Shown one piece after another: positions 1 through 64,000 of a stretch of DNA of 64,000 nt (positions within the stretch are counted from its first letter, which is position 1; the number at the start of each line of letters is the position of its first letter). The stretch covers positions 124,001-188,000 of the forward strand of contig NZ_LUTS01000002.1 of NCBI RefSeq assembly GCF_001597735.1. Direction: 5' to 3'. Origin of the DNA: Neptuniibacter pectenicola. Its GTDB lineage: Bacteria; Pseudomonadota; Gammaproteobacteria; Pseudomonadales; Balneatricaceae. A program made the position numbers and the translations under genes. Below the pieces are notes generated by a model that was not told the DNA's origin, searched no databases, and saw only the letters and a program-made list of their open reading frames with translations.

Positions 1-174
1 GGGTTTGGTGCTGCAGTTGGCTTCTCTCTTGCGTTAATCTTATTTTCGGCCATGCGTGAACGTATTGCTGTAGCGGATGTGCCGGTTCCATTTCAAGGCG
101 CTGCTATTGGCATGGTAACCGCCGGCTTAATGTCGCTAGCCTTTATGGGCTTCACTGGTCTGGTTCAGATCTAG
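1..174 (+). CDS. rsxA: RsxA/RnfA C-terminal fragment (partial at window edge)
   Basis: Open from the first base to the TAG at 172-174, giving the last 57 residues of a hydrophobic protein. The segment [20 protein letters not shown] is typical of the last third of RnfA/RsxA, a six-helix membrane subunit of the Rnf electron-transfer complex that carries electrons between ferredoxin and NAD(H) and, in E. coli, helps reset SoxR. The start lies outside the window. rsxB follows 10 bases after the stop with an intervening GGGAG, so the two are one operon. Identity is supported by the complete rsxBCDGE order that follows. Confidence 0.95.
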
Positions 175-184
175 GGAGTACATA

Positions 185-784
185 ATGGATTACATCTTAA
201 TTGCCATTCTTGCTCTGTTGGGACTGGCTTTAGCTTTCGGTTTGTTATTAGGCTTTGCCTCAGTCCGTTTTCGGGTTGAAGGCAACCCCATTGTCGAACA
301 AATTGATTCTATCTTGCCGCAGACACAATGTGGCCAGTGTGGTTACCCAGGGTGCCGCCCTTACGCAGAAGCGATTGCCAATGGGGATGCTATCAATAAG
401 TGTCCACCGGGTGGACAAAGCACTGTAGAAGCGTTGGCGGACCTGCTGGATGTAGAGGTTGTGCCTCTGGAAGGCGGGGTTGAAGAGGAACCGGTCAAAA
501 CGGTTGCTTATATCCGTGAAGATGAATGTATTGGCTGTACTAAATGTATTCAGGCATGCCCTGTTGATGCCATTTTAGGTGCGGCAAAACAGATGCATAC
601 CGTGATTGAATCAGAATGTACGGGTTGTGATTTGTGTGTTGAGCCCTGTCCTGTTGATTGTATAGATATGTTACCGATTGAAACGACGCTGAATACCTGG
701 AAATGGGAGATGCCCAAGCCGGGTGTACAACTGATAGTGACTGACCTCCGCGGTGAAGTTTCCGATGAGGAGGCTGCTTTATGA
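185..784 (+). CDS. rsxB: Rnf/Rsx complex ferredoxin subunit B
   Basis: 199 residues. An N-terminal membrane anchor (about residues 3-26) is followed by an Fe-S module with Cys49, Cys52, Cys57 and Cys73 ([10 protein letters not shown]) and two classical 4Fe-4S motifs: Cys115/118/121/125 ([12 protein letters not shown]) and Cys145/148/151/155 ([12 protein letters not shown]). This is the standard RnfB/RsxB layout and the usual gammaproteobacterial length. The protein relays electrons within the membrane-bound Rnf complex. The start ATG follows GGGAGT with good spacing. The end overlaps the rsxC start by four bases, implying translational coupling. Confidence 0.97.
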
Positions 785-3723
785 GTACACAGTTCTCTTT
801 TCACGGGGGGATACACCCACCTGAAAATAAACAGCGTACTACTGGGCTCGCTATTCAAACTGCACCGATTCCAGCGGAACTTGTCGTGCCGTTGTCGCAG
901 CATATAGGCGCACCCTCCGAAGTGATTGTGTCTGTCGGTGATCGTGTTTTAAAAGGTCAGGTGATCGCTGAAGCGGTTGGACGTATCAGTGTTAATGTTC
1001 ATGCGCCTAGTTCTGGGACCGTTGTTGCTATTGAAAAGCGCGGTGTACCTCATATCTCGGGTATGAAAGCACCTTGTATTGTGATTGAAACAGATGGACA
1101 GGAGCAATGGGTTGATCATCAAGGGTTAGATGATTACGCCGCTATTCCAAAGCAAGCGCTTATCGACTTTATTCGTCACCACGGTATCAGTGGTATGGGC
1201 GGCGCTGGGTTCCCTACGGATGTAAAATTACATTTAGGCGATGATCATATTGTTAATACGCTTGTACTCAATGCTATGGAGTGTGAGCCTTATATTACCG
1301 CCGATGACATGTTGTTGCGCGAGCATGCGGATAATGTGATCAAAGGGATTGAAGTCATTGCTCACCTTCTCAAGCCTCATCATGTCATGATTGGTATTGA
1401 AGATAATAAACCGCAAGCCATTCGTGCCTTAGAGTTGGCGGCTAAAAACACTGACCTTAATTTAGATATTATAGTTGTGCCTACCATCTATCCTTCCGGT
1501 GGTGAAAAACAGTTAATAAAACTACTGACCGGCGTTGAAGTACCGAGCGGTAAGATTCCGGCTGATGTAGGTATTGTTTGTCAAAACGTGGGGACTGCCG
1601 CCGCTATCTATGATGCGGTCTATCATGGGGTCCCCTTGATCTCACGTATTGTTACCTTAGCGGGCGAGGCTTTAACGCATCCGCATAATATGCGCGCGTT
1701 GATCGGTACACCATTGAAAACCTTGCTTGAGACGGCAGGGGTTAATCAACAAGCGTTGTACCGAATCGTTGTCGGTGGGCCTATGATGGGCTTTACCGTA
1801 GACAGTCAGTCTATTCCAATGATTAAGACAACCAACTGTATTATTGCGGCGACCTATGCCGAGATGCCGCCCGCGCCGCCGGCTAACCCCTGTATCCGTT
1901 GCGGTATGTGTGAGCAGGTCTGCCCCGCCGAGTTATTACCTCAGCAACTCTACTGGTTTGCGAAAGGGAAAGAGTTTGAAAAAGCAAAACACCACAATCT
2001 TTTTGATTGTATTGAATGTGGTGCCTGCTCTTACGTATGTCCAAGTAACTTACCTTTGGTTCAGTACTACCGTTATGCGAAAGCGGAGATCCGAGAGGAA
2101 GAAGCGGAACATCGAAAAGCGGATCATGCCCGACAGCGCTTTGAAGCGAGACAGGCACGTTTAGAGCAAGAAAAAATTGAAAAAGAGCTGCGTAGAAAAC
2201 AACGGGCAGAAGAAGCGGCTAAAGCCCAAGCAGTTAAAAAAGACAAAGTGGCAACGCAGCCTGAGACCACACTTGAGGCGTCGGCTGAACCCGATATTAA
2301 AACCCTTAAAACGGCCGCTGCGGTTGCTCGAACGAAATTAAAGAAAGCCCAGAAAGCCTTACAAAATGCAGAAGAAAAAGGGCTTGAAGGGCAGGATAAG
2401 CTAGCCATTACCGTTGCCGAGTTGGCTAAAAAAGCAGAGGCGGCGCAGGCCGCGTATGATCAAGCGCAGAATTTACCTGTTGCAGCACCTGCGGTTGTTG
2501 ATATTAAACAGCTGAAAACCAATGCGGCGGTTGCGCGTACAAAATTAAAGCAAGCAGAAAAAGCACTCGCAAAAGCGGAAGAGAGTGGCGAAGGCGACAT
2601 AGCGGAGCTTAAAGCTAAATTAACCGCACAACAGGCTAAAACTGAAGCCGCTCAGTCTGCGTATGACAAAGCGGAAGCAGGGGATGCCGCATCGTCTCCA
2701 TCAAACGCGGCCTTAGATGAACTTAAAGCCGATATGGATGTCGCTTTAGATAAAGTCAAAAAAGCGCGTAAAGCACTTGAGGTTGCTGTTGCAGGCAACA
2801 GCCCTGCAGTCGAAAAAATGCAGGCTGGGGTGGATAAGCTCCAGTCTAAATATGAAGCGCTTAAAGCCGACTATGAAAAGGCAAACAATCAGCAAACGCC
2901 AGAGCCTGCTGGGCCAACGGTTGAGCAAGTTGCTGAATTAAAAGCCGATGCGGATGCCTTGCATGGCAAGGTCGCTAAAGCGCAGGCGGCACTCGATAAC
3001 GCGATAGCATCAGCCAACCCCGCGGTAGATAAGATGAAAGCAGGGGTCGATAAATTACAGGCTAAATATCTTGATGCTAAAGCACGCTATGATAAAGCGC
3101 AGGCCTCATTGAGTGTTACGGATAATGCCCCACAGTTGGACGCATTAAGCGAAGAGATTACAACGCTGTCGTCTAAAGTTGAAAAAGCCAAACGTGCGTT
3201 AGCGAGTGCCGAAGCATCAGCCAGCCCTGCGGCAGAAAAAATGAAAGCGGGTGTTGAAAAGCTGCAAGCAAAATTAGATGAGTTGACCCAGTCATATAGT
3301 GACGCGGGAGGTGTGCTTGCTAAGCCTGAACCTGTAGACCCTAAAGCACTTAAGCAGCAGGTTTCCATTATGAGAACCAAGCTGAAAAAAGCTCAAGCCG
3401 CATTAGACGATGCTGAAGAGGGCAATTTATCTGAACTTACCGCTGAGGTTGAGCGTCTTACTACTGCCCACGATGAGGCAAAAGCGAGTTTGGATGCCTA
3501 TGAGAGTGTCCAGCTCGATAAAGCCGCTGCCGAAGGGATCGATCTTAAACAGTTAAAAATTGATGCAGCGATGGCTCGAGCGGCGGTGACAAAAGCGGAA
3601 CGCGCTGCGCAAAAAGCGCGAGAAGAACAGTCGGATGACCTGTCAGATATAGAGCAGCAGTTGATCGTTGCCCAACAGGACGCCGAACAATTGAACCAGA
3701 CACTAAGTCGTTTTACCGATTGA
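781..3723 (+). CDS. rsxC: Rnf/Rsx complex subunit C with very long Ala/Lys repeat tail
   Basis: 980 residues, longer than E. coli RsxC (about 740). The first ~440 residues form the conserved core: a biotinyl-lipoyl-like N-terminus, the NADH/FMN-binding Complex1_51K-like region (glycine-rich [10 protein letters not shown]) and two 4Fe-4S motifs, [12 protein letters not shown] near residue 371 and [12 protein letters not shown] near 410. From about residue 440 to the end is a charged, alanine-rich, coiled-coil-like tail built from imperfect repeats of two kinds: one with the core [12 protein letters not shown] and one with [17 protein letters not shown]. Such tails are known in RsxC but vary in length. 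The ATG overlaps rsxB by four bases. The core is the peripheral subunit that contacts NAD(H); the tail's role is unknown. Confidence 0.96.
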
Positions 3724-3737
3724 GGAAGATTTAACCA

Positions 3738-4799
3738 ATGGCGCTGATACATACCAGCTCACCTCATCTTCATAAAGCCGTAAACGCCACGGATGTGATG
3801 CGCTTAGTTGTGCTTGCTACACTGCCTGGCCTTGCAGCGATGACGTTCTTTTTTGGCTGGGGAACCTTAATCAATGTGATTTGGGCGTGTTTATTGGCGG
3901 TCGGTTTTGAAGCCATTATTATAAAAATGCGTAAACGGCCATTAGGTTTTTATCTGAAAGATTATAGTGCGCTAGTGACAGGTCTGTTATTGGGGTTAGC
4001 GCTACCGCCTTTTGCGCCGTGGTGGGTCATGGTGGTTGGGGTCTTTGTAGCGATCGTGATCGCTAAGCACTTATATGGTGGCTTAGGTCAAAATCCATTT
4101 AATCCAGCAATGGTTGCTTATGCGCTTCTGCTGATCTCTTTTCCTGTCGTCATGACCAGTTGGACACAACCCTTCTTAATGGTGGATGATGGGCAAAGCT
4201 GGAATGTCATGGGCTTCATTGACACCTTTAAACTTATTTTTGCAGGTATTGAACCGCCCATGATTGATAGCTTTTCGGGGGCAACACCGTTGGATGCGAT
4301 GCGTCATCGTGGCGGTCAAACAACCGAAGAGGTTTGGGCAAATGTGCCTGTGCTTGCTCAAGGTATGGGTGCTTGGCATGCGGTGAGTGCTGCCTACTTT
4401 ATGGGCGGCGTGTTCCTTATTTATCGGAAGGTATTAACGGTCCATACACCGCTCGCTATTCTCGCTACGTTAGGGGGTGTTGCATCCATCTTTTATGCCA
4501 TAGACCCTTATCAATTTGCAGATCCGTTTTTCCACCTGACTGCCGGGGCTACGATGTTAGGTGCGTTTTTTATCGCAACGGACCCCGTAACGTCGGCGAC
4601 CAGTAACAAAGGTAAGGTTGTCTACGGAATAGGTATTGGTCTTTTAATTTTTGTTATACGTGATTGGGGTGGTTACCCCGATGCCGTTGCTTTTGCGGTT
4701 TTGTTAATGAACCTCTCTGCACCGTTTATTGATCAATATACACAGCCTCGTTCTTATGGCCATGCTAAGGCTAAACGCGGCATGAAGGGGGGCGCATAA
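3738..4799 (+). CDS. rsxD: Rnf/Rsx complex membrane subunit D (flavoprotein)
   Basis: 353 residues, strongly hydrophobic with about eight to ten membrane helices, matching the RnfD/NqrB family length. The motif FSGATPLDA near residue 183 contains the threonine that carries covalently bound FMN in RnfD/NqrB proteins. GQNPFNPAM in the middle is a conserved family motif. The gene starts 14 bases after rsxC behind a GGAAGA Shine-Dalgarno sequence and its stop overlaps the rsxG start by one base. The subunit takes part in electron transfer across the membrane coupled to ion movement. Confidence 0.96.
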   Translation: MALIHTSSPHLHKAVNATDVMRLVVLATLPGLAAMTFFFGWGTLINVIWACLLAVGFEAIIIKMRKRPLGFYLKDYSALVTGLLLGLALPPFAPWWVMVVGVFVAIVIAKHLYGGLGQNPFNPAMVAYALLLISFPVVMTSWTQPFLMVDDGQSWNVMGFIDTFKLIFAGIEPPMIDSFSGATPLDAMRHRGGQTTEEVWANVPVLAQGMGAWHAVSAAYFMGGVFLIYRKVLTVHTPLAILATLGGVASIFYAIDPYQFADPFFHLTAGATMLGAFFIATDPVTSATSNKGKVVYGIGIGLLIFVIRDWGGYPDAVAFAVLLMNLSAPFIDQYTQPRSYGHAKAKRGMKGGA

Positions 4800-5446
4800 T
4801 GCAGATGTGGAGTGCACTTCGTACCAGTACTTTTGCGATTAGCTTATTTGCGGTGGTGTGTGCTGCTGTTATCGCGACCACACAAGTAACAACGGTAGAT
4901 CGTATTGCGCAGAATGAGCGGACACAAAAAGCCAAAGCGTTGTATGACATTATTCCCCGTTCTTTAATCGATAATGATCTACTTGAAGATACGATTCAGA
5001 TTGTCGCCCCTCGCTTGCAGGGTCATTCGAATCCGGTGTCAGTGTATCGTGCGCGTAAAGATGGGCGTGTTACCGCCGTTATCCTACCGCTTGTTGCGCC
5101 CGATGGTTATAGTGGAGCTATTACCTTAATCGCCGGTGTGTATGCAGATGGTTCTGTGGCGGGTGTTCGTGTTTTGACACATAAAGAAACCCCCGGTTTA
5201 GGCGATAAGGTTGATATTAAAAAGTCTAATTGGATATATAACTTCAATGGCTTATCCAAACAGGGTGAAAAGGATTCGCGCTGGGCGGTACAGAAAGATG
5301 GCGGTGATTTTGACCAGTTTACGGGTGCAACGATTACACCGAGAGCGGTGGTTGGCGCAGTGTCGCGCGCGCTTGATTATTTTGCGCAACACCGTACCGA
5401 ATTGTTAGATCTAACAGCAGACGAGTCTGTAGAGGTAACTAACTAA
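4799..5446 (+). CDS. rsxG: Rnf/Rsx complex periplasmic flavoprotein subunit G
   Basis: 215 residues. One N-terminal membrane helix (about residues 10-29) anchors a periplasmic FMN_bind domain. The motif [12 protein letters not shown] around residue 178 contains the threonine to which FMN is attached by phosphoester in RnfG/Nqr[12 protein letters not shown] is another family signature. The gene overlaps rsxD by one base (TAATG) and touches rsxE the same way, so all are translated from one message. Flavin attachment would need an ApbE enzyme, which is not in the window. Confidence 0.96.
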
Positions 5447-6141
5447 TGGCAGCTGATTATAAAAAAATAACCCATGATGGATTATGGGGAAATAATCCGG
5501 CACTCGTACAGTTGCTAGGTTTATGCCCCCTTTTGGCGGTCACCGGCTCGGTTGTCAATGCGATTGGCTTAGGTCTAGCAAGTACGCTGGTACTGATGGG
5601 GTCTAACCTGACAGTGTCTGCTTTTCGTAAGTTTGTTCCCGATGCGGTTCGTCTTCCTATCTTCGTTATGATTATTGCGTCATTTGTAACGGCGATCGAG
5701 CTGCTTATGAAGGCCTTTACCTATGAACTTTATCTTATTCTAGGGATTTTCATTCCACTGATTGTGACTAACTGTGCCATTATGGGGCGTGCCGATGCCT
5801 TCGCGTGTAAAAATCCAGTTAAAGCCTCATTGCTTGATGGTTTTATGATGGGGCTTGGCTTTACCGCCGTGTTGGTTGTGCTTGGCGCAATGAGAGAGTC
5901 CTTAGGTTTGGGGACGCTGTTCAGCGATATGCACCTTCTATTTGGCCCTATGGCAGAAGGCTGGAAAATCACGTTGATAGAAGATTATCCTGGCTTCCTT
6001 TTCGCAATCTTGCCTCCCGGTGCATTTGTCGGCATGGGGTTAATTATTGCGCTTAAAAATATTATTGATGCGCGCATTAAGGCGCGTAAAGTTGAACCTG
6101 ATGTCGGTGCGCGCCCTGAGCGCGTCCGTGTTACAGGATGA
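5446..6141 (+). CDS. rsxE: Rnf/Rsx complex membrane subunit E
   Basis: 231 residues with about six membrane segments. [20 protein letters not shown] near the N-terminus and the [15 protein letters not shown] segment carry the conserved cysteines of the RnfE/NqrD family, where an Fe-S cluster sits in the membrane between RnfA and RnfE. It is the last gene of the rsx set. In many gammaproteobacteria nth follows directly; here two signalling genes come first. No clear terminator is visible in the 108-base gap that follows. Confidence 0.96.
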
Positions 6142-6249
6142 GAGGACAGTATAAAATATACTCAGTGGTAATTGTGTTCTCTCTATGTATCCTTTAGGCT
6201 TTGTGTTTGAAAAAAAGCATTTTCTTAATGTTGTAGCTAAGGGTGTGAT

Positions 6250-7230
6250 GTGAGCCAACCTGTATCGGTTGTTATTTGTGATGATTCTCGTTTAGCACGT
6301 AAACAAATGGCCTCTGTCCTTCGGGGGTGGAATGTTGAAGTTACGTTTGCTGAACATGGTTTAGAAGGGCTTGAAGCCGTCCGTGCGGGGAAGGGGGATA
6401 TACTATTTCTTGATTTAACGATGCCGATTATGGATGGTTATCAAGTTTTAGAACGTATTCGCAAAGATGACTTACCCACCATGGTTATTGTCATATCCGG
6501 TGATGTACAGGCCGAGGCAAGAGAGCGTGTGTTGGCATTGGGCGCGCTTGAGTTTATTCGTAAACCAACAACCTCTGAAGATATCGCTGAAGTTTTAAAC
6601 CGTTTTGGCTTACTCACTGAGTTGGAAGGCACAACAGCGCCCTCCGTTGAAGCTGAAGCGGAGATAGACCTACCTGAATATTACAAAGAGATCGCAAACG
6701 TGGCGATGGGGCAAGCAGGTGAAATGCTGGCTCGATTGCTGAATACATTTGTTCATCTCCCCATTCCTATTGTCAGTATGGTTGACCCACAAAGTTTACA
6801 AGATCGGCTTATGACCGCGAAAGACAGCGAGTATGAGCTGGTCAGTCAAGGCTTTATTGGTGGAGGTGTTGCTGGCGAGGCATTTTTACTGCTGGAAAAA
6901 AGTAACTTAGATAAAGTCGCCACCCTGATGGACCTCCACGATGGGGGGGAATTTAGGACATCTGAGCTGCTTATGTCGTTATCGAATGCGCTGATCGGTG
7001 CGTTCCTCACCAGTTTTTCTAAACAAATTGATATCGTATTTAGTAAAGCCACACCCCATATTTTACGTGATTTTATCGGTTTTAATGAGCAGGCTGAGCA
7101 TTGGGATAAAAGTCTGATGATTACGATTGATTATCAGATGAATGAACATGATACACAGTGTGAACTTATGTTAGTTTTTACACAGGACTCATTAGTTAAA
7201 TTACAAAACATAGCGAGCTACTTCTCATGA
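6250..7230 (+). CDS. Response regulator: receiver domain fused to CheC-like domain
   Basis: 326 residues from a GTG start (the ATG two bases earlier reads straight into a stop). Residues 4-120 are a receiver domain with Asp11/Asp12, phospho-acceptor Asp55 in LFLDLTMP and Lys105 in FIRKP. Residues ~135-325 resemble CheC/CheX-type CheY phosphatases: the first helix has the ExxN signature (EIANVAMG) with a proline about 22 residues on, while the matching second helix (ELLMSLSNALIG) has serine where the catalytic glutamate is expected. It overlaps the next gene, a diguanylate cyclase, by four bases, so it probably works with that enzyme. Inference: a self-dephosphorylating receiver that controls the partner cyclase. 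No histidine kinase is adjacent. Confidence 0.82.
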   Translation: MSQPVSVVICDDSRLARKQMASVLRGWNVEVTFAEHGLEGLEAVRAGKGDILFLDLTMPIMDGYQVLERIRKDDLPTMVIVISGDVQAEARERVLALGALEFIRKPTTSEDIAEVLNRFGLLTELEGTTAPSVEAEAEIDLPEYYKEIANVAMGQAGEMLARLLNTFVHLPIPIVSMVDPQSLQDRLMTAKDSEYELVSQGFIGGGVAGEAFLLLEKSNLDKVATLMDLHDGGEFRTSELLMSLSNALIGAFLTSFSKQIDIVFSKATPHILRDFIGFNEQAEHWDKSLMITIDYQMNEHDTQCELMLVFTQDSLVKLQNIASYFS

Positions 7231-8189
7231 ATGGGACAGCCTTAGATGAGATCGATGATTTACATTGGACGCTGGGATTAATTCAGAATTTGGAAGTAGG
7301 TTTAGTTGTTGTTGATCGAAAAGCCTGCATAAAACTTTGGAATGGCTTTATGGCAAACCACTCGGGGTTGCCTGCTCAAGATGTGGTAGGGGAAAAGCTG
7401 TTTGATAAATTTCCTGACCTGCCTACGCACTGGCTACATCAAAAACTTGAAACTGTTTTTTTATTAAGAAACCCTGCTTACATTTCGTGGGAGCAGCGCC
7501 CCTACCTTTTTAACTTTAAGAATAACCGTCCGATTACCGGTTATTCTAAATTTATGTATCAAAATATAACCTTAATTCCGCTGACATCCCCGACAGGGGA
7601 TGTGGATCATATTGGCATTTTGATTTATGACGTAACGGATACGGCTACCGGCCAGATTGCCTTAGAAAATGCTAACCAGAAGTTAAAAAAATTGAGCCGT
7701 GAAGACAGGCTGACCGGTTTAAATAATCGGGGTTATTGGGAAGAGTGTTTAAATCGCGAATTTGAGCGTTATAACCGGACGGAGTTAGTCAGTTCCTTAG
7801 TGATGTTTGATATTGATCACTTTAAAAAAGTGAATGATACCTATGGCCATCAAGCGGGGGATGAAGTTATTCGTGCCATCTCTCAGGCTCTTCAGATACA
7901 AGCTCGAAAGACTGATATTGCAGGACGGTATGGCGGTGAAGAGTTTGGTGCGGTGTTAACCGGCACCGACGGCGTAAACGCTATGATCTTTGCGGAACGG
8001 TTGCGTGCAAATGTCGAATCACTTTTGGTTAAACATGGTGAGTATCAGATTAACTGTACGATTAGTTTAGGTGTATCTGAACTTAATGAGGATGTTGAGA
8101 GTGCAACCGCGTGGTTAGAGCAAGCGGATAAAGCGCTGTATCAATCTAAACAAAATGGCCGAAATGGGGTAACGCTTTTTAGCGTATAA
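7227..8189 (+). CDS. PAS-GGDEF diguanylate cyclase
   Basis: 320 residues. Residues ~15-140 are a PAS-like sensor domain without membrane helices; ~155-318 are a GGDEF domain making c-di-GMP from two GTP. The active-site loop is GGEEF at about residues 236-240, and RKTD lies exactly five residues upstream, matching the RxxD product-inhibition I-site. The enzyme is therefore probably active and feedback inhibited. It is soluble, and its ATG overlaps the receiver-CheC gene by four bases, which points to a two-gene signalling unit set between the Rnf operon and nth. Confidence 0.92.
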   Translation: MNGTALDEIDDLHWTLGLIQNLEVGLVVVDRKACIKLWNGFMANHSGLPAQDVVGEKLFDKFPDLPTHWLHQKLETVFLLRNPAYISWEQRPYLFNFKNNRPITGYSKFMYQNITLIPLTSPTGDVDHIGILIYDVTDTATGQIALENANQKLKKLSREDRLTGLNNRGYWEECLNREFERYNRTELVSSLVMFDIDHFKKVNDTYGHQAGDEVIRAISQALQIQARKTDIAGRYGGEEFGAVLTGTDGVNAMIFAERLRANVESLLVKHGEYQINCTISLGVSELNEDVESATAWLEQADKALYQSKQNGRNGVTLFSV

Positions 8190-8213
8190 CCGTTTTGCGA
8201 TCGACCTTACATA

Positions 8214-8849
8214 ATGAATAAGCAAAAACGATACGAAATTTTTTCTCGCTGGCGAGATGATAATCCACATCCGACAACTGAGCTTGAATATAGCTCCCCC
8301 TTTGAATTACTTATTGCGGTCATTTTATCGGCACAGGCCACCGATGTGGGTGTCAATAAGGCTACCCGTAAGTTATATCCGGTTGCTAATACCCCGCAAG
8401 CTATCTATGACTTGGGTGTGGATGGCCTAAAGGAATACATCAAAACGATTGGTCTGTTTAATGCTAAAGCAGAGAATGTAATCAAGACATGCCAAATGCT
8501 GGTGGAGCTGCATGACTCTGTTGTGCCAGATACACGTGAAGCGCTAGAGGCGTTGCCGGGTGTGGGGCGTAAAACAGCTAATGTGGTTTTAAATACAGCG
8601 TTTGGGCAGCCAACTATGGCGGTCGATACGCATATCTTTAGGGTGTCTAATCGTACGAAGATTGCGCCGGGAAAAAATGTTAATGAGGTTGAACAGAAGC
8701 TCATGCGTTTTATTCCTAAGGCGTTTATTTTAGATGCTCACCACTGGCTAATACTACATGGGCGTTATGTTTGCGTTGCGAGAAAGCCCAAATGTGGGGC
8801 GTGTATGATTGAAGATCTATGCGAATTTAAAGATAAAACCGAGATTTAA
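8214..8849 (+). CDS. nth: Endonuclease III (DNA glycosylase/AP lyase)
   Basis: 211 residues, the same length as E. coli Nth. The helix-hairpin-helix LPGVGRKTANVVLN contains the catalytic lysine, and VDTHIFRVSNR contains the catalytic aspartate. The C-terminus has the 4Fe-4S motif C-x6-C-x2-C-x5-C (CVARKPKCGACMIEDLC). The enzyme removes oxidised pyrimidines and cleaves abasic sites. nth is a classical neighbour of rsx/rnf operons; here it is 24 bases after the diguanylate cyclase and may be cotranscribed. No canonical terminator follows, but a long AT-rich palindrome lies about 260 bases downstream. Confidence 0.97.
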   Translation: MNKQKRYEIFSRWRDDNPHPTTELEYSSPFELLIAVILSAQATDVGVNKATRKLYPVANTPQAIYDLGVDGLKEYIKTIGLFNAKAENVIKTCQMLVELHDSVVPDTREALEALPGVGRKTANVVLNTAFGQPTMAVDTHIFRVSNRTKIAPGKNVNEVEQKLMRFIPKAFILDAHHWLILHGRYVCVARKPKCGACMIEDLCEFKDKTEI

Positions 8850-9349
8850 AACGCTTTTTCTCAGTTAGCGTTCTTATCTAAATATCTTTCGAGCTTTATA
8901 GGTATAACGGCTTGATTTAATAGAGATATAGATTCCCTCCAAAATAGAGATTTAAGTTACCCCATTTATCTGTGTATAAGTTGTTGGATAAGTTTTGGGT
9001 AGATTGCTGTAAGGCTGATGGTATCAGGGTTTAAGCCTTTTGGTGTTTATATGATCTTTTTTTAAAGTTTATTAAAATCAACAAGTTATAATTTTATGGG
9101 GTTGAATATTAAAAAATGATCATTTTTTATCCCCAAAAAATATTATACGATTTAGGTGTGGATTTAATTTTTTTATCTTGACTTTTTAGATGCTAGAAAC
9201 GATCGGTTATACATGAAAAGTATGTCCTCACATTCTGCTTTTTACGTGCGCTAGGTATAGGGTTTTGTTAGCAACGTTGAGGGGCGCAGGAGGGAGGAGT
9301 AACTTCCGTATTTGAGGGTTAGAAAACCGCAGGGTTAAAGGTCGATAAT
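8850..9349. other. 500-base AT-rich non-coding region
   Basis: No credible gene or tRNA is visible between nth and the GIY-YIG gene. The centre is very AT-rich. It contains TGTGTATAA (8971-8979), which fits the reverse DnaA-box consensus TGTGNATAA, and three weaker look-alikes: GTTGGATAA (8983-8991), TTATCCCCA (9127-9135) and TGTGGATTT (9157-9165). It also contains a 20-base perfect palindrome at 9110-9129. The function is unknown; a role in replication is only a possibility because dnaA, dnaN, mioC and mnmG are all absent from the surroundings. Confidence 0.6.
9110..9129. other. 20-base perfect palindrome in AT-rich region
   Basis: The sequence reads TAAAAAATGATCATTTTTTA on both strands, with a GATC at the centre. 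It has no loop, so it would make a poor hairpin with a loop taken from its own core, but the A and T tracts could act as a bidirectional rho-independent terminator or as a binding site for a dimeric protein. It lies about 260 bases after nth and 220 before the next gene. Confidence 0.5.
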
Positions 9350-9607
9350 TTGAGTAGTTGGTATGTTTATATAGTGGAGTGTGTTGATGGCACATTATAT
9401 ACCGGAGTAACGACCGATCTTCAGCGTCGCTTGCGCCAGCATAACGGCGATTTAGTGGGCGGTGCTAAATATACACAGGTCAGGCGACCGGTCCGTATAG
9501 TGTGGAATGAGTCGCAACAGAACCGGTCGGCAGCTTGCCAGCGAGAAGCTGCGATCAAAAAGCTCTCCCGGTCTGATAAGTTAGCGCTTGTTAAACAGTA
9601 TAATTGA
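9350..9607 (+). CDS. GIY-YIG nuclease superfamily protein (YhbQ/UPF0213-like)
   Basis: 85 residues. The short motif WYVYIVECVDGTLYTGVT near the N-terminus is the GIY-YIG signature (YVY...YTG), followed by the conserved arginine in RRLRQHN and by the asparagine/glutamate region (WNESQQNRSAACQREAAIKK). Length and sequence match the small single-domain UPF0213 group, which are thought to act on DNA ends or structured DNA. The best start is the TTG at 9350; no in-frame ATG exists near the N-terminus. It stands alone and converges on ccoG. Confidence 0.85.
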   Translation: MSSWYVYIVECVDGTLYTGVTTDLQRRLRQHNGDLVGGAKYTQVRRPVRIVWNESQQNRSAACQREAAIKKLSRSDKLALVKQYN

Positions 9608-9662
9608 TGCTTATGACTCACCTTAGGTTGAGGTAACTACTCGACGCCTACGGAGCAGTAAA

Positions 9663-9681
9663 CCCCTTACTTAGTAAGGGG
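9663..9681. other. Perfect inverted repeat over the ccoG stop
   Basis: CCCCTTAC-TTA-GTAAGGGG is an 8-bp perfect stem with a three-base loop, covering the ccoG stop codon in the gap between two convergent genes. Neither strand has a strong run of U after the stem, so it may be a weak bidirectional terminator or simply a 3'-end stabilising hairpin. Confidence 0.4.
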
Positions 9682-11071
9682 CTAAAAAAGTACTGTTTTT
9701 TGATGCGCTAAACGCGCCTGATGTAAATGTAAATGCGATATCCATTTTTGACGGTAGCTGCGCATTGGCTGCGCAAACGGTGTAGTGCGTACTTGTATTT
9801 TGATCGAATAGATCGATATGCTCAGGCCCGATTAATGCTAATGTACCCAGTGGTAACGAGCTATCAACCGCAATGGAAAGCTGCGTGAGCTGAGGAGAAA
9901 ACGCCTCCAGTTCAATTTGATAGTGGTTACAGACGTGTCCATTAATGATCTGATAAAGCGCCCCACGATCACGGGCGACCTCAATGATTAATTCAGTTTT
10001 TGTTTGTAATGCATAAGAGACAGCCAACAGCGTTGTAATGAAAATACAGAAATAGCCCAGTAGTCGCGGTCTTAATATAGTCTTGACGCGTGGAGTGAAT
10101 CGGTTGTTTTTCGGCGCTCGGTCAGTGAGCGATTGCTCTGAATAAAACCCGATCAGGCCTGTTTCCTTACCCAGTTTTACCATCACCGTGTCACAGGCAT
10201 CGATACAGGCGGCACAGTCGATACAGGCTGCTTGTAGACCATCTCTAATATCAATACCTGTCGGGCACACTTGCACGCAAATAGAACAATCGACACAGTC
10301 ACCTTGAGTTTCATCTTTACCGCGAAGGTGTGATCGTGGTTCTCCGCGGGCACGGTCATAGGTCACCGTGTAGGTTTTGTCATCAAACATCACCCCTTGA
10401 AAGCGGGAGTAAGGGCACATGTGTAGGCAGACCTTTTCTCTTACGAGACCTGCATTGGCATAAGTGAGGAGGGACATAATAATCAGCCATGAGAGGCCGA
10501 AAAGTGAGAGATCTAACTGAATCAGATCGGCGATTAATAGGTCGATAGGTACAAAGTAACCACTGAAGGTGAGTGCAGTGGCAAACGAGAGTAACAGCCA
10601 CAAGCTATGTTTCACCATGCGTTTAACTAGGGTAAGACCTCGGAGTGAACCTTGTTCAAGCTGAGCACGTTTGGCAGCGCGCCCTTCAACCATCTCTTCA
10701 ATACGAATAAATAACCATGTCCATATAGATTGAGGGCAGGCAAATCCACACCAGACACGTCCCCAGCCCACGGCCATAAAGAAGAGCAAGCTCGCGCCGC
10801 AGATCATCATGCCAGCAAGTATCGGTAAGTCGTACCACGAGAGTTCGGCACCAAATAAGAAAATTCGGTGGGCGTTGACATCAAACATGATTAGCGGCTG
10901 CCCGTTAATGCGTACCCACACTAAGATAAAAAACAGCCCGAGCAGTGGCCAGCTCACCAAACGGCGTAAGTTTTGGTAAACCCCTTCGATAAGTTTTACA
11001 TGAAATTTACCATTACCGGGTAGCGGGGGGGATTCATGTAATGTGACGAGTGGAATCTGAGTATGTTTCAT
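9671..11071 (-). CDS. ccoG: Cytochrome cbb3 oxidase accessory protein CcoG (FixG/RdxA)
   Basis: 466 residues from the ATG at 11071; an in-frame TTG at 11110 would add 13 residues but neither start has a clear Shine-Dalgarno sequence. The protein has several membrane helices (starting near residues 30, 75, 150 and 180, and again near 330), a WCGFACPQ motif, then a ferredoxin-like domain with CVDCSICVQVCP and CIDCAACIDACD, each a 4Fe-4S motif. The C-terminal ~110 residues are a periplasmic FixG immunoglobulin-like domain. CcoG is a cupric reductase needed for copper insertion during cbb3 oxidase assembly. The ccoNOPQ and ccoI genes are not in this window, so the gene is detached from its usual operon. 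Confidence 0.93.
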   Translation of the reverse strand: MKHTQIPLVTLHESPPLPGNGKFHVKLIEGVYQNLRRLVSWPLLGLFFILVWVRINGQPLIMFDVNAHRIFLFGAELSWYDLPILAGMMICGASLLFFMAVGWGRVWCGFACPQSIWTWLFIRIEEMVEGRAAKRAQLEQGSLRGLTLVKRMVKHSLWLLLSFATALTFSGYFVPIDLLIADLIQLDLSLFGLSWLIIMSLLTYANAGLVREKVCLHMCPYSRFQGVMFDDKTYTVTYDRARGEPRSHLRGKDETQGDCVDCSICVQVCPTGIDIRDGLQAACIDCAACIDACDTVMVKLGKETGLIGFYSEQSLTDRAPKNNRFTPRVKTILRPRLLGYFCIFITTLLAVSYALQTKTELIIEVARDRGALYQIINGHVCNHYQIELEAFSPQLTQLSIAVDSSLPLGTLALIGPEHIDLFDQNTSTHYTVCAANAQLPSKMDIAFTFTSGAFSASKNSTFLAPY

Positions 11072-11181
11072 GGGTGCCGGTACTTTTTGTAATGACTGAT
11101 AGGGGCCCAATGTATAGCAATTAAAAAATAGGAACAGGCATAGAAAAATAAATTATAATAGGTACAGATAAAGGGGGAGCG

Positions 11182-12618
11182 ATGGGTTATCGGTATCAAC
11201 AACTTGAGCGAGAACTGATAGAGCAAATATCTTCAGGCCGGATTCCTGTGGGGAGCAAGCTCCCATCAATACGGTTACAGTGTCAGCAAACGGGCTTTTC
11301 TAAAGCGACAGTCATACATGCATATGAGCGATTAGAAGCGGCTGGTTTTGTTGAGGTGAGGAGAAAGTCCGGCTATTTCGTTTCAGCCCAGCAGGACGCG
11401 GAGCCGGGTTTAGCCGCGATTGAACCAACGCTTCCGCAGGTGATGACTGAACCGCACTTGATTGATATGAGCGACGTGATGAGGGATATCATGACGCATA
11501 ATGCGGCGTTTGATATCGCTCCCCAAATGGATAAGCGTTCCCAGCGGCCAGTGGGTATCACAGATTTGAATCGCTGCTTAGCCAGGGCGCTCCGCCAACA
11601 AGCCGGTTCTGCCCATCAATATTATGATGAACCTGCTGGGCTACTGAGCTTACGTCAGCAGATTGCGCAACGTTATCAACGTTTAGGCTGCCATGTTAAT
11701 GAAGCGGATGTCCTGATTACTGCAGGGTGTCAGCATGGATTATCGTTAGCGCTACAGTCGTGTTGTAAGCCTGGGGATATTGTTGCGGTAGAATCTCCCG
11801 GTTTTTATGGTGTGCTGCAATTATTAGAAAGCATGGGACTACAGGTGTTAGAAATTCCGGTTACCGCACACGAGGGGCTCTCTATTGAAGCGCTTTCAAA
11901 CGCGTTAGGTAAATGGGAGATTGCCGCTTGTGTAGTAACGCCCGCTTTTGCGACGCCATTGGGGTCCGTCATGCCGGTGAACGAACGGAAAAAGCTCATT
12001 CAGCTCGCAGAACAGTTCGGATTTACGATTGTTGAAGATGATATTTACGCTGACTTGTCCTTTGGTACGCGTCAGCCACCGTTAAAGCAGTTGGACCAAA
12101 GCCAACATGTCATATTATGTGGTTCCTACTCCAAGTCATTATCAAGGGAGTTGAGGCTAGGTTGGGTTATTGCGAGCCATGGACAAGCGGCCTTAATGGG
12201 GTTGAAAATGGTGAATATATTAGCGTTAAGTCGATTTACGCAACAAGGCCTCGTTGAATACTTAAATGAGGGTATGTATGAAAAACACCTTCGTAAGTTA
12301 AAACCTTTACTCAAAGCGCAACGGGATCAGCTTATTGAACTGTTGTTTCAGTCTTGGCAATCGTTGGGCGAGATACGTATTAGTCAGCCGCAAGGTGGGT
12401 TGGCATTGTGGGTTGAGCTTGAGGAGCGGTTTAATGTGGCGGCGTGTTATTTAGACGCGCGTCGCAAAGGTATTGTTATTACCCCTGGCAATCTATTTAC
12501 CGCACAAGACCAGTTTAAACACTGTTTACGTATTAGCTTTGCCCATCCATGGAATGATCAACGGAAAGAGGCTATTAAGCGCTTAGGGGCGATTTTATTA
12601 CAAAAAGGCCTGTCATAG
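11182..12618 (+). CDS. MocR-type regulator (GntR winged helix plus class I aminotransferase domain)
   Basis: 478 residues. Residues 1-75 are a GntR-type winged helix (LEREL...IPVGSKLPSIR...GFSKATV); residues ~110-470 have the fold of a PLP-dependent aminotransferase. The PLP lysine is probably Lys318 in GSYSKSLSRELRLGW. Proteins of this layout (PdxR, GabR, TauR and others) sense vitamin B6, GABA, taurine or amino compounds. The target cannot be read from context: ccoG is the divergent neighbour and a zinc operon follows. The ATG follows AGGGGGAG. MocR proteins often control the divergent gene, but a link to ccoG would be surprising. Confidence 0.9.
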   Translation: MGYRYQQLERELIEQISSGRIPVGSKLPSIRLQCQQTGFSKATVIHAYERLEAAGFVEVRRKSGYFVSAQQDAEPGLAAIEPTLPQVMTEPHLIDMSDVMRDIMTHNAAFDIAPQMDKRSQRPVGITDLNRCLARALRQQAGSAHQYYDEPAGLLSLRQQIAQRYQRLGCHVNEADVLITAGCQHGLSLALQSCCKPGDIVAVESPGFYGVLQLLESMGLQVLEIPVTAHEGLSIEALSNALGKWEIAACVVTPAFATPLGSVMPVNERKKLIQLAEQFGFTIVEDDIYADLSFGTRQPPLKQLDQSQHVILCGSYSKSLSRELRLGWVIASHGQAALMGLKMVNILALSRFTQQGLVEYLNEGMYEKHLRKLKPLLKAQRDQLIELLFQSWQSLGEIRISQPQGGLALWVELEERFNVAACYLDARRKGIVITPGNLFTAQDQFKHCLRISFAHPWNDQRKEAIKRLGAILLQKGLS

Positions 12619-12729
12619 CGGCAGGCTAGACTCATCTATCTTTTGTCGGGCTGTCTGCCTGTGGATTATGCTAGTGCTTAAAAGGTAGTAGGGTAGGTTG
12701 TCGTTGATAACAGAAAAGCGGTATAGTTA

Positions 12730-12744
12730 TGTTATATTATATCA
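12730..12744. promoter_or_regulatory. Zur-like operator upstream of the zrgA-like gene
   Basis: TGTTATATTATATCA differs by one base from an ideal gammaproteobacterial Zur core (TGTTATAWTATAACA), counting either base at the centre as allowed. It lies 16-30 bases before the start of a His-rich zinc-handling protein, where a repressor would block RNA polymerase or early elongation. What is seen is the near palindrome and its place; zinc control by Zur is inferred. Confidence 0.7.
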
Positions 12745-12759
12745 TTTATTGCTGAGGTT

Positions 12760-13407
12760 ATGATGTCTTTAAATATGCGTTCTCTTTCTATTAGTAGCGC
12801 TATTGCTGCGTGTTTGGTTAGCCCTTACTCTCTTGCACTAGACGCGCATGTCCATGGTGCGGCGGTTTTGGAGGTTGCAAAAGAGGGAGGGGAGATTGAA
12901 GCCGTACTTCGGTCGCCCATGGCAAATATTGTGGGCTTTGAATACGAAGCAAGATCGGCGGAAGATAAAGCGACACAAGCTAATGCCTTAGAAATCCTTA
13001 AAAATGCGAATAATATATTGAAACTTTCTGCCTCGGCGCACTGTCTGAGTGACAATGTTGAGGTGGTTTTAGGGCACGACGATCATGACGGGCACGATGA
13101 CCATGATGGACACGATGACCATGATGGACACGACGACCATGACGACCATGACGGGCACGACGATCATGACGGGCACGACGATCATGACGGACACGACGAT
13201 CATGATGGACACGAGGATCATGAAGGTCATGCCGATATTACAGTCACGTACCGTTTTACATGCAGTAATCCTGATGCGTTGACTGATATGAACGTTGGCT
13301 TATTTGACGCATTTAACAGGGTCGAAAAGCTTCATGTTAACCTGATTACAGATAAGGGTGCTCAGCAGTTTGAGCTAACGCCGTCTTCTAACCATTTCAA
13401 ATTTTAA
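12760..13407 (+). CDS. zrgA: ZrgA-like periplasmic zinc-uptake protein (DUF2796), His-rich
   Basis: 215 residues (213 if translation begins at the second ATG at 12763, which has better spacing from GAGG). A signal peptide runs to about SLALDAHVHG, leaving an early His pair on the mature protein. The middle (about residues 105-155) is a run of HDDHDG units with more than 20 histidines, typical of metal-scavenging loops. Flanking parts match DUF2796: HVHGAAVLEVA near the start and a conserved Cys pair (AHCLSD and FTCSNP) that may form a disulfide. Vibrio cholerae ZrgA of this family belongs to a zinc-repressed uptake operon. A Zur-like box precedes it and an ABC transporter follows 26 bases later. 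Confidence 0.85.
   Translation: MMSLNMRSLSISSAIAACLVSPYSLALDAHVHGAAVLEVAKEGGEIEAVLRSPMANIVGFEYEARSAEDKATQANALEILKNANNILKLSASAHCLSDNVEVVLGHDDHDGHDDHDGHDDHDGHDDHDDHDGHDDHDGHDDHDGHDDHDGHEDHEGHADITVTYRFTCSNPDALTDMNVGLFDAFNRVEKLHVNLITDKGAQQFELTPSSNHFKF
13077..13220 (+). repeat. 18-base tandem repeat coding for His/Asp linker
   Basis: About eight imperfect copies of an 18-base unit such as GACGGGCACGACGATCAT encode HDDHDG repeats in the middle of the zinc protein. One copy is shortened (DDHDDHDG), as expected from slippage during replication. The number of copies is likely to vary between strains and would change the number of metal-binding histidines. Confidence 0.9.
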
Positions 13408-13433
13408 TCATGTGCTAGGTCTTTATTTTTAAA

Positions 13434-14138
13434 ATGAAAAAAGTAGCCGTAACGATCGATGACCTTGTTTTTAACTGGGGGGATCATACCCCTTGTTTAA
13501 GCATTCCTAAGTTTGAACTCTATTGCGGCGAAAAGGTTTTTATAAAAGGACCTTCAGGTAGCGGCAAAAGCACACTCCTCAATATGTTGGGGGGTGTGCT
13601 GCTACCGGAGACTGGGGGGATTAGGGTGCTCGAACATGATTATTCAACGATGCGGGCGTCGCAGTTGGATAGATTCAGAGCGGACCATATCGGCTTTATT
13701 TTTCAGCAGTTTAACTTATTGCCTTTTTTAAGCTTATTGGACAATGTCTGTCTCCCCTGTCGTTTTTCGGCTAAGCGTAGAGCGCGAGCAATCGAGGAGT
13801 TTGGTTCTGTCGAGCAGGGGGCCGAGGCGCTGCTTGCACGGTTAGGTTTAGCTGAGGCCTCTCTGTATCAGAAAGATGTTGCAGCGCTGTCTGTTGGACA
13901 ACAACAACGGGTGAGTGCCGCAAGAGCGATTTTAGGGGCTCCTGAAATAATTATTGCTGATGAGCCTACCTCCGCGCTTGATACAGAATTGCGTGATCAG
14001 TTTCTGGCTTTATTGTTATCTCAATGCGAGTTGTCAGGTTCTACATTGATTTTTGTTAGTCACGATAGCTCATTAGAGCACCATTTTTCTCAACGAGCGC
14101 AGCTAATGCCTTCTGCTAATGGGGGGTACAGCTTATGA
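13434..14138 (+). CDS. ABC transporter ATP-binding protein (LolD/MacB type, zinc operon)
   Basis: 234 residues, a single ATPase domain. Walker A is GPSGSGKST (about residues 39-47), the Q-loop is FIFQQFNLLPF, the signature is LSVGQQQRV and Walker B is IIIADEPTSALD. Its class is the LolD/MacB/FtsE group that partners with FtsX-like permeases acting on periplasmic or envelope substrates rather than the type that imports with a binding protein. It overlaps the permease gene by four bases. In the DUF2796-ATPase-permease-DUF3299 gene order seen in Vibrio and other marine bacteria these genes are linked to zinc supply; the exact transported entity is unclear. Confidence 0.9.
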   Translation: MKKVAVTIDDLVFNWGDHTPCLSIPKFELYCGEKVFIKGPSGSGKSTLLNMLGGVLLPETGGIRVLEHDYSTMRASQLDRFRADHIGFIFQQFNLLPFLSLLDNVCLPCRFSAKRRARAIEEFGSVEQGAEALLARLGLAEASLYQKDVAALSVGQQQRVSAARAILGAPEIIIADEPTSALDTELRDQFLALLLSQCELSGSTLIFVSHDSSLEHHFSQRAQLMPSANGGYSL

Positions 14139-15394
14139 CATTGTTACATTTAGCGTGGAAAAGCTTTTTAAACAGAAAGGGCACACTCCTGATGATGCTG
14201 CTGTCTATCAGTATGAGTGTCGTTTTGTTATTGGGTGTAGATATTATAAGGCAGCAAGCAAAAGAGGGCTTTTCATCAACCGTATCCTCTACTGATCTTA
14301 TCGTGGGGGCGCGCAGCGGACAGATAAACTTACTTCTGTATTCGGTTTTCCATATTGGTAATGCAACGAATAATATCAGGTGGAAAAGCTACGAGGCGAT
14401 AAGCCAAGACGCGAGTGTTAAATGGAGTATTCCGCTCTCTTTGGGCGATTCACATCGGGGCTTTAGGGTATTAGGGACCTCTTCAGCCTATTTTCAGCAT
14501 TATCGTTACGGTGCTAAACAGCGACTCTCTTTTTCTCAAGGACAAGCTTTTGATGGCTTGTTTGATGTAGTGATTGGTTCAGAGGTCGCCAAACAGTTAG
14601 GGTATCGCTTAGGCAGCTCTGTGGTTATCGCCCATGGTATGGGTAATGCGAGCTTGATGAAGCATGATGATAAACCTTTTAAGGTTGTCGGCATTTTACA
14701 AGCGACAGGTACGCCAGTTGATAAGACGCTTATTGTCTCATTGGCGGCGATCGAAGCGATTCATGTGGATTGGAAGTCGGGCGTACAGTTGCCGGGATCT
14801 AAAGTGACACCGGAGCAAGTTCTTAATATGGACCTTGAGCCTAAGCAGATTACTGCATTTATGTTGGGGCTTAATTCACGGCTGTCTACGTTTCATCTTC
14901 AGCGTAAAATTAATCAATATCGCAACGAACCCCTTATGGCGATTTTACCCGGTTTAGCGCTGCAGGAATTATGGGGTATGTTTTCATTTGTTGAAAAAAC
15001 ACTGTTTGCTATCTCTGCGCTTGTGGTTGTGTCAGGGGTGCTGGGGTTGTTGGCTTTGCTATTAAGTAGCTTACATGAGCGTCGTCGAGAGATGGCTATA
15101 TTGCGCTCTGTGGGTGCGCGGCCTATACATATATTGACCTTATTGATATTGGAATCATTGCTGGTAACTGTGTTGAGTGTGGCGCTGGGTGTTGGCGTAC
15201 TTTATCTCGTTATGTTGTATGCTGGGACGTTAATACAGGATCAATTTGGGGTACGTTTAGTGATACAAAGCTTAAACTTATGGCAGTGGCAGTTAATTGC
15301 TATGGTGGTTGCTGCGGGTGCTTTAGCGGGTCTTGTGCCGGGTTACCGTGCTTATAGATACTCTTTAGCAGATGGTATGTCGATCAAGTTATAA
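14135..15394 (+). CDS. FtsX/MacB-type ABC transporter permease
   Basis: 419 residues. One N-terminal membrane helix (about 15-37), a periplasmic domain of about 240 residues (MacB_PCD-like), then three C-terminal helices (about 285-310, 330-355, 380-405) in an FtsX domain with the conserved ERRREMAILRSVGARP segment. This 1+3 layout belongs to mechanotransmission ABC systems such as MacB and LolCE. Coupling to the ATPase is shown by the ATGA overlap. The link to zinc comes only from its place between the ZrgA-like protein and DUF3299. Confidence 0.9.
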   Translation: MTLLHLAWKSFLNRKGTLLMMLLSISMSVVLLLGVDIIRQQAKEGFSSTVSSTDLIVGARSGQINLLLYSVFHIGNATNNIRWKSYEAISQDASVKWSIPLSLGDSHRGFRVLGTSSAYFQHYRYGAKQRLSFSQGQAFDGLFDVVIGSEVAKQLGYRLGSSVVIAHGMGNASLMKHDDKPFKVVGILQATGTPVDKTLIVSLAAIEAIHVDWKSGVQLPGSKVTPEQVLNMDLEPKQITAFMLGLNSRLSTFHLQRKINQYRNEPLMAILPGLALQELWGMFSFVEKTLFAISALVVVSGVLGLLALLLSSLHERRREMAILRSVGARPIHILTLLILESLLVTVLSVALGVGVLYLVMLYAGTLIQDQFGVRLVIQSLNLWQWQLIAMVVAAGALAGLVPGYRAYRYSLADGMSIKL

Positions 15395-15407
15395 CAAGAG
15401 ATGTGGA

Positions 15408-15944
15408 ATGTATAAAAATATTGTTCTTGCCCTATGGCTGATAGTTGCACCGAGTGTTGTGAGTGCAGAAGAGGTCATTAACGGTGAACCTGTTAAAAAT
15501 GTAGAGTGGGAACAGTTGATGCCTGCTGATTTTTCAATGGATGCACTCTTCGAAAATTCAGATCAGCTGGCTTCTATTGATGATTTTGATCCTAAAGCCC
15601 AGCAGTTGCTGGACGAGATGATGGCTGCCATGCAATCAGCACCGACAGTACCTGACTTTGATGGGCAAATGATTAAAATTCCAGGTTATGTCGTGCCGGT
15701 TGAATCGGAGGGCACTAACGTCACTGAATTTTTCTTAGTCCCTTATTTTGGTGCGTGTATCCATGTGCCGCCACCGCCCTCTAATCAGATTATCTATGTG
15801 CATTTTGAACCGGGTACGCGGATTGAGAACTTGTACGATGCGGTGTGGATTAGTGGTCGTTTAGAGACGCAAACAGTGGTGAATGACCTTGCAACCTCTG
15901 GTTATCGGATGGAAGCGTTTCAAATTGAGCCTTATGATCTGTGA
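15408..15944 (+). CDS. DUF3299 exported protein of the zinc operon
   Basis: 178 residues from the ATG at 15408, which follows AAGAG with proper spacing; an earlier in-frame ATG at 15372 lies inside the permease gene and would spoil the signal peptide. Residues 1-20 are a clear signal peptide ending in SVVSA-EE. The body has the DUF3299 signature KIPGYVVPVE...FFLVPYFGACIHVPPPPSNQ with an invariant-looking Cys and His that could bind metal. DUF3299 genes often accompany DUF2796 and this ABC pair. Function is not established; a periplasmic metal chaperone is an inference. Confidence 0.82.
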   Translation: MYKNIVLALWLIVAPSVVSAEEVINGEPVKNVEWEQLMPADFSMDALFENSDQLASIDDFDPKAQQLLDEMMAAMQSAPTVPDFDGQMIKIPGYVVPVESEGTNVTEFFLVPYFGACIHVPPPPSNQIIYVHFEPGTRIENLYDAVWISGRLETQTVVNDLATSGYRMEAFQIEPYDL

Positions 15945-16046
15945 TTGGGTTATCATCTAGCCTTTGCCTTTAGACTATAAATGACTGGTGTCACTTCAGG
16001 GCTATGGGTAGAATCTCCCTCTTATTTTTAGCCTAGGTTATTTATT

Positions 16047-16985
16047 GTGGAAGAAATCATCGCAGTTATCCTCGATTCCGGACGCACCGGATTGGATATG
16101 GGGTTATATATCCTGTTGCCGATAATGGTGGTGATGTCCGCATTTATGAAGCTGCTTGACGCCAAAGGTGTCTTGAGTTGGCTTTCAAACCTACTGGCAC
16201 CGTTTGCGCGCATCTTTGGCATCCCCGGGCTTGGCATTTTCGCCATGATTAAGTTGCTATTCGTTAGCTTTGCCGGCCCTATCGCCACGTTAGCCTTGAT
16301 GGATAGAAACGGTACATCCCGCCGTTATATCGCTGCTACGTTAGCGATGGTACTCGCTATGTCTCAAGCTAATGCAACGTTCCCGCTCAGTGCTGTTGGG
16401 CTTAATATTGGCGTTATTTTGATTACATCGGTGATTGGTGGCTTAGCGGCCGCTGCATTTACCTATTATGTACTGACGCGTAATTTAACGGATCCGGATA
16501 CCGATGAAACGATTGTAAAGTCGACTGCGCCTGAGGAAGAGAAGAAAACTGTTATTCAGATCTTGGGGGATGGTGGTCAAGAGGGGATGAAGATCGTTTT
16601 CAGTATGTTACCTATGCTGATTTTAGCTATATTCTTAGTGAACGTGTTTGAAGCGACAGGCGTAATTAGCCTGTTAAGTTCACTACTTGCACCTATGTTG
16701 GCGGTGATCGGCTTACCCGAAGCGACTGTTTTACCTATAGTGACTAAGTTTATTGCCGGCGGAACCGCCTTTATGGGGATTACGATCGACCTGATGAATG
16801 ATGGGCTGATCAGCGTGAATGAACTGAATCGTATGGCAGGGTTTGCCACTAACCCATTGGATGTAGCGGGTATCGCCATTTTTGCGGCGGCAGGTAAGCG
16901 CATCAGCCAAGTGATTCGCTATGCGGTCTATGGTGGCTTGTTTGGTATGACCTTAAGGGGCGTGCTACATCTGCTAATCTTTTAA
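16047..16985 (+). CDS. Nucleoside-recognition (Gate) domain membrane protein
   Basis: 312 residues from a GTG start. Two related hydrophobic halves (about residues 1-150 and 180-310) each show the Gate/nucleoside-recognition fold, with similar stretches LLAPFARIFGIPGLGI and LLAPMLAVIGLPEATVLP in the two halves, pointing to an internal duplication. This family includes SpmA/SpmB and YjiG/YjiH; the substrate is not known. The gene is alone and its stop overlaps the stop of the minus-strand zinc-ribbon gene by four bases. Confidence 0.85.
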   Translation: MEEIIAVILDSGRTGLDMGLYILLPIMVVMSAFMKLLDAKGVLSWLSNLLAPFARIFGIPGLGIFAMIKLLFVSFAGPIATLALMDRNGTSRRYIAATLAMVLAMSQANATFPLSAVGLNIGVILITSVIGGLAAAAFTYYVLTRNLTDPDTDETIVKSTAPEEEKKTVIQILGDGGQEGMKIVFSMLPMLILAIFLVNVFEATGVISLLSSLLAPMLAVIGLPEATVLPIVTKFIAGGTAFMGITIDLMNDGLISVNELNRMAGFATNPLDVAGIAIFAAAGKRISQVIRYAVYGGLFGMTLRGVLHLLIF

Positions 16986-17182
16986 CGATTCAGCACTAGC
17001 TGTGGGCCTTTTGTGCTGGCCGTAATTGTATGCTTAGCAAATACGCCGTAAATGTGTCCGCAGCCATCACAATAGGCCACTTGAAACCACGGATGCTTAT
17101 CACGGCCTCTCTCTTCACTGTCTTTTGAAATAATATGCTCAACACCTGAGATTGAACATTCAGGGCATTTAGGTTCAGCCAT
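16982..17182 (-). CDS. Small zinc-ribbon protein
   Basis: 66 residues. Two CxxC pairs, KCPEC near residue 6 and YCDGCGH near 40, form a probable zinc ribbon, with a HPWFQVAYCDGC stretch between. A competing reading frame on the same strand at 16996-17190 is also open but lacks paired cysteines in this pattern and is taken as a shadow. It sits downstream of purT in the same direction (119 bases away). I recognise no named family; nucleic-acid or protein binding is a guess. Confidence 0.65.
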   Translation of the reverse strand: MAEPKCPECSISGVEHIISKDSEERGRDKHPWFQVAYCDGCGHIYGVFAKHTITASTKGPQLVLNR

Positions 17183-17301
17183 TGGGTCACTCCGGTTTAA
17201 AATGTTTATGCGGTTACTCTTAGTAACTCATATGGCCTAAAGGTTCCCTAGCGAGCAACAACGCACGGCATTTATTTTAATCCGTGCGCTGTTTGGCAAA
17301 G

Positions 17302-18483
17302 CTATAGGGCTACGTTAACCGATGTCGAGCCACGAATGGCTTTCTCTTTAGCGGCTTGTACTGTTTCATCCCGAGCCAATACAACGCCCATGCGACGCTG
17401 GCCAACCACTTCAGGCTTACCGAAGAGTCTGAGCTGAGTATTAGGTTCTGCAAGCACCTGCTGCAAATTTCCAAAGCGCGCTTGACTTGATTCCCCTTCA
17501 ACAAGAATAACGCTGGAGGCGGAAGGGCCATGAAAATGGATATTGGGAATAGGGAGACCCAAAATAGCACGGGCATGTAGAGCGAACTCAGAAAGATCTT
17601 GGGAGATCATCGTAACCATGCCTGTATCATGGGGGCGAGGTGAAACTTCACTAAAGTAAACATCATCACCTTTAATGAACAGCTCTACACCAAAGATCCC
17701 ATGTCCGCCTAATGCCGCTGTTACCTTACTGGCAATATCACGAGACTTTTCTAGTGCGATAGGGCTCATGGCCTGAGGCTGCCATGATTGTCTGTAATCA
17801 CCATTGACTTGTACGTGACCAATCGGCTCGCAGAAGCTGGTATTACTATCGTGACGAACGGTAAGTAATGTGATCTCATAATCAAAGTCGACAAAGCCTT
17901 CTACAATGACTTTGCCTTTCCCCGCGCGTCCACCTTCTTGAGCATAATGCCAAGCACTTTCAACCTGTTCCGCTGATTTAAGTGTGCTTTGCCCTTTACC
18001 GGAAGAGCTCATAACGGGTTTCACAACACAGGGCAGGCCGATTGCGTCAACTGCTGCGATATATTCATCATGGGTGGTAGCGAAACGGTAATTAGATGTT
18101 GGGATATTGAGTTCTTCAGCGGCTAAGCGGCGAATGCCTTCGCGGTTCATGGTTAATTGAGTTGCGCGTGCGGTAGGAATAACATTAAAGCCTTCCTTCT
18201 CAAGCTCAACCAGCGTGTCAGTGGCAATGGCTTCTATTTCAGGCACAATCAGATGTGGTTTTTCTAATTCGATAACCTTACGTAGGGCATCACCATCGAG
18301 CATTGAGATGACATGGCTTCTATGGGCAACGTGCATACCCGGTGCATTTTCATAGCGATCGACAACAATGACCTCTGCACCTAAACGCTGTAGCTCAATG
18401 ACGACTTCTTTACCAAGCTCTCCGCCACCACACATTAATACTCGCGTTGCTGATGGTGAAAGAGGTGTCCCTATCTGTAGCAT
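17302..18483 (-). CDS. purT: Formate-dependent phosphoribosylglycinamide formyltransferase (GAR transformylase 2)
   Basis: 393 residues, the E. coli PurT length. The N-terminus [18 protein letters not shown] is the nucleotide-fold loop; [31 protein letters not shown] (ATP-grasp P-loop) and [16 protein letters not shown] motifs follow in order. The enzyme joins formate to GAR using ATP in step 3 of purine synthesis, as an alternative to PurN. It is monocistronic and transcribed away from a long non-coding region that contains a separate, oppositely directed RNA-like element. I see no PurR box. Confidence 0.97.
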
Positions 18484-18565
18484 TATCTAATCCTCAGCGT
18501 GAAAAAATTTCAAGTATTATACGGTGCAAATTGTGACAATCACCAGCAGAATGGAAACTGTCAGC

Positions 18566-18571
18566 TATAAT
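18566..18571 (+). promoter_or_regulatory. Consensus -10 box before the structured RNA candidate
   Basis: TATAAT is a perfect sigma-70 -10 element. No good -35 is seen at 17 bases, though TGTGACA lies further upstream. Transcription from here would begin near 18578 and run rightward into the structured region at 18600-18865, away from purT. Confidence 0.5.
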
Positions 18572-18606
18572 TATCTAGGTTGCTTCTCTTTACAGTGAGG
18601 CAGCCG

Positions 18607-18663
18607 ATGGGAACATGGGCCTTTGTTGTTTTGTTAGGATTGTGTCTGAATAGCAAAGGCTGA
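18607..18663 (+). CDS. Possible 18-residue hydrophobic leader peptide
   Basis: A short frame ATG to TGA encodes MGTWAFVVLLGLCLNSKG, a hydrophobic peptide of the kind seen in small membrane proteins or leader peptides. It is preceded by GTGAGGCAGCC, an acceptable ribosome-binding site. It lies in the 5' arm of the structured RNA candidate, so translation of it could alter the long-range pairing. It may be chance. Confidence 0.25.
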   Translation: MGTWAFVVLLGLCLNSKG

Positions 18664-18832
18664 GCTGTATTGTGAAGGCCGATATTTGCACAGTGAATAA
18701 TCAATTAAGAAGGTGATAAGCACCGTTGCAGATAGCACTGTCAGCGCATATCGACTTCATCGATGTTCCTCGTCACATTGTTTACTTTTTGCCTGAAAAA
18801 GGCCGATTAGTCGGAGTATCCATCCGGCAGGA

Positions 18833-18865
18833 GGGGGCGCACCGTTCACGGTGTCGCCCCCTTGT
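18833..18865 (+). terminator. Strong GC hairpin ending the structured RNA candidate
   Basis: GGGGGCGCACCG-TTCA-CGGTGTCGCCCCC forms a 12-bp stem with one bulged T, followed by TTGTTAATT. The stem is very stable and the U-rich tail is modest. It would end transcription about 105 bases before the PhnA-like gene, or control readthrough into it. Confidence 0.7.
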
Positions 18866-18970
18866 TAATTCTGGCTAGGCTGTTTTTATCTATTAGTCTT
18901 AATTAGCTGATATTCCTTTTATCCCCGTGAGAATGTGCTATTCCTATGATAGATATGGGAGGAAGGCGTT

Positions 18971-19375
18971 ATGTCTAGGAGTCATGCGCATCATCAGGAA
19001 CGGACCTCAGGATTATCAATTTTTGGCAAGGATCTGGTACGGCGTAGTGGTGCCCATTGTGAATTATGTGATGCCCACCGAGTGGCGCTGCATATCTATG
19101 AGGTTCCCCCAGCGCCTAAATTGCCGGACCTTAATGATTGCTTGATGTTGTGTGATCTGTGCTTAGATCAGATCGAGCGACCCAAACGGCGGGATAACAA
19201 CCATTGGCGTTGTTTAAACCACGCCATCTGGAGTGATGTCCCCGTGGTGAAAATGTTAGCCATTGCGATGTTGCAGCAAGTGGCCGAGGAGGAGCCTTGG
19301 GCGCTTGCGCTTTTCGAGCAGGTTTATTTAACCGATGACGAGCTGCGTTGGCAGGCACAGATAACACTGCCGTAG
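18971..19375 (+). CDS. PhnA-like zinc-ribbon protein
   Basis: 134 residues with good SD (GGAGGAAGG) before the ATG. RSGAHCELC and CDLCLDQIE supply two CxxC pairs, and NHWRCLNHAIWSDVPVVK is the signature of the proteobacterial proteins grouped as the PhnA N-terminal family, annotated from an old link to phosphonate operons. E. coli PhnA itself has no role in phosphonate breakdown, so function is unknown. A PhnA-type HNH-like zinc fold is likely. It lies downstream of the structured RNA candidate and converges with ansA (gap 5 bases). Confidence 0.8.
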   Translation: MSRSHAHHQERTSGLSIFGKDLVRRSGAHCELCDAHRVALHIYEVPPAPKLPDLNDCLMLCDLCLDQIERPKRRDNNHWRCLNHAIWSDVPVVKMLAIAMLQQVAEEEPWALALFEQVYLTDDELRWQAQITLP

Positions 19376-19380
19376 CGTGC

Positions 19381-20394
19381 TTAGTCGTTGATCTCGCCCG
19401 CTAAGGGGTGTGGAAACGCATCTCGTATGGCTGTTGTACTGGAGACGGTGGCCACTAGAAAATGCAGTTTGCAGAAAACCGCCTCTACTGTCATCTCTGC
19501 ACCGGGTATAACGCCAATGTCATTTAAGACTGAGCTACACGCATATTGCCCCTGCAATACTTCCGCCTGCAAACACTGACTACTGTTAACAAAAACGATG
19601 CCTTGCTGCGCCGCCGCTGCAATTGCCTCTATCAGTGCGGTGTTTTGGTCAGGCAAATTCCCCACGCCGTAACTGCGTAGGATAATGGCTTTACAGTCAG
19701 GGTCTGAACTGAGTAGCTCTGCATGTTTGCCATTCATGCCTGGGTATATAGGCAGTATAGCGACAGCGTTTTTCTTAAAACTTGGGTTTACAAACTGTTG
19801 CGCTTTTTGGGGTAAAAATAGGTTGGAGTGAAGCTCAATATTAAGGCCCACCTGCCCAAGCCAAGGAAAGTTAGGGCTATTAAACGCATCTAAGCCCGTT
19901 GCTTTTACCTTGCTGGCTCGATTACCTCTTAATAACCGTCCACTAAAGTAAAGACAGACCTCATTGATGGCGCTATCGGTTGCTAGCAGCATGGTGGTAA
20001 TTAGGTTATCTAAGGCGTCGTTGCGTAACTGGGATAACGGAATTTGGGAGCCTGTGAAAATGACAGGCTTTGTTAGCCCCTGCAGAATGAACGACAACAT
20101 GGAGGCGCTGTAGGCCATAGTGTCTGTACCATGGAGAATGATAAAGCCGTCATAATCGTCATAGTGCTTAATAACAATATCAGCCATGTCGTGCCAATGG
20201 CTGGGGGTTAGGTTAGCACTATCAATTAAAGGTGAGAGCTCTAGCATATCGAAATCGGGTAGTAGCGCATGATGAGAATGTGCGAGGCGATCTCGGATGA
20301 GCGATTCAAATCCGGATATAGGCACATAGCCCTTGTCTGATGCTTCCATACCGATGGTGCCACCGGTGTATATAATCAGAATTTTGGTATTCAT
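19381..20394 (-). CDS. ansA: Type I cytoplasmic L-asparaginase
   Basis: 337 residues, matching E. coli AnsA. The N-terminal IIYTGGTIGM holds the first catalytic threonine and FIILHGTDTMAYSAS the second TDT motif. There is no signal peptide, so the enzyme is the cytoplasmic low-affinity type that hydrolyses asparagine to aspartate and ammonia. RNDALDNLITTM is a family segment. It is convergent with the PhnA-like gene and has no operon partner; the next minus-strand gene ends 84 bases upstream of its start. Confidence 0.95.
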   Translation of the reverse strand: MNTKILIIYTGGTIGMEASDKGYVPISGFESLIRDRLAHSHHALLPDFDMLELSPLIDSANLTPSHWHDMADIVIKHYDDYDGFIILHGTDTMAYSASMLSFILQGLTKPVIFTGSQIPLSQLRNDALDNLITTMLLATDSAINEVCLYFSGRLLRGNRASKVKATGLDAFNSPNFPWLGQVGLNIELHSNLFLPQKAQQFVNPSFKKNAVAILPIYPGMNGKHAELLSSDPDCKAIILRSYGVGNLPDQNTALIEAIAAAAQQGIVFVNSSQCLQAEVLQGQYACSSVLNDIGVIPGAEMTVEAVFCKLHFLVATVSSTTAIRDAFPHPLAGEIND

Positions 20395-20478
20395 ATGACG
20401 CTCCCGTGTTGATTGGGATTATATATACGTGGAACCCTGATAGAAGGGAAGTTGTTAATTGCTTTTACTGATTGGTTT

Positions 20479-22926
20479 CTACGTGACCTGAGGGTGCGAT
20501 TTTAAATTATGCTGGAGCAGCTGAGCGGCCTGATCCTGCGGAAGCGGCTTGCTGAAGTAAAAGCCTTGTAGCTCTTCGCAGTTTTGCATAATAAGAAACG
20601 CCCGTTGATGCTGGGTTTCTACGCCTTCGGCGATAACTTGAAGATTAAGGCTGTGGGCCATGGTTATAATCGCTTGCGTTATTTCAGCGCTTTCCATACT
20701 TTGGTCAAGGTCTCGGACAAAGCTCTGATCGATCTTTATTCGGTCTAACGGAAATTGTTTCAGGTAGCTAAGGGATGAGTACCCGGTACCAAAGTCATCG
20801 ACCGCGATATTAATACCAATGCCTTTGAGTTCATGTAATGTTTGGACCGTGGTATCAAAATCATCCATCAGTGCGGATTCGGTGAGCTCTAGCTCCAATA
20901 GTTCAGCCGGTAGTGCGGTTCCAGCCAACACCTGCTTGATACGTTCGACGATAAAATTATCATAAAATTGAATAGCCGAGATATTGACGGCTATACGTAT
21001 CTTGTTTTGACGGTCTTTATTCCACTCGCCGATTTGGCGGCAAGCGGTTTCTAGAACCCAGTCCCCGATAGACAGAATCAAACCGGTTTTTTCTGCAATA
21101 GGTATAAACGTGGCGGGAGAGATAAAGCCTCTTTCAGGGTGTTTCCAGCGAAGTAAGGCTTCTAAGCCGACGATCTCCCCTGTACCACTGAGCACTTGGG
21201 GCTGGTAATAGACTTCCAGCTGGTTTTGATTAAGGGCGAGGTGAAGGTCACGGGTGAGGGAGGACTCGTCAAATATCTCCTGTTTCAAGTGTAACGAATA
21301 GTAATACAGCCCACGCTTATTGTTAGATTTTGCTTTATGCATCGCGGCGTAGGCATTGCTTATTAACATATCCGCATTGTCGCCATCCTGTGGATATGTG
21401 CTCACCCCGATAGAGGGCTTAAAGAAAAATTGATCCCCTTTGAGTTCACAAGGTAGCTGTAATAAGTGAATTAAACGGCGGCCGATACGGGCGGTTTCTT
21501 CTGGAGAGGGCTGTTGGGACATAATCACAGCAAACTCTATTCCGCTAAGGCGAGCTACGATAAAGGCGTGCTCTACCGCTCGCTGTATCTGCTGGGCGGC
21601 CATGGCAAGTATTTCATCGCCTGCGTTAAGCCCCAACCGGTTGTTAACTTCTTTGATCCCCCCTAACTGGATAATCAATAACGACACATTATATGTATCG
21701 GGGGTTTCAGCGAGGGCGGCCTCTAATTGATCTTTAAATAAGGTTTTGTTTGGTAGGTGGGTGATCGGATCAAAGTTGAGCTGTTGATACGCATCCTTAT
21801 TGAGCTGGATTAAGGTGCGTTGGGTATCAAAATAGCGGCGCCAGCTAATCAGCGAGAATAGGAGTACGAGTGCAAACATGGCGTTGCTAGGGGGGAACCA
21901 GAGCATTGCTTCACGAAAGAGGATAAATGATAAGAGTAACGCGCTGGCTAACATTATGGGTAAGCTCAGCGGGAAGCAGCGTTTGGGCAGGAAATGGCTG
22001 ATCGGCAGTAGTAATAAGGTTAAAAGCAAGGTCAGTAGGTGTTGCTGCCAAGGGTGCGCTTCACTTACAAAACCTGTTTCCAGTAGGGCGGCAGCAATGT
22101 TTGCATTGAGCTCAACCCCAGGCATTCGCTGGTGGTGCCCAGATACGGGGGTACTGACCGCATCGCCCATGCCTGTTGCCGTTGCGCCGATTAATATTAT
22201 TTTGTCCTTTAATTGCTTTGCACCCACGTTGCCGTTCAATACATCAACGTATGAATAATGGGTAAAATGGCCTGGAGGACCATAAAATGGAATTAATAAT
22301 TGAGTATCGCGTACCCAGCCTGTCTCGCCCTCACTATGGAATGGTGGCGCGAAGGTTGAGGTTGTCTCTTCGCTCCCTTGCTTAAGGGCAAGCCCGAGTG
22401 CGGGCCAGTGGGCATCACCGAGTCCGGCGTAAAGGTAGATACGACGACAGATACCATCTATATCTAGCTCAGTATCTACATGGGCAAACCCCGCGCTATA
22501 TTCTGCGATGAGTGGTGTGGGGAGCAGTTCGATAATCTCTGTGTTGGTTGATTTTTCCGGTGCGACCGCAAGGAAAACCTTCCCATGGTTAGCGATCGCT
22601 TGAGCGAGCAAGGTATCGGATTCAAGGGTTTCTGGTTCGGAGAATAAAATGTCAAATCCCACCGCTTTCGTTTGCGCTGCGGTGAGCTTGTCGAGTAGTT
22701 GTGCGTGAAGGCGCCGAGACCAAGGCCAGCGCCCTAATTGATCGATGCTTTTTTCATCAATCGCAATGATGACGATCTCGTCTGGAGCGGGGTGAGTGGA
22801 AACGCTTAGGGTTGTGTCATAAATGATCAGGTCAATCCGTTTAAGGATCGCACTGTTAAAGCCGAGCACCAGCAATAACAGGGCAAAGCCTATAAGAATA
22901 AATTGCTGGATACGGCGTTGATTCAT
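20479..22926 (-). CDS. CHASE2-GGDEF-EAL membrane protein, probable c-di-GMP phosphodiesterase
   Basis: 815 residues. An N-terminal helix (about 10-28) precedes a CHASE2 periplasmic sensor (residues ~30-290; DEIVIIAIDEKSIDQLGRWPW is the CHASE2 signature), then three close membrane helices (~295-360). The GGDEF domain is degenerate: the active loop reads LSGIEF instead of GGDEF, so cyclase activity is unlikely. The EAL domain (~555-805) keeps EALLRW, the NISA asparagine, ELTES, DDFGTGYSSL and the IDQSFV lysine environment, so phosphodiesterase activity is likely. It starts 14 bases after the FecR/LysM gene in the same direction, a recurring partner of CHASE2 proteins. Confidence 0.92.
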   Translation of the reverse strand: MNQRRIQQFILIGFALLLLVLGFNSAILKRIDLIIYDTTLSVSTHPAPDEIVIIAIDEKSIDQLGRWPWSRRLHAQLLDKLTAAQTKAVGFDILFSEPETLESDTLLAQAIANHGKVFLAVAPEKSTNTEIIELLPTPLIAEYSAGFAHVDTELDIDGICRRIYLYAGLGDAHWPALGLALKQGSEETTSTFAPPFHSEGETGWVRDTQLLIPFYGPPGHFTHYSYVDVLNGNVGAKQLKDKIILIGATATGMGDAVSTPVSGHHQRMPGVELNANIAAALLETGFVSEAHPWQQHLLTLLLTLLLLPISHFLPKRCFPLSLPIMLASALLLSFILFREAMLWFPPSNAMFALVLLFSLISWRRYFDTQRTLIQLNKDAYQQLNFDPITHLPNKTLFKDQLEAALAETPDTYNVSLLIIQLGGIKEVNNRLGLNAGDEILAMAAQQIQRAVEHAFIVARLSGIEFAVIMSQQPSPEETARIGRRLIHLLQLPCELKGDQFFFKPSIGVSTYPQDGDNADMLISNAYAAMHKAKSNNKRGLYYYSLHLKQEIFDESSLTRDLHLALNQNQLEVYYQPQVLSGTGEIVGLEALLRWKHPERGFISPATFIPIAEKTGLILSIGDWVLETACRQIGEWNKDRQNKIRIAVNISAIQFYDNFIVERIKQVLAGTALPAELLELELTESALMDDFDTTVQTLHELKGIGINIAVDDFGTGYSSLSYLKQFPLDRIKIDQSFVRDLDQSMESAEITQAIITMAHSLNLQVIAEGVETQHQRAFLIMQNCEELQGFYFSKPLPQDQAAQLLQHNLKSHPQVT

Positions 22927-22940
22927 AACAGGAGCTTACT

Positions 22941-24590
22941 TCACAACAATAATATAGTGGCTACAAAAGTACCGAATATATAAGGCCAATTCTCATTAGG
23001 GGGTGGCGTTAACTCTTGAGTCGCTCCCCATGCACCGGCAAAGCCATCTTCAGCTAATGAGCGGACACGTACATATCTATAGCCCTCGGGGCGTTCAAGG
23101 GTGATCTCGGGTTCAGTCGCCGTTGTATCGGTAATAATCGATGTAAAGGCGGAGTCGCTGGCGATCTGTATCTGGTAGGACTCATCGGGTAGACCTACCG
23201 CCCATGATAATTTTATTTCACGCTCATTCTGTTCGAGTGACGTGACGGGGGTTGCAGGAACGGGCTTTACGTTTACGTTGCGTGACGTACCGAAAGGCCC
23301 CTGCTCTCCGCTATTTGAGATACTTGCAACCCGCCAGTAATAGGTATGGGTTGGGGTGAGCTCTGTGGCCGTATAGCGGTGGTTTGATAAGGCGGAGCGG
23401 TCAACCACTATGTTGGTAAATTGGGTATCGGACGCTACCTGCAATCGGTAGCTTACCGCTTCGTTTGATTGGGTCCACTCAAGTACAGGGGCATCACCAC
23501 GGATCGTCGCATCATTGTTAGGGGCGACGGGGAAAGGGGGTTGAGGATGGGCGTTAAGTGTAATCGTTTGTTCGCGAACTAAGCCTTCAATACCATATTT
23601 ATCAACGGCACGGAGTTGTATCGAGTAGGTATCATCAGGTAAATCCGGCAGGCTGATTGCGTTTCTGGCGCTATCGCTATCCCATAAAACCGTACTAAAC
23701 GCACTCGACCCTGCAATCATGAAACGGTAGCTGGTGGCACCTGCTGTGTTTTTCCAACGAATTTGTGAACCAATGGTTTCGATGGGCGTCGGGTAGGCTA
23801 AAAGCTCCGGCGCGGGTAAGAGTTTTTTAGGCGTCAGTGGCGCTTTATTTTTAACAACTTGAGTACCGTAGCCTGCTCGGACTAAACGGGTCGTTTTAGC
23901 ACCTTTTACGGCCACCCCTCCCTCTAATACTTCAACATGGGCTTGGGTGTCTTGTGCGGTGTAGGAGGTACGGAAGTGCGTTCCACGGACCGCTGATATA
24001 GCGGCAGGGGTGTGAATTTCAAAACGTGCAGCGTTGCCTTTTTGGGTTTTTGCGTGGCTTTCGATATCACCTGATAGCAAACGAATCCTTGAATCAACCA
24101 TGCCTGTCTCGCCATATTGTGTCATGTGGTTGAAATCAATTTTTGAGTTTTGTAAGACCAAAATCTCACTCCCATCGGCAAAGCGAATAAGAACACTGCT
24201 TTGTGAATAGGTTTCTAAGTGGTCCCCTAAGTTAAGCTGTTGGCCGGTGCTGACTTTTTGTGGGGATTGGCTGTCTTTTGCATGTGCGATGACATCCCCT
24301 TCAACGTTGATCACTTCAGCAGACGCTGGTTGGGATTTGATCCATTGGATAGGAATGCGTAGTTTTGTATTTTCGGGAATACGCTTTGGGTCTGCAATAT
24401 TGTTGATTTTTTGCAGCTGTTTCCAATACGACGTTTTATAGAGGTGTTTTTCACTGAACTCAGATAAGGTGTCCCCTTTAACGACACTATAAATCCATTC
24501 TTGCGCGACAGCAGATGGCACGTGCCCTAGTAAAGTGAACAAACATAAAAATGTGATTTTTTTATAAAAACTGACCGTTTTTGCATCCAT
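22941..24590 (-). CDS. LysM-FecR domain exported protein with fibronectin-like repeats
   Basis: 549 residues from the ATG at 24590, which has AGAGGA six bases upstream; a longer open frame to 24662 lacks this. A signal peptide ends near SAVAQ-EW. Residues ~30-80 form a LysM domain (YSVVKGDTLSEFSEKHLYK). About 110-215 is a FecR-type domain (LRFADGSEILVLQNSKIDF, AISAVRGTHFRTS). Three beta-sandwich repeats of fibronectin type follow (about 275-540), each with a PV...LxW/SYxLQVAS pattern. The last 12 residues are hydrophobic. FecR proteins of this layout pair with CHASE2 cyclases, which suggests it senses the cell wall or envelope and signals to its downstream partner. Confidence 0.85.
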   Translation of the reverse strand: MDAKTVSFYKKITFLCLFTLLGHVPSAVAQEWIYSVVKGDTLSEFSEKHLYKTSYWKQLQKINNIADPKRIPENTKLRIPIQWIKSQPASAEVINVEGDVIAHAKDSQSPQKVSTGQQLNLGDHLETYSQSSVLIRFADGSEILVLQNSKIDFNHMTQYGETGMVDSRIRLLSGDIESHAKTQKGNAARFEIHTPAAISAVRGTHFRTSYTAQDTQAHVEVLEGGVAVKGAKTTRLVRAGYGTQVVKNKAPLTPKKLLPAPELLAYPTPIETIGSQIRWKNTAGATSYRFMIAGSSAFSTVLWDSDSARNAISLPDLPDDTYSIQLRAVDKYGIEGLVREQTITLNAHPQPPFPVAPNNDATIRGDAPVLEWTQSNEAVSYRLQVASDTQFTNIVVDRSALSNHRYTATELTPTHTYYWRVASISNSGEQGPFGTSRNVNVKPVPATPVTSLEQNEREIKLSWAVGLPDESYQIQIASDSAFTSIITDTTATEPEITLERPEGYRYVRVRSLAEDGFAGAWGATQELTPPPNENWPYIFGTFVATILLL

Positions 24591-24868
24591 GTGATGTCCT
24601 CTGAGATTACGTCCACTATTAATCTTAGTTGAGGAATTTCGCCACTGCCGTCTACAAGGCAAGAAATAGGGTATTTCCTCTGTCTTTTCTCTGTTATATC
24701 AGCTTTCGAGGATAGATGCTTTAGTGTGTTAAGTATTCATTAAGGTGTATTGGGGGAAATGTGTCTGTTGTGAATAGAAATTCTTTACTGGGTGGCGTGA
24801 TTAATCACTTTTACTCTACATAAAGTTTTATTATTCTGGGGAGTATAACCCGTTAGGAATTGCGTTAA

Positions 24869-25702
24869 ATGTCTGATAAATCTACGCCACTTTCAACATC
24901 CGCCCTTGCAAAAGCATTGGCAAAAAGCACGAAGCAGATGTTTGCGGAACTTGAATCCCTTAGCTGGATTAAACGTGACAAGGATAGTTGGGTCTTAACA
25001 CCTAAAGGTGAGTTTGAAGGGGGACGCTATCGTGAAAGTCATAAATTTGGGCGTTACATTATTTGGCCTAGCGATACGGTTAGGCACAACGCTTTAGTGA
25101 GCGCCGATGCTCACCTTCTTTCATCAGCGGATATAGGTAAAGCGTTTTCGTTATCCCGTCGTCGTGCTGAATTGATTTTACAAGAAATAGGTTGGATGAC
25201 GCCTGGCCGTAAAGGATGGTTGTTAACCGCGTTAGGTGAAGCGGTTGGTGGTTCGCAACGGGAAAACTCGGCAACGGGTGTTCCCTATGTTATGTGGCCA
25301 GATGGGCTGGTAGATAATGCAGTGTTAATCGATAGGGTGGTCGGTTTAGAAAAAGGGGGCGATGATGTGGCCCGTTTTTTGTGTTGTGATGGGCACCAGG
25401 TGTGTTGTGAAGCGGAACGCCACATCGATAATTGGCTCTACTTATCAGGGCTTTTACATGCCTATGGTCGACCTTTACCTTGTGACGAGAAATTAACCGC
25501 TGACTTCTATCTGCCTCAGCATCAGCTATATATTGAATATTGGGGTAAGGAAAATAGCCAAGGTACGGTATCAGCCAAAATGAAAAAGAAAGAAAAGTTT
25601 ATCAGCATGGGGGTGAATTTAATCGAATTAAATGACGAGGATGTATTGAATCTTGATGAAACGCTACCGAGAATGTTGCTGAAATACAATATCGAAACTT
25701 AA
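24869..25702 (+). CDS. Putative PD-(D/E)xK-like nuclease with two copies of an N-terminal helix-turn-helix-like domain
   Basis: 277 residues. Residues ~8-72 and ~85-150 are two copies of the same unit: a short helical part resembling a winged helix, a W-L-T-GE-GG pattern, and an end GRYIIWP / GVPYVMWP. Such units resemble domains at the end of phage antirepressors. Residues ~180-277 look like a Vsr/DUF559-type nuclease core: LTADFYLP (Asp), LYIEYWG (Glu), then KMKKKEKF and MGVNLIELNDED. Similar proteins in pseudomonads have been mislabelled glycerol kinase; nothing here resembles a kinase. It stands alone. Substrate is unknown; DNA or RNA processing is inferred. Confidence 0.6.
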   Translation: MSDKSTPLSTSALAKALAKSTKQMFAELESLSWIKRDKDSWVLTPKGEFEGGRYRESHKFGRYIIWPSDTVRHNALVSADAHLLSSADIGKAFSLSRRRAELILQEIGWMTPGRKGWLLTALGEAVGGSQRENSATGVPYVMWPDGLVDNAVLIDRVVGLEKGGDDVARFLCCDGHQVCCEAERHIDNWLYLSGLLHAYGRPLPCDEKLTADFYLPQHQLYIEYWGKENSQGTVSAKMKKKEKFISMGVNLIELNDEDVLNLDETLPRMLLKYNIET

Positions 25703-25922
25703 TCGATCTCGTTGTAATATAAACGTATATTAATTGATCAATGTAAGGCAAAACGTCTACGACCAGCTAGGCTGATATGATATGTAAGTAGAGGGGAAAC
25801 CTAGGTCGACTTTTAGGCGTGTACGGTTTATTTAGTATTGAACGCGTATGGGGGCTTATTGAGCACTAACGGGGCTTGACTGATATAGATCCATTTAACA
25901 GTAAGAAGGATGCGTAATCTCT

Positions 25923-28361
25923 TTGATTCATAACAGCCCACATGTAAAAAATAAGTTAGCAATAAAGCTCGCGCAATACACAGTGTTGCTCGCTTTTGCT
26001 ATCGGCTTTATTTTAAGCTCGATTCAAGTCTTTGAAGACTACCAAGAACAGGGTAGCCACCTTGATCAAACCATTGTGGATATTCTCGATGCGAGTAAAC
26101 CGCCAGCTACACGTGCGGTCCATACCTTAGACCAAGCGTTGGCCCAAGAGGTGGTTTATGGGCTGATGCAGTACCCCTTTATCCACAAAGTTCAAATTAA
26201 AGATGAGTTAGGCGGCGTTCTTGCGGAACAGGAAGCCGCGGTTGTCGCCTCTAAAACAAAGTGGCTCACAGAAGCGATAGCGGTTAAACACAAAGAGTAC
26301 ACGTTAGACTTACAAGCACCCGAATTTGCAAAAATAGGCCCCGGACGGTTGTTAGTCGTGGTTGACCAAGATCATGCGTTGCAGCCCTTTTTTGATCGCG
26401 CGTTAACTATTTTTATTTCTGGCGTGGTGCGTAATGTTCTTTTAGCGATATGTTTAGTTTTCCTCTTTTATACCGTTGTCACTAAACCCCTTGCGTTGCT
26501 GGCGAAGCAGTTTGCTGAACTCAATTTGGAGAAGAGTGAAGGCAAATACCTTCATGTCCCTGAACAGCATCAAGACACTGAGCTGGGTCAGCTGAGTAAA
26601 GTCGGGAATGACTTTATTCTGACGGTGCAAAAACTGTTGAGCGAGAATAAGCAACACCACCTCGCGATGACGCAAAGTGAGCAGTTATTAAATCAATTGA
26701 TTAACCAGGTGCCCCAGCTGATTGTGGCCCTTAATCAAAAAGGGCATATTCTTTTTTGTAACCATCAGGTTGCAGAATTTTATGATGTAACGATTCCATC
26801 GATTGTGGGCAGTAGTGTCTCTATGTTCCATCGCCATAGCGATGAAGTTGAGCAGTTAGACCTTATTCGCCATAGTGTGGAGCGCAGCGCTGAGCCTCTG
26901 GATGTGAATGAGTTGCTATGGTCACGTCCGGACGGGGAGCAGTTATACTTTTCCATTCAAGCCGCGCCCTTTGAATACTTTTCTGAACCGGCAACATTGG
27001 TTGTTGCGACCGATATTACACAGCAAAAAATTGCCCAAGATCATATAAGCCATATTGCTAACCACGATAGCCTTACCGGCTTACCTAATCGGACATTACT
27101 TAATGATCGATTATCTCAATCCCTTCTAAGTTGTAAGCGCAAGAGTGCGTATAACGCGCTTTTGTTTATAGACTTGGATCACTTTAAAACGATCAATGAT
27201 TCACTCGGGCATGGTGTTGGTGACCTGCTCCTTAAAAAAGTGGCGAAAATCTTAATCAGTCAAGTGCGCTCTAACGATACGGTTGCGCGTTTGGGGGGTG
27301 ATGAGTTTGTGGTTTTGCTCGACTTTTTTTATAACAGTGAAGAGCGCGTCAAGCGCGATGTGGAGTTGATTTGCGATAAGTTGTTGGAAACCTTGTCGCA
27401 GCCTATTGAGATCAAACAGCATCAATTAAGAATTGGTGCCAGTATCGGGGTCGTGATATTCCCCATTGTTGGACAGAGCATTGATGACTTGATGCGTTTT
27501 GCTGATACCGCTATGTATCATGCGAAAGAAAATGGCCGCAATGGATATGCGTTTTATCATCGCTCTATGTCTATGGCGGTTGAAAAACAGCAAAACATGG
27601 AAAATGAACTTCACCGTGCGTTGGCGCAAGAGGAGTTCCGTATTCACTACCAACCGTTGGTTAACGTTACGGGGGCTGTGGTTGGTTTTGAGGCGCTGAT
27701 TCGTTGGCAACATCCGGAGAAAGGCTTGTTGCTGCCTGTCGAGTTTATCCCTAGCCTAGAAGTGAGTGGGATGATTGTGCCGGTCAGTAACTGGTTGTTA
27801 GCTAAGTGCAGTCATCAAATTGCTGAGTGGAAAACGGCAGGTTTTTGGCAGGACGGTTGGTATTTATCGATTAATATAAGCCCACTACAGTTTTATCAAG
27901 CGGATATGATCCATACACTGCAACAAGCGATTCTTGATGGGGGGGCGGAGCTCACCGATATCTGTTTAGAAATTACCGAAACTGTTGCGGTCGAGAATAT
28001 TGAGTTTGCTAAGTCTCGCTTACAGAGTATTCGTGAATTAGGTGTGATTATCGCGTTGGATGATTTTGGTACGGGTTATTCCTCCCTTGGGTACTTGAAA
28101 GACTTACCTATCAATATCGTTAAGATCGATCGCTCGTTTATACAGGAACTGGGTGCGAAAAATAACAGTCGCTCGATTGTGGAGGCGGTTGCCTCTATCG
28201 CTCAGGCCTATGATTTAAAAGTGATTGCAGAAGGGGTCGAAACAAAAGAACAGCTGGCTATTGCCCATGAAATTGGGTGTCATATGTTCCAAGGTTTTTA
28301 TATTGAACGCCCGCAAGAACCTAAGCAGTTACAGGGCGATTATCTGTCTAAGGGATTATAG
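25923..28361 (+). CDS. Membrane PAS-GGDEF-EAL c-di-GMP enzyme
   Basis: 812 residues from a TTG start (no in-frame ATG before residue ~80; AAGAAGGA lies upstream). Two membrane helices (about 15-35 and 160-185) bracket a periplasmic sensor of ~125 residues. A HAMP-like linker, a PAS domain (about 255-370), GGDEF (380-540) and EAL (555-805) follow. GGDEF is intact (RLGGDEFVVLL). EAL motifs are intact: FEALIRW, NISPLQF, EITET, LDDFGTGYSSLGYL, KIDRSF, EGVE. The protein could make and break c-di-GMP depending on the signal. No partner gene; the next gene starts the copper operon. Confidence 0.93.
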   Translation: MIHNSPHVKNKLAIKLAQYTVLLAFAIGFILSSIQVFEDYQEQGSHLDQTIVDILDASKPPATRAVHTLDQALAQEVVYGLMQYPFIHKVQIKDELGGVLAEQEAAVVASKTKWLTEAIAVKHKEYTLDLQAPEFAKIGPGRLLVVVDQDHALQPFFDRALTIFISGVVRNVLLAICLVFLFYTVVTKPLALLAKQFAELNLEKSEGKYLHVPEQHQDTELGQLSKVGNDFILTVQKLLSENKQHHLAMTQSEQLLNQLINQVPQLIVALNQKGHILFCNHQVAEFYDVTIPSIVGSSVSMFHRHSDEVEQLDLIRHSVERSAEPLDVNELLWSRPDGEQLYFSIQAAPFEYFSEPATLVVATDITQQKIAQDHISHIANHDSLTGLPNRTLLNDRLSQSLLSCKRKSAYNALLFIDLDHFKTINDSLGHGVGDLLLKKVAKILISQVRSNDTVARLGGDEFVVLLDFFYNSEERVKRDVELICDKLLETLSQPIEIKQHQLRIGASIGVVIFPIVGQSIDDLMRFADTAMYHAKENGRNGYAFYHRSMSMAVEKQQNMENELHRALAQEEFRIHYQPLVNVTGAVVGFEALIRWQHPEKGLLLPVEFIPSLEVSGMIVPVSNWLLAKCSHQIAEWKTAGFWQDGWYLSINISPLQFYQADMIHTLQQAILDGGAELTDICLEITETVAVENIEFAKSRLQSIRELGVIIALDDFGTGYSSLGYLKDLPINIVKIDRSFIQELGAKNNSRSIVEAVASIAQAYDLKVIAEGVETKEQLAIAHEIGCHMFQGFYIERPQEPKQLQGDYLSKGL

Positions 28362-28443
28362 GGAACTTTGTCTGCGCTCTGGAATCTATAGATTAGGTAG
28401 TAAAACTCAGTTAGAGTTAGCTTACCTGTAAACGTGGTATGTA

Positions 28444-28884
28444 ATGAATTATTCAAATAACCTAACAAAACGTAGCCGTACAATAGCAGCCTTGAGTCTG
28501 CTGTTTTTTATCGTCTATTGTTCAGTAGGTGTTTGTACTAATTTATTGGGTTCAACCCTATCCGATGCCTCAGGCTCTCATGTTATGGCCCAAGGTATGG
28601 ACCATAGCCAGCATACACTTAACGCTGACATTGTCAGTGAACACTGTGCTAACGGAGAGGTGGGTTGTGACTGGAGTGTTAATCCTGTTGCGGATCCCGC
28701 TACGGATGCACAGCCCTTATCGAGTTTTTTCTTTCTGTACGCCATTGCGTTTGTCTCACTGCTATTTACCCTCATGTCCGGCTTGCGACAGGGTGCATCC
28801 TTTAGGTTTGCTTTTGCTTTGCAGCAGTTTTACCAATGTGGTTTTCCTCGGCTCCATCTCCAAAAGGCTGTTTTTCTAAATTAA
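28444..28884 (+). CDS. Small membrane protein heading the Cus-type operon
   Basis: 146 residues, not assigned to a named family. It has a first hydrophobic helix (about 14-37, with Cys residues CSVGVCTN), a periplasmic part with MAQGMDHSQHT and Cys residues in SEHCANGEVGC, and a second helix (about 92-113). The Met/His/Cys content in the exported loop suggests copper binding. It lies 70 bases before the outer-membrane gene of a copper efflux system, in the same direction. Similar small Cys/His membrane proteins often lead cus-like operons in marine bacteria; role here is inferred. Confidence 0.55.
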   Translation: MNYSNNLTKRSRTIAALSLLFFIVYCSVGVCTNLLGSTLSDASGSHVMAQGMDHSQHTLNADIVSEHCANGEVGCDWSVNPVADPATDAQPLSSFFFLYAIAFVSLLFTLMSGLRQGASFRFAFALQQFYQCGFPRLHLQKAVFLN

Positions 28885-28954
28885 ATCCCGTCTCATTTTG
28901 ATCATTCATACGCCCCGTTGAGGGTGTTGTTTTCATTTTTATTGAGACAGATTT

Positions 28955-30262
28955 ATGCCTATTCTTCCTATATTTATCGTGGTGTTATGTGCCACCTTAA
29001 TTACGCCGGCCTATGCTAGTTTAAGCCTTGATGAGGCGATATCAAACGCTATCAGTCACGATCGTTGGATCGATAGCAACCGTTATCAAGAGCATGCAAT
29101 TCGCTCAGATGCCATTGCGAGTGGCCAACTACCTGATCCTAAAGTACGTGTCGCTTTAGCTAACCTACCCACGGATAGTTTTGATTTTAATCAAGAGAAT
29201 ATGACCCAGTTGCAATTGGGTATATCTCAGCAGTTTTCCCGTGGCGATAGTTTAGAGATTAAGCAGCGACAGTTGAGTTTAATGGCGGATCAAAAACCAC
29301 TGGAACGGCATGAGCGCCGAGCATTGATCAAACAGAAGGTGGGGCAATTATGGGTGCTATTGCATCAACATCAAGCACAGACTCAGCTACTCAAGGCTAA
29401 CCAGTCTTTGTTCCAAGAGCTGGTGGCAATCAGCCAAGCGCATTATCGAAGTGGAAACCTACAACGGTATGAATTGTTGGATGCTGTATTGAAAATGACG
29501 CAGCTCCACGACCGCCTTGCCAAATTGGAGCAGCTGAAAAATCAAACCCGCCATCAATTATTGGAATGGTTAACGGTGCCGGATGAGCTTGATGCGTTAC
29601 CGACTGAACTACCGGAGATACCAATCTTGTTGACCCCGCAGCAGCTAAAAAATGAGGTTCAGGTTGATAAGGTGTTATTGAAGCATCCTTTATTGCAGCA
29701 ATTTGAACAACGGGTAGAGATACAGCAGAAAGCGGTAGATCTGGCGGACGAAGCTTATAAACCAAGCTTTAAAGTGGATGCGGGTTATGGGTATCGCGAT
29801 GATATGCCCAACGGTATGGATCGGGCTGATTTCTTTAGTATGGCGCTGACGTTTGATCTGCCTATCTTTCCGGAAAAAAGACAAGACGCGACGAGAAATG
29901 CGGCCATAGGTCAGCGTGAAGCGGTAAAAGAGCAACGTTTTCTAAAAGCGCGTCAAATCAAGACGACATTTGGTTTTGAGTTGGCAAATTTAGCGGGTTT
30001 AGAGCAGCGCTTATCGATCTATGACCGTGGGTTATTACGTCAACTAAAAGAGAAGCGCAGTGCGGCCCTACAAGCTTATGGGGCCTCAACGGCGCGTTTT
30101 AATGATGTTTCGGCAGCGGCCTTGAGTGAGTTGGAAATTAAGCTGCAAAAAATAGCATTAACCCATGAGCGGGCGGCGACCTTGTTACGCCTGAATTATC
30201 TATTGGCAGGTATTGATCCTGAATTACAACGTCAGTCATCCCGTCCATTGGAGTTGAAATAA
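28955..30262 (+). CDS. cusC: TolC-family outer-membrane efflux protein (CusC-like)
   Basis: 435 residues with a signal peptide ending near PAYA-SL. The remaining protein is rich in long helices with the TolC-family pattern: LSLDEAI, then a repeat half beginning GELAREVL-like heptads, and VDAGYGYRDDMPNG near the middle. Unlike E. coli CusC there is no lipobox. It overlaps the adaptor gene by one base. It would form the outer-membrane channel of the tripartite pump. Confidence 0.87.
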   Translation: MPILPIFIVVLCATLITPAYASLSLDEAISNAISHDRWIDSNRYQEHAIRSDAIASGQLPDPKVRVALANLPTDSFDFNQENMTQLQLGISQQFSRGDSLEIKQRQLSLMADQKPLERHERRALIKQKVGQLWVLLHQHQAQTQLLKANQSLFQELVAISQAHYRSGNLQRYELLDAVLKMTQLHDRLAKLEQLKNQTRHQLLEWLTVPDELDALPTELPEIPILLTPQQLKNEVQVDKVLLKHPLLQQFEQRVEIQQKAVDLADEAYKPSFKVDAGYGYRDDMPNGMDRADFFSMALTFDLPIFPEKRQDATRNAAIGQREAVKEQRFLKARQIKTTFGFELANLAGLEQRLSIYDRGLLRQLKEKRSAALQAYGASTARFNDVSAAALSELEIKLQKIALTHERAATLLRLNYLLAGIDPELQRQSSRPLELK

Positions 30263-31749
30263 TGAAGACGTCTATTCTAGTCCCATTCACTTTATTGATT
30301 GGCTTGGCCGCCGGTTTTTTTATCGCAGGTACACTGCCGCTTGCGCCCGAGGCTATGTCGGAGAGCAGTGCTGAAGAGAAGCCGCTCTATTGGGTTGCCC
30401 CTATGGATGCTAACTATCAACGAGACAAACCTGGGTTATCCCCTATGGGGATGGCGTTAGTCCCTGTTTATGCGGATGACCTTGGGGGAGATGATGCGCC
30501 AGGTACAGTTACTATCCGCTCAGAAGTGGTGAATAACTTAGGGGTTAAAACGGAAGCAGTCTTGTTTAGCCCTTTGCAGGCGCAGATTCACACGGTGGGT
30601 TATGTGGCATTTAATCAAGATCAAGTTATCGATCTGCACCCACGTATATCGGGTTGGATTAAATCTGTTGCGGTTAATGCACCGGGTGAATATGTAGAGA
30701 AGGGATCTTTACTCTACGCGATCTATTCACCAGAACTGGTCAATGCCCAAGAGGAGTTTGTGGCTGCCAGTAAACGTAATAATCGCTTTTTAGTCGCCGC
30801 CAGTGAGCAAAAATTAAAAGCACTGGGTGTGGCGCAGCGCTTTATTGACCAGCTGAAAACCTCAAAGAAGGTACGTGAACAGGTGCCTGTATATGCCGAC
30901 CAATCGGGTTATGTGGGTGAGCTTAATCTACGTAAAGGTATGTTTGTCAAACCGGGCATGAAGTTGATGAGCATCGGGCCGTTGGACCAAGTGTGGGTGA
31001 TTGCCGAGGTGTTTGAAAGGCAAGCCCATCAGCTCGATGAAGGTGATTCCGTTGAAATGAAACTGGATTACCTGCCGGGCAAAACATGGACCGGCAGGGT
31101 GGATTATATCTATCCAGTGCTTGATAACAAAACGCGTACGCTTCAAGTGCGCTTACGATTTGATAACCCTGAATTGCTGTTAAAACCCGATATGTTTGCG
31201 AGTGTTACGATTTTGTCCCGTCCTACGGCCCCTTTATTGAGTGTTCCAGCGGCGTCGGTCATCGTGACGGGTGAACAGGAGCGCGTTGTCGTTGCGTTAG
31301 GTGAGGGACGCTATAAGGCCGTAGCGGTGACAACTGGTGGGCGTTTCTCTGATCGCATTGCGATTTTAGCGGGCCTGTACCCTGAAGATCGGGTTGTAAC
31401 ATCTGCGCAGTTCCTTTTGGATTCAGAGTCGAGTCTTAGTTCTGATTTTCTACGCATGACGCCCTCTTCAATGGGACAGGTTGACGATGTATGGGTGATG
31501 GCTGAGATTAAACATATCGATCAACAGACGCGTATGGCGACGCTTGCACATCAGGCGATACGCGAATGGACGCAACCGGCCATGACCATGGAGGTCCCCG
31601 TTATGGATGGGCTGGATATTAGCCGTTTAGCCGCAGGGGATCTGCTTCAGGTGCAGCTGAATGGGGGGCGTATGGCGGAGTTGCAGATAGTTGATTTTAT
31701 TTTACCGCGCCCTAAAGCCCCCCGCAGTAGTGTGGGAGGTGGCTTATGA
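30262..31749 (+). CDS. cusB: CusB-like periplasmic adaptor with CusF-like C-terminal domain
   Basis: 495 residues. A signal anchor (1-25) is followed by a heavy-metal-binding motif [19 protein letters not shown] (residues ~44-70), a cysteine-free variant of the YTCPMHP type. The membrane-fusion core has lipoyl, helical hairpin and beta-barrel parts ([27 protein letters not shown]). Residues ~410-485 resemble the copper chaperone CusF: His430, Met441 and Met443 keep the exact spacing of CusF His36, Met47 and Met49. The stacking tryptophan is at 436, two residues earlier than in CusF. Its gene overlaps cusA by four bases. Confidence 0.9.
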
Positions 31750-34700
31750 TTAAGGCCCTGATCTATTGGTCTATTCAGAACCGACTTTTTGTCTTGTTAG
31801 CGACCTTAGTTGTTATAGGTTGGGGGGCTTTTGCGGTTAAAAATACCCCCATTGATGCGATTCCGGACCTGTCTGATGTACAGGTTATTATTAAAACTAA
31901 TTATCCCGGTCAAGCACCACAAGTGGTGGAAGATCAAGTGACCTATCCGCTGACAACGGCCATGTTATCCGTGCCCGGGGCTAAAACGGTGAGGGGTTTT
32001 TCATTTTTTGGTGATTCTTATGTTTATGTGATTTTTGATGAAGATACCGACCTTTACTGGGCACGAAGCCGCGTTTTAGAGTATTTGAGTCAAGTGGCGC
32101 CGACACTGCCGGAGCGTGCTAAGCCTCAACTTGGACCGGATGCAACGGGCGTTGGGTGGGTTTATCTTTATGCATTGGTTGATCGCACGGGGCAGCATGA
32201 TTTAGCCCAGCTACGAAGTTTGCAGGATTGGTTCTTAAAGTATGAGCTACAAACCGTCCCAGGCGTGTCAGAGGTTGCGCCAATTGGCGGAATGGTTAAG
32301 CAATATCAGGTGAAGGTCGACCCTAATAAACTACGTGCGTTTAATATTCCGCTTTCCCATATTAGTCGTGCGATTCAGCGGGCTAATCAGGAGAGCGGTG
32401 CATCCGTTATTGAGATGGCTGAAGCAGAATATATGGTGCGCGCAAGTGGTTACCTTGATGGAATTGAGGCGATTAAAACCATACCTTTGGGGGCAACGCT
32501 TCAGGGCACTCCTATACTGCTAAATGATGTCGCCGATGTGGAGATCGGCCCTCAGATGCGCCGTGGTGTAGCAGAGTTAAATGGTGAGGGGGAAACCGTC
32601 GGTGCTGTTGTGGTTATGCGTTTTGGTGAAAATGCACAAGCCACAATTGCGGGGGTTAAAGCGAAACTAGAGGTCCTTAAACGCAGTCTCCCAGAAGGGG
32701 TTGAGGTTGTGACGGTCTATGACCGTTCCGGCTTAATTGAGCGTGCAGTTGACAATTTGTTTGAGAAGTTAATAGAAGAGTTCATCGTTGTTATTGTGGT
32801 ATGCGCGCTGTTTCTTTTCCATTTTCGCTCCTCACTGGTTGTGATTATTAGCTTACCGATCGGTATTTTAGTGGCCTTTATCGTGATGTTTTATCAAGGT
32901 ATCAACGCCAACATTATGTCATTGGGCGGGATAGCTATCGCGATAGGCGCAATGGTTGATGGGGCCATTGTGATGATCGAGAACGTGCATAAGCATATTG
33001 AACGGACACCGTTGACGGATGAGAATCGTTGGCGAGTGATTGGTGAAGCCTCTACTGAGGTCGGGCCAGCGCTCTTTTTTAGCCTCCTGATTATCACGAT
33101 GAGCTTCTTACCCGTTTTTACCTTAGAGGCGCAAGAGGGGCGTATGTTTTCGCCTTTGGCGTATACAAAAACCTACGCAATGGCGGCGGCTGCAGGCCTA
33201 GCGGTGACATTAATTCCAGTGCTCATGGGGTACTGCATACGGGGCAAGGTTTTACCTGAGCATAAGAACCCCATTAATCGTCTGCTACTGGCGACCTACC
33301 TGCCTGTGATCCGTACAGTGCTGACGTGGCCTAAAGTTACTGTGCTTTCTGCTGGGTTGGTGATGGTTGTGGGGTTCTGGCCGCTCGACAAAATTGGCAG
33401 TGAATTTATTCCACCTTTAGATGAAGGTGATTTGATGTATATGCCGACAACCTATCCAGGTATCTCGATAGGGAAAGCACGGGAGTTGCTTCAGCAGACC
33501 GATAAACTTATTGCGACGGTGCCAGAGGTTGAACGGGTCTTTGGTAAAGTTGGGCGGGCTGAAACAGCCACGGATCCCGCGCCCTTAACGATGATCGAAA
33601 CCTTTATTACGCTGAAACCACGCGCTCAGTGGCGACAGGGGATGACACTGCAAAAACTGACTAAAGAGTTGGATGCATTAGTTAAATTACCGGGTTTAAC
33701 TAATGCTTGGGTCATGCCGATTAAAACCCGCATTGATATGTTGGCAACGGGTATTAAAACCCCCGTAGGGCTTAAAGTATCAGGACCTGATCTTAAGGTT
33801 ATTCAAGGGATTGGTGTGCAGTTAGAGCGGGTGCTTGCCGATGTTGAGGGGACCACATCGGTGTACTCTGAACGCGTTGCGGGTGGACGTTATATCAAAG
33901 TGGATATCCAGCGTGAGAAAGCGGCCCGTTATGGACTTAATATTGCGGATGTACAAGCCGTTGTAATGAGTGCCGTTGGGGGACGGAACGTTGGGCAAAC
34001 CGTTGAGGGGCTTGAACGCTACCCAATTAATGTGCGTTATTCGCAGGATTATCGCAACTCCATTGAATCATTAAAATTACTGCCATTAATCACAGACAAA
34101 GGTGCGCGTATCGCCTTAGCGGATGTGGCTCATATCTTTATTGAGGATGGCCCTCCAGGTATTAAGAGTGAGAACGCGCGTCCTAATGGCTGGACCTATG
34201 TGGACATAGAAGGGCGAGATTTAGGGAGTTATGTCAGCGATGCGCAAAAGGTGGTTGCTGATAAGGTTAACTTACCGCCAGGTTACGCGATTCATTGGTC
34301 TGGTCAGTATGAATATTTAATTCGTGCGAAAGAACGTTTAAGTTATGTAGTGCCGCTTACCTTGGCGATTATTGTGCTACTTCTCTACCTTAGTTTCCGT
34401 CGAGTCGCTGAGGTTGCCATTATTATGGGGACGCTGCCTTTGGCCTTGATTGGCGGTATTTGGATGTTATACCTGAATGAATTTAACTTCTCTGTTGCTG
34501 TTGGCGTAGGCTTTATCGCACTGGCGGGCGTTTCGGTTGAGATTGGTGTGATTATGTTGGTTTATCTAAACCAAGCCTATGAGGGAACGCTTAAACAGGC
34601 GCGGGGGGACTTAACCTTAGGTGCGTTACGTACGGCTATTGTTAATGGGGCGGGAATGCGTGTTCGCCCAGTAATGATGACCGTGGCGGCGGTGGTTGCC

Positions 34701-34859
34701 GGTCTATTACCTATTATGTATGGCGAAGGTGCGGGTTCCGAAATTATGCAACGCATTGCAGCCCCTATGATTGGGGGAATGGTCAGCGCAGTCATACTTA
34801 CCTTAGTGTTATTACCGGCTGTCTATTATCTATGGCGTAAGCGGCAACATAAGCTGTAA
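31746..34859 (+). CDS. cusA: CusA/CzcA-family heavy-metal RND efflux pump
   Basis: 1037 residues, the length of heavy-metal RND pumps. [19 protein letters not shown] is the diagnostic N-terminal segment; [20 protein letters not shown] in helix 4 has the Asp of the proton relay. Twelve membrane helices and two large periplasmic loops are visible. [21 protein letters not shown] and several methionines in the porter domain ([25 protein letters not shown]-type region) fit the monovalent-metal (Cu/Ag) subgroup. Together with the CusB-type adaptor it should export copper or silver from the periplasm. Confidence 0.94.
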
Positions 34860-34877
34860 ATTAAGCGCTAGCATGGG

Positions 34878-34920
34878 GTAGCGGTTATTCACTGGATGTG
34901 AAGACCGCTACTGTTTATTT
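34878..34920 (+). terminator. Terminator after the copper efflux operon
   Basis: GTAGCGGT (34878-34885) and ACCGCTAC (34904-34911) are perfect complements separated by 18 bases and followed by TGTTTATTT. It lies between the end of cusA and the convergent LysR gene. Confidence 0.6.
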
Positions 34921-34976
34921 AGAGGTTACCTTGTGAAGGGATGGATACGAGAGCCCGTGGCAACGATTTAGCGCCT

Positions 34977-35864
34977 CTAGGTGGCTATGTTGGCTGTATG
35001 TGTGGTAAGTAGGCTACCGAATAATTTGGCGGCAGGCCCCGCATAGTCGCCAGCAGAATAGATTAAATTCAGTTGCACATCTCTTTTACCTCCCACGTCT
35101 AAATTTAACGGCTTCAGCTGCCCCTGATCTAGCTCGTGTTGTATTTTAAGTGTTGGAAACCAAGCATAACCTAACCCTTTGCAGGCCGCGTCGATTGATA
35201 TGCGTAAGTGGCCTAAGGTTAAGCGGTGTTGTGCGCCGAGCCAGCCAGCATCTAAATCCCGACTGCCAGAATCTTTTACCACCAGTTGTCTATGTAAACG
35301 GAGGTCTTGATAGTTTAAAGGTCTGTTGAGTTGATGGAGTGGATGGTTAGGGCTAGCTACGGCACAAAAATTGACGAGTAAAATCGGGTCGCCAAGGAAG
35401 CCTGGTGGAATGCGACCACCGATGACGATATCGGCTTCTTTTTTTAAAAGCGCTTCATCCGTTCCACTCAAAACCGTTTCCATTAATTCGATACGAGTGA
35501 GTGGGTGGGCTTGTATAAATTGGTCAATCACATCCAACATAACCCATTCTGGAAATAAGGTATCCATGGCGATACGCAGCTCAGGCTCCCAACCTTCTGA
35601 GAATTGCTGGGCTTGAGTTTCCAACTGATTTGCCTCTTCCAGTAAAACCTTGGCCCGTTGATATAAGGTTTTACCTGCGGGTGTAAGGATTGCTCTTCGA
35701 CCGTCTATTGAGAAGGCTCTGATATTTAAACTGCTTTCTAGCTTTTGTATGGCATAACTGACGGTCGATTGGCTTTTATTCAGCACCTCTGCGGCCGCAG
35801 CATAACCGCCTTTATCGACAACGGCGATCAGGGTTTGCCACTGATCTAAGGTAACGGCAGGCAT
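34977..35864 (-). CDS. LysR-family transcriptional regulator
   Basis: 295 residues. The N-terminal winged helix (residues 3-62; LIAVVDKGGYAAAAEVLNKSQSTVSYAIQKLE) is a textbook LysR DNA-binding domain, and residues ~90-290 are the co-inducer domain. It is divergent from azoR with 164 bases between. A dyad fitting the LysR T-N11-A box lies in that gap. By LysR custom it should control the azoR-yqjG-pirin genes, possibly in response to quinones; the inducer is inferred. Confidence 0.92.
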   Translation of the reverse strand: MPAVTLDQWQTLIAVVDKGGYAAAAEVLNKSQSTVSYAIQKLESSLNIRAFSIDGRRAILTPAGKTLYQRAKVLLEEANQLETQAQQFSEGWEPELRIAMDTLFPEWVMLDVIDQFIQAHPLTRIELMETVLSGTDEALLKKEADIVIGGRIPPGFLGDPILLVNFCAVASPNHPLHQLNRPLNYQDLRLHRQLVVKDSGSRDLDAGWLGAQHRLTLGHLRISIDAACKGLGYAWFPTLKIQHELDQGQLKPLNLDVGGKRDVQLNLIYSAGDYAGPAAKLFGSLLTTHTANIAT

Positions 35865-35909
35865 CGTTGCTCCTTTCGCTCATTGAATTATTTGTATGGA
35901 ATATAATAT

Positions 35910-35924
35910 ATCTAAAAATTAGAT
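35910..35924. promoter_or_regulatory. LysR-type operator (T-N11-A dyad)
   Basis: ATCTAA-AAA-TTAGAT is a perfect inverted repeat and contains T-N11-A, the LysR recognition pattern. It lies 46 bases upstream of the lysR start and 104 upstream of azoR, the normal place for a shared activator/autorepressor site. Confidence 0.65.
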
Positions 35925-36028
35925 CATATGGCGCTAATTTTAGCTATTTATTATCAGTTAAATAAATATAAAAATGGAGTTATCAACTTAACCGACGCAT
36001 TTGGCGCGATTATTAAAAGGAACAGATC

Positions 36029-36625
36029 ATGGCGACATTACTTCATATTAAATCCAGTATTTTTGGTGACGAGGGTAAATCAAGTCAGCTTGCCGCTACG
36101 TTTATTGAGCATTGGAAGCAGGCTAACCCTAAGGGGCGAGTGCTGGTTAGGGATCTTATTGCTGAAGAGCTACCCCATTTAGATAGCTTTGTTGTTGGCG
36201 CATTGATGACGCCTGAAGCTGAGCGTTCTGAAGCGCAGCAAGCTTTAGTTGATCGCTCAGATCAATTTATCCGTGAAATTAAGGCCGCCGATAAGATCAT
36301 CATCGGGGTGCCTATGTATAACTTTTCGATCCCTACCCAACTGAAAGCTTATTTTGACCTGTTAGCGCGTGCAGGGGTCACGTTTAAGTATACCGATCAG
36401 GGCTCTGTTGGTTTGATTGAAGATAAACCGGTTTATCTGTTTGCAACACGCGGCGGTCTTTACAACGAGAGTGGAATAGATTTTCAGATACCTTTTGTGA
36501 AGCAGTTTTTGGGCTTTATTGGGCTAACCAGCGTGCAGGTGATCTTTGCTGAAGGGCTGAATATGGGAGCGGTTGCGGTGGGATCTTTAGCTCAGGCGGA
36601 ACAGCAGGTCGCCGCGCTTAACTAA
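36029..36625 (+). CDS. azoR: FMN-dependent NADH-azoreductase (AzoR)
   Basis: 198 residues. IKSSIFGDEGKSSQLAATFIEHW is the FMN phosphate loop, PMYNFSIPTQLKAYFD is the conserved core motif and ATRGGLY the second FMN-binding loop. The family reduces azo dyes in vitro and quinones to hydroquinones in two-electron steps in vivo. The ATG follows AAAAGGAAC. It leads a three-gene set with glutathionyl-hydroquinone reductase and pirin and is divergent from a LysR regulator, which fits a role against quinone stress. Confidence 0.94.
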   Translation: MATLLHIKSSIFGDEGKSSQLAATFIEHWKQANPKGRVLVRDLIAEELPHLDSFVVGALMTPEAERSEAQQALVDRSDQFIREIKAADKIIIGVPMYNFSIPTQLKAYFDLLARAGVTFKYTDQGSVGLIEDKPVYLFATRGGLYNESGIDFQIPFVKQFLGFIGLTSVQVIFAEGLNMGAVAVGSLAQAEQQVAALN

Positions 36626-36652
36626 GTATACAGTTATAGGTGGGGTGGTTTT

Positions 36653-37627
36653 ATGGGGTTGTTAATTGATGGGAAGTGGCATGATCAATGGTATGACACA
36701 GAAGGTAATAAGGGGGAGTTTGTTCGCTCGGCCTCTCAATTTAGGCAGGTGATCTCAACGACCCAATATAATGTAGAGGGCCGGGTCTTTGACGCTGAGC
36801 CAGACCGTTATCACCTGTATGTTTCCCTGGCCTGTCCTTGGGCACACCGCACATTGATAATGCGTCAATTGAAAGGACTCCAGCACCTCATTAGTGTCGA
36901 TGTTGTCGACCCATTTATGCAGGAGCATGGCTGGACGTTTGCTCAAGGGTTCCCGAAAAGTCAGGGTGATAGTCAGTTTGGGTATGATTACCTTTATCAG
37001 CTGTATACCCATACCGATCCACATTATAGCGGCAGGGTGACGGTGCCTGTTTTATGGGACAAAAAAGAGGGGGTTATTGTTAATAATGAATCGTCAGAGA
37101 TTATTCGCATATTTAACACGGCCTTTGATCATTTAGGTGCTACTCCGGGAAATTACTATCCGGAGGCACTGCAAGCATCGATTGATAGCGTGAATGCGTT
37201 TGTTTATGAGGCGATTAATAACGGGGTTTATCGTGCAGGGTTTGCCACGTCGCAAGCCGCGTATAACCGTGCAGTGACGGTGTTATTTAATGGGCTAGAT
37301 CAGTTAGAGAGCCGTTTGAGTCGCCAGCGATATTTAGTGGGCGATCAACTGACTGAAGCGGATATACGTTTATTCACAACCCTCGTACGTTTTGATCCCG
37401 TTTATGTCACGCACTTCAAGTGTGACCTGAAACGCATCTCTGATTATCCTGCACTGTCGGGTTACTTGCGGGATATTTATCAGATAGACGGTATTGCTGA
37501 GACGGTGGATATGGCACATATTCGCCATCACTACTATTGCAGCCATAAAACCATTAACCCTGCTGGTATTATACCTATAGGGCCCGTGTTCGATCTTAAT
37601 TTACCCCATGGGAGGGCGTCGTTATGA
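36653..37627 (+). CDS. yqjG: Glutathionyl-hydroquinone reductase (YqjG/EcfG type)
   Basis: 324 residues, the usual length. Cys61 in SLACPWAHRTL is the catalytic cysteine that removes glutathione from hydroquinone conjugates. The N-terminal thioredoxin fold is followed by an all-helical GST C-terminal domain with GDQLTEADIRLFTTLVRFD. Known for the Xi-class GSTs. The gene follows azoR by 27 bases and overlaps the pirin gene by four. AzoR makes the hydroquinone, so the two enzymes would act on related compounds. Confidence 0.94.
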   Translation: MGLLIDGKWHDQWYDTEGNKGEFVRSASQFRQVISTTQYNVEGRVFDAEPDRYHLYVSLACPWAHRTLIMRQLKGLQHLISVDVVDPFMQEHGWTFAQGFPKSQGDSQFGYDYLYQLYTHTDPHYSGRVTVPVLWDKKEGVIVNNESSEIIRIFNTAFDHLGATPGNYYPEALQASIDSVNAFVYEAINNGVYRAGFATSQAAYNRAVTVLFNGLDQLESRLSRQRYLVGDQLTEADIRLFTTLVRFDPVYVTHFKCDLKRISDYPALSGYLRDIYQIDGIAETVDMAHIRHHYYCSHKTINPAGIIPIGPVFDLNLPHGRASL

Positions 37628-38499
37628 TCAGTCGTGATAGTAAGCGCGAAATTAATCGAGTCATCCCTGCGGTTGATAGCCAAGATGGGGCGGGGGTTCT
37701 GTTAAAACGCAGTATCGGACGTAACCCGTCGGCCCGTTTAGATCCGTTTTTAATGCTGGATGCGTTTTCGACCGATAACCCTGATGATTATATGGCGGGG
37801 TTTCCTCCCCATCCCCATCGAGGGTTTGAGACCGTTACTTATATGCTGAATGGACAGATGATTCATCGAGACCATTTAGGTAATGAGGGTGAGCTACGTT
37901 CGGGCGGTGTACAGTGGATGACGGCCGGGAAAGGGGTTATTCATGAAGAAAGGCCCGTTGCAATCGAGGGGCTAATGCGAGGTTTTCAGTTGTGGGTCAA
38001 CTTACCGGCAAAGGACAAAATGAAACCCGCTGCCTACCAAAATATTGAACCTGAAGCGGTGCCTCAAATTGAGCTAATGGGCGGTGCTGTACTTAAGTTA
38101 ATCGCGGGTAGTCTGACCTTGGGTGATAATAGCTATCAAGGGCCCGTTTGCGTAGAGGGGACTCGCCCCTTATATGTGGATCTGCAATTGCCGCCGGGCA
38201 TAACCGTGGAACTGCCCATACCGACTGAACATAATGCGTTTATTTATCTGTTTGAAGGTAAAGCGTCAGTGGAAGGGCAGCCCTTGTTAATTAATGCTGC
38301 GAACCGGCTATCGACCGGATCAGCGGTATCTATTACTGCACCTGAGAGTGATGTTGATAAGTCTATTGCGCGGTTACTGTTACTGGCGGGTAAGCCCATA
38401 GGTGAGCCTGTTGCACAGTATGGCCCGTTTGTCATGAATACTATGAAAGAGGTTGAGCAGGCGGTTGTGGATTATCGTGAGGGTCGTTTGGTTGACTAG
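37624..38499 (+). CDS. Pirin-family protein (quercetin 2,3-dioxygenase-like)
   Basis: 291 residues. The N-terminal cupin domain contains PHPHRGFETVTYMLNG, MIHRDHLGNEG and GKGVIHEE, supplying three His and one Glu for metal binding as in YhhW/pirin. The second cupin domain lacks obvious ligands. Pirin-like bacterial proteins can cleave quercetin, a plant flavonol. The gene is translationally coupled to yqjG. Its last 59 bases overlap the 3' end of the minus-strand GDPD gene. Confidence 0.92.
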   Translation: MISRDSKREINRVIPAVDSQDGAGVLLKRSIGRNPSARLDPFLMLDAFSTDNPDDYMAGFPPHPHRGFETVTYMLNGQMIHRDHLGNEGELRSGGVQWMTAGKGVIHEERPVAIEGLMRGFQLWVNLPAKDKMKPAAYQNIEPEAVPQIELMGGAVLKLIAGSLTLGDNSYQGPVCVEGTRPLYVDLQLPPGITVELPIPTEHNAFIYLFEGKASVEGQPLLINAANRLSTGSAVSITAPESDVDKSIARLLLLAGKPIGEPVAQYGPFVMNTMKEVEQAVVDYREGRLVD

Positions 38500-39217
38500 G
38501 CGATCCCATCAAGAGCGGGTTATCGGTAAATATGCCATCGACACCTAATGCATAGAGACGTTCAGCCTGCTGGGGATCATTGCAGGTGTAGCAGTAGAGG
38601 TCATAGTTGGCGGCTTTGATGTCGTTAATATCTGAGCTGGTTAATGTATTGCAATCGCAATGGATGCTACAGGCTTGTAGCGTGGCAGCCTGTAGATGCC
38701 ATAACTCAGGAAGGTAATCGTACAGTAGGCCTATTTGAGCCTGGGGATCTAAGGTGCGGTAAGTACTCAGTGCATCATGATCGAAACTGCTGATTATTAA
38801 CTGCTGGGGATCGCGCCAATAGACGGATATGGCTTGAAACACCGTGCGGGCGGTTAGTTCTGATTCGCCAGCGCGGGGTTTTAGCTCCAAGTTTAAGCCT
38901 AGGTTTAATGCTTGGCAGAGTAAGAGAGCATCGGAAAGAAGGGGAAGTTGCTCAGGGTGCTCTTCGTTATTAAACCAACTACCGGCATCTATTTGGAATA
39001 GGTCGTTTAGGGTAAATTGGGATAATGCCCCCGTGTAATTGGTGCAGCGATCAAACTCATGGTCGTGGGAGAGTACAGGGGTGCCATCCCCCAACAGGGA
39101 GACATCCAGTTCTATCCATGTCGCATCACAGGCTGCGGCCTTACGAATACCCGCTAGCGTATTTTCTGGTGCGAGGGCAGCCGCCCCACGGTGGCCAATG
39201 ATGCGACTGGCGATCAT
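38441..39217 (-). CDS. Glycerophosphodiester phosphodiesterase (UgpQ-like, cytoplasmic)
   Basis: 258 residues from the ATG at 39217; a longer open frame to 39271 lies inside the GST gene. IIGHRGAAALAPENTLAG holds the catalytic HR...PENT residues, WIELDVSLLGDGTPVLSHD the ELD and D-HD metal ligands and FTDNPLL the usual C-terminal end of the TIM barrel. No signal peptide, so the UgpQ type. It splits glycerophosphodiesters to glycerol-3-phosphate and an alcohol. It is coupled to the GST gene by ATGA and its tail (with a Pro/Asn-rich end) overlaps the convergent pirin gene. Confidence 0.92.
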   Translation of the reverse strand: MIASRIIGHRGAAALAPENTLAGIRKAAACDATWIELDVSLLGDGTPVLSHDHEFDRCTNYTGALSQFTLNDLFQIDAGSWFNNEEHPEQLPLLSDALLLCQALNLGLNLELKPRAGESELTARTVFQAISVYWRDPQQLIISSFDHDALSTYRTLDPQAQIGLLYDYLPELWHLQAATLQACSIHCDCNTLTSSDINDIKAANYDLYCYTCNDPQQAERLYALGVDGIFTDNPLLMGSPSQPNDPHDNPQPPAQPLS

Positions 39218-39831
39218 GGTACCTGCATACCCCGTTGCACAAACTCGATATTGCCCATGCGATCCATCCATGCTTTAACGTGGGGGAACTGCTCGGGGTC
39301 AACCTTCTGCCATGCATAGCGCATCGCCCAAGGGTAGATCGCGAAATCAGCAATGGATAGCTCATCGCCGACCACAAACGCTTTATTTTTGAGTTGAGTA
39401 TTTAATACCTGCCACAGTCGTTGAGCCTCTTGGTTAAAGCGCTGTTTTGCGTAAGGTACATCCTCTTTAGCGAACTGATTAAAATGATGGGCTTGCCCTA
39501 GGAAAGCACCAAAGCCACTCATCTGCCACATGAGCCATTGAAGGCACTCTAGGCGAGTGATGGGATCGGTTGGGATAAACTCACCACTTTTTTCCGCTAA
39601 GTAGATAAGAATTGCGCCGCTTTCAAAGAGTTCGACGGTTTCTCCATTGGGGCCTTCGGGGTCCACAATTGCTGGAATCTTATTGTTGGGGCTTATTTTT
39701 AAAAAAGCGGGTTGGAATTGATCATTTTCAAGAATATTGATTGGGTGAACACTATAAGGCAATCGTAATGCCTCAAGCATAATCGAAATTTTTCGGCCAT
39801 TAGGGGTTCCCCATGTATACAGATCGATCAT
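39214..39831 (-). CDS. Glutathione S-transferase family protein (YfcG/YghU-like)
   Basis: 205 residues. MIDLYTWGTPNGRKISIMLE is the N-terminal motif of YfcG-type disulfide-bond oxidoreductases, where Thr (in WGTPNG) replaces Cys and interacts with two glutathiones. NNKIPAIVD and LFESGAILIYLA form the GSH site. ELSIADFAIYPW is the C-terminal GST motif. It overlaps the GDPD gene downstream by four bases and follows a LysM-like gene by nine bases. Confidence 0.92.
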   Translation of the reverse strand: MIDLYTWGTPNGRKISIMLEALRLPYSVHPINILENDQFQPAFLKISPNNKIPAIVDPEGPNGETVELFESGAILIYLAEKSGEFIPTDPITRLECLQWLMWQMSGFGAFLGQAHHFNQFAKEDVPYAKQRFNQEAQRLWQVLNTQLKNKAFVVGDELSIADFAIYPWAMRYAWQKVDPEQFPHVKAWMDRMGNIEFVQRGMQVP

Positions 39832-39840
39832 TCAAACTCC

Positions 39841-40656
39841 TTAAAGCGATGTGAAATGGTTATAGATAGTGATCAATTCTTCTTCAGTGAACGTAACAAT
39901 AATCAGTTGTTGCCCTGGTGTGATGAGGTTAGGGTTATCGCCTAAGATTCCTTTCTCGTAATTGTAAATATAGGTTCTATCCACCTTATTCTTAAGGATT
40001 TGGCCTAAAAAAGAACTACGCTTATTGTCTAACTTCTCATCGGCATCTTTTGGGATGTCGACGGTAACGGTTTTATCAAGTCCAGGTAATACAAGCCCTT
40101 TGGTAAATGTACTCATGAGACCGTGCTGAATAATCCCCCACAGGCCTTCGTCATCGTTTTCATTTACAGCGTGAATAAAATAGATGTTACTGGCGGCTTG
40201 GTCGGGGTTGTCGAGAAGCTCTTGTAGCTTGATTTGGTTCTCTAGACTGAGTGAGGTAAGCGGATTGGCATTGTCGCTGCCTGAGGCGGTTGTGGCGGTG
40301 TCTGTTTTAATGATGTTGATATGGCTTGATACCGCAAAGGTTGCTGCTCCCTCGTCATCGCTTGTTTCTGGGTTTGCAGCAAGGGCTTCCTCTGTAATGG
40401 CTGAGGCGGTCTCAGTGCTTTTTTTAGGTAACTTAAGTAGTTGATCTGACGTGACAAAGTTATCCGCCTTTCCTATCTCTATCGGGTCATTCGCCCCTTG
40501 AGTTAATGCGTCAATATGTTTTTTAGCATTTGGGCTAGAGGGTTCCTGAGTGGGGGCGGGTATGGCTGAGGTCGAGAGAGACTCTTTTTTGTCTAGGAAT
40601 AGATAAGCCGCCGCGAGTATTGCAGCAATGATAATGATCAAAAAAAGGCGTTGCAT
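39841..40656 (-). CDS. Membrane-anchored protein with C-terminal LysM-like domain
   Basis: 271 residues from the ATG at 40656, which has GAGGAAG before it; a TTG at 40674 is less likely. A single helix (residues 3-20) anchors the protein, then a long Ser/Thr/Ala-rich low-complexity linker reaches to about residue 150. Residues ~160-270 hold GLWGIIQHGLMSTFTKGLVLPG and ILGDNPNLITPGQQLIIV, which resemble the start and end of a LysM domain with a large insertion. I recognise no named family. It leads the minus-strand set with GST and GDPD. Peptidoglycan binding is inferred. Confidence 0.65.
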   Translation of the reverse strand: MQRLFLIIIIAAILAAAYLFLDKKESLSTSAIPAPTQEPSSPNAKKHIDALTQGANDPIEIGKADNFVTSDQLLKLPKKSTETASAITEEALAANPETSDDEGAATFAVSSHINIIKTDTATTASGSDNANPLTSLSLENQIKLQELLDNPDQAASNIYFIHAVNENDDEGLWGIIQHGLMSTFTKGLVLPGLDKTVTVDIPKDADEKLDNKRSSFLGQILKNKVDRTYIYNYEKGILGDNPNLITPGQQLIIVTFTEEELITIYNHFTSL

Positions 40657-40840
40657 TCTATCTTCCTCTGTCAAATTTAGTAAGACAATGCCACATAATG
40701 TAGCCCTATGTGGGCAATAATAAAATAGCTAACCTAATAAGGGATAGGATATAGCCCGTTTCCGTGCGGCAATATTTTGTAAGCGATTTAACGGTTTATT
40801 CATTTTTATACTACTCAAAATACTATTTATTTAATAGAAT

Positions 40841-40855
40841 TGATAATCATTATCA
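40841..40855. promoter_or_regulatory. Perfect 7-1-7 Fur box
   Basis: TGATAATCATTATCA is an exact 7-1-7 inverted repeat of the Fur consensus TGATAATNATTATCA. It lies 26 bases before the favoured start of the EAL gene, overlapping where the promoter should be. Repression by iron-loaded Fur is inferred from this match. Confidence 0.88.
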
Positions 40856-40881
40856 TTTCTGTTTTTTTGAGGTTGTATCTT

Positions 40882-41628
40882 TTGAGTTCATATAGTCCGG
40901 TTATGGATAGGTTAGCGTTGCTTGAATTAGTCGATAGGCAGCGTTTTGGTGTTGAGTATCAACCGATTATTGATACCAGCAATGGTGCAGTGATTGGTTA
41001 TGAAGCGTTAGCGCGGTTTTTTAATCATCGAGGGGAGCTTATTACCCCGCTCAGTGTTTTTCAGTCATTACATGATAGCCCGCTTATGCTTGCGCAAGTG
41101 GAATTGCAGTTAAAACGATTACAAATCAGGTTTCGTCCAAAGGGGAGTACGCTGTTTCTCAATATTGACCCCCATGCTTTTGCTGTATTTGGGCCGGCTG
41201 AAAGCACGAATGTGATGGCTAAAATGTTAACGGAGAATGATAATTTAGTCGTTGAGTTGATAGAAAATACAGACCTGAATGATGCTCATATTAGTAACGA
41301 AGTTGCCGAGTTAATGCACCAGAAGGGTGTGGCGATTGCGTTGGATGATGTGGGAGCGCCGGGCACTATGGTGTCATTAACTATTCTAAGTAATGTGGAT
41401 TTTATTAAATTTGATCGTCATTGGATCAGTGGTGATAGTTGCCAAAGTAAAAGTATGAAACAGCTCTTTAAAAGCTTAATTGGCTATGCTCAGCTGAGTG
41501 GTAAGCAAACCATACTCGAAGGGGTCGAATCGGCTGAAGACTTAGCTTATGCGGTTAAAATTGGGGTTGATTATGTTCAAGGATTTTTTTACAAAGAGTT
41601 ATTTATACAGGAGTATTGTGGCAACTAA
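40882..41628 (+). CDS. EAL-domain c-di-GMP phosphodiesterase, iron-regulated
   Basis: 248 residues from the TTG at 40882, which has TTGAGG nine bases before; an open frame runs back to 40840 but that would translate the Fur box itself, and the ATG at 40903 has poor SD. It is a single EAL domain with no sensor or membrane part. Catalytic residues are present though the text is divergent: YEALARF, FLNIDP, VELIENT, DDVGAPGT in place of DDFGTGYS, FIKFDRHW, LEGVESAE, VQGFFY. It is likely an active but atypical phosphodiesterase. With the Fur box it would be made when iron is scarce, lowering c-di-GMP. Confidence 0.85.
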   Translation: MSSYSPVMDRLALLELVDRQRFGVEYQPIIDTSNGAVIGYEALARFFNHRGELITPLSVFQSLHDSPLMLAQVELQLKRLQIRFRPKGSTLFLNIDPHAFAVFGPAESTNVMAKMLTENDNLVVELIENTDLNDAHISNEVAELMHQKGVAIALDDVGAPGTMVSLTILSNVDFIKFDRHWISGDSCQSKSMKQLFKSLIGYAQLSGKQTILEGVESAEDLAYAVKIGVDYVQGFFYKELFIQEYCGN

Positions 41629-41747
41629 GTCGGGCACAAACTCCAGCACGATGACATAAAGTGTACGCACACGGCTGATCAAGTTAGTACGCAATTTGTT
41701 TAAGTTACACTATCTTTATAGCTAATAATCTCATGTGTTGATGTGTA

Positions 41748-42353
41748 ATGATTGAAGAAATTGAGGATATATTAAGGTTTTGGTTTGGCGCAATTGACAA
41801 TGGTTTTCCGGTCAGTGATCGCAGTAAGTTATGGTGGTCGGGTGACGCGGAGAATGATCGTCTAATTAGCGAGTTGTTTGGTCATCAGGTCCACCAAGCA
41901 TTAAGGGGTGAACTTGATGAGTGGGCCGTTTCGCCACGTGGGCGCTTAGCGTTAATTATTTTACTTGATCAGTTTACGCGAACGATATTCAGAGGATCTG
42001 AAGATGCTTTTTCAGGGGATGAAAAAGCCTTAGCCTTGTGTATGGACGGTCGTAATATGGGCCATGATCAGGCGTTAGATATTGTTGAACGTGTTTTTTT
42101 CTATATGCCGCTTGAGCATGCGGAGCAATTAGATATTCAGCAACTCTGCCTCGATTGCTTTGAGCAGATGCTTTTTGAAGTGTCTGGTGTTAATAAGATT
42201 CAGGTGGAAAACTGGTTAGATTTTGCCTATCAGCACTATGATCAAATTAGTCGCTTTGGCCGCTTCCCCCACCGTAATGAAGTCTTAGGTCGTAGCTCAA
42301 CACCTGAGGAATTAGCTTTTCTATTGCAAACTAAAAGCCGTTGGGGACAGTAG
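41748..42353 (+). CDS. DUF924 family protein
   Basis: 201 residues. ILRFWFGAID, WWSGDAENDRLI, ALIILLDQFTRTIFRGS, YMPLEHAEQ and DFAYQHYDQISRFGRFPHRN are the family motifs in order. The fold is helical, related to TPR proteins; its function is unknown. It stands alone and is convergent with the DUF72 gene (10 bases between). Confidence 0.9.
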   Translation: MIEEIEDILRFWFGAIDNGFPVSDRSKLWWSGDAENDRLISELFGHQVHQALRGELDEWAVSPRGRLALIILLDQFTRTIFRGSEDAFSGDEKALALCMDGRNMGHDQALDIVERVFFYMPLEHAEQLDIQQLCLDCFEQMLFEVSGVNKIQVENWLDFAYQHYDQISRFGRFPHRNEVLGRSSTPEELAFLLQTKSRWGQ

Positions 42354-42363
42354 CGCTGGCGTA

Positions 42364-43236
42364 TCAGAATAGCGTGCTCTGTTTCTTTACGGTTGGCCAC
42401 GGCGTGAACAGGCAACTTTCTGGGCGTTTCTGTTCGATTTGCTGAACAAAATATGCGGCAAGCTCAGGGGCGTCTGCATTATCAGGGGTGTGGAAAAAGA
42501 AAAAAGGCGAACGCCCCTCATCCATCCACTGAATCGCTTTGTTGATCCATGGCGTTAAATAATCAGTTCCGAGCGTCCAGTTTAAGGGCGTAATGAAACG
42601 CACCATTGGGTAGGTTGATGTCGCGATTGCGTGTACTGGGAGCTGGGGTTTATGCGCTTTGGCTTTGCTGCTTATAGGATCATCAGAAGGATCGTTAAAG
42701 AGTGCGCGGGTATCGAAGCTGATGCGGCTGACGTTATGGGCGACGAGCAGTTGATTCAACGCTGTTTCAGCTGCGCCTTTACTAAAGAAGCAGGGGTTTC
42801 GTACCTCTACCCCGTAGTTAAACGCGTTAGGTAGATTCTGCAAGTAATCCGATAAGGCGTGTAGGTTATTGTCATCAAAGGTTGAAGGCAGCTGTATGCA
42901 TAGCAGGCCCAGTTGTGCGTGCAGTGGCTCAAGTCGCTTTAAGAAGGCCGCAGTGTCTTCGTCTGATGATTTAAGATGGTTTTTATGGGTGATCTGCTGA
43001 GGAAACTTAAAGCAGAAGCGAAAGGCGGGATCCGCTTCGTTTACCCAGGTCTCTACTGTTGCTTCATTGGGTAGACCATAAAAGGTACTGTTGCCTTCTA
43101 CGCTACTAAAGTGGCGGGAATAAGCTTTTAAAATATGCTCACTTGAGGGGCGCTGAAGAATACTCGCTTGCCACGCCGCATGCTGCCACTGGGTGAGGCC
43201 GATATAACAGGTTTGTTTAATAGGTTGATGGGGCAC
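42364..43236 (-). CDS. DUF72 family protein
   Basis: 290 residues. CYIGLTQWQHAAW, FSSVEGNSTFYGLP, FCFKFPQQITHKN, LLCIQLPSTF and YGVEVRNPCFF match the DUF72 (YecE) TIM-barrel family. The biochemical role is not established. The gene has no partner; it points away from motA with 106 bases between the starts. Confidence 0.92.
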   Translation of the reverse strand: MPHQPIKQTCYIGLTQWQHAAWQASILQRPSSEHILKAYSRHFSSVEGNSTFYGLPNEATVETWVNEADPAFRFCFKFPQQITHKNHLKSSDEDTAAFLKRLEPLHAQLGLLCIQLPSTFDDNNLHALSDYLQNLPNAFNYGVEVRNPCFFSKGAAETALNQLLVAHNVSRISFDTRALFNDPSDDPISSKAKAHKPQLPVHAIATSTYPMVRFITPLNWTLGTDYLTPWINKAIQWMDEGRSPFFFFHTPDNADAPELAAYFVQQIEQKRPESCLFTPWPTVKKQSTLF

Positions 43237-43342
43237 AATGTTGTACTGATGACGTTAATAAAGTGGATTTATAATCACGGTACTTTAACATGCTAACATA
43301 CCGATATAGTTAATTTTTAAGTGGATTTTAGAGAGATATTAA

Positions 43343-44110
43343 ATGGATTTCGCCTCACTCGTTGGAATTATTTCCGGTTTAGTTTTAATTATTTCTGCCA
43401 TCATCATGGGGGGAAGTTCTGATGTATTCGTCAATATTCCGGGAATGATGATTGTCGCAGGCGGAACGATAGCGGCTACGCTACTCACCGTGCAATTTAA
43501 AGATGTACTCAATGCCTTTAAAGGCGCGTTTATCGTGTTTACTCAGGATAAAACAAATCAGCAAGAGATGATTGATACGATGCTAGAAATTAGCCGTATT
43601 AGCCATCGCCACGGTTTGTTAAAGGTGGGTGATGTTGAAAGTTCATCCCCCGTATTAAAGCGCGCTTGTATGTTGCTGGCGGAGGCCGCATCTGAGCAGG
43701 TTATTAGGAACACGCTGCAAAATGAGATTGATTCGCTGGTGGCGAGGCATTATGCAACGCAAGATGTATTCAGAAAAATGGCGGCATATGCCCCCGCTTT
43801 TGGCATGCTGGGTACGTTAATTGGGTTGATTCAGATGCTGAGTGAACTGGATAACCCTGAAGCGATTGGGCCAGCTATGGCCGTTGCCCTGCTAACCACC
43901 TTTTATGGGTCGTTATTAGCTACCATGGTGTTTTTGCCTATTGCCGGTAAGTTGAAATCAAGGACATTATCGGAAGTGACGAACCTTGAGATTATTCGGG
44001 AGGGTTGCATCAGTATTTTAACCAATGATCACTATATGCATGTGTATGAGCAATTATCGTCATACATTCCCGCGGCAAAGCGGAAAAAAATTAAGGCTGG
44101 ACAAAAATAG
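43343..44110 (+). CDS. pomA: Flagellar stator protein MotA/PomA
   Basis: 255 residues with four membrane helices (about 5-25, 30-50, 150-172, 183-205). Cytoplasmic loop ASEQVIRNTLQNEIDSLVARH carries charged residues of the rotor-contacting region; MLGTLIGLIQML is the helix-3 signature. Sequence and length fit the PomA class, which usually uses sodium, rather than enteric MotA (295 residues). Followed after 14 bases by the MotB partner. Confidence 0.9.
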   Translation: MDFASLVGIISGLVLIISAIIMGGSSDVFVNIPGMMIVAGGTIAATLLTVQFKDVLNAFKGAFIVFTQDKTNQQEMIDTMLEISRISHRHGLLKVGDVESSSPVLKRACMLLAEAASEQVIRNTLQNEIDSLVARHYATQDVFRKMAAYAPAFGMLGTLIGLIQMLSELDNPEAIGPAMAVALLTTFYGSLLATMVFLPIAGKLKSRTLSEVTNLEIIREGCISILTNDHYMHVYEQLSSYIPAAKRKKIKAGQK

Positions 44111-44124
44111 GGGAGTAATGCGTT

Positions 44125-44910
44125 ATGACGTCTAAAACAACCCTTATCGAAGAGAATGAATCCGCGGACTGGCTTTATACCTTTGCCGATTTAATGACAT
44201 TGCTGTTGGTGTTCTTTGTTCTGCTGTTTTCTCTGTCCAGTGTCGAAGTTGAACGGTTTGAATTAGCGACGCGTTCGTTAAACGATGCCTTCCAGGGGGG
44301 ATCAGGTGCGAACAGTTTGATCGAGTTCCCCCATGAGGCACCGGTTAAACCTGAGGTTCCTGAAGAGATTGAGGAGATCCTGCCTGCGACTGACCTATCG
44401 GATGACGATGCCGATAAGCCAATGGAAAATGAAGCTGAGAATTTAAATACGGCTTTGCAGAGCTTAAACGATGAGATATCAGAGCAGCTAAAACTTGAGA
44501 TTTTAAATCAAGCGGTTGAAATTGGTTCCCCTAAAGATGGCAAATTGACCATTAAAGTAAGTGGTGACCTGTTGTTCCCATCGGGCTCGGCTGACTTTAA
44601 ACCTGAAATGATGTCAGTACTCGACTCGGTGGTATTAACATTAAAGAAAAACCCCGATATGAAGTTAAGAATTCAGGGCCATACCGATGATGTGCCGATA
44701 GAAACGGCAAGATTTCCTTCAAATTGGGACCTGTCAGCCATTAGGGCGACTAATGTGCTGCGCTACTTAGTACGAGGAGGCTTGGAGGTTGAGCGTGTAT
44801 CCGCGACCGGATATGGTGACTCAAGGCCCCTGGCTGCTAACGATAGTGTTGAGAACAGAGCAAAAAATAGGCGTTTAGAATTTGTTTTGGAGAGGAGGTC
44901 TGAGCAATGA
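44125..44910 (+). CDS. pomB: Flagellar stator protein MotB/PomB
   Basis: 261 residues. One helix with the ion-binding Asp22 (YTFADLMTLLLVFFVLL), a long acidic linker (about 65-125) and a C-terminal OmpA-like peptidoglycan-binding domain (about 140-258) with QGHTDDVPI and NRRLEFVLE. This is the PomB/MotB pattern; it pairs with the upstream MotA-like protein to form the stator. It overlaps the following PilZ gene by four bases. Confidence 0.91.
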   Translation: MTSKTTLIEENESADWLYTFADLMTLLLVFFVLLFSLSSVEVERFELATRSLNDAFQGGSGANSLIEFPHEAPVKPEVPEEIEEILPATDLSDDDADKPMENEAENLNTALQSLNDEISEQLKLEILNQAVEIGSPKDGKLTIKVSGDLLFPSGSADFKPEMMSVLDSVVLTLKKNPDMKLRIQGHTDDVPIETARFPSNWDLSAIRATNVLRYLVRGGLEVERVSATGYGDSRPLAANDSVENRAKNRRLEFVLERRSEQ

Positions 44911-45293
44911 AGATCCCTGTAGTACTAGACTTGTCAGATGATGATAATAGGCGACAGACCTACAGAGCACCGGTGGATGATGGGGTAACAATGACAATCG
45001 ATAATGAACCGGTTGGGTTACTGGATATTTCGGAAACGGGAGTGGCCTTTGTAACGGATAAGACCCTATCTGGGCGCATTGAAAACGTGGTTATTTCATT
45101 TACGTTAGGGAAAAACTACCGCCTTAAGCCTGACTTGAACGTCTCTTTCTGTGGGTCGGGACGTTGTGGTGCTGAGTTTGTTGGGCTGTCAGACAAAGCC
45201 TGTTTAGTTTTATCTGAGTTAATTATAAAGATCCAAAAAGCACGTATACGGCAGGCAGCAGAAGAGAACGAACTAAGGCCGGATGAGGAATAA
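44907..45293 (+). CDS. PilZ-domain c-di-GMP receptor coupled to stator genes
   Basis: 128 residues, a single PilZ domain. The two c-di-GMP binding motifs are present: RxxxR at Arg16-Arg20 and DxSxxG at Asp40-Gly45 (DISETG). It overlaps the MotB gene (ATGA), so amounts of stator and PilZ protein are linked. Inference: it slows or alters motor function when c-di-GMP is high, like YcgR but without the N-terminal YcgR domain. Confidence 0.87.
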   Translation: MKIPVVLDLSDDDNRRQTYRAPVDDGVTMTIDNEPVGLLDISETGVAFVTDKTLSGRIENVVISFTLGKNYRLKPDLNVSFCGSGRCGAEFVGLSDKACLVLSELIIKIQKARIRQAAEENELRPDEE

Positions 45294-45325
45294 CAGGCTA
45301 ATTGTTTGAAAGTATTAAATAAAGC

Positions 45326-45354
45326 TTGAATTTTTTGAAATTGGTCTGTAGTAT
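45326..45354 (+). promoter_or_regulatory. Sigma-70 promoter for tRNA-fMet
   Basis: TTGAAT (45326-45331) and TAGTAT (45349-45354) are separated by 17 bases and end 14 bases before the mature tRNA. Confidence 0.65.
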
Positions 45355-45368
45355 TCGCACCACATTGA

Positions 45369-45445
<77 letters not shown>

Positions 45446-45454
45446 AATACAGAG

Positions 45455-45488
45455 AAAGCCGATTTAGTGAATGCTAGGTCGGCTTTTT
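45455..45488 (+). terminator. Terminator after tRNA-fMet
   Basis: AAAGCCGA and TCGGCTTTTTT form a stem across a 16-base loop with a T-run (45482-45489). Located 10 bases after the tRNA. Confidence 0.8.
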
Positions 45489-45515
45489 TGCGTCTGGGCG
45501 TTGTTGAATGAAAGG

Positions 45516-45595
45516 CTAGGGTTGAGTGGTAGCTCGTCGGACTCAGCTCTTGTAACCCCGGGCGAAGGTCGTTGGTTCAAATCCAGCCCCCGCTA
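45516..45595 (+). pseudogene. Degenerate second tRNA-fMet copy
   Basis: 32 bases at 45564-45595 (GAAGG...CGCTA) are identical to the 3' part of the tRNA, and GGTAGCTCGTCGG (45528-45540) matches its D arm and anticodon stem. The acceptor 5' strand is lost and the anticodon arm has a net 12-base insertion, so it cannot fold as tRNA. Either a decayed duplicate or a remnant left by recombination at the tRNA 3' end. Confidence 0.8.
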
Positions 45596-45750
45596 GTTCA
45601 GCGCTTCCATTTAGGCGCTATTTCCCGTCGTTCAATGCAATTACTCTTGTTATTCATTTCTTTATCTATACTTATATCAACCATATACTGGAATTATCCT
45701 TTTGATGTTTATCAGTAAATGGATTTTTTTACCTACAAAGTGAATTTTAA

Positions 45751-46803
45751 ATGAACTCTGGTCGTGTTGTTTTTACGTTTGTTTTTCTTCTTTTTATCTC
45801 TGGATGTACGGAACAGAGTGAGCCGGAGGTTTATCGTTGGGATATACAGTCACAAGCGGTTGCCACAACAACGAGTTATCTTGAAATACAAAACTTTGTA
45901 AAAAGTATTGAAGCGATGAGCGCAGGTCGGCTCATTATAACGCCTCATCCCGCAGGTGAGTTGGCCCACGGTTCGGATATTTATACAGCGGTAAGTGAAA
46001 ATCGAATTCAAATGGGGAATGGCTGGCCAAACTGGTGGTCGGCACAGCACCCAGCATGGGCTGTTATGAATTCGGGGCCGTTTGATTTTATGAACATTGA
46101 TGCATCAATGATGTTCTTTTATGAGAAAGGGGGGATCGAGCTGGCCAATGAACTTTCTATTCCCCAAGGTGTTTTATGGCGTCCTGCGTGGTGGGCCGGT
46201 ATGGAGTTTGGTTTGGTCTCTAATGAGCCCATAACGGGTTTGGACGATCTTAAGGGAAAAAAGGTACGTATAGGCCCCGGCTTGCCAAGTGAGGTTTTAG
46301 TAAAGGCATCGCAAAGTATGGCTATTCCACTCGTACCTGAAGAGATTAAACCGTCATTAGAATCGGGTCACATTGATGCGGTAGAGTGGACAACATCGAC
46401 CGGTATTATTGATTTAGGTTTGATGGAGATTAGCGCTTACGGCATTGTCCCCGCTATCTGGCAGCCTTCCGTTTTAGCCGATTTTTTGATTAATAAAGAA
46501 GCCTATGATGAGTTGCCTAAAGATTTGCAGACGATTTTAGAGTCGGCGATAAAATCGTATGCCTTAACAACAACGTTGAAAGCTAAGGTGAATGATATTG
46601 CAGCATTAACGATCTTAGAGGATCATGGTATGACGCTGCAAAAATGGAGCCCTAGTGATATTGAACGTTGGCGTGTAGCGGCAACGGCGTTAACAATGCA
46701 ATATAAACAAAAAGATGATTTCTCTCGTCGTTTAATTGAAAGTAAGCAAAAATTTAAGCAGGAGTTTGATTATTACTATCAATATTTTGGGCCATATGAA
46801 TAG
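45751..46803 (+). CDS. TRAP-type solute-binding lipoprotein (DctP family)
   Basis: 350 residues. The N-terminus has a lipobox LFISGC with Cys19 as the lipidation site, and Thr at +2, so it goes to the outer membrane or stays on the periplasmic side. The remainder is a DctP/TRAP binding protein: SAGRLIITPHPAGEL, ADDLKGKKVRIGPGL-like segment (LDDLKGKKVRIGPG), and PSLESGHIDAVEW. The TRAP permease genes dctQ/dctM are not next to it. Its stop is three bases before a sensor-type GGDEF-EAL gene, so it may bring a ligand signal to that protein. Confidence 0.87.
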   Translation: MNSGRVVFTFVFLLFISGCTEQSEPEVYRWDIQSQAVATTTSYLEIQNFVKSIEAMSAGRLIITPHPAGELAHGSDIYTAVSENRIQMGNGWPNWWSAQHPAWAVMNSGPFDFMNIDASMMFFYEKGGIELANELSIPQGVLWRPAWWAGMEFGLVSNEPITGLDDLKGKKVRIGPGLPSEVLVKASQSMAIPLVPEEIKPSLESGHIDAVEWTTSTGIIDLGLMEISAYGIVPAIWQPSVLADFLINKEAYDELPKDLQTILESAIKSYALTTTLKAKVNDIAALTILEDHGMTLQKWSPSDIERWRVAATALTMQYKQKDDFSRRLIESKQKFKQEFDYYYQYFGPYE

Positions 46804-46806
46804 CGA

Positions 46807-49068
46807 ATGTTGACTATTTTTAATTACCGTTTAATCACGGCGCTAGTATTAAGTACTGTCATTATCATGTCTGTTTTTGGGGCAGTCCGCTTCTATCTGT
46901 CAGAAAAGGCATTTGAAGCCAATCTTGATTCGTTAGTGTTTCAAACTTCAAATAGAATAACCTCCGCAGTAAAGCCTTCCATATGGTCAATTTATAGCAA
47001 ATCGGTGGAGCGCTCTTTTTCTCAAGAGTTCGCCTCAGGTGTACTCGACTCTGAGTTGTTAGGGGAGTATGTGGTGGGTGTTGTTGTATATGGTCAGTTT
47101 GGTCATATCTATATGGGAAAGTGGAAAGATAGACAAGGGCAGGTTTTTTCATATGATGTGAAGCAACGGAAAAAATTGATTGAGTATGCGGATTTTCGCC
47201 GCACATTTCCCATTAGTTTTGACACGATGACCTTAGGAAAAGTTGAGCTTTTTATTGATACAACGGCGTTTAAACAACATCAAAAAGACACACTGATCGT
47301 TGAATTAATTCAGATCGGCATTGTATCTATTTTCTTTGTGTTTGTTCTTTTTTATATGATTAAACGTTCGCTTTTAAAACCGATGCGTAAACTAGAGTTG
47401 GCCCATAAAACATTTGCTAGCATGACTGAGGCGATTGTCTATACCGATCATAAAGGCGATATCTACGAATTTAATAACGCCTTTTTGAATATGCTCAAGC
47501 CCGGCGCTGTAGATGTGGTTGGGAAAAATATTCAGGCTTTTTTCCCCGAGGCGTTTAATACATTTGCCCCTGTTTTCGCAGAGGGCGCACATGAAGCTTG
47601 GCAGGGAGAGGCGAGTTTTTGTTCCTATGACTCGTGCGTCGTTCCTGTGTGGTTAACTGTCAGCGTGGTTGAAGAGGACGCGCAGAGTTTAGAAAATCCT
47701 GACGGTGCATCCGAGTTAGTGTTTGTGTTTCAGGATATTTCAGAACGTAAAAATGCAGAAGCAAAACTACAAAAGCTCGCATTCCATGATGTGCTAACAG
47801 GCCAGCCCAATCGGCAATATTTTGAAGAGGAGTTAGCGTTAAACCTGAATTTGGCACAACGGCAGGGACGTAAACTGTCTTTGATCTTTATTGACCTTGA
47901 TAACTTTAAGCATATTAATGATGCGTTAGGTCATGCCGCGGGGGATGACGTACTGATTGAGGCCGCTAAACGGTTCCGGCTTAGATTACGCAGAGCTGAT
48001 TTTTTAGCGAGAATCGGTGGTGATGAATTTACGGTGATTGTGAATGGCGTTACTGATTCAGAAGAATCTGCATTCATCGCGAAAGGGCTGATAGACGCGC
48101 TTAATGAGCCGATTGTTATTAATAGCACTGAATTTAAAGTGGGGGCCAGTATAGGGATTGCGAATTACCCTGATGATGCCGAGGATGAGCAAGAGCTGAT
48201 TAAAAATGCCGACATAGCGATGTATAACGCTAAAGATTTAGGCAAAAATCAAATATCCTTTTTCTCTAATGAGTTGAATGAGAAAGTAGAGCACTATTTT
48301 GAATTAAAAAATCATCTTGATTTGGCAATTAAGCACGGTGAATTTAGATTATATTTTCAACCTAAAGTGGACCTGTTAGCGAACAAAATTTGCGCGGCAG
48401 AAGCCCTAATTCGTTGGATAAAAGCGGATGGCACGCTTGTTGCGCCGGACAACTTTATTCCTGTTGCTGAAGATACGAAGCAAATCATTCCTATAGGTCA
48501 GTGGGTTATTGAAACCGCAATCCAGCAACTAAAGGATTGGCAAGATACTGAGTTTAAAGACTTATCACTGTCTATCAACGTATCGGCTATTCAGTTATAT
48601 GATGATAGCTTTTTACCTCATCTAAAAAGTAACTTAGTGTCTTCGGGCATTAATCCGGCGCAATTAGAAATAGAGATAACCGAAACGGCGGTTATCACGG
48701 ACACAGAGACCGCCGTTAAAATCTTGTATGAATTAAAAAAACTGGATGTGATGCTGTCCTTAGATGACTTTGGTACGGGCTACTCCTCATTAAGCTACCT
48801 ACGCTTATTGCCTGTCGATATCTTAAAAATTGATCGCTCCTTTATCGCAAGCGCAAAAGAGGGAAATGTTAGTAACAAAATTCTTGCATCGATTATCGCG
48901 TTAGCACGGGATTTAGCGATTGATGTTGTTGCTGAAGGTGTCGAAGATGAGACACATCTTAACTTGTTATTGGCGCACCAGTGTCAACTTGGACAAGGGT
49001 ATTACTTTTCTAGACCGTTGCCGTTAGCGCAGTTTTCGGAACTCGCTTTGGACTTGTCCTTACATTAA
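46807..49068 (+). CDS. Membrane PAS-GGDEF-EAL sensor paired with TRAP lipoprotein
   Basis: 753 residues. Helices at about 8-28 and 163-185 enclose a periplasmic domain; PAS (~200-315), GGDEF (~325-480) and EAL (~495-745) follow. GGDEF loop is intact (RIGGDEFTVIV) and EAL motifs are AEALIRW, NVSAIQL, EITET, LDDFGTGYSSLSYL, KIDRSF, EGVE. It starts three bases after the TRAP-type lipoprotein gene. Inference: the lipoprotein binds a small acid and contacts the periplasmic domain to change c-di-GMP. Confidence 0.92.
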   Translation: MLTIFNYRLITALVLSTVIIMSVFGAVRFYLSEKAFEANLDSLVFQTSNRITSAVKPSIWSIYSKSVERSFSQEFASGVLDSELLGEYVVGVVVYGQFGHIYMGKWKDRQGQVFSYDVKQRKKLIEYADFRRTFPISFDTMTLGKVELFIDTTAFKQHQKDTLIVELIQIGIVSIFFVFVLFYMIKRSLLKPMRKLELAHKTFASMTEAIVYTDHKGDIYEFNNAFLNMLKPGAVDVVGKNIQAFFPEAFNTFAPVFAEGAHEAWQGEASFCSYDSCVVPVWLTVSVVEEDAQSLENPDGASELVFVFQDISERKNAEAKLQKLAFHDVLTGQPNRQYFEEELALNLNLAQRQGRKLSLIFIDLDNFKHINDALGHAAGDDVLIEAAKRFRLRLRRADFLARIGGDEFTVIVNGVTDSEESAFIAKGLIDALNEPIVINSTEFKVGASIGIANYPDDAEDEQELIKNADIAMYNAKDLGKNQISFFSNELNEKVEHYFELKNHLDLAIKHGEFRLYFQPKVDLLANKICAAEALIRWIKADGTLVAPDNFIPVAEDTKQIIPIGQWVIETAIQQLKDWQDTEFKDLSLSINVSAIQLYDDSFLPHLKSNLVSSGINPAQLEIEITETAVITDTETAVKILYELKKLDVMLSLDDFGTGYSSLSYLRLLPVDILKIDRSFIASAKEGNVSNKILASIIALARDLAIDVVAEGVEDETHLNLLLAHQCQLGQGYYFSRPLPLAQFSELALDLSLH

Positions 49069-49273
49069 ACATTCCCTTTCTGTGTTAGTCGCCTATCTTT
49101 ATGAGGTTCGGCTTTTTTCTCTCCAGACCGTTGAGCGTTTTGTTGTCATAAAGCTACTCTATTTTATCTATAGTTATTTATAAATAGTCGAAAATCACCT
49201 ATTAGTTGATACTGGACCTAAGTACCAAATGGGGTTACACCACGTCTAAATACGTCATGCGGAGAGATAAGAA

Positions 49274-50488
49274 ATGAAAACGGAGCGCTTAGAGTTTATT
49301 GGCCATGATGGGTCTACATTAGCGGCGAGGCTGGATTTGCCTGTCGGTAAACCTGCTGCATTCGCTTTATTTGCTCACTGTTTTACCTGCTCTAAAGATA
49401 TACCTGCTGCTCGGCGTATTGCACAGCGTTTAGCCTCCTTAGGCATTGCTGTTTTAAGGTTTGATTTTACCGGATTGGGGCACTCTGGGGGGGAGTTTGC
49501 GAATACGGGATTTAGCTCAAATGTGGAAGATCTGCTGCAAGCGGTTAATTTCTTACGTGAACACTACGAGGCACCCCAGTTATTAATCGGTCACTCGTTA
49601 GGTGGGGCCGCAATGCTTGTTGCCGCTGGGCATGTCCCCGAAGCTAAAGCAGTCGTGACGATTGGCGCTCCGGCAGAACCCGATCATGTGTTACATAACT
49701 TTGGCCACCATATCAGTGATATCTGTTCTGAGGGACAGGCGGAAGTCAGTTTAGGTGGCCGAGTATTTACCATTAAGCGCTCTTTTGTCGATGATATATC
49801 GGGCACCTTGCTAGAGCAGGGGGTTAGCCATCTTAAAAAGGCATTGCTAGTTATGCATGCGCCGCTTGATGAAACCGTCAGCTTAGATAATGCGGCCCGC
49901 TTATTCAAAATGGCGAAGCACCCGAAAAGCTTTGTGACGTTAGATGATGCGGATCACCTACTGTCACGCGCAGAAGATGCAGAATATGCAGCAGAGTTAA
50001 TCTCTGTTTGGGTGCAGCGTTATATCGATGTCACATTGCTACCAAAATTAATGAATGCACCGGAAGGGGTAACGCGGGTCAGCGAAGCGGACCCGAATAG
50101 CTTTACACAAGATATTAGTGTTGCGGGGCATCATCTTATAGCGGATGAGCCCGTCAGCTATGGCGGTAATTACCTTGGCCCCAGCCCTTATCAGCTGGTA
50201 GCTGCTGGGCTTGGCGCTTGTACATCGATGACGATTCGTATGTATGCACGAAAAAAGGAGATTCCTTTAGACCATGTTCAAGTGGACGTTAATCACAGCA
50301 AAGTGCATGCAGAAGATTGTTCAGGCTGTGAGCAGACGCGAGGTAAGGTCGATCAGTTTATGCGTGAGATCACGTTAACAGGGGACTTAACTGATGAGCA
50401 GCGTCAGCGCTTGTTAGAAATCGCTGATCGTTGCCCGGTACATCGGACATTAGAAGGTAAGATAAACATAGTGACGGTACTGGTTTGA
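49274..50488 (+). CDS. Bifunctional alpha/beta hydrolase-OsmC fusion protein
   Basis: 404 residues. Residues 1-250 are an alpha/beta hydrolase with nucleophile Ser108 in IGHSLGG, an acid near LVMHAPLDE and His in DADHLLS. Residues ~265-404 are an OsmC/Ohr-type peroxiredoxin domain with the two reactive cysteines Cys316 (GLGACTSMT) and Cys387 (DRCPVHRTL). This fusion is known in many proteobacteria. It probably deals with organic peroxides or peroxy-esters. ATG preceded by GGAGAGA; a stem-loop follows. Confidence 0.93.
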   Translation: MKTERLEFIGHDGSTLAARLDLPVGKPAAFALFAHCFTCSKDIPAARRIAQRLASLGIAVLRFDFTGLGHSGGEFANTGFSSNVEDLLQAVNFLREHYEAPQLLIGHSLGGAAMLVAAGHVPEAKAVVTIGAPAEPDHVLHNFGHHISDICSEGQAEVSLGGRVFTIKRSFVDDISGTLLEQGVSHLKKALLVMHAPLDETVSLDNAARLFKMAKHPKSFVTLDDADHLLSRAEDAEYAAELISVWVQRYIDVTLLPKLMNAPEGVTRVSEADPNSFTQDISVAGHHLIADEPVSYGGNYLGPSPYQLVAAGLGACTSMTIRMYARKKEIPLDHVQVDVNHSKVHAEDCSGCEQTRGKVDQFMREITLTGDLTDEQRQRLLEIADRCPVHRTLEGKINIVTVLV

Positions 50489-50581
50489 TAACGACACTAC
50501 CGCATTAATCGACGATTTTAATGAAAAAGTAGATTTCTTGAGCTTTCAGGGAACCATCGGTAGAATTCCGAGTCCTTTTAT

Positions 50582-50617
50582 AGGGCATAAAAAATAATTT
50601 TTTATGCCCTTTTGTTA
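50582..50617. terminator. Terminator after the OsmC fusion gene
   Basis: AGGGCATAAAAAA-TAA-TTTTTTATGCCCT is a 13-bp perfect stem followed by TTTGTTAGTTTTT. It could serve both strands but lies between two plus-strand genes. Confidence 0.85.
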
Positions 50618-50643
50618 GTTTTTGTCTGACGGGTGATTAATTT

Positions 50644-51537
50644 ATGCAAGCTCAATTCCCTACCATTGAAGATTATATTGGGCAGACCCCCTTAGTACGT
50701 TTACAGCGTATAGGGCAGGGTAGAGGCAATGTAATTCTGTGTAAGCTGGAGGGGAATAACCCTGCAGGATCGGTTAAAGACCGTCCCGCATTAAGTATGA
50801 TTCAGCACGCTGAAGCCCGTGGCCAAATTAAGCCAGGCGACACATTGATTGAAGCAACGTCGGGGAACACCGGCATTGCTTTAGCGATGGCAGCGGCGAT
50901 CAAGGGTTATAAGATGAAATTGATTATGCCTGATAACTCCAGTGCCGAGCGTAAAGCGTCGATGACGGCCTACGGTGCTGAGTTAATTTCCGTCTCTAAA
51001 GAGCAGGGAATGGAAGGCGCCAGAGACCTGGCGTTAGCTATGCAGGCAAGGGGCGAAGGGATTGTGTTGGATCAGTTTTCTAATATGGATAACCCCGAGG
51101 CGCATTATCAAGGTACGGGCCCTGAAATTTGGCAGCAAACTGGGGGAAAGATAACGCATTTTGTCAGTGCGATGGGGACAACCGGCACGATCATGGGCAC
51201 ATCACGCTACTTAAAAGAGCAAAATGAGGCGGTTCAAGTGGTGGGTCTTCAGCCAAGTGAAGGTGCGCAAATCCCCGGTATTCGTCGTTGGCCCGAAGCT
51301 TATTTGCCTAAGATTTTTGATAAAAGCCGAGTCGATCTACTGTTGGATATTGGTCAAGATGAAGCGGAATCTACAATGCGAGCTCTGGCTCAGCAGGAGG
51401 GGATCTTTTGCGGTGTCTCTTCTGGAGGCTCGGTGGCAGGGGCGTTGCGCTTAGCCCAAGAGGTCGAGAACGCGGTGATCGTGTGTATTATTTGTGATCG
51501 GGGTGATCGTTACTTATCTACCGGTGTCTTTAGTTAA
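50644..51537 (+). CDS. cysM: Cysteine synthase B (O-acetylserine sulfhydrylase)
   Basis: 297 residues, matching CysM. PLP Lys45 lies in NPAGSVKDRPAL; EATSGNTGIALAMAAA binds the substrate carboxylate; GTTGTIMG is the PLP phosphate loop. The CDRGDRYLSTG ending is diagnostic for CysM (CysK differs). It makes cysteine from O-acetylserine and sulfide or thiosulfate. In Pseudomonas rlmD and relA follow; here relA comes directly after a terminator. Confidence 0.95.
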   Translation: MQAQFPTIEDYIGQTPLVRLQRIGQGRGNVILCKLEGNNPAGSVKDRPALSMIQHAEARGQIKPGDTLIEATSGNTGIALAMAAAIKGYKMKLIMPDNSSAERKASMTAYGAELISVSKEQGMEGARDLALAMQARGEGIVLDQFSNMDNPEAHYQGTGPEIWQQTGGKITHFVSAMGTTGTIMGTSRYLKEQNEAVQVVGLQPSEGAQIPGIRRWPEAYLPKIFDKSRVDLLLDIGQDEAESTMRALAQQEGIFCGVSSGGSVAGALRLAQEVENAVIVCIICDRGDRYLSTGVFS

Positions 51538-51563
51538 CCGTTGATCCACCCTCGATGTTATTT

Positions 51564-51590
51564 AAAAGCCCTTTGGGGCTTTTTTTATGC
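51564..51590 (+). terminator. Terminator after cysM
   Basis: AAAAGCCC-TTTG-GGGCTTTTTTT is a compact GC stem with a T-run. Confidence 0.9.
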
Positions 51591-51808
51591 GTATCGTTTT
51601 TATAGGTATAGATCATGCTTATTGTTTGTTTTGGGTGACAGGCGGGAAACAAATTCGCGCTTTGATTGCATAAAGAATAGAATGTCCCCCCAAAGGATAG
51701 GGGTTGAATAACAGGGAAGAGCCCATATTTTCTTGTCTAATAAAAATAATAAAAAAGTAGTGCGGCTTAAATTTTTGGGAGTAGAGGTTTTCATGGCGCA
51801 GGTTCATC

Positions 51809-54073
51809 ATGGTTAAAGTTCGCCAAGATCAACCCATTAGAGATGATGGGTCAGTAGATGTAGAATTATGGTTAGAACGCCTTCAAGACTTAACTGACAT
51901 TGATGATATTGATGCTGTTCGTCGTGCCTGTGATATGTCAAAACAGGCACAAAAAAATACTGATGAAGTAGAAGATATTTGGGCTGAAAATACGGAAGGT
52001 TGCTTCCGAACCGGTCTAGAAATGGCGCAAATTCTTGCCGACCTTCATCAAGATCAAGAGTCTATTATTGCTGCTATTCTTTATCGGGCCGTGCGCGAAC
52101 GGAAGTTGCCGATGGAGCGTGTACGTAAGCAGTTTGGTAAGCCTATTGCCCAACTGATCATGGGTGTCCTTCAGATGGCGGCCATTGGTAGCCGTAAAAA
52201 TCCGCGTATAGATGACAATGTATTGGGTAGTGATACGACCCAGATGGACAACCTGCGTAAAATGCTGGTGGCCATGATTGATGACGTGCGTGTTGCGTTG
52301 ATCAAAATTGCTGAGCGTACCTGTGCCATTCGAGGGGTTAAAAATGGCTCTCGTCGTAAGCGTTATTTAGTTGCACGGGAAGTATTTGATATCTATGCCC
52401 CGCTCGCACATCGCTTGGGCATAGGTCATATTAAATGGGAACTGGAAGACCTTTCGTTCCGCTATCTAAAACCCAATGATTATAAACATATAGCGAACCT
52501 GCTGGATGAAAAAAGGCTGGATCGTCAAGATTATATTGATCAAATTGTGGTGCGTTTAGAGAGTGAGCTTGAAAACGCAAATATCGATGGTGAAGTAAAC
52601 GGCCGCGCTAAGCATATTTACAGTATCTGGCGAAAGATGCAGCGTAAAAATATTGAGTTTAGCCAAGTTTATGACGTGCGTGCGGTACGTATTTTAGTGC
52701 CAGAAAGTCGTGACTGTTATGCGGCGCTTGGGATTGTACATAGTTTATGGCGCAATATTCCCCATGAATTTGATGATTATATCGCGTCTCCTAAACCTAA
52801 TGGCTACCGTTCATTACATACGGCGGTGTTTGGTTTAGACGGAAAAGTATTAGAAATTCAGATCCGTACCTTTGATATGCATGAGGAGGCGGAGTTAGGC
52901 GTATGCGCCCACCACCTTTACAAAGGTACTGATACTAAATCTAACAGCGATGCGTACGAAGATAAGATTGCATGGTTGCGCCAGGTATTAGAGTGGCATG
53001 ATGACCTTGGTGAAAGCGAAGGTTTTGGTGAAATGCTACGCGGCGATGTTGTGCAAGATCGCTTATATATCTTTACACCGGATGGTCATGTTATCGATAT
53101 GCCTAAAGGGGCAACGCCAATCGATTTTGCTTACCGTGTGCATACCGAAATTGGTCACCGTTGCCGTGGTGCCAAAATTAATGGCCGTATAGTGCCATTG
53201 AATAGGCGTCTACATACCGGTGATCAAGTTGAAATTATGACTGGCAGTGAAGAGCGCCCCCGTCGTGATTGGCTTAATATGAACTTGGGCTTTGTCACTA
53301 CACCGCGAGCGCGGGCTAAGGTTGCACACTGGTTTAAGTTTCAGGCGAAAGAGCAGAATGCCGACGCTGGCCGCGCCATGGTTATTAAAGAGTTCAAGCG
53401 TTTAGCGATCGATCTGGATGATTTGAACTTTGCTAAAATCTGCGACGATGTTAATTATAAAACGATCGAAGATATGTATGCCGCTTTAGGTGCAGGCGAT
53501 CTTCGACTCTCTCAAATTATTAACTCGGCACAAAGTCAGATTCTTGCCGATGAAGCGGATGAGCAGCTTGATCTGGCCTTGCCGGTCTTACATGACGCGG
53601 AAATAAGGCCTGAAGGCTTAAAAGTACGCGGTGTGGGTAATTTGCTATCAACAATGGCGAGTTGCTGTAAACCTGTACTTGGCGATCAGATTGCCGGTTA
53701 CATTACACAAGGCCGCGGAATCTCTGTACACCGAGAGGATTGCAGTAATTTTATCCAGTTGCAGGAAAAAGAGCCGGAACGCATTATTGAAGTAGATTGG
53801 GGCGAGTCAGGTGAAACCACTTACCCTGTGGATATCTTTATTGAAGCGTTTGACCGTCCGGGTCTTTTGCGTGATGTGATGCTGATTATGGCGGCCGAAA
53901 ATGTCAACATAATTGCCGCGAATACGCTGTCGGATAAGCGGGAAAATATAGCCAGATTGACATTAACTGTCGAAATATCCAGCTTAGATCTGTTAGGGCG
54001 AGTTATGGATAAAGTTAACCAAGTCTCTAACGTGATGGAAGTTCATCGTCAGCGTAGCGGTGTTATTCGTTAA
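51809..54073 (+). CDS. relA: GTP pyrophosphokinase (ppGpp synthetase I)
   Basis: 754 residues, close to RelA in pseudomonads. The N-terminal HD domain is degenerate (IIAAILYRAVRERK has no HD...ED), so it only makes (p)ppGpp. The synthetase domain has YDVRAVRILVPE and ASPKPNGYRSLHTAVFG near residue 330. TGS (FTPDGHVIDMPKGATPIDFAY) is near 420-480 and an ACT domain ends the protein (FIEAFDRPGLLRDVMLIMA). Made at the ribosome in amino-acid starvation. The start ATG is the one giving MVKVRQDQP; an upstream ATG reads seven codons to a stop. Confidence 0.96.
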   Translation: MVKVRQDQPIRDDGSVDVELWLERLQDLTDIDDIDAVRRACDMSKQAQKNTDEVEDIWAENTEGCFRTGLEMAQILADLHQDQESIIAAILYRAVRERKLPMERVRKQFGKPIAQLIMGVLQMAAIGSRKNPRIDDNVLGSDTTQMDNLRKMLVAMIDDVRVALIKIAERTCAIRGVKNGSRRKRYLVAREVFDIYAPLAHRLGIGHIKWELEDLSFRYLKPNDYKHIANLLDEKRLDRQDYIDQIVVRLESELENANIDGEVNGRAKHIYSIWRKMQRKNIEFSQVYDVRAVRILVPESRDCYAALGIVHSLWRNIPHEFDDYIASPKPNGYRSLHTAVFGLDGKVLEIQIRTFDMHEEAELGVCAHHLYKGTDTKSNSDAYEDKIAWLRQVLEWHDDLGESEGFGEMLRGDVVQDRLYIFTPDGHVIDMPKGATPIDFAYRVHTEIGHRCRGAKINGRIVPLNRRLHTGDQVEIMTGSEERPRRDWLNMNLGFVTTPRARAKVAHWFKFQAKEQNADAGRAMVIKEFKRLAIDLDDLNFAKICDDVNYKTIEDMYAALGAGDLRLSQIINSAQSQILADEADEQLDLALPVLHDAEIRPEGLKVRGVGNLLSTMASCCKPVLGDQIAGYITQGRGISVHREDCSNFIQLQEKEPERIIEVDWGESGETTYPVDIFIEAFDRPGLLRDVMLIMAAENVNIIAANTLSDKRENIARLTLTVEISSLDLLGRVMDKVNQVSNVMEVHRQRSGVIR

Positions 54074-54111
54074 CCCGCTTTACGCTGTCTGGATCAATAG
54101 GGCCGTTTTTC

Positions 54112-54933
54112 ATGTCAAACACGTATACAATTGATGATCTGACTTACCTTATGTCTCGGTTACGGGACCCTAAGCATGGCTGCCCTTGGGACCTTAAACA
54201 GAGCTTTGCTTCGATTGTTCCCCATACGCTTGAAGAAGCCTATGAAGTCGCTGATGCGATTGAGCGTCAAGACTGGACACATCTAAACGATGAGCTAGGT
54301 GATCTACTGTTTCAAGTGATCTTTTATGCCCAATTAGGACACGAAACAGAACGGTTTGATTTCTCCACCATTGTGTCGAATCTGGTGACTAAGTTAGTCC
54401 GCCGCCACCCTCATGTTTTTCCTGATGGCACATTGCTCTCGCCTCCTGCTGAGCGGGCCTTGACGGACGATGAGATCAAGCAAAACTGGGAAACGATTAA
54501 ACAGAAGGAACGTGACGGTAAAGAAGCGCGCGGTGAGAGTCGTGTGCTTGATGATATTCCTCAAGCGTTACCAGGGCTAACGCGCGCGGTTAAGTTGCAA
54601 AAACGTGCGTCTCAGGTTGGTTTTGATTGGAACGATGCAGAATTAGTGCTGGATAAAATTGAAGAAGAGCTGGCGGAGCTGCGTGAAGCGATTCAATCGG
54701 GTAATCAGGCCGCCGTGGCCGATGAGATGGGCGATGTTATTTTTGCTCAAGTGAATTTAGCCCGGCATCTAGGGGTTCATCCTGAAGAGGCGGTGCGGGG
54801 GACCAATCAAAAATTTGAACGTCGTTTTGGTTTTGTAGAGGACCAAGTACGCGCATCCGGTAAAGCGTGGTCTGACTTCTCCCTCGACCAACTGGATCAG
54901 TTTTGGGATCAAGCCAAAGCGCTGGGGTTATAA
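54112..54933 (+). CDS. mazG: Nucleoside triphosphate pyrophosphohydrolase MazG
   Basis: 273 residues. Two MazG repeats are visible. In the first, DPKHGCPWDLKQSF, HTLEEAYEVADAIE and ELGDLLFQVIFYAQL supply the Mg-binding glutamates (EExxE...ExxD). In the second, KIEEELAELREAI and DEMGDVIFAQVNLAR do. The enzyme hydrolyses all NTPs to NMP and pyrophosphate and, in E. coli, moderates ppGpp effects. It is 38 bases after relA as in many gammaproteobacteria. Confidence 0.96.
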   Translation: MSNTYTIDDLTYLMSRLRDPKHGCPWDLKQSFASIVPHTLEEAYEVADAIERQDWTHLNDELGDLLFQVIFYAQLGHETERFDFSTIVSNLVTKLVRRHPHVFPDGTLLSPPAERALTDDEIKQNWETIKQKERDGKEARGESRVLDDIPQALPGLTRAVKLQKRASQVGFDWNDAELVLDKIEEELAELREAIQSGNQAAVADEMGDVIFAQVNLARHLGVHPEEAVRGTNQKFERRFGFVEDQVRASGKAWSDFSLDQLDQFWDQAKALGL

Positions 54934-55210
54934 AACGCTTTTTATTTCACATGGCCCCAGTTACGGGGTTTCTGCGTAAAAGCGGTCACGCGTCTCGTTT
55001 ACCGAAGCACTGCACCATGCACACCTCTACTCCTCTAAGGGGTGTGATCTTTACGCATTTCCTATTCATTTTCTATCTCCCTGTGTGGTATTCATTCTCA
55101 CAACCTCGTGTTAAATAAGAGTAATCCCCTGAAAAGCCAGTATTTTTATTCTTTTTAATGGGGTAGCATCGAGTTAATCAGATGCTATTTTTCTGCGTCA
55201 GGAGGGGTAT

Positions 55211-57820
55211 ATGACCGATCTGCACGAAGCGTTACGTGATGATGTTCGAATGCTGGGTACGAGCTTAGGTGAGACGATAAAAGCTCATTTAGGTGAAGCG
55301 CTATTTGAAAAGATAGAAGCGGTACGCCAGCTCGCAAAAGAGGGGCGAAATACGGCGGAATCTGAGCACGAAGAGCTCTTGCGCGCCTTAAAAGACTTAA
55401 GTGAAGACGATGTTTTACCGCTGTCTCGGGCCTTTACACAGTTTTTGAACCTTGCCAATATCGCCGAAGAGCACCACCGGGTACGCCGTCACCTTGAAGT
55501 GACGGATGTCTGTACGCCGGATTCACTCTGTACCTTGTTCTCGCAATTACGTCAGAAAGGCTTTTCACCACAGCAGGTATCAGGCGCCTTCAGTAAAATG
55601 CAGATCGATCTCGTGTTGACGGCCCACCCGACAGAGGTTAATCGTCGAACCCTGATTCAAAAATACGATGATATCGCTGAGTGTCTACGCCGCTTAGATC
55701 GCGGAGACGAAGATGCTCAACATCGTCTCGATGAGCTTATACGCCAAATTTGGCATACCGATGAGATTCGAAAGCAGCGCCCCACACCGGTCGATGAGGC
55801 TAAGTGGGGGTTTGCGGTTATCGAAAACTCCCTTTGGACCGCCGTACCTAAATTTTTGCGGCGTCTTGATTCCCAGCTGCATGAAACATTAGGCGAAAGG
55901 CTTCCACTCAATTGTTCGCCTATACGTTTTGCGTCATGGATGGGGGGCGATCGCGATGGCAACCCGAATGTGACCGCTAAAGTTACAGAAGAGGTTCTAC
56001 TGTTATCCCGTTGGATGGCGGCCGATCTCTACCTGAATGATATTGATGTTTTACGCGCTGAACTCTCTATGTACCGTGCCAATAAAGAGTTACGTGAGCG
56101 TGTTGGTGACTGCGCCGAGCCGTATCGTAAGCTTTTAGGTGAAGTACGTGAAAAACTCGCGGCCACTAAAAACTGGGTTGCCCGACAGCTCAATGGTAAA
56201 ACAGACAAAGAAAGTGAAATTCTTGTTCATGAAGACGCCTTATTAGAACCGTTGATGCTCTGCTATCGGTCACTACAAGAGTGTGGCATGGGGGTCATCG
56301 CTGAGAGTGCGTTAGAGGATATTATTCGTCGTATCGCCTGCTTTGGTTTAACACTGGTTAAACTCGATATTCGCCAGAGCTCAGATCGTCATGCGCAAGT
56401 GTTTGAAGAGCTCTCTCAATTTTATGGTTTAGGGTCCTATAATGGCTGGAGTGAAGAGGGGCGTCAGAACTTTTTGTTAAAAGAGTTACAAAGTCGCCGC
56501 CCATTGCTCCCTAATGGCTGGACGCCGTCGCCAGAGGTGCAGGAAGTCATCGATACCTGCCGTGTGGTCGCGCAAGCCGAGCCGAATGCGCTGGGTTCTT
56601 ATGTTATCTCTATGGCAAGTACACCTTCCGATGTGTTGGCAGTGATCTTACTGCTACGGGAGATGGGCATTAGCCACAATATGCGCGTTGTGCCGCTTTT
56701 TGAAACCTTAGATGATCTAGAAAGTGCGCGGGATTGTATTGATGCATTGCTAAAAGTGGATTGGTATAAGGCCTATACTGAAGGTCATCAAGAGGTGATG
56801 ATCGGCTATTCTGATTCGTCGAAAGATGCAGGGCAACTCGCCGCAGCGTGGGGACAATTTAAGGCACAAGAAGCGTTAACTCAGCTATGCAAAGAGCATG
56901 ATGTTCATCTGACCTTGTTCCACGGTCGAGGGGGCACCGTCGGGCGAGGCGGTGGTCCAAGCCATACGGCAATACTGGCACAACCGCCGGGTTCTGTTGA
57001 TCACAGCTTGCGTTTAACTGAACAGGGCGAAATGATCCGCTTTAAATACGGCATGCCTGACCTTGCTGTTCGTAACTTAGAGTTATGCACAGGGGCGGTC
57101 CTAGAAGCGACGCTTACGCCTGCGCCGGGTCCTGAAGAATCGTGGCGGGTTCAGATGGAGAGTATGGCGAAAAAAGGGTTAACGGATTACCGTGCTATTG
57201 TGCGTGATGACCCTAGTTTTGTGCCTTATTTCCGCGCCGCAACCCCAGAGCAAGAACTGGCGAAGCTGCCATTAGGCTCAAGGCCGGCTAAACGTCGTCA
57301 AGATGGTGGAGTAGAAAGTTTACGTGCCATTCCCTGGATCTTTGCCTGGACCCAGATTCGTTTGATGTTACCGGCATGGCTAGGCAGTGATACCGCGTTA
57401 GGTGAGGCCTTAAACGGTAGTAGTGCCGGACTGGTCAAACAAATGTATCAACAGTGGCCGTTCTTTCGTTCAACCATCGATATGCTTGAAATGGTGCTGG
57501 CCAAGAGTGATACCAATATCACGGCCTATTATGATAAACGCTTAGTATCACAAGAGCTGTGCGCGCTGGGTTCTAGCCTACGTAGCCGCTTGTTGAATAT
57601 CGTTATGTTGATTAACACCATTAAAGAGCAAGATTACCTATTACAGGGCAATCCGGTGATTAGACAATCCATTGATGTGCGTAACCCATACATCGATCCA
57701 CTGCATTTTTTACAAGCGGAATTACTGAACCGTGACCGTAATGAACCGGATCAACGCCTTGAACAAGCGTTAATGGTTACCATGGCCGGTATTTCAGCGG
57801 GGATGCGTAACACGGGTTAA
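55211..57820 (+). CDS. ppc: Phosphoenolpyruvate carboxylase
   Basis: 869 residues, near the E. coli 883. VLTAHPTEVNRRT contains the catalytic His; FHGRGGTVGRGGGPSH the second; QTVRYKFG-like segment GEMIRFKYGMPDLA and the end RNTG (GMRNTG) are diagnostic. It carboxylates PEP to oxaloacetate to refill the TCA cycle. A Shine-Dalgarno AGGAGGGG precedes the ATG. The gene stands alone; a GC hairpin follows. Confidence 0.97.
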   Translation: MTDLHEALRDDVRMLGTSLGETIKAHLGEALFEKIEAVRQLAKEGRNTAESEHEELLRALKDLSEDDVLPLSRAFTQFLNLANIAEEHHRVRRHLEVTDVCTPDSLCTLFSQLRQKGFSPQQVSGAFSKMQIDLVLTAHPTEVNRRTLIQKYDDIAECLRRLDRGDEDAQHRLDELIRQIWHTDEIRKQRPTPVDEAKWGFAVIENSLWTAVPKFLRRLDSQLHETLGERLPLNCSPIRFASWMGGDRDGNPNVTAKVTEEVLLLSRWMAADLYLNDIDVLRAELSMYRANKELRERVGDCAEPYRKLLGEVREKLAATKNWVARQLNGKTDKESEILVHEDALLEPLMLCYRSLQECGMGVIAESALEDIIRRIACFGLTLVKLDIRQSSDRHAQVFEELSQFYGLGSYNGWSEEGRQNFLLKELQSRRPLLPNGWTPSPEVQEVIDTCRVVAQAEPNALGSYVISMASTPSDVLAVILLLREMGISHNMRVVPLFETLDDLESARDCIDALLKVDWYKAYTEGHQEVMIGYSDSSKDAGQLAAAWGQFKAQEALTQLCKEHDVHLTLFHGRGGTVGRGGGPSHTAILAQPPGSVDHSLRLTEQGEMIRFKYGMPDLAVRNLELCTGAVLEATLTPAPGPEESWRVQMESMAKKGLTDYRAIVRDDPSFVPYFRAATPEQELAKLPLGSRPAKRRQDGGVESLRAIPWIFAWTQIRLMLPAWLGSDTALGEALNGSSAGLVKQMYQQWPFFRSTIDMLEMVLAKSDTNITAYYDKRLVSQELCALGSSLRSRLLNIVMLINTIKEQDYLLQGNPVIRQSIDVRNPYIDPLHFLQAELLNRDRNEPDQRLEQALMVTMAGISAGMRNTG

Positions 57821-57835
57821 TAAGGTAAAGTAGTC

Positions 57836-57859
57836 GGCCGCACGCATAGGGGTGCGGCC
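57836..57859 (+). terminator. Likely terminator after ppc
   Basis: GGCCGCAC-GCATAGGG-GTGCGGCC forms a strong stem followed by AAAATGCTGTTTATTTTT, so the T-run is delayed and the call is moderate. Confidence 0.55.
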
Positions 57860-57924
57860 AAAATGCTGTTTATTTTTGCAACGATTGTTCGTTTTCCGGA
57901 CTTTAGTTTAGGGTTGGTAGTGCT

Positions 57925-57945
57925 AATGTCGAATTGTTCGACATT
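57925..57945. promoter_or_regulatory. Perfect 9-bp inverted repeat upstream of adk, possible operator
   Basis: AATGTCGAA-TTG-TTCGACATT has nine perfectly paired bases per arm with a three-base gap, located 130 bases before adk. Its size and AT/CG content suit a dimeric regulator. A run of T does not follow, so it is not a classical terminator. No regulator gene is nearby. Confidence 0.5.
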
Positions 57946-58050
57946 TGAGGCGTGGTATTGTCCGTGGTCAGCGTTTTTTACAGCAACGAATTTTTTTGTT
58001 TTCGATAGCTTCTATTGGTCGGGAACATAACCATTTTTCTATTTTTTTAA

Positions 58051-58734
<684 letters not shown>

Positions 58735-58754
58735 TCCTCGAATCTTTCGTTATT

Positions 58755-58787
58755 TAAAAACCGCACCTGAAAGGGGGCGGTTTTTTT
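58755..58787 (+). terminator. Terminator after adk
   Basis: AAAAACCGC-ACCTGAAAGGGG-GCGGTTTTTTT: a GC-rich stem with A and T runs. Confidence 0.9.
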
Positions 58788-58867
58788 ATGCTCAAATGAT
58801 CGTTTTAATAGGCTTTTGCGTATAGTTTGGGGATAATAATCGGCCAAAGTAGAAGGAATATCGTTGA

Positions 58868-59878
58868 ATGAGTCAATCTGAAAAAACTGCAGTCGTTTTA
58901 GTTAACCTAGGCACACCGGATAAAGCGGAACCGGGTGCAGTGCGTCGCTACTTAAAAGAGTTTTTATCTGATTCACGGGTTGTTGAGGGTAAAGGGCTAC
59001 GCCGTCTGCTTTGGCTAAGTGTCTTAAATGGCATTATTTTGAACCTCCGGCCGAAAAAGGTTGCTAAAGCTTACGCTAGTATTTGGGAAGATGACTCGCC
59101 CATGCGTAAAATCCTAGATAAACAGGTTGCTGAGCTACACCTCCTGCTGCAAAAACAGTATGGAGATAGCGCTCCCGATGTATTTGCAGCCATGACCTAC
59201 GGCTTACCTAATCTAACAGCACGCTTAGGTAAACTCTCTGAGAGCGGTTATAAAAAAGTCCTTATCGTACCTATGTACCCGCAATACTCCGCGACAACGA
59301 CAGCGCCTATCTATGACCAAGTGGCGAAGTATCAGTTAACGCAGCGCTGCGTGCTGGATATACGTATTGTTAATTCCTACTACAGCCATCCTGCTTATAT
59401 CAGCGCATTGGCGAACCACATACAGCAGTTTAAAGAGCAAAACGGCGCCGCAGATAAGTTATTGCTCTCCTATCACGGTATTCCTAAGGAATATGCGGAT
59501 AAAGGTGACCCGTACCCTGTACAGTGCCATGAAACCTCAAAACTACTTGCCGCTAAAATGGGGCTTGCCGATAATGAATGGATAACTACCTTTCAATCGC
59601 GCTTTGGCCCTGCTGAGTGGATGCAGCCCTATACCGATAAAACCCTTGAAGCACTGCCAGAAAAAGGGGTTAAAACACTGCATATTACCTGTCCTGCTTT
59701 TTCCGCAGACTGCCTAGAAACCCTAGAAGAGATTGCGATAGAAAACCGTGATGTGTTTCTCGAAGCGGGCGGCGAACAGTATGATTATATTCCTGCATTG
59801 AATGCGCAGGCCAGTTTTATAGACCTCTTGGCTGCCTTGGTAAAAGAACAAGCGGGCGATTGGGTAGGAGAGCGTTAA
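58868..59878 (+). CDS. hemH: Ferrochelatase
   Basis: 336 residues. VLVNLGTPDKAEPGAVRRYL is the N-terminal signature; SYHGIPKEYADKGDPY contains the catalytic His; TFQSRFGPAEWMQPYT and CPAFSADCLETLEEI follow (conserved Glu). It inserts Fe2+ into protoporphyrin IX, the last step of haem synthesis. Starts 134 bases after adk, whose terminator lies between, and is followed by rlmB two bases later. Confidence 0.97.
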   Translation: MSQSEKTAVVLVNLGTPDKAEPGAVRRYLKEFLSDSRVVEGKGLRRLLWLSVLNGIILNLRPKKVAKAYASIWEDDSPMRKILDKQVAELHLLLQKQYGDSAPDVFAAMTYGLPNLTARLGKLSESGYKKVLIVPMYPQYSATTTAPIYDQVAKYQLTQRCVLDIRIVNSYYSHPAYISALANHIQQFKEQNGAADKLLLSYHGIPKEYADKGDPYPVQCHETSKLLAAKMGLADNEWITTFQSRFGPAEWMQPYTDKTLEALPEKGVKTLHITCPAFSADCLETLEEIAIENRDVFLEAGGEQYDYIPALNAQASFIDLLAALVKEQAGDWVGER

Positions 59879-59880
59879 AC

Positions 59881-60621
59881 ATGCAGTATGAACACCTATT
59901 TGGTATCCACGCGATCAATACTGTTTTAAAACGCGATCCTAAACGTGTACACCGCATTCTGATCTTAAAAGGTCGTAATGACGAGCGGATGCACAGCCTA
60001 TTTGAAACGGCCATGAGTCATAAGATTCAAGTTGAGCAAGTCAGCAAGCGTGAGCTGGAAGAGCTGGTTGAGGGAGGCGTACATCAAGGCGTTGTGGCTT
60101 TCTGTAAACCGATTCCAACCCGGACTGAAAAGTACCTTGAGCAACTACTCGATAATTTAGATGAGCCCGCATTTCTGTTAGTACTCGACGGCGTAACGGA
60201 CCCGCATAACCTAGGCGCGTGCTTACGAACTGCCGATGCGGCGGGTGTTCACGCCGTGATTGCACCAAAAGATAAGTCAGCCCCCCTCAATGCAACCGCT
60301 TCAAAGGTCGCCTGTGGCGCTGCAGAAGTGGTTCCATACGTGCTGGTGACTAACCTAGCCAGAACGCTAAAAAGCCTACAGCAGCGTGGCATCTGGACAA
60401 CCGGTACCGCAGGCGAAACTGATCTGGATGTTTACAAAGCCAACCTGACCGGGCCAATGGCACTGATTATGGGCGCAGAAGGACAAGGTATGCGCCGTTT
60501 AACCCGCGAACATTGCGATCAACTGGTTAAAATCCCGATGGCGGGCGAAGTGAGCAGTTTAAACGTATCTGTGGCGACAGGTATCTGCCTGTTTGAAGCG
60601 GTTAGGCAGAGACAAGGTTAG
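59881..60621 (+). CDS. rlmB: 23S rRNA (guanosine-2'-O-)-methyltransferase RlmB
   Basis: 246 residues from the ATG at 59881 (GGAGAG seven bases upstream); an in-frame upstream start would overlap hemH. Residues 1-75 are the ribosomal L7Ae/L30-like substrate-binding domain; ~95-245 the SPOUT methyltransferase with DGVTDPHNLGACLRTADAAG, LIMGAEGQGMRRL and IPMAGEVSSLNVSVATGICLFE, which form the SAM-binding knot. It methylates G2251 in the 23S rRNA. Close spacing suggests cotranscription with hemH. Confidence 0.97.
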   Translation: MQYEHLFGIHAINTVLKRDPKRVHRILILKGRNDERMHSLFETAMSHKIQVEQVSKRELEELVEGGVHQGVVAFCKPIPTRTEKYLEQLLDNLDEPAFLLVLDGVTDPHNLGACLRTADAAGVHAVIAPKDKSAPLNATASKVACGAAEVVPYVLVTNLARTLKSLQQRGIWTTGTAGETDLDVYKANLTGPMALIMGAEGQGMRRLTREHCDQLVKIPMAGEVSSLNVSVATGICLFEAVRQRQG

Positions 60622-60683
60622 GCAATATTAACCGCATGATGGTTCATTGTGGCAGGCTGGCTTCGGCCAAAGGTTGGCCTCCT

Positions 60684-60710
60684 ACTGTAGGCGCTCACTC
60701 CGTGAGCGAA
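60684..60710. repeat. REP-like hairpin element
   Basis: ACTGTAGGCGCTCAC-TCC-GTGAGCGAA contains a GCTCAC/GTGAGC hairpin resembling the Pseudomonas-type REP element that begins TGTAGGAGC. Its presence fits the REP-associated transposase found 1.3 kb downstream. Another short stem (GGCC...GGCC) lies just left. Confidence 0.55.
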
Positions 60711-60765
60711 ATTGGGTTAAATAAGGCCAGAATAAGTTGTTTAAGATCATTTTTTCTACGGTGAC

Positions 60766-60857
60766 TTTTCACAAGGATGTGAGTAATAGCAAGGAAAGAA
60801 CGTTTGATACCTAAGGGTGTTCCTCTGCATAGTGCTCCCCCGTGGAGTAAAGGGTTA
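60766..60857 (+). pseudogene. Remnant of REP-associated transposase 5' end
   Basis: TTTTCACAAGGATGTGAG at 60766-60783 is identical to bases just ahead of the transposase at 61954-61971. The similarity continues into the coding start: 60804-60836 can be read as IPKGVPLH, matching FSPEGVPQH of the transposase. After this the two sequences diverge. The fragment forms the leading part of the open frame of the downstream C39-like gene. Confidence 0.75.
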
Positions 60858-61280
60858 ATGAGTAACTACATGGAAGCCGTCATTCAGGAAGAAAGTACAG
60901 GCTGTGGTATTGCAGCGAGTGCTGCTCTCGCGGGCATCAGTTATCTTGAGGCTAAGCGAATAGCAAACGCCTTAGGTATTTATGCCTCTGATAAGAGTCT
61001 TTGGTCAGAAACCGATCATGTTCTGAAACTTCTTCAAGCATTAGGTATCGCTGTGTCTTCCAAAGAAGTGCCTTTTGAATCATGGGAGCGTTTACCGGAC
61101 AAGGCACTTATGGCAATCAAATGGCGAATGAAACAGAACAAGCCTTATTGGCATTGGGTGGTGTTTGTCCGAGAGGGTAGTGAGGCAAAAGTGTTGGATT
61201 CTAAAAAGGCACTGAAATCAAATGTCCGCCAAGACTTCGGGCGCATCACCCCCCGATGGTATATTCAGGTTTTCAATTAA
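60858..61280 (+). CDS. C39-like cysteine peptidase-type protein
   Basis: 140 residues from the ATG at 60858; the frame is open to a TTG at 60804, but that part is transposase-derived and the fold begins at the ATG. VIQEESTGCGIAASAAL carries the catalytic-type Cys and oxyanion Gln of papain-like C39 peptidases, HWVVFVRE the His and VLDS the Asp. No ABC transporter domain, leader peptide or signal peptide is present, so it is not a standard bacteriocin exporter part. It lies in a decayed accessory region. Function is unknown; it may be a toxin or effector domain that has become a free gene. Confidence 0.6.
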   Translation: MSNYMEAVIQEESTGCGIAASAALAGISYLEAKRIANALGIYASDKSLWSETDHVLKLLQALGIAVSSKEVPFESWERLPDKALMAIKWRMKQNKPYWHWVVFVREGSEAKVLDSKKALKSNVRQDFGRITPRWYIQVFN

Positions 61281-61320
61281 CAATGCGCTTAGTACTCAGC
61301 GTTAGACCATAAATAATACT

Positions 61321-61815
61321 ATGTCGAACCACTACACTTTTACGTTGAATTTAAAACTTAAACGCAATTTAACGGCTACAGAAATTACCGTATTAGACTA
61401 TATTCTTAATGGTAATGGCACCCCTCCGACCGATTTACCAAATCACGCCTTTTTTTCTAACGGTTTGCCTAAATATTTTTACTGGCAATCATACAAGGAG
61501 TTTCCAGTAGGAGGTTGGCGCTCTGAGTTCTGGCAATCGGTGTACTCCCCAGGTTGCGCTGCTGATGGTCAAATGAATTATGGTGTAAATTTATATCTGC
61601 CTAGCCATAAATTGGAAGGCGCACTTAGCGAACTTCCATTTGCTTGCTGGCTTGCAACAATTAGTTCTTCAATTGGCTATGTTGGAGCAATTACTTGTGA
61701 AGATGACGAAATTGGTATGCCGCTTCTACTTCTGTTTGTCAGTGATGGACAGTTAAAAATAAGTAGCTTACCTGACAACCTTGAACTGGAATCTGCTGAA
61801 GGAATATCTGGTTGA
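61321..61815 (+). CDS. Hypothetical protein of the accessory region
   Basis: 164 residues, no membrane helix or signal peptide, no motif I can name. Rich in aromatic residues (YFYWQSYKEFPVGGWRSEFW) and acidic near the end. Starts 40 bases after the C39-like gene in the same direction. Its size and place would fit an immunity-type protein, but this is inference only. Confidence 0.5.
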   Translation: MSNHYTFTLNLKLKRNLTATEITVLDYILNGNGTPPTDLPNHAFFSNGLPKYFYWQSYKEFPVGGWRSEFWQSVYSPGCAADGQMNYGVNLYLPSHKLEGALSELPFACWLATISSSIGYVGAITCEDDEIGMPLLLLFVSDGQLKISSLPDNLELESAEGISG

Positions 61816-61904
61816 TCGAACATCAATAGGGGTATGGCTGTTTAGAATAAAGGAGGCCAGCGTAGATTTATTGTTATTAACCCTCGTTTGGTGCTCTACA
61901 ATTG

Positions 61905-61921
61905 ATAATTGGGGTCAGAGT
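61905..61921. repeat. Left inverted repeat of REP-associated transposon
   Basis: ATAATTGGGGTCAGAGT is the reverse complement of ACTCTGACCCCAATTAT at 62666-62682. The pair brackets the transposase pseudogene. Confidence 0.75.
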
Positions 61922-61979
61922 CGTTTTTTTGATTCCAATATTTAAAGTTAACGTTTTCACAAGGATGTGAGGATTGGTC

Positions 61980-62672
61980 ATGGCAAGGAAGGCCCGTTTC
62001 TCTCCTGAGGGTGTACCTCAGCATGTTATTCAGCGTGGAAATAACCGCCAGATCTGTTTTGGATCAGAGGAAGACTTCAAGGCGTACCTTCATTGGTTGA
62101 AGCAATACAGCAAGAAGTATGGAGTATCAGTACATGCTTGGGTGCTAATGACCAATCATGTGCATCTACTCTGCACCCCGTGGTCAGTTGATGGGTTATC
62201 TAAGGTGATGCAGTCTCTAGGCAGGAGCTATGTCCGCTATTTCAATTACACCTATCAGCGAACAGGGACGTTATGGGAAGGTCGTTTCAAATCATGTCTG
62301 GTCAATGCACCAGAGTACCTGTTTCATCTGTAGCGTTACATCGAGTTGAATCCTGTACGCGCTATGATGGTGGATGATCCGGCAGACTACATATGGTCAA
62401 GCTATCAATGCAACGGATTGGGTAAGCAAAGTATTTTATTAAGCCCGCATGAGCTTTATCAACAATTAGGCCTTAACACTGCTGAGCGACTAGAGAGCTA
62501 CAGAACATTGTTCAGCACTCATGTTGAAGATGAGTTACTGGATAATATAAGAAAGGCATCGAACAAAGGGTTGGTTTTGGGGAATGATCGTTTTGTGGAT
62601 GAGATGGAGAATCTGAGCGGAAGGCGCTTAAAAGAAAGACATAGGGGAAGGCCTAAGAAAAATGTACTCTGA
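61980..62672 (+). pseudogene. REP-associated tyrosine transposase (Y1 HUH), interrupted by an amber stop
   Basis: Starts MARKARFSPEGVPQHVIQRG, the standard RAYT N-terminus, and continues with HAWVLMTNHVHLL (HUH motif HxH), GRSYVRYFNYTYQRTGTLWE (catalytic Tyr) and RYIELNPVRA. The frame is broken only by TAG at 62331-62333, between FHL and RYIELNP, where family members usually have Cys or another residue; both sides keep the same frame. So one point mutation inactivated it, or read-through occurs. After the stop the frame runs to TGA at 62672. Confidence 0.9.
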
Positions 62673-62711
62673 CCCCAATTATTATAAGAAAAATGTACTC
62701 TGACCCCAATT
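62666..62711. repeat. Duplicated right inverted repeat
   Basis: ACTCTGACCCCAATT occurs at 62666-62680 and again at 62697-62711, within a 31-base direct duplication (AAGAAAAATGTACTCTGACCCCAATTATTA-type unit). Both copies are reverse complements of the left end at 61907-61921. Confidence 0.8.
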
Positions 62712-62785
62712 ATTACCAATTATTACCAATTATTACCAATTATTACCAATTATTACCAATTATTACCAATTATTACCAATTATTA
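62706..62785. repeat. Eight perfect copies of a 10-base tandem repeat
   Basis: The unit CCAATTATTA is repeated eight times in succession without a mismatch and abuts the right end of the transposase copy. The run grows from the end of the inverted repeat, suggesting slippage or repeated target duplication. It supplies stop codons in the reading frame of the toxin-like ORF that follows. Confidence 0.97.
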
Positions 62786-62789
62786 AAAT

Positions 62790-63365
62790 TTGAAATTGGG
62801 TGATCTTGGGCAGTCGGTGGTAGCAGGTGTTATTGGAGGGGCGGCTTCGGTTATTGGTGGCGGGAAGTTTGCGAATGGGGCTGTTAGGGCGGCTTTGGCT
62901 TATGCGGTTAATCAGAGCCTTTCTAATAAAGAAATAAGAAAGCAAGTTGCGTTACTAAAATCAACTACAGCTGAGCTTAGTAAAATGACGAAGGTGGCTC
63001 CAAATGAAATAAAAATTGTTACGGGGGCTTTGTCTGTAGCTATCAGATTGCATGCCACTAAGGGTTTGCTTGTTGCTAATATGACTCCTGAGGAAAGAGT
63101 CTTTATAGCACGTGCTTTTGGTCATGATAGTTTAATTTCTACGCTGGAAGCGGATATACCTGGAATGACAGGAACTGCAGTCGGTTTGCTGGGCTCTGAA
63201 ATACGAAAGGACTATATATTTACACAATGGAAAGACATTTCCCAAGTTGGAATTGGTGCTACGAAAATGTTTGTTGAAAGGGTACTTGTAGGTATGGGGG
63301 TGTCCAACAACGCAGTTAACTTATACGGAGCAATCGATAATACGATAGGAGCTTCAGATCAATGA
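62790..63365 (+). CDS. Orphan C-terminal fragment of an Rhs/polymorphic-toxin-type protein
   Basis: 191 residues from a TTG directly behind the tandem repeats; no Shine-Dalgarno sequence. The first 40 residues (VVAGVIGGAASVIGGGKFANGAVRAALAYAVNQ-like region) have the GGKFANGA pattern seen just before the C-terminal toxin part of Rhs and similar large exported proteins. The rest (about residues 45-191) is an unrecognised, possibly toxic domain. The long N-terminal body is missing, so this is a displaced toxin tail. It overlaps the next gene by four bases. Confidence 0.6.
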   Translation: MKLGDLGQSVVAGVIGGAASVIGGGKFANGAVRAALAYAVNQSLSNKEIRKQVALLKSTTAELSKMTKVAPNEIKIVTGALSVAIRLHATKGLLVANMTPEERVFIARAFGHDSLISTLEADIPGMTGTAVGLLGSEIRKDYIFTQWKDISQVGIGATKMFVERVLVGMGVSNNAVNLYGAIDNTIGASDQ

Positions 63366-63778
63366 AACAGGTTTTGGCTTTATTTTTTTTTCTATACTGT
63401 ACAGTCTCTGTGGCCGGAGGTATTAATTTATTTGGGAAGTTTGTGATATTTAGTGACGGGGAGTTTTATAACCCTTATGAGATGAATGAGAGTGAACGGG
63501 ATACTTTGAGTATACGTATAGATAGGGCATGCCAAAGCCATTCATGCTCTGGTAATGTAATAATTTCTCCATTGGTAAACCCCAAACAGTTAAGTTCACA
63601 ATATAACACCTTCGCTCCCTCTGAAGTTGTTCGAAGCAGTTGCGCTTCAAATTTTATTTTGAAAACTTACGGCAGCAGTATCCTCTCAGTTTATAAAGAG
63701 GAAGGGTATAATTATTTTATTACTTTCGCTGGAGCTGAAAAATCCTTCTATCGTTTTGAAAAAATGCTTTGTGAATGA
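63362..63778 (+). CDS. Probable periplasmic immunity-type protein
   Basis: 138 residues with a clear signal peptide (LALFFFLYCTVSVAG) and four cysteines in the mature part that could make two disulfides. Starts at an ATGA overlap with the toxin-like fragment, which is the usual arrangement for toxin-immunity pairs. An exported immunity protein would suggest a toxin active in the periplasm or membrane. No named family recognised. Confidence 0.55.
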   Translation: MKQVLALFFFLYCTVSVAGGINLFGKFVIFSDGEFYNPYEMNESERDTLSIRIDRACQSHSCSGNVIISPLVNPKQLSSQYNTFAPSEVVRSSCASNFILKTYGSSILSVYKEEGYNYFITFAGAEKSFYRFEKMLCE

Positions 63779-64000
63779 GGAGAAGGGTGTAGTGGCTTAA
63801 TGATTCTGTACACCTTGATGGGATAAAATACCTACCAACGAAAAAGGTACAGACTATGAAAAAACGCCCAACCTACTCACCTGAATTAAGAAATAAATGG
63901 GGACGTACCCCATTAAAAGTAAAGTAAATTGACAGCTAAAGAGAATAACAATTTCAGGGTGCCTGTCCCTTGATGCTGCCTCTATTGGTGTTTCTATACC
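63779..64000. other. Right-end non-coding mobile-element debris
   Basis: Only fragments of mobile elements are visible: the truncated OrfA start, a GGGGACGTACCCC hairpin (63899-63911), and GTGCCTGTCCCTTGATG near the end. No gene can be supported. Confidence 0.6.
63856..63927 (+). pseudogene. Truncated transposase start (IS remnant)
   Basis: ATG begins MKKRPTYSPELRNK, like the N-terminus of an IS3-type OrfA (helix-turn-helix start), but after 14 codons the sequence becomes ATGGGGACGTACCCC, the end of another mobile element, and stops. So an insertion or deletion joined two elements here. Confidence 0.6.

Follow-up and report, generated by a model that had tools for sequence, protein, structure and literature searches.

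The region studied here (18566-18865) lies in the window, i.e., the whole 64,000-nucleotide stretch of Neptuniibacter pectenicola DNA that was analysed, between purT on its left (17302-18483, minus strand) and an ORF of 134 amino acids on its right (18971-19375, plus strand). The initial annotation had called the right-hand ORF PhnA-like; this identity found no backing in Pfam, where no match was obtained at E values up to 5. By eye, the ORF shows zinc-ribbon-like CxxC pairs. A rightward promoter is predicted from the -10 box CTATAAT (18565-18571, plus strand), in which the perfect TATAAT reported earlier was indeed present at 18566-18571. CTATAMT, TTATACT or ATATACT was found upstream of the conserved element described below in 33 of 33 loci. 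No -35 box was recognised for the -10 at 18566, and transcription would be expected to start near 18578. The dyad TGAAAAAATTTCA (TGAA-N5-TTCA, with T-N11-A), a proposed site for a LysR-type activator, is located at 18500-18512, 65 bp before the -10 box.

We folded both strands of 18566-18865. The plus strand reached a minimum free energy (MFE) of -114.7 kcal/mol (z -6.2), with 0/200 shuffles as low, and a second shuffle set gave z -4.9, again with 0/200 shuffles as low. The minus strand showed a weaker fold (z -2.8, 0/200 shuffles as low). The internal hairpins and the terminal hairpin (18833-18861) that had been proposed for the region both appeared in the MFE fold of the plus strand. At its 3' end, a covariance model matched a conserved element of three hairpins (18788-18865, plus strand). 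Hairpin 1, GCCU-GAAAA-AGGC (18791-18803), showed two-sided changes in 3 of its 4 pairs among 32 distinct sequences, with 90.6% of cells paired. It is followed by the single-stranded linker CGAUUA (18804-18809; YGAUUA in Neptuniibacter), of which GATTA was found in 11/11 Neptuniibacter loci. Hairpin 2, GUCGGA-GUAUCCA-UCCGGC (18810-18828), was paired in 98.4% of cells and showed two-sided changes in 2 of 6 pairs; its loop, GUAUCCA, was present in 8 of the 11 Neptuniibacter. The terminator hairpin (18833-18861), with a weak U tract to 18863 (CUUGUUAAUU), had two-sided changes in 7 of 10 pairs and 91.9% of cells paired. Several Neptuniibacter terminators have a weak U tract.

Over the whole element, 93.6% of the pair cells were standard in the 32 distinct sequences, which come from six genera, and two-sided changes occurred in 12 of the 20 pairs. 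The number of two-sided change cells was 93, compared with 24.7 in shuffles and reached by 0/500 of them. The covariation score of 0.457 exceeded that of the shuffles (0.192) and of all slid versions (maximum 0.138). The alignment used was fitted to the structure and thus favours it. A MAFFT alignment of 10 Neptuniibacter sequences gave 92.9% of cells paired and two-sided changes in 6 of 20 pairs. Further pair types exceeded the shuffles in the largest set (32 sequences, 2/500), whereas in smaller sets they did not (10 Neptuniibacter, 465/500; another set, 295/500). G-U cells numbered 21 and A-C cells 7 (16 distinct sequences, alignment A4), indicating that the plus strand is favoured. In the element core, the window and L002 agree at 33 of 34 positions, and their purT four-fold sites are 0.41 identical. 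The least similar pairs among loci that lack the ORF described below (L001/L009 and L004/L009) were alike at 29 of 34 positions.

A search of the whole window with Rfam 15 at the gathering threshold gave one tRNA (45369-45442) and nothing else. Six matches within 18400-19000 were all far under threshold, and the view that no known RNA class fits was confirmed in that nothing reached the gathering threshold at 18566-18865. The window's own genome has one copy of the element, and a multi-copy element was rejected. A phage origin was also rejected, with 0 exact pattern matches in viral contigs.

To describe the distribution of the element, we used DNA searches and covariance models. In the DNA search, 10 of 11 Neptuniibacter genomes gave a match, with the window's own genome counted; for the remaining nine, the matching stretch was limited to part of query positions 236-299 of 341, at the 3' end. 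Covariance model R1, built on 10 sequences, detected the element in 11/11 Neptuniibacter. Three R1 matches (L035, L037 and L038; E 0.036-0.065) were set aside, none of which reached E 0.01 with model R2. By eye, L035 reads as a piece of coding sequence, and L037 is an antisense match in a gap flanked by what we take to be polymerase and ribosomal protein genes; L038 is alike. A reverse-strand match in L010 was excluded by a stricter cut-off. At E 0.01, R2 found the element in 35 of 116 family genomes, spread over 6 of 16 genera. A sample of the order (390 genomes) gave 5 matches with R2 at E 0.01 and 6 with model R3 at E 0.001, all within Neptuniibacter's family, and in a sample of the class (369 genomes) the own genome was the only match; both searches used stricter filters, with which weak matches are lost. 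One of the order matches (G070, locus L113, E 7.9e-6), which was outside the model-building set, lies between purT and mtnB. Meanwhile, a pattern scan of named genomes gave 11 records, of which seven are Neptuniibacter and two Pontibacterium; the remaining two are a record labelled uncultured Marinobacterium and an Oceanospirillaceae MAG. Genera without a name here carry our labels, and g15 is referred to as the Pontibacterium group. The 33-row alignment includes 5 of the 7 g8 genomes and 3 of the 6 g6 genomes of the R2 search, and four g7 loci, one of which was found with R2 and all four in another search.

The dyad was found together with the -10 box in 29 of the 33 element loci. The distance between them was 65 bp in 10 Neptuniibacter and 55 bp in one, 56 bp in four loci of the Pontibacterium group and five of g8, 67 bp in six g11 loci (L098 and L099 measured to ATATACT) and 34 bp in three g6 loci. 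In g7, the dyad was present in 0/4 loci within 1000 nt of the element. These spacings place the dyad on one helical face; a random-spacing simulation gave P 0.007 for the five spacings, 0.024 with 55 and 56 merged and 0.009 for three clusters. Across their 101,593 bases, these loci contain one more dyad. The dyad was present in g6 and g8, where no purT was found adjoining the element; therefore, it goes with the promoter of the element and not with purT alone. The dyad at 18500-18512 is also within the purT leader on the minus strand. On that strand, by eye, a TATAAT-like -10 (18516-18521) precedes the dyad and the purT start follows it, so that a protein bound there might also affect purT in Neptuniibacter.

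Between promoter and element, some genomes carry an ORF of an uncharacterised, glycine-rich family of about 174 amino acids. An intact ORF similar to the 174-aa protein was found in 6 of 11 Neptuniibacter, upstream of the element (L005, L006, L007, L008, L010 and L023), and was absent in the species of the window and four others. In ORF-bearing loci, its stop lies shortly upstream of the element. Relatives of the family occurred in 39 of the 116 family genomes, and in the Pontibacterium group the ORF at the element locus was present in G108 and absent in three genomes. Pfam and NCBIfam gave nothing above cut-off as to its function (YflT, E 0.052, was below its own cut-off). In genus g2 (L047-L051), by eye, the ORF stop is followed by a conserved KxxxN(K/R)RYG* in another frame. 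In Pontibacterium L025 and L026, a GTG frame of 69-74 codons overlaps the element; it was not kept in L029.

In the purT tree, the species without the ORF fall into a single clade (support 0.924), suggesting that the ORF was probably lost once. L004 retains a recognisable remnant of the ORF, a pseudogene with a profile E of 2.4e-15. A DNA profile of the intact ORFs gave no match in the window spacer. When the window was compared with the L004 remnant alone, 0/200 shuffles scored as high, i.e., 18673-18740 (plus strand) aligned to this pseudogene above 200/200 shuffles and is a likely C-terminal remnant of a decayed glycine-rich membrane-protein ORF. Comparisons with single intact ORF loci were mixed: the number of shuffles, out of 200, that scored as high was 1, 1, 14, 38, 67 and 200. 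In the clade of the window, the ORF has decayed and the promoter and the element were kept. The initial annotation had also noted a possible hydrophobic peptide. A frame of 18 codons, MGTWAFVVLLGLCLNSKG, is present at 18607-18663 (plus strand); however, no similar peptide starting within 90 nt of the -10 was seen in the other four Neptuniibacter loci that lack the ORF. By eye, the position of this frame corresponds roughly to the start of the 174-aa ORF in ORF-bearing relatives, and the peptide may be a vestige of the start of the decayed ORF.

Compact relatives of the locus occur in other genera. The predicted RNA is about 119-144 nt in g8 and g6 and 132-134 nt in two g11 loci, and the 3' hairpins are the same. 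In g6, g8 and g11, we found what is expected of a stand-alone small RNA (sRNA), namely a predicted promoter, no conserved ORF, a conserved structure and a terminator; the window likewise shows these, with a decayed ORF. A nitrilase-family amidohydrolase lies upstream in 3/3 g6 loci, 3/4 g7 loci and one Pontibacterium locus, with an ORF intervening in g7 and Pontibacterium. L028 has a methionine aminotransferase upstream as well.

On balance, we consider it rather probable that the region is a gene for a small regulatory RNA, present in several genera of one marine gammaproteobacterial family and controlled by a LysR-type activator, possibly MetR. The initial annotation had proposed a new structured RNA, and the sequence comparisons support this through paired changes, strand asymmetry, a phased site, persistence after ORF decay and the lack of an Rfam match. 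What these comparisons show is the conservation of the element, its covariation and strand, the promoter with the dyad, and the decay of the ORF. The part that was kept and covaries is the 3' end (18788-18865); the long-range stem that had been put forward was the wrong part in which to seek the signal. In the model we propose, a LysR-type activator, possibly MetR, would bind the dyad at 18500-18512 and the bound activator would switch on the promoter with its -10 at 18566, producing an RNA of about 288 nt in the window with a terminator end at 18863; in the compact relatives the RNA would measure about 120-145 nt. The three-hairpin 3' end would be the working part of the RNA, with target mRNAs or an RNA chaperone probably contacting it through the conserved linker and hairpin 2. 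We infer that such an RNA is transcribed, acts independently and may function by base-pairing. The membrane-protein ORF could be carried on the same transcript in Neptuniibacter and the Pontibacterium group; in the lineage of the window, the ORF would have been lost and the RNA retained.

The initial annotation had instead treated the whole fold of about 290 nt, including the long-range stem, as the functional unit, which we regard as improbable. The 5' domain (18578-18787, plus strand), consisting of a hairpin (18578-18605) and the long-range stem (18606-18774), folds well in the window, and the stem is predicted in the MFE fold. The domain alone had a z of about -4 (~-3.9), and values were -3.2 in both L002 and L003 and -3.3, -2.0 and -4.4 in Pontibacterium; however, z was -0.2 in L004 and -0.3 and +1.2 in g11 (L009 was left out because of its length). 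Moreover, when 220 pieces of 195 nt were drawn at random from the window, 2 folded as low as the 5' domain, indicating that its fold is by itself an event of about 1%. The two pieces that folded equally well or better were 57816-58010 (z -4.5) and 13065-13259 (z -4.0), on the minus strand. The stem was not kept in other Neptuniibacter. Its 12 long-range pairs were paired in 2/8, 2/8, 4/11 and 2/9 alignable cells of the other four ORF-less Neptuniibacter, no better than slid controls, in an alignment (A5) that is poor in the 5' domain. Part of the stem probably lies, judging from the alignment to L004, inside the decayed ORF remnant. In Pontibacterium (L025, L026 and L029), a 5' domain of 150 nt lies between the -10 and the element and includes an invariant apical hairpin, CAGUGU-CAGGCAUCA-ACACUG. 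Its long helix of 25 pairs was 97.3% paired with 5 two-sided changes in three sequences, two of which are nearly identical and from which the structure was predicted, whereas the other helix (10 pairs) was only 73.3% paired. A structured 5' domain may thus exist in some lineages. We also considered a common 5'-terminal hairpin and rejected it: of 17 loci, L001 and L027 alone had fewer than 5% of shuffles as low.

Two further explanations were considered. The element could be a mere 3' untranslated end and terminator that protects the membrane-protein mRNA from nucleases, and in keeping with this it lies close behind the ORF in 6/11 Neptuniibacter, 4/4 g7 loci and a single genome from the Pontibacterium group. 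However, it stays near-identical in loci with a decayed ORF or none, and it occurs without an ORF of the 174-aa type in g6, g8 and g11; we therefore consider this explanation unlikely. Alternatively, the element could be a cis-acting leader, riboswitch-like with a terminator, that attenuates the next gene. Such a gene is available in part of the family: mtnB follows on the same strand about 90-240 nt downstream in 3/3 g6 and 6/6 g11 loci searched, and the phnA-like gene does so in Neptuniibacter and the Pontibacterium group. Meanwhile, the next gene is convergent in 4/4 g8 loci inspected, indicating that the RNA stands alone there, and neither mtnB nor a phnA-like gene was found in the four fetched g7 loci. 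The downstream genes vary by genus, rather than forming the one same-strand gene set of a riboswitch, and a conserved block ahead of the phnA-like ATG resembles, by eye, a promoter of its own. For these reasons, we give the leader explanation little credence, and a small regulatory RNA gene remains the interpretation that we prefer.

The possible role of MetR was then considered. The published MetR consensus, 5'-TGAANNNNNTTCA-3' (PMC13393422), is identical to the dyad. A MetR-like protein with 40-47% identity to E. coli MetR was found in 11/11 Neptuniibacter, the genus searched (partial in G007). The TGAA-N5-TTCA site ahead of the promoter and the occurrence of a MetR-like protein are both as expected of a MetR-activated gene. 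A scan of the own genome with the narrower motif TGAAA-N3-TTTCA gave 6 sites, compared with 7 for the reversed control, and none of the other five sites was near a recognised methionine gene; they are in or near genes that are presumably atpG, ExbD/TonB-like and receptor-like, cytochrome c maturation, response-regulator-like and lysine aminomutase-like. Similarly, the dyad was absent from the fetched Neptuniibacter metR loci. The lack of sites at metR and at methionine genes counts against MetR. metF could not be used as a second MetR target: PF02219 matched partially in 3/11 Neptuniibacter, with one of the three exceeding the family cut-off, and not at all in the own genome, suggesting that another enzyme may make methyl-tetrahydrofolate there. 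The nearness of methionine salvage genes is compatible with MetR but circumstantial. We therefore advance only tentatively, and with considerable doubt, an sRNA controlled by MetR and connected with methionine and one-carbon metabolism. In evolution, its gene would alternate between a pure sRNA and a dual transcript, the membrane-protein ORF coming and going while the promoter and the three-hairpin end stay. If MetR were the activator, the RNA would be a regulator linked to methionine status.

OxyS and GcvB are of the type of stand-alone sRNAs under a LysR-type activator. Like them, the locus has a T-N11-A dyad that precedes a short RNA with several hairpins and a terminator end; unlike them, it has no Rfam match, has other neighbours and possibly carries an ORF inside the transcript. 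CpxQ, SdhX, NarS and SorX are described as 3' UTR-derived sRNAs in PMC9438474. The resemblance to these lies in a conserved structured 3' end behind an ORF (Neptuniibacter, g7), and in ORF-bearing genomes the position of the element would be compatible with such an origin; the window has no intact ORF. In contrast to these sRNAs, the element also occurs without such an ORF and outlasts it in the window's clade. The evidence is of the same type as that for the candidate structured RNAs obtained by comparative genomics in PMC2864571; the main text of that report contains none of MED92, Oceanospirill-, purT, phnA and Neptuniibacter. Searches of the literature on small RNAs or transcripts of Neptuniibacter, structured RNAs of Oceanospirillales and sRNAs controlled by MetR or other LysR-type proteins gave no such RNA by title. 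The locus offers an sRNA family that is concrete and testable, in marine bacteria that can be cultured and for which paper titles describe no sRNA. Because some of the related species carry the ORF and others lack it, they constitute a natural experiment on the conversion between regulatory RNA and mRNA.

Finally, we searched for targets with the 13-mer complement of GGAGTATCCATCC from the hairpin-2 region. This gave 36 matches in 11 genomes, of which 9 were the element itself. As to a conserved target, comparison of 21 of the remaining 27 loci gave one alike pair only, from two close relatives. The 27 matches exceed the 14 obtained with the reversed-pattern control.
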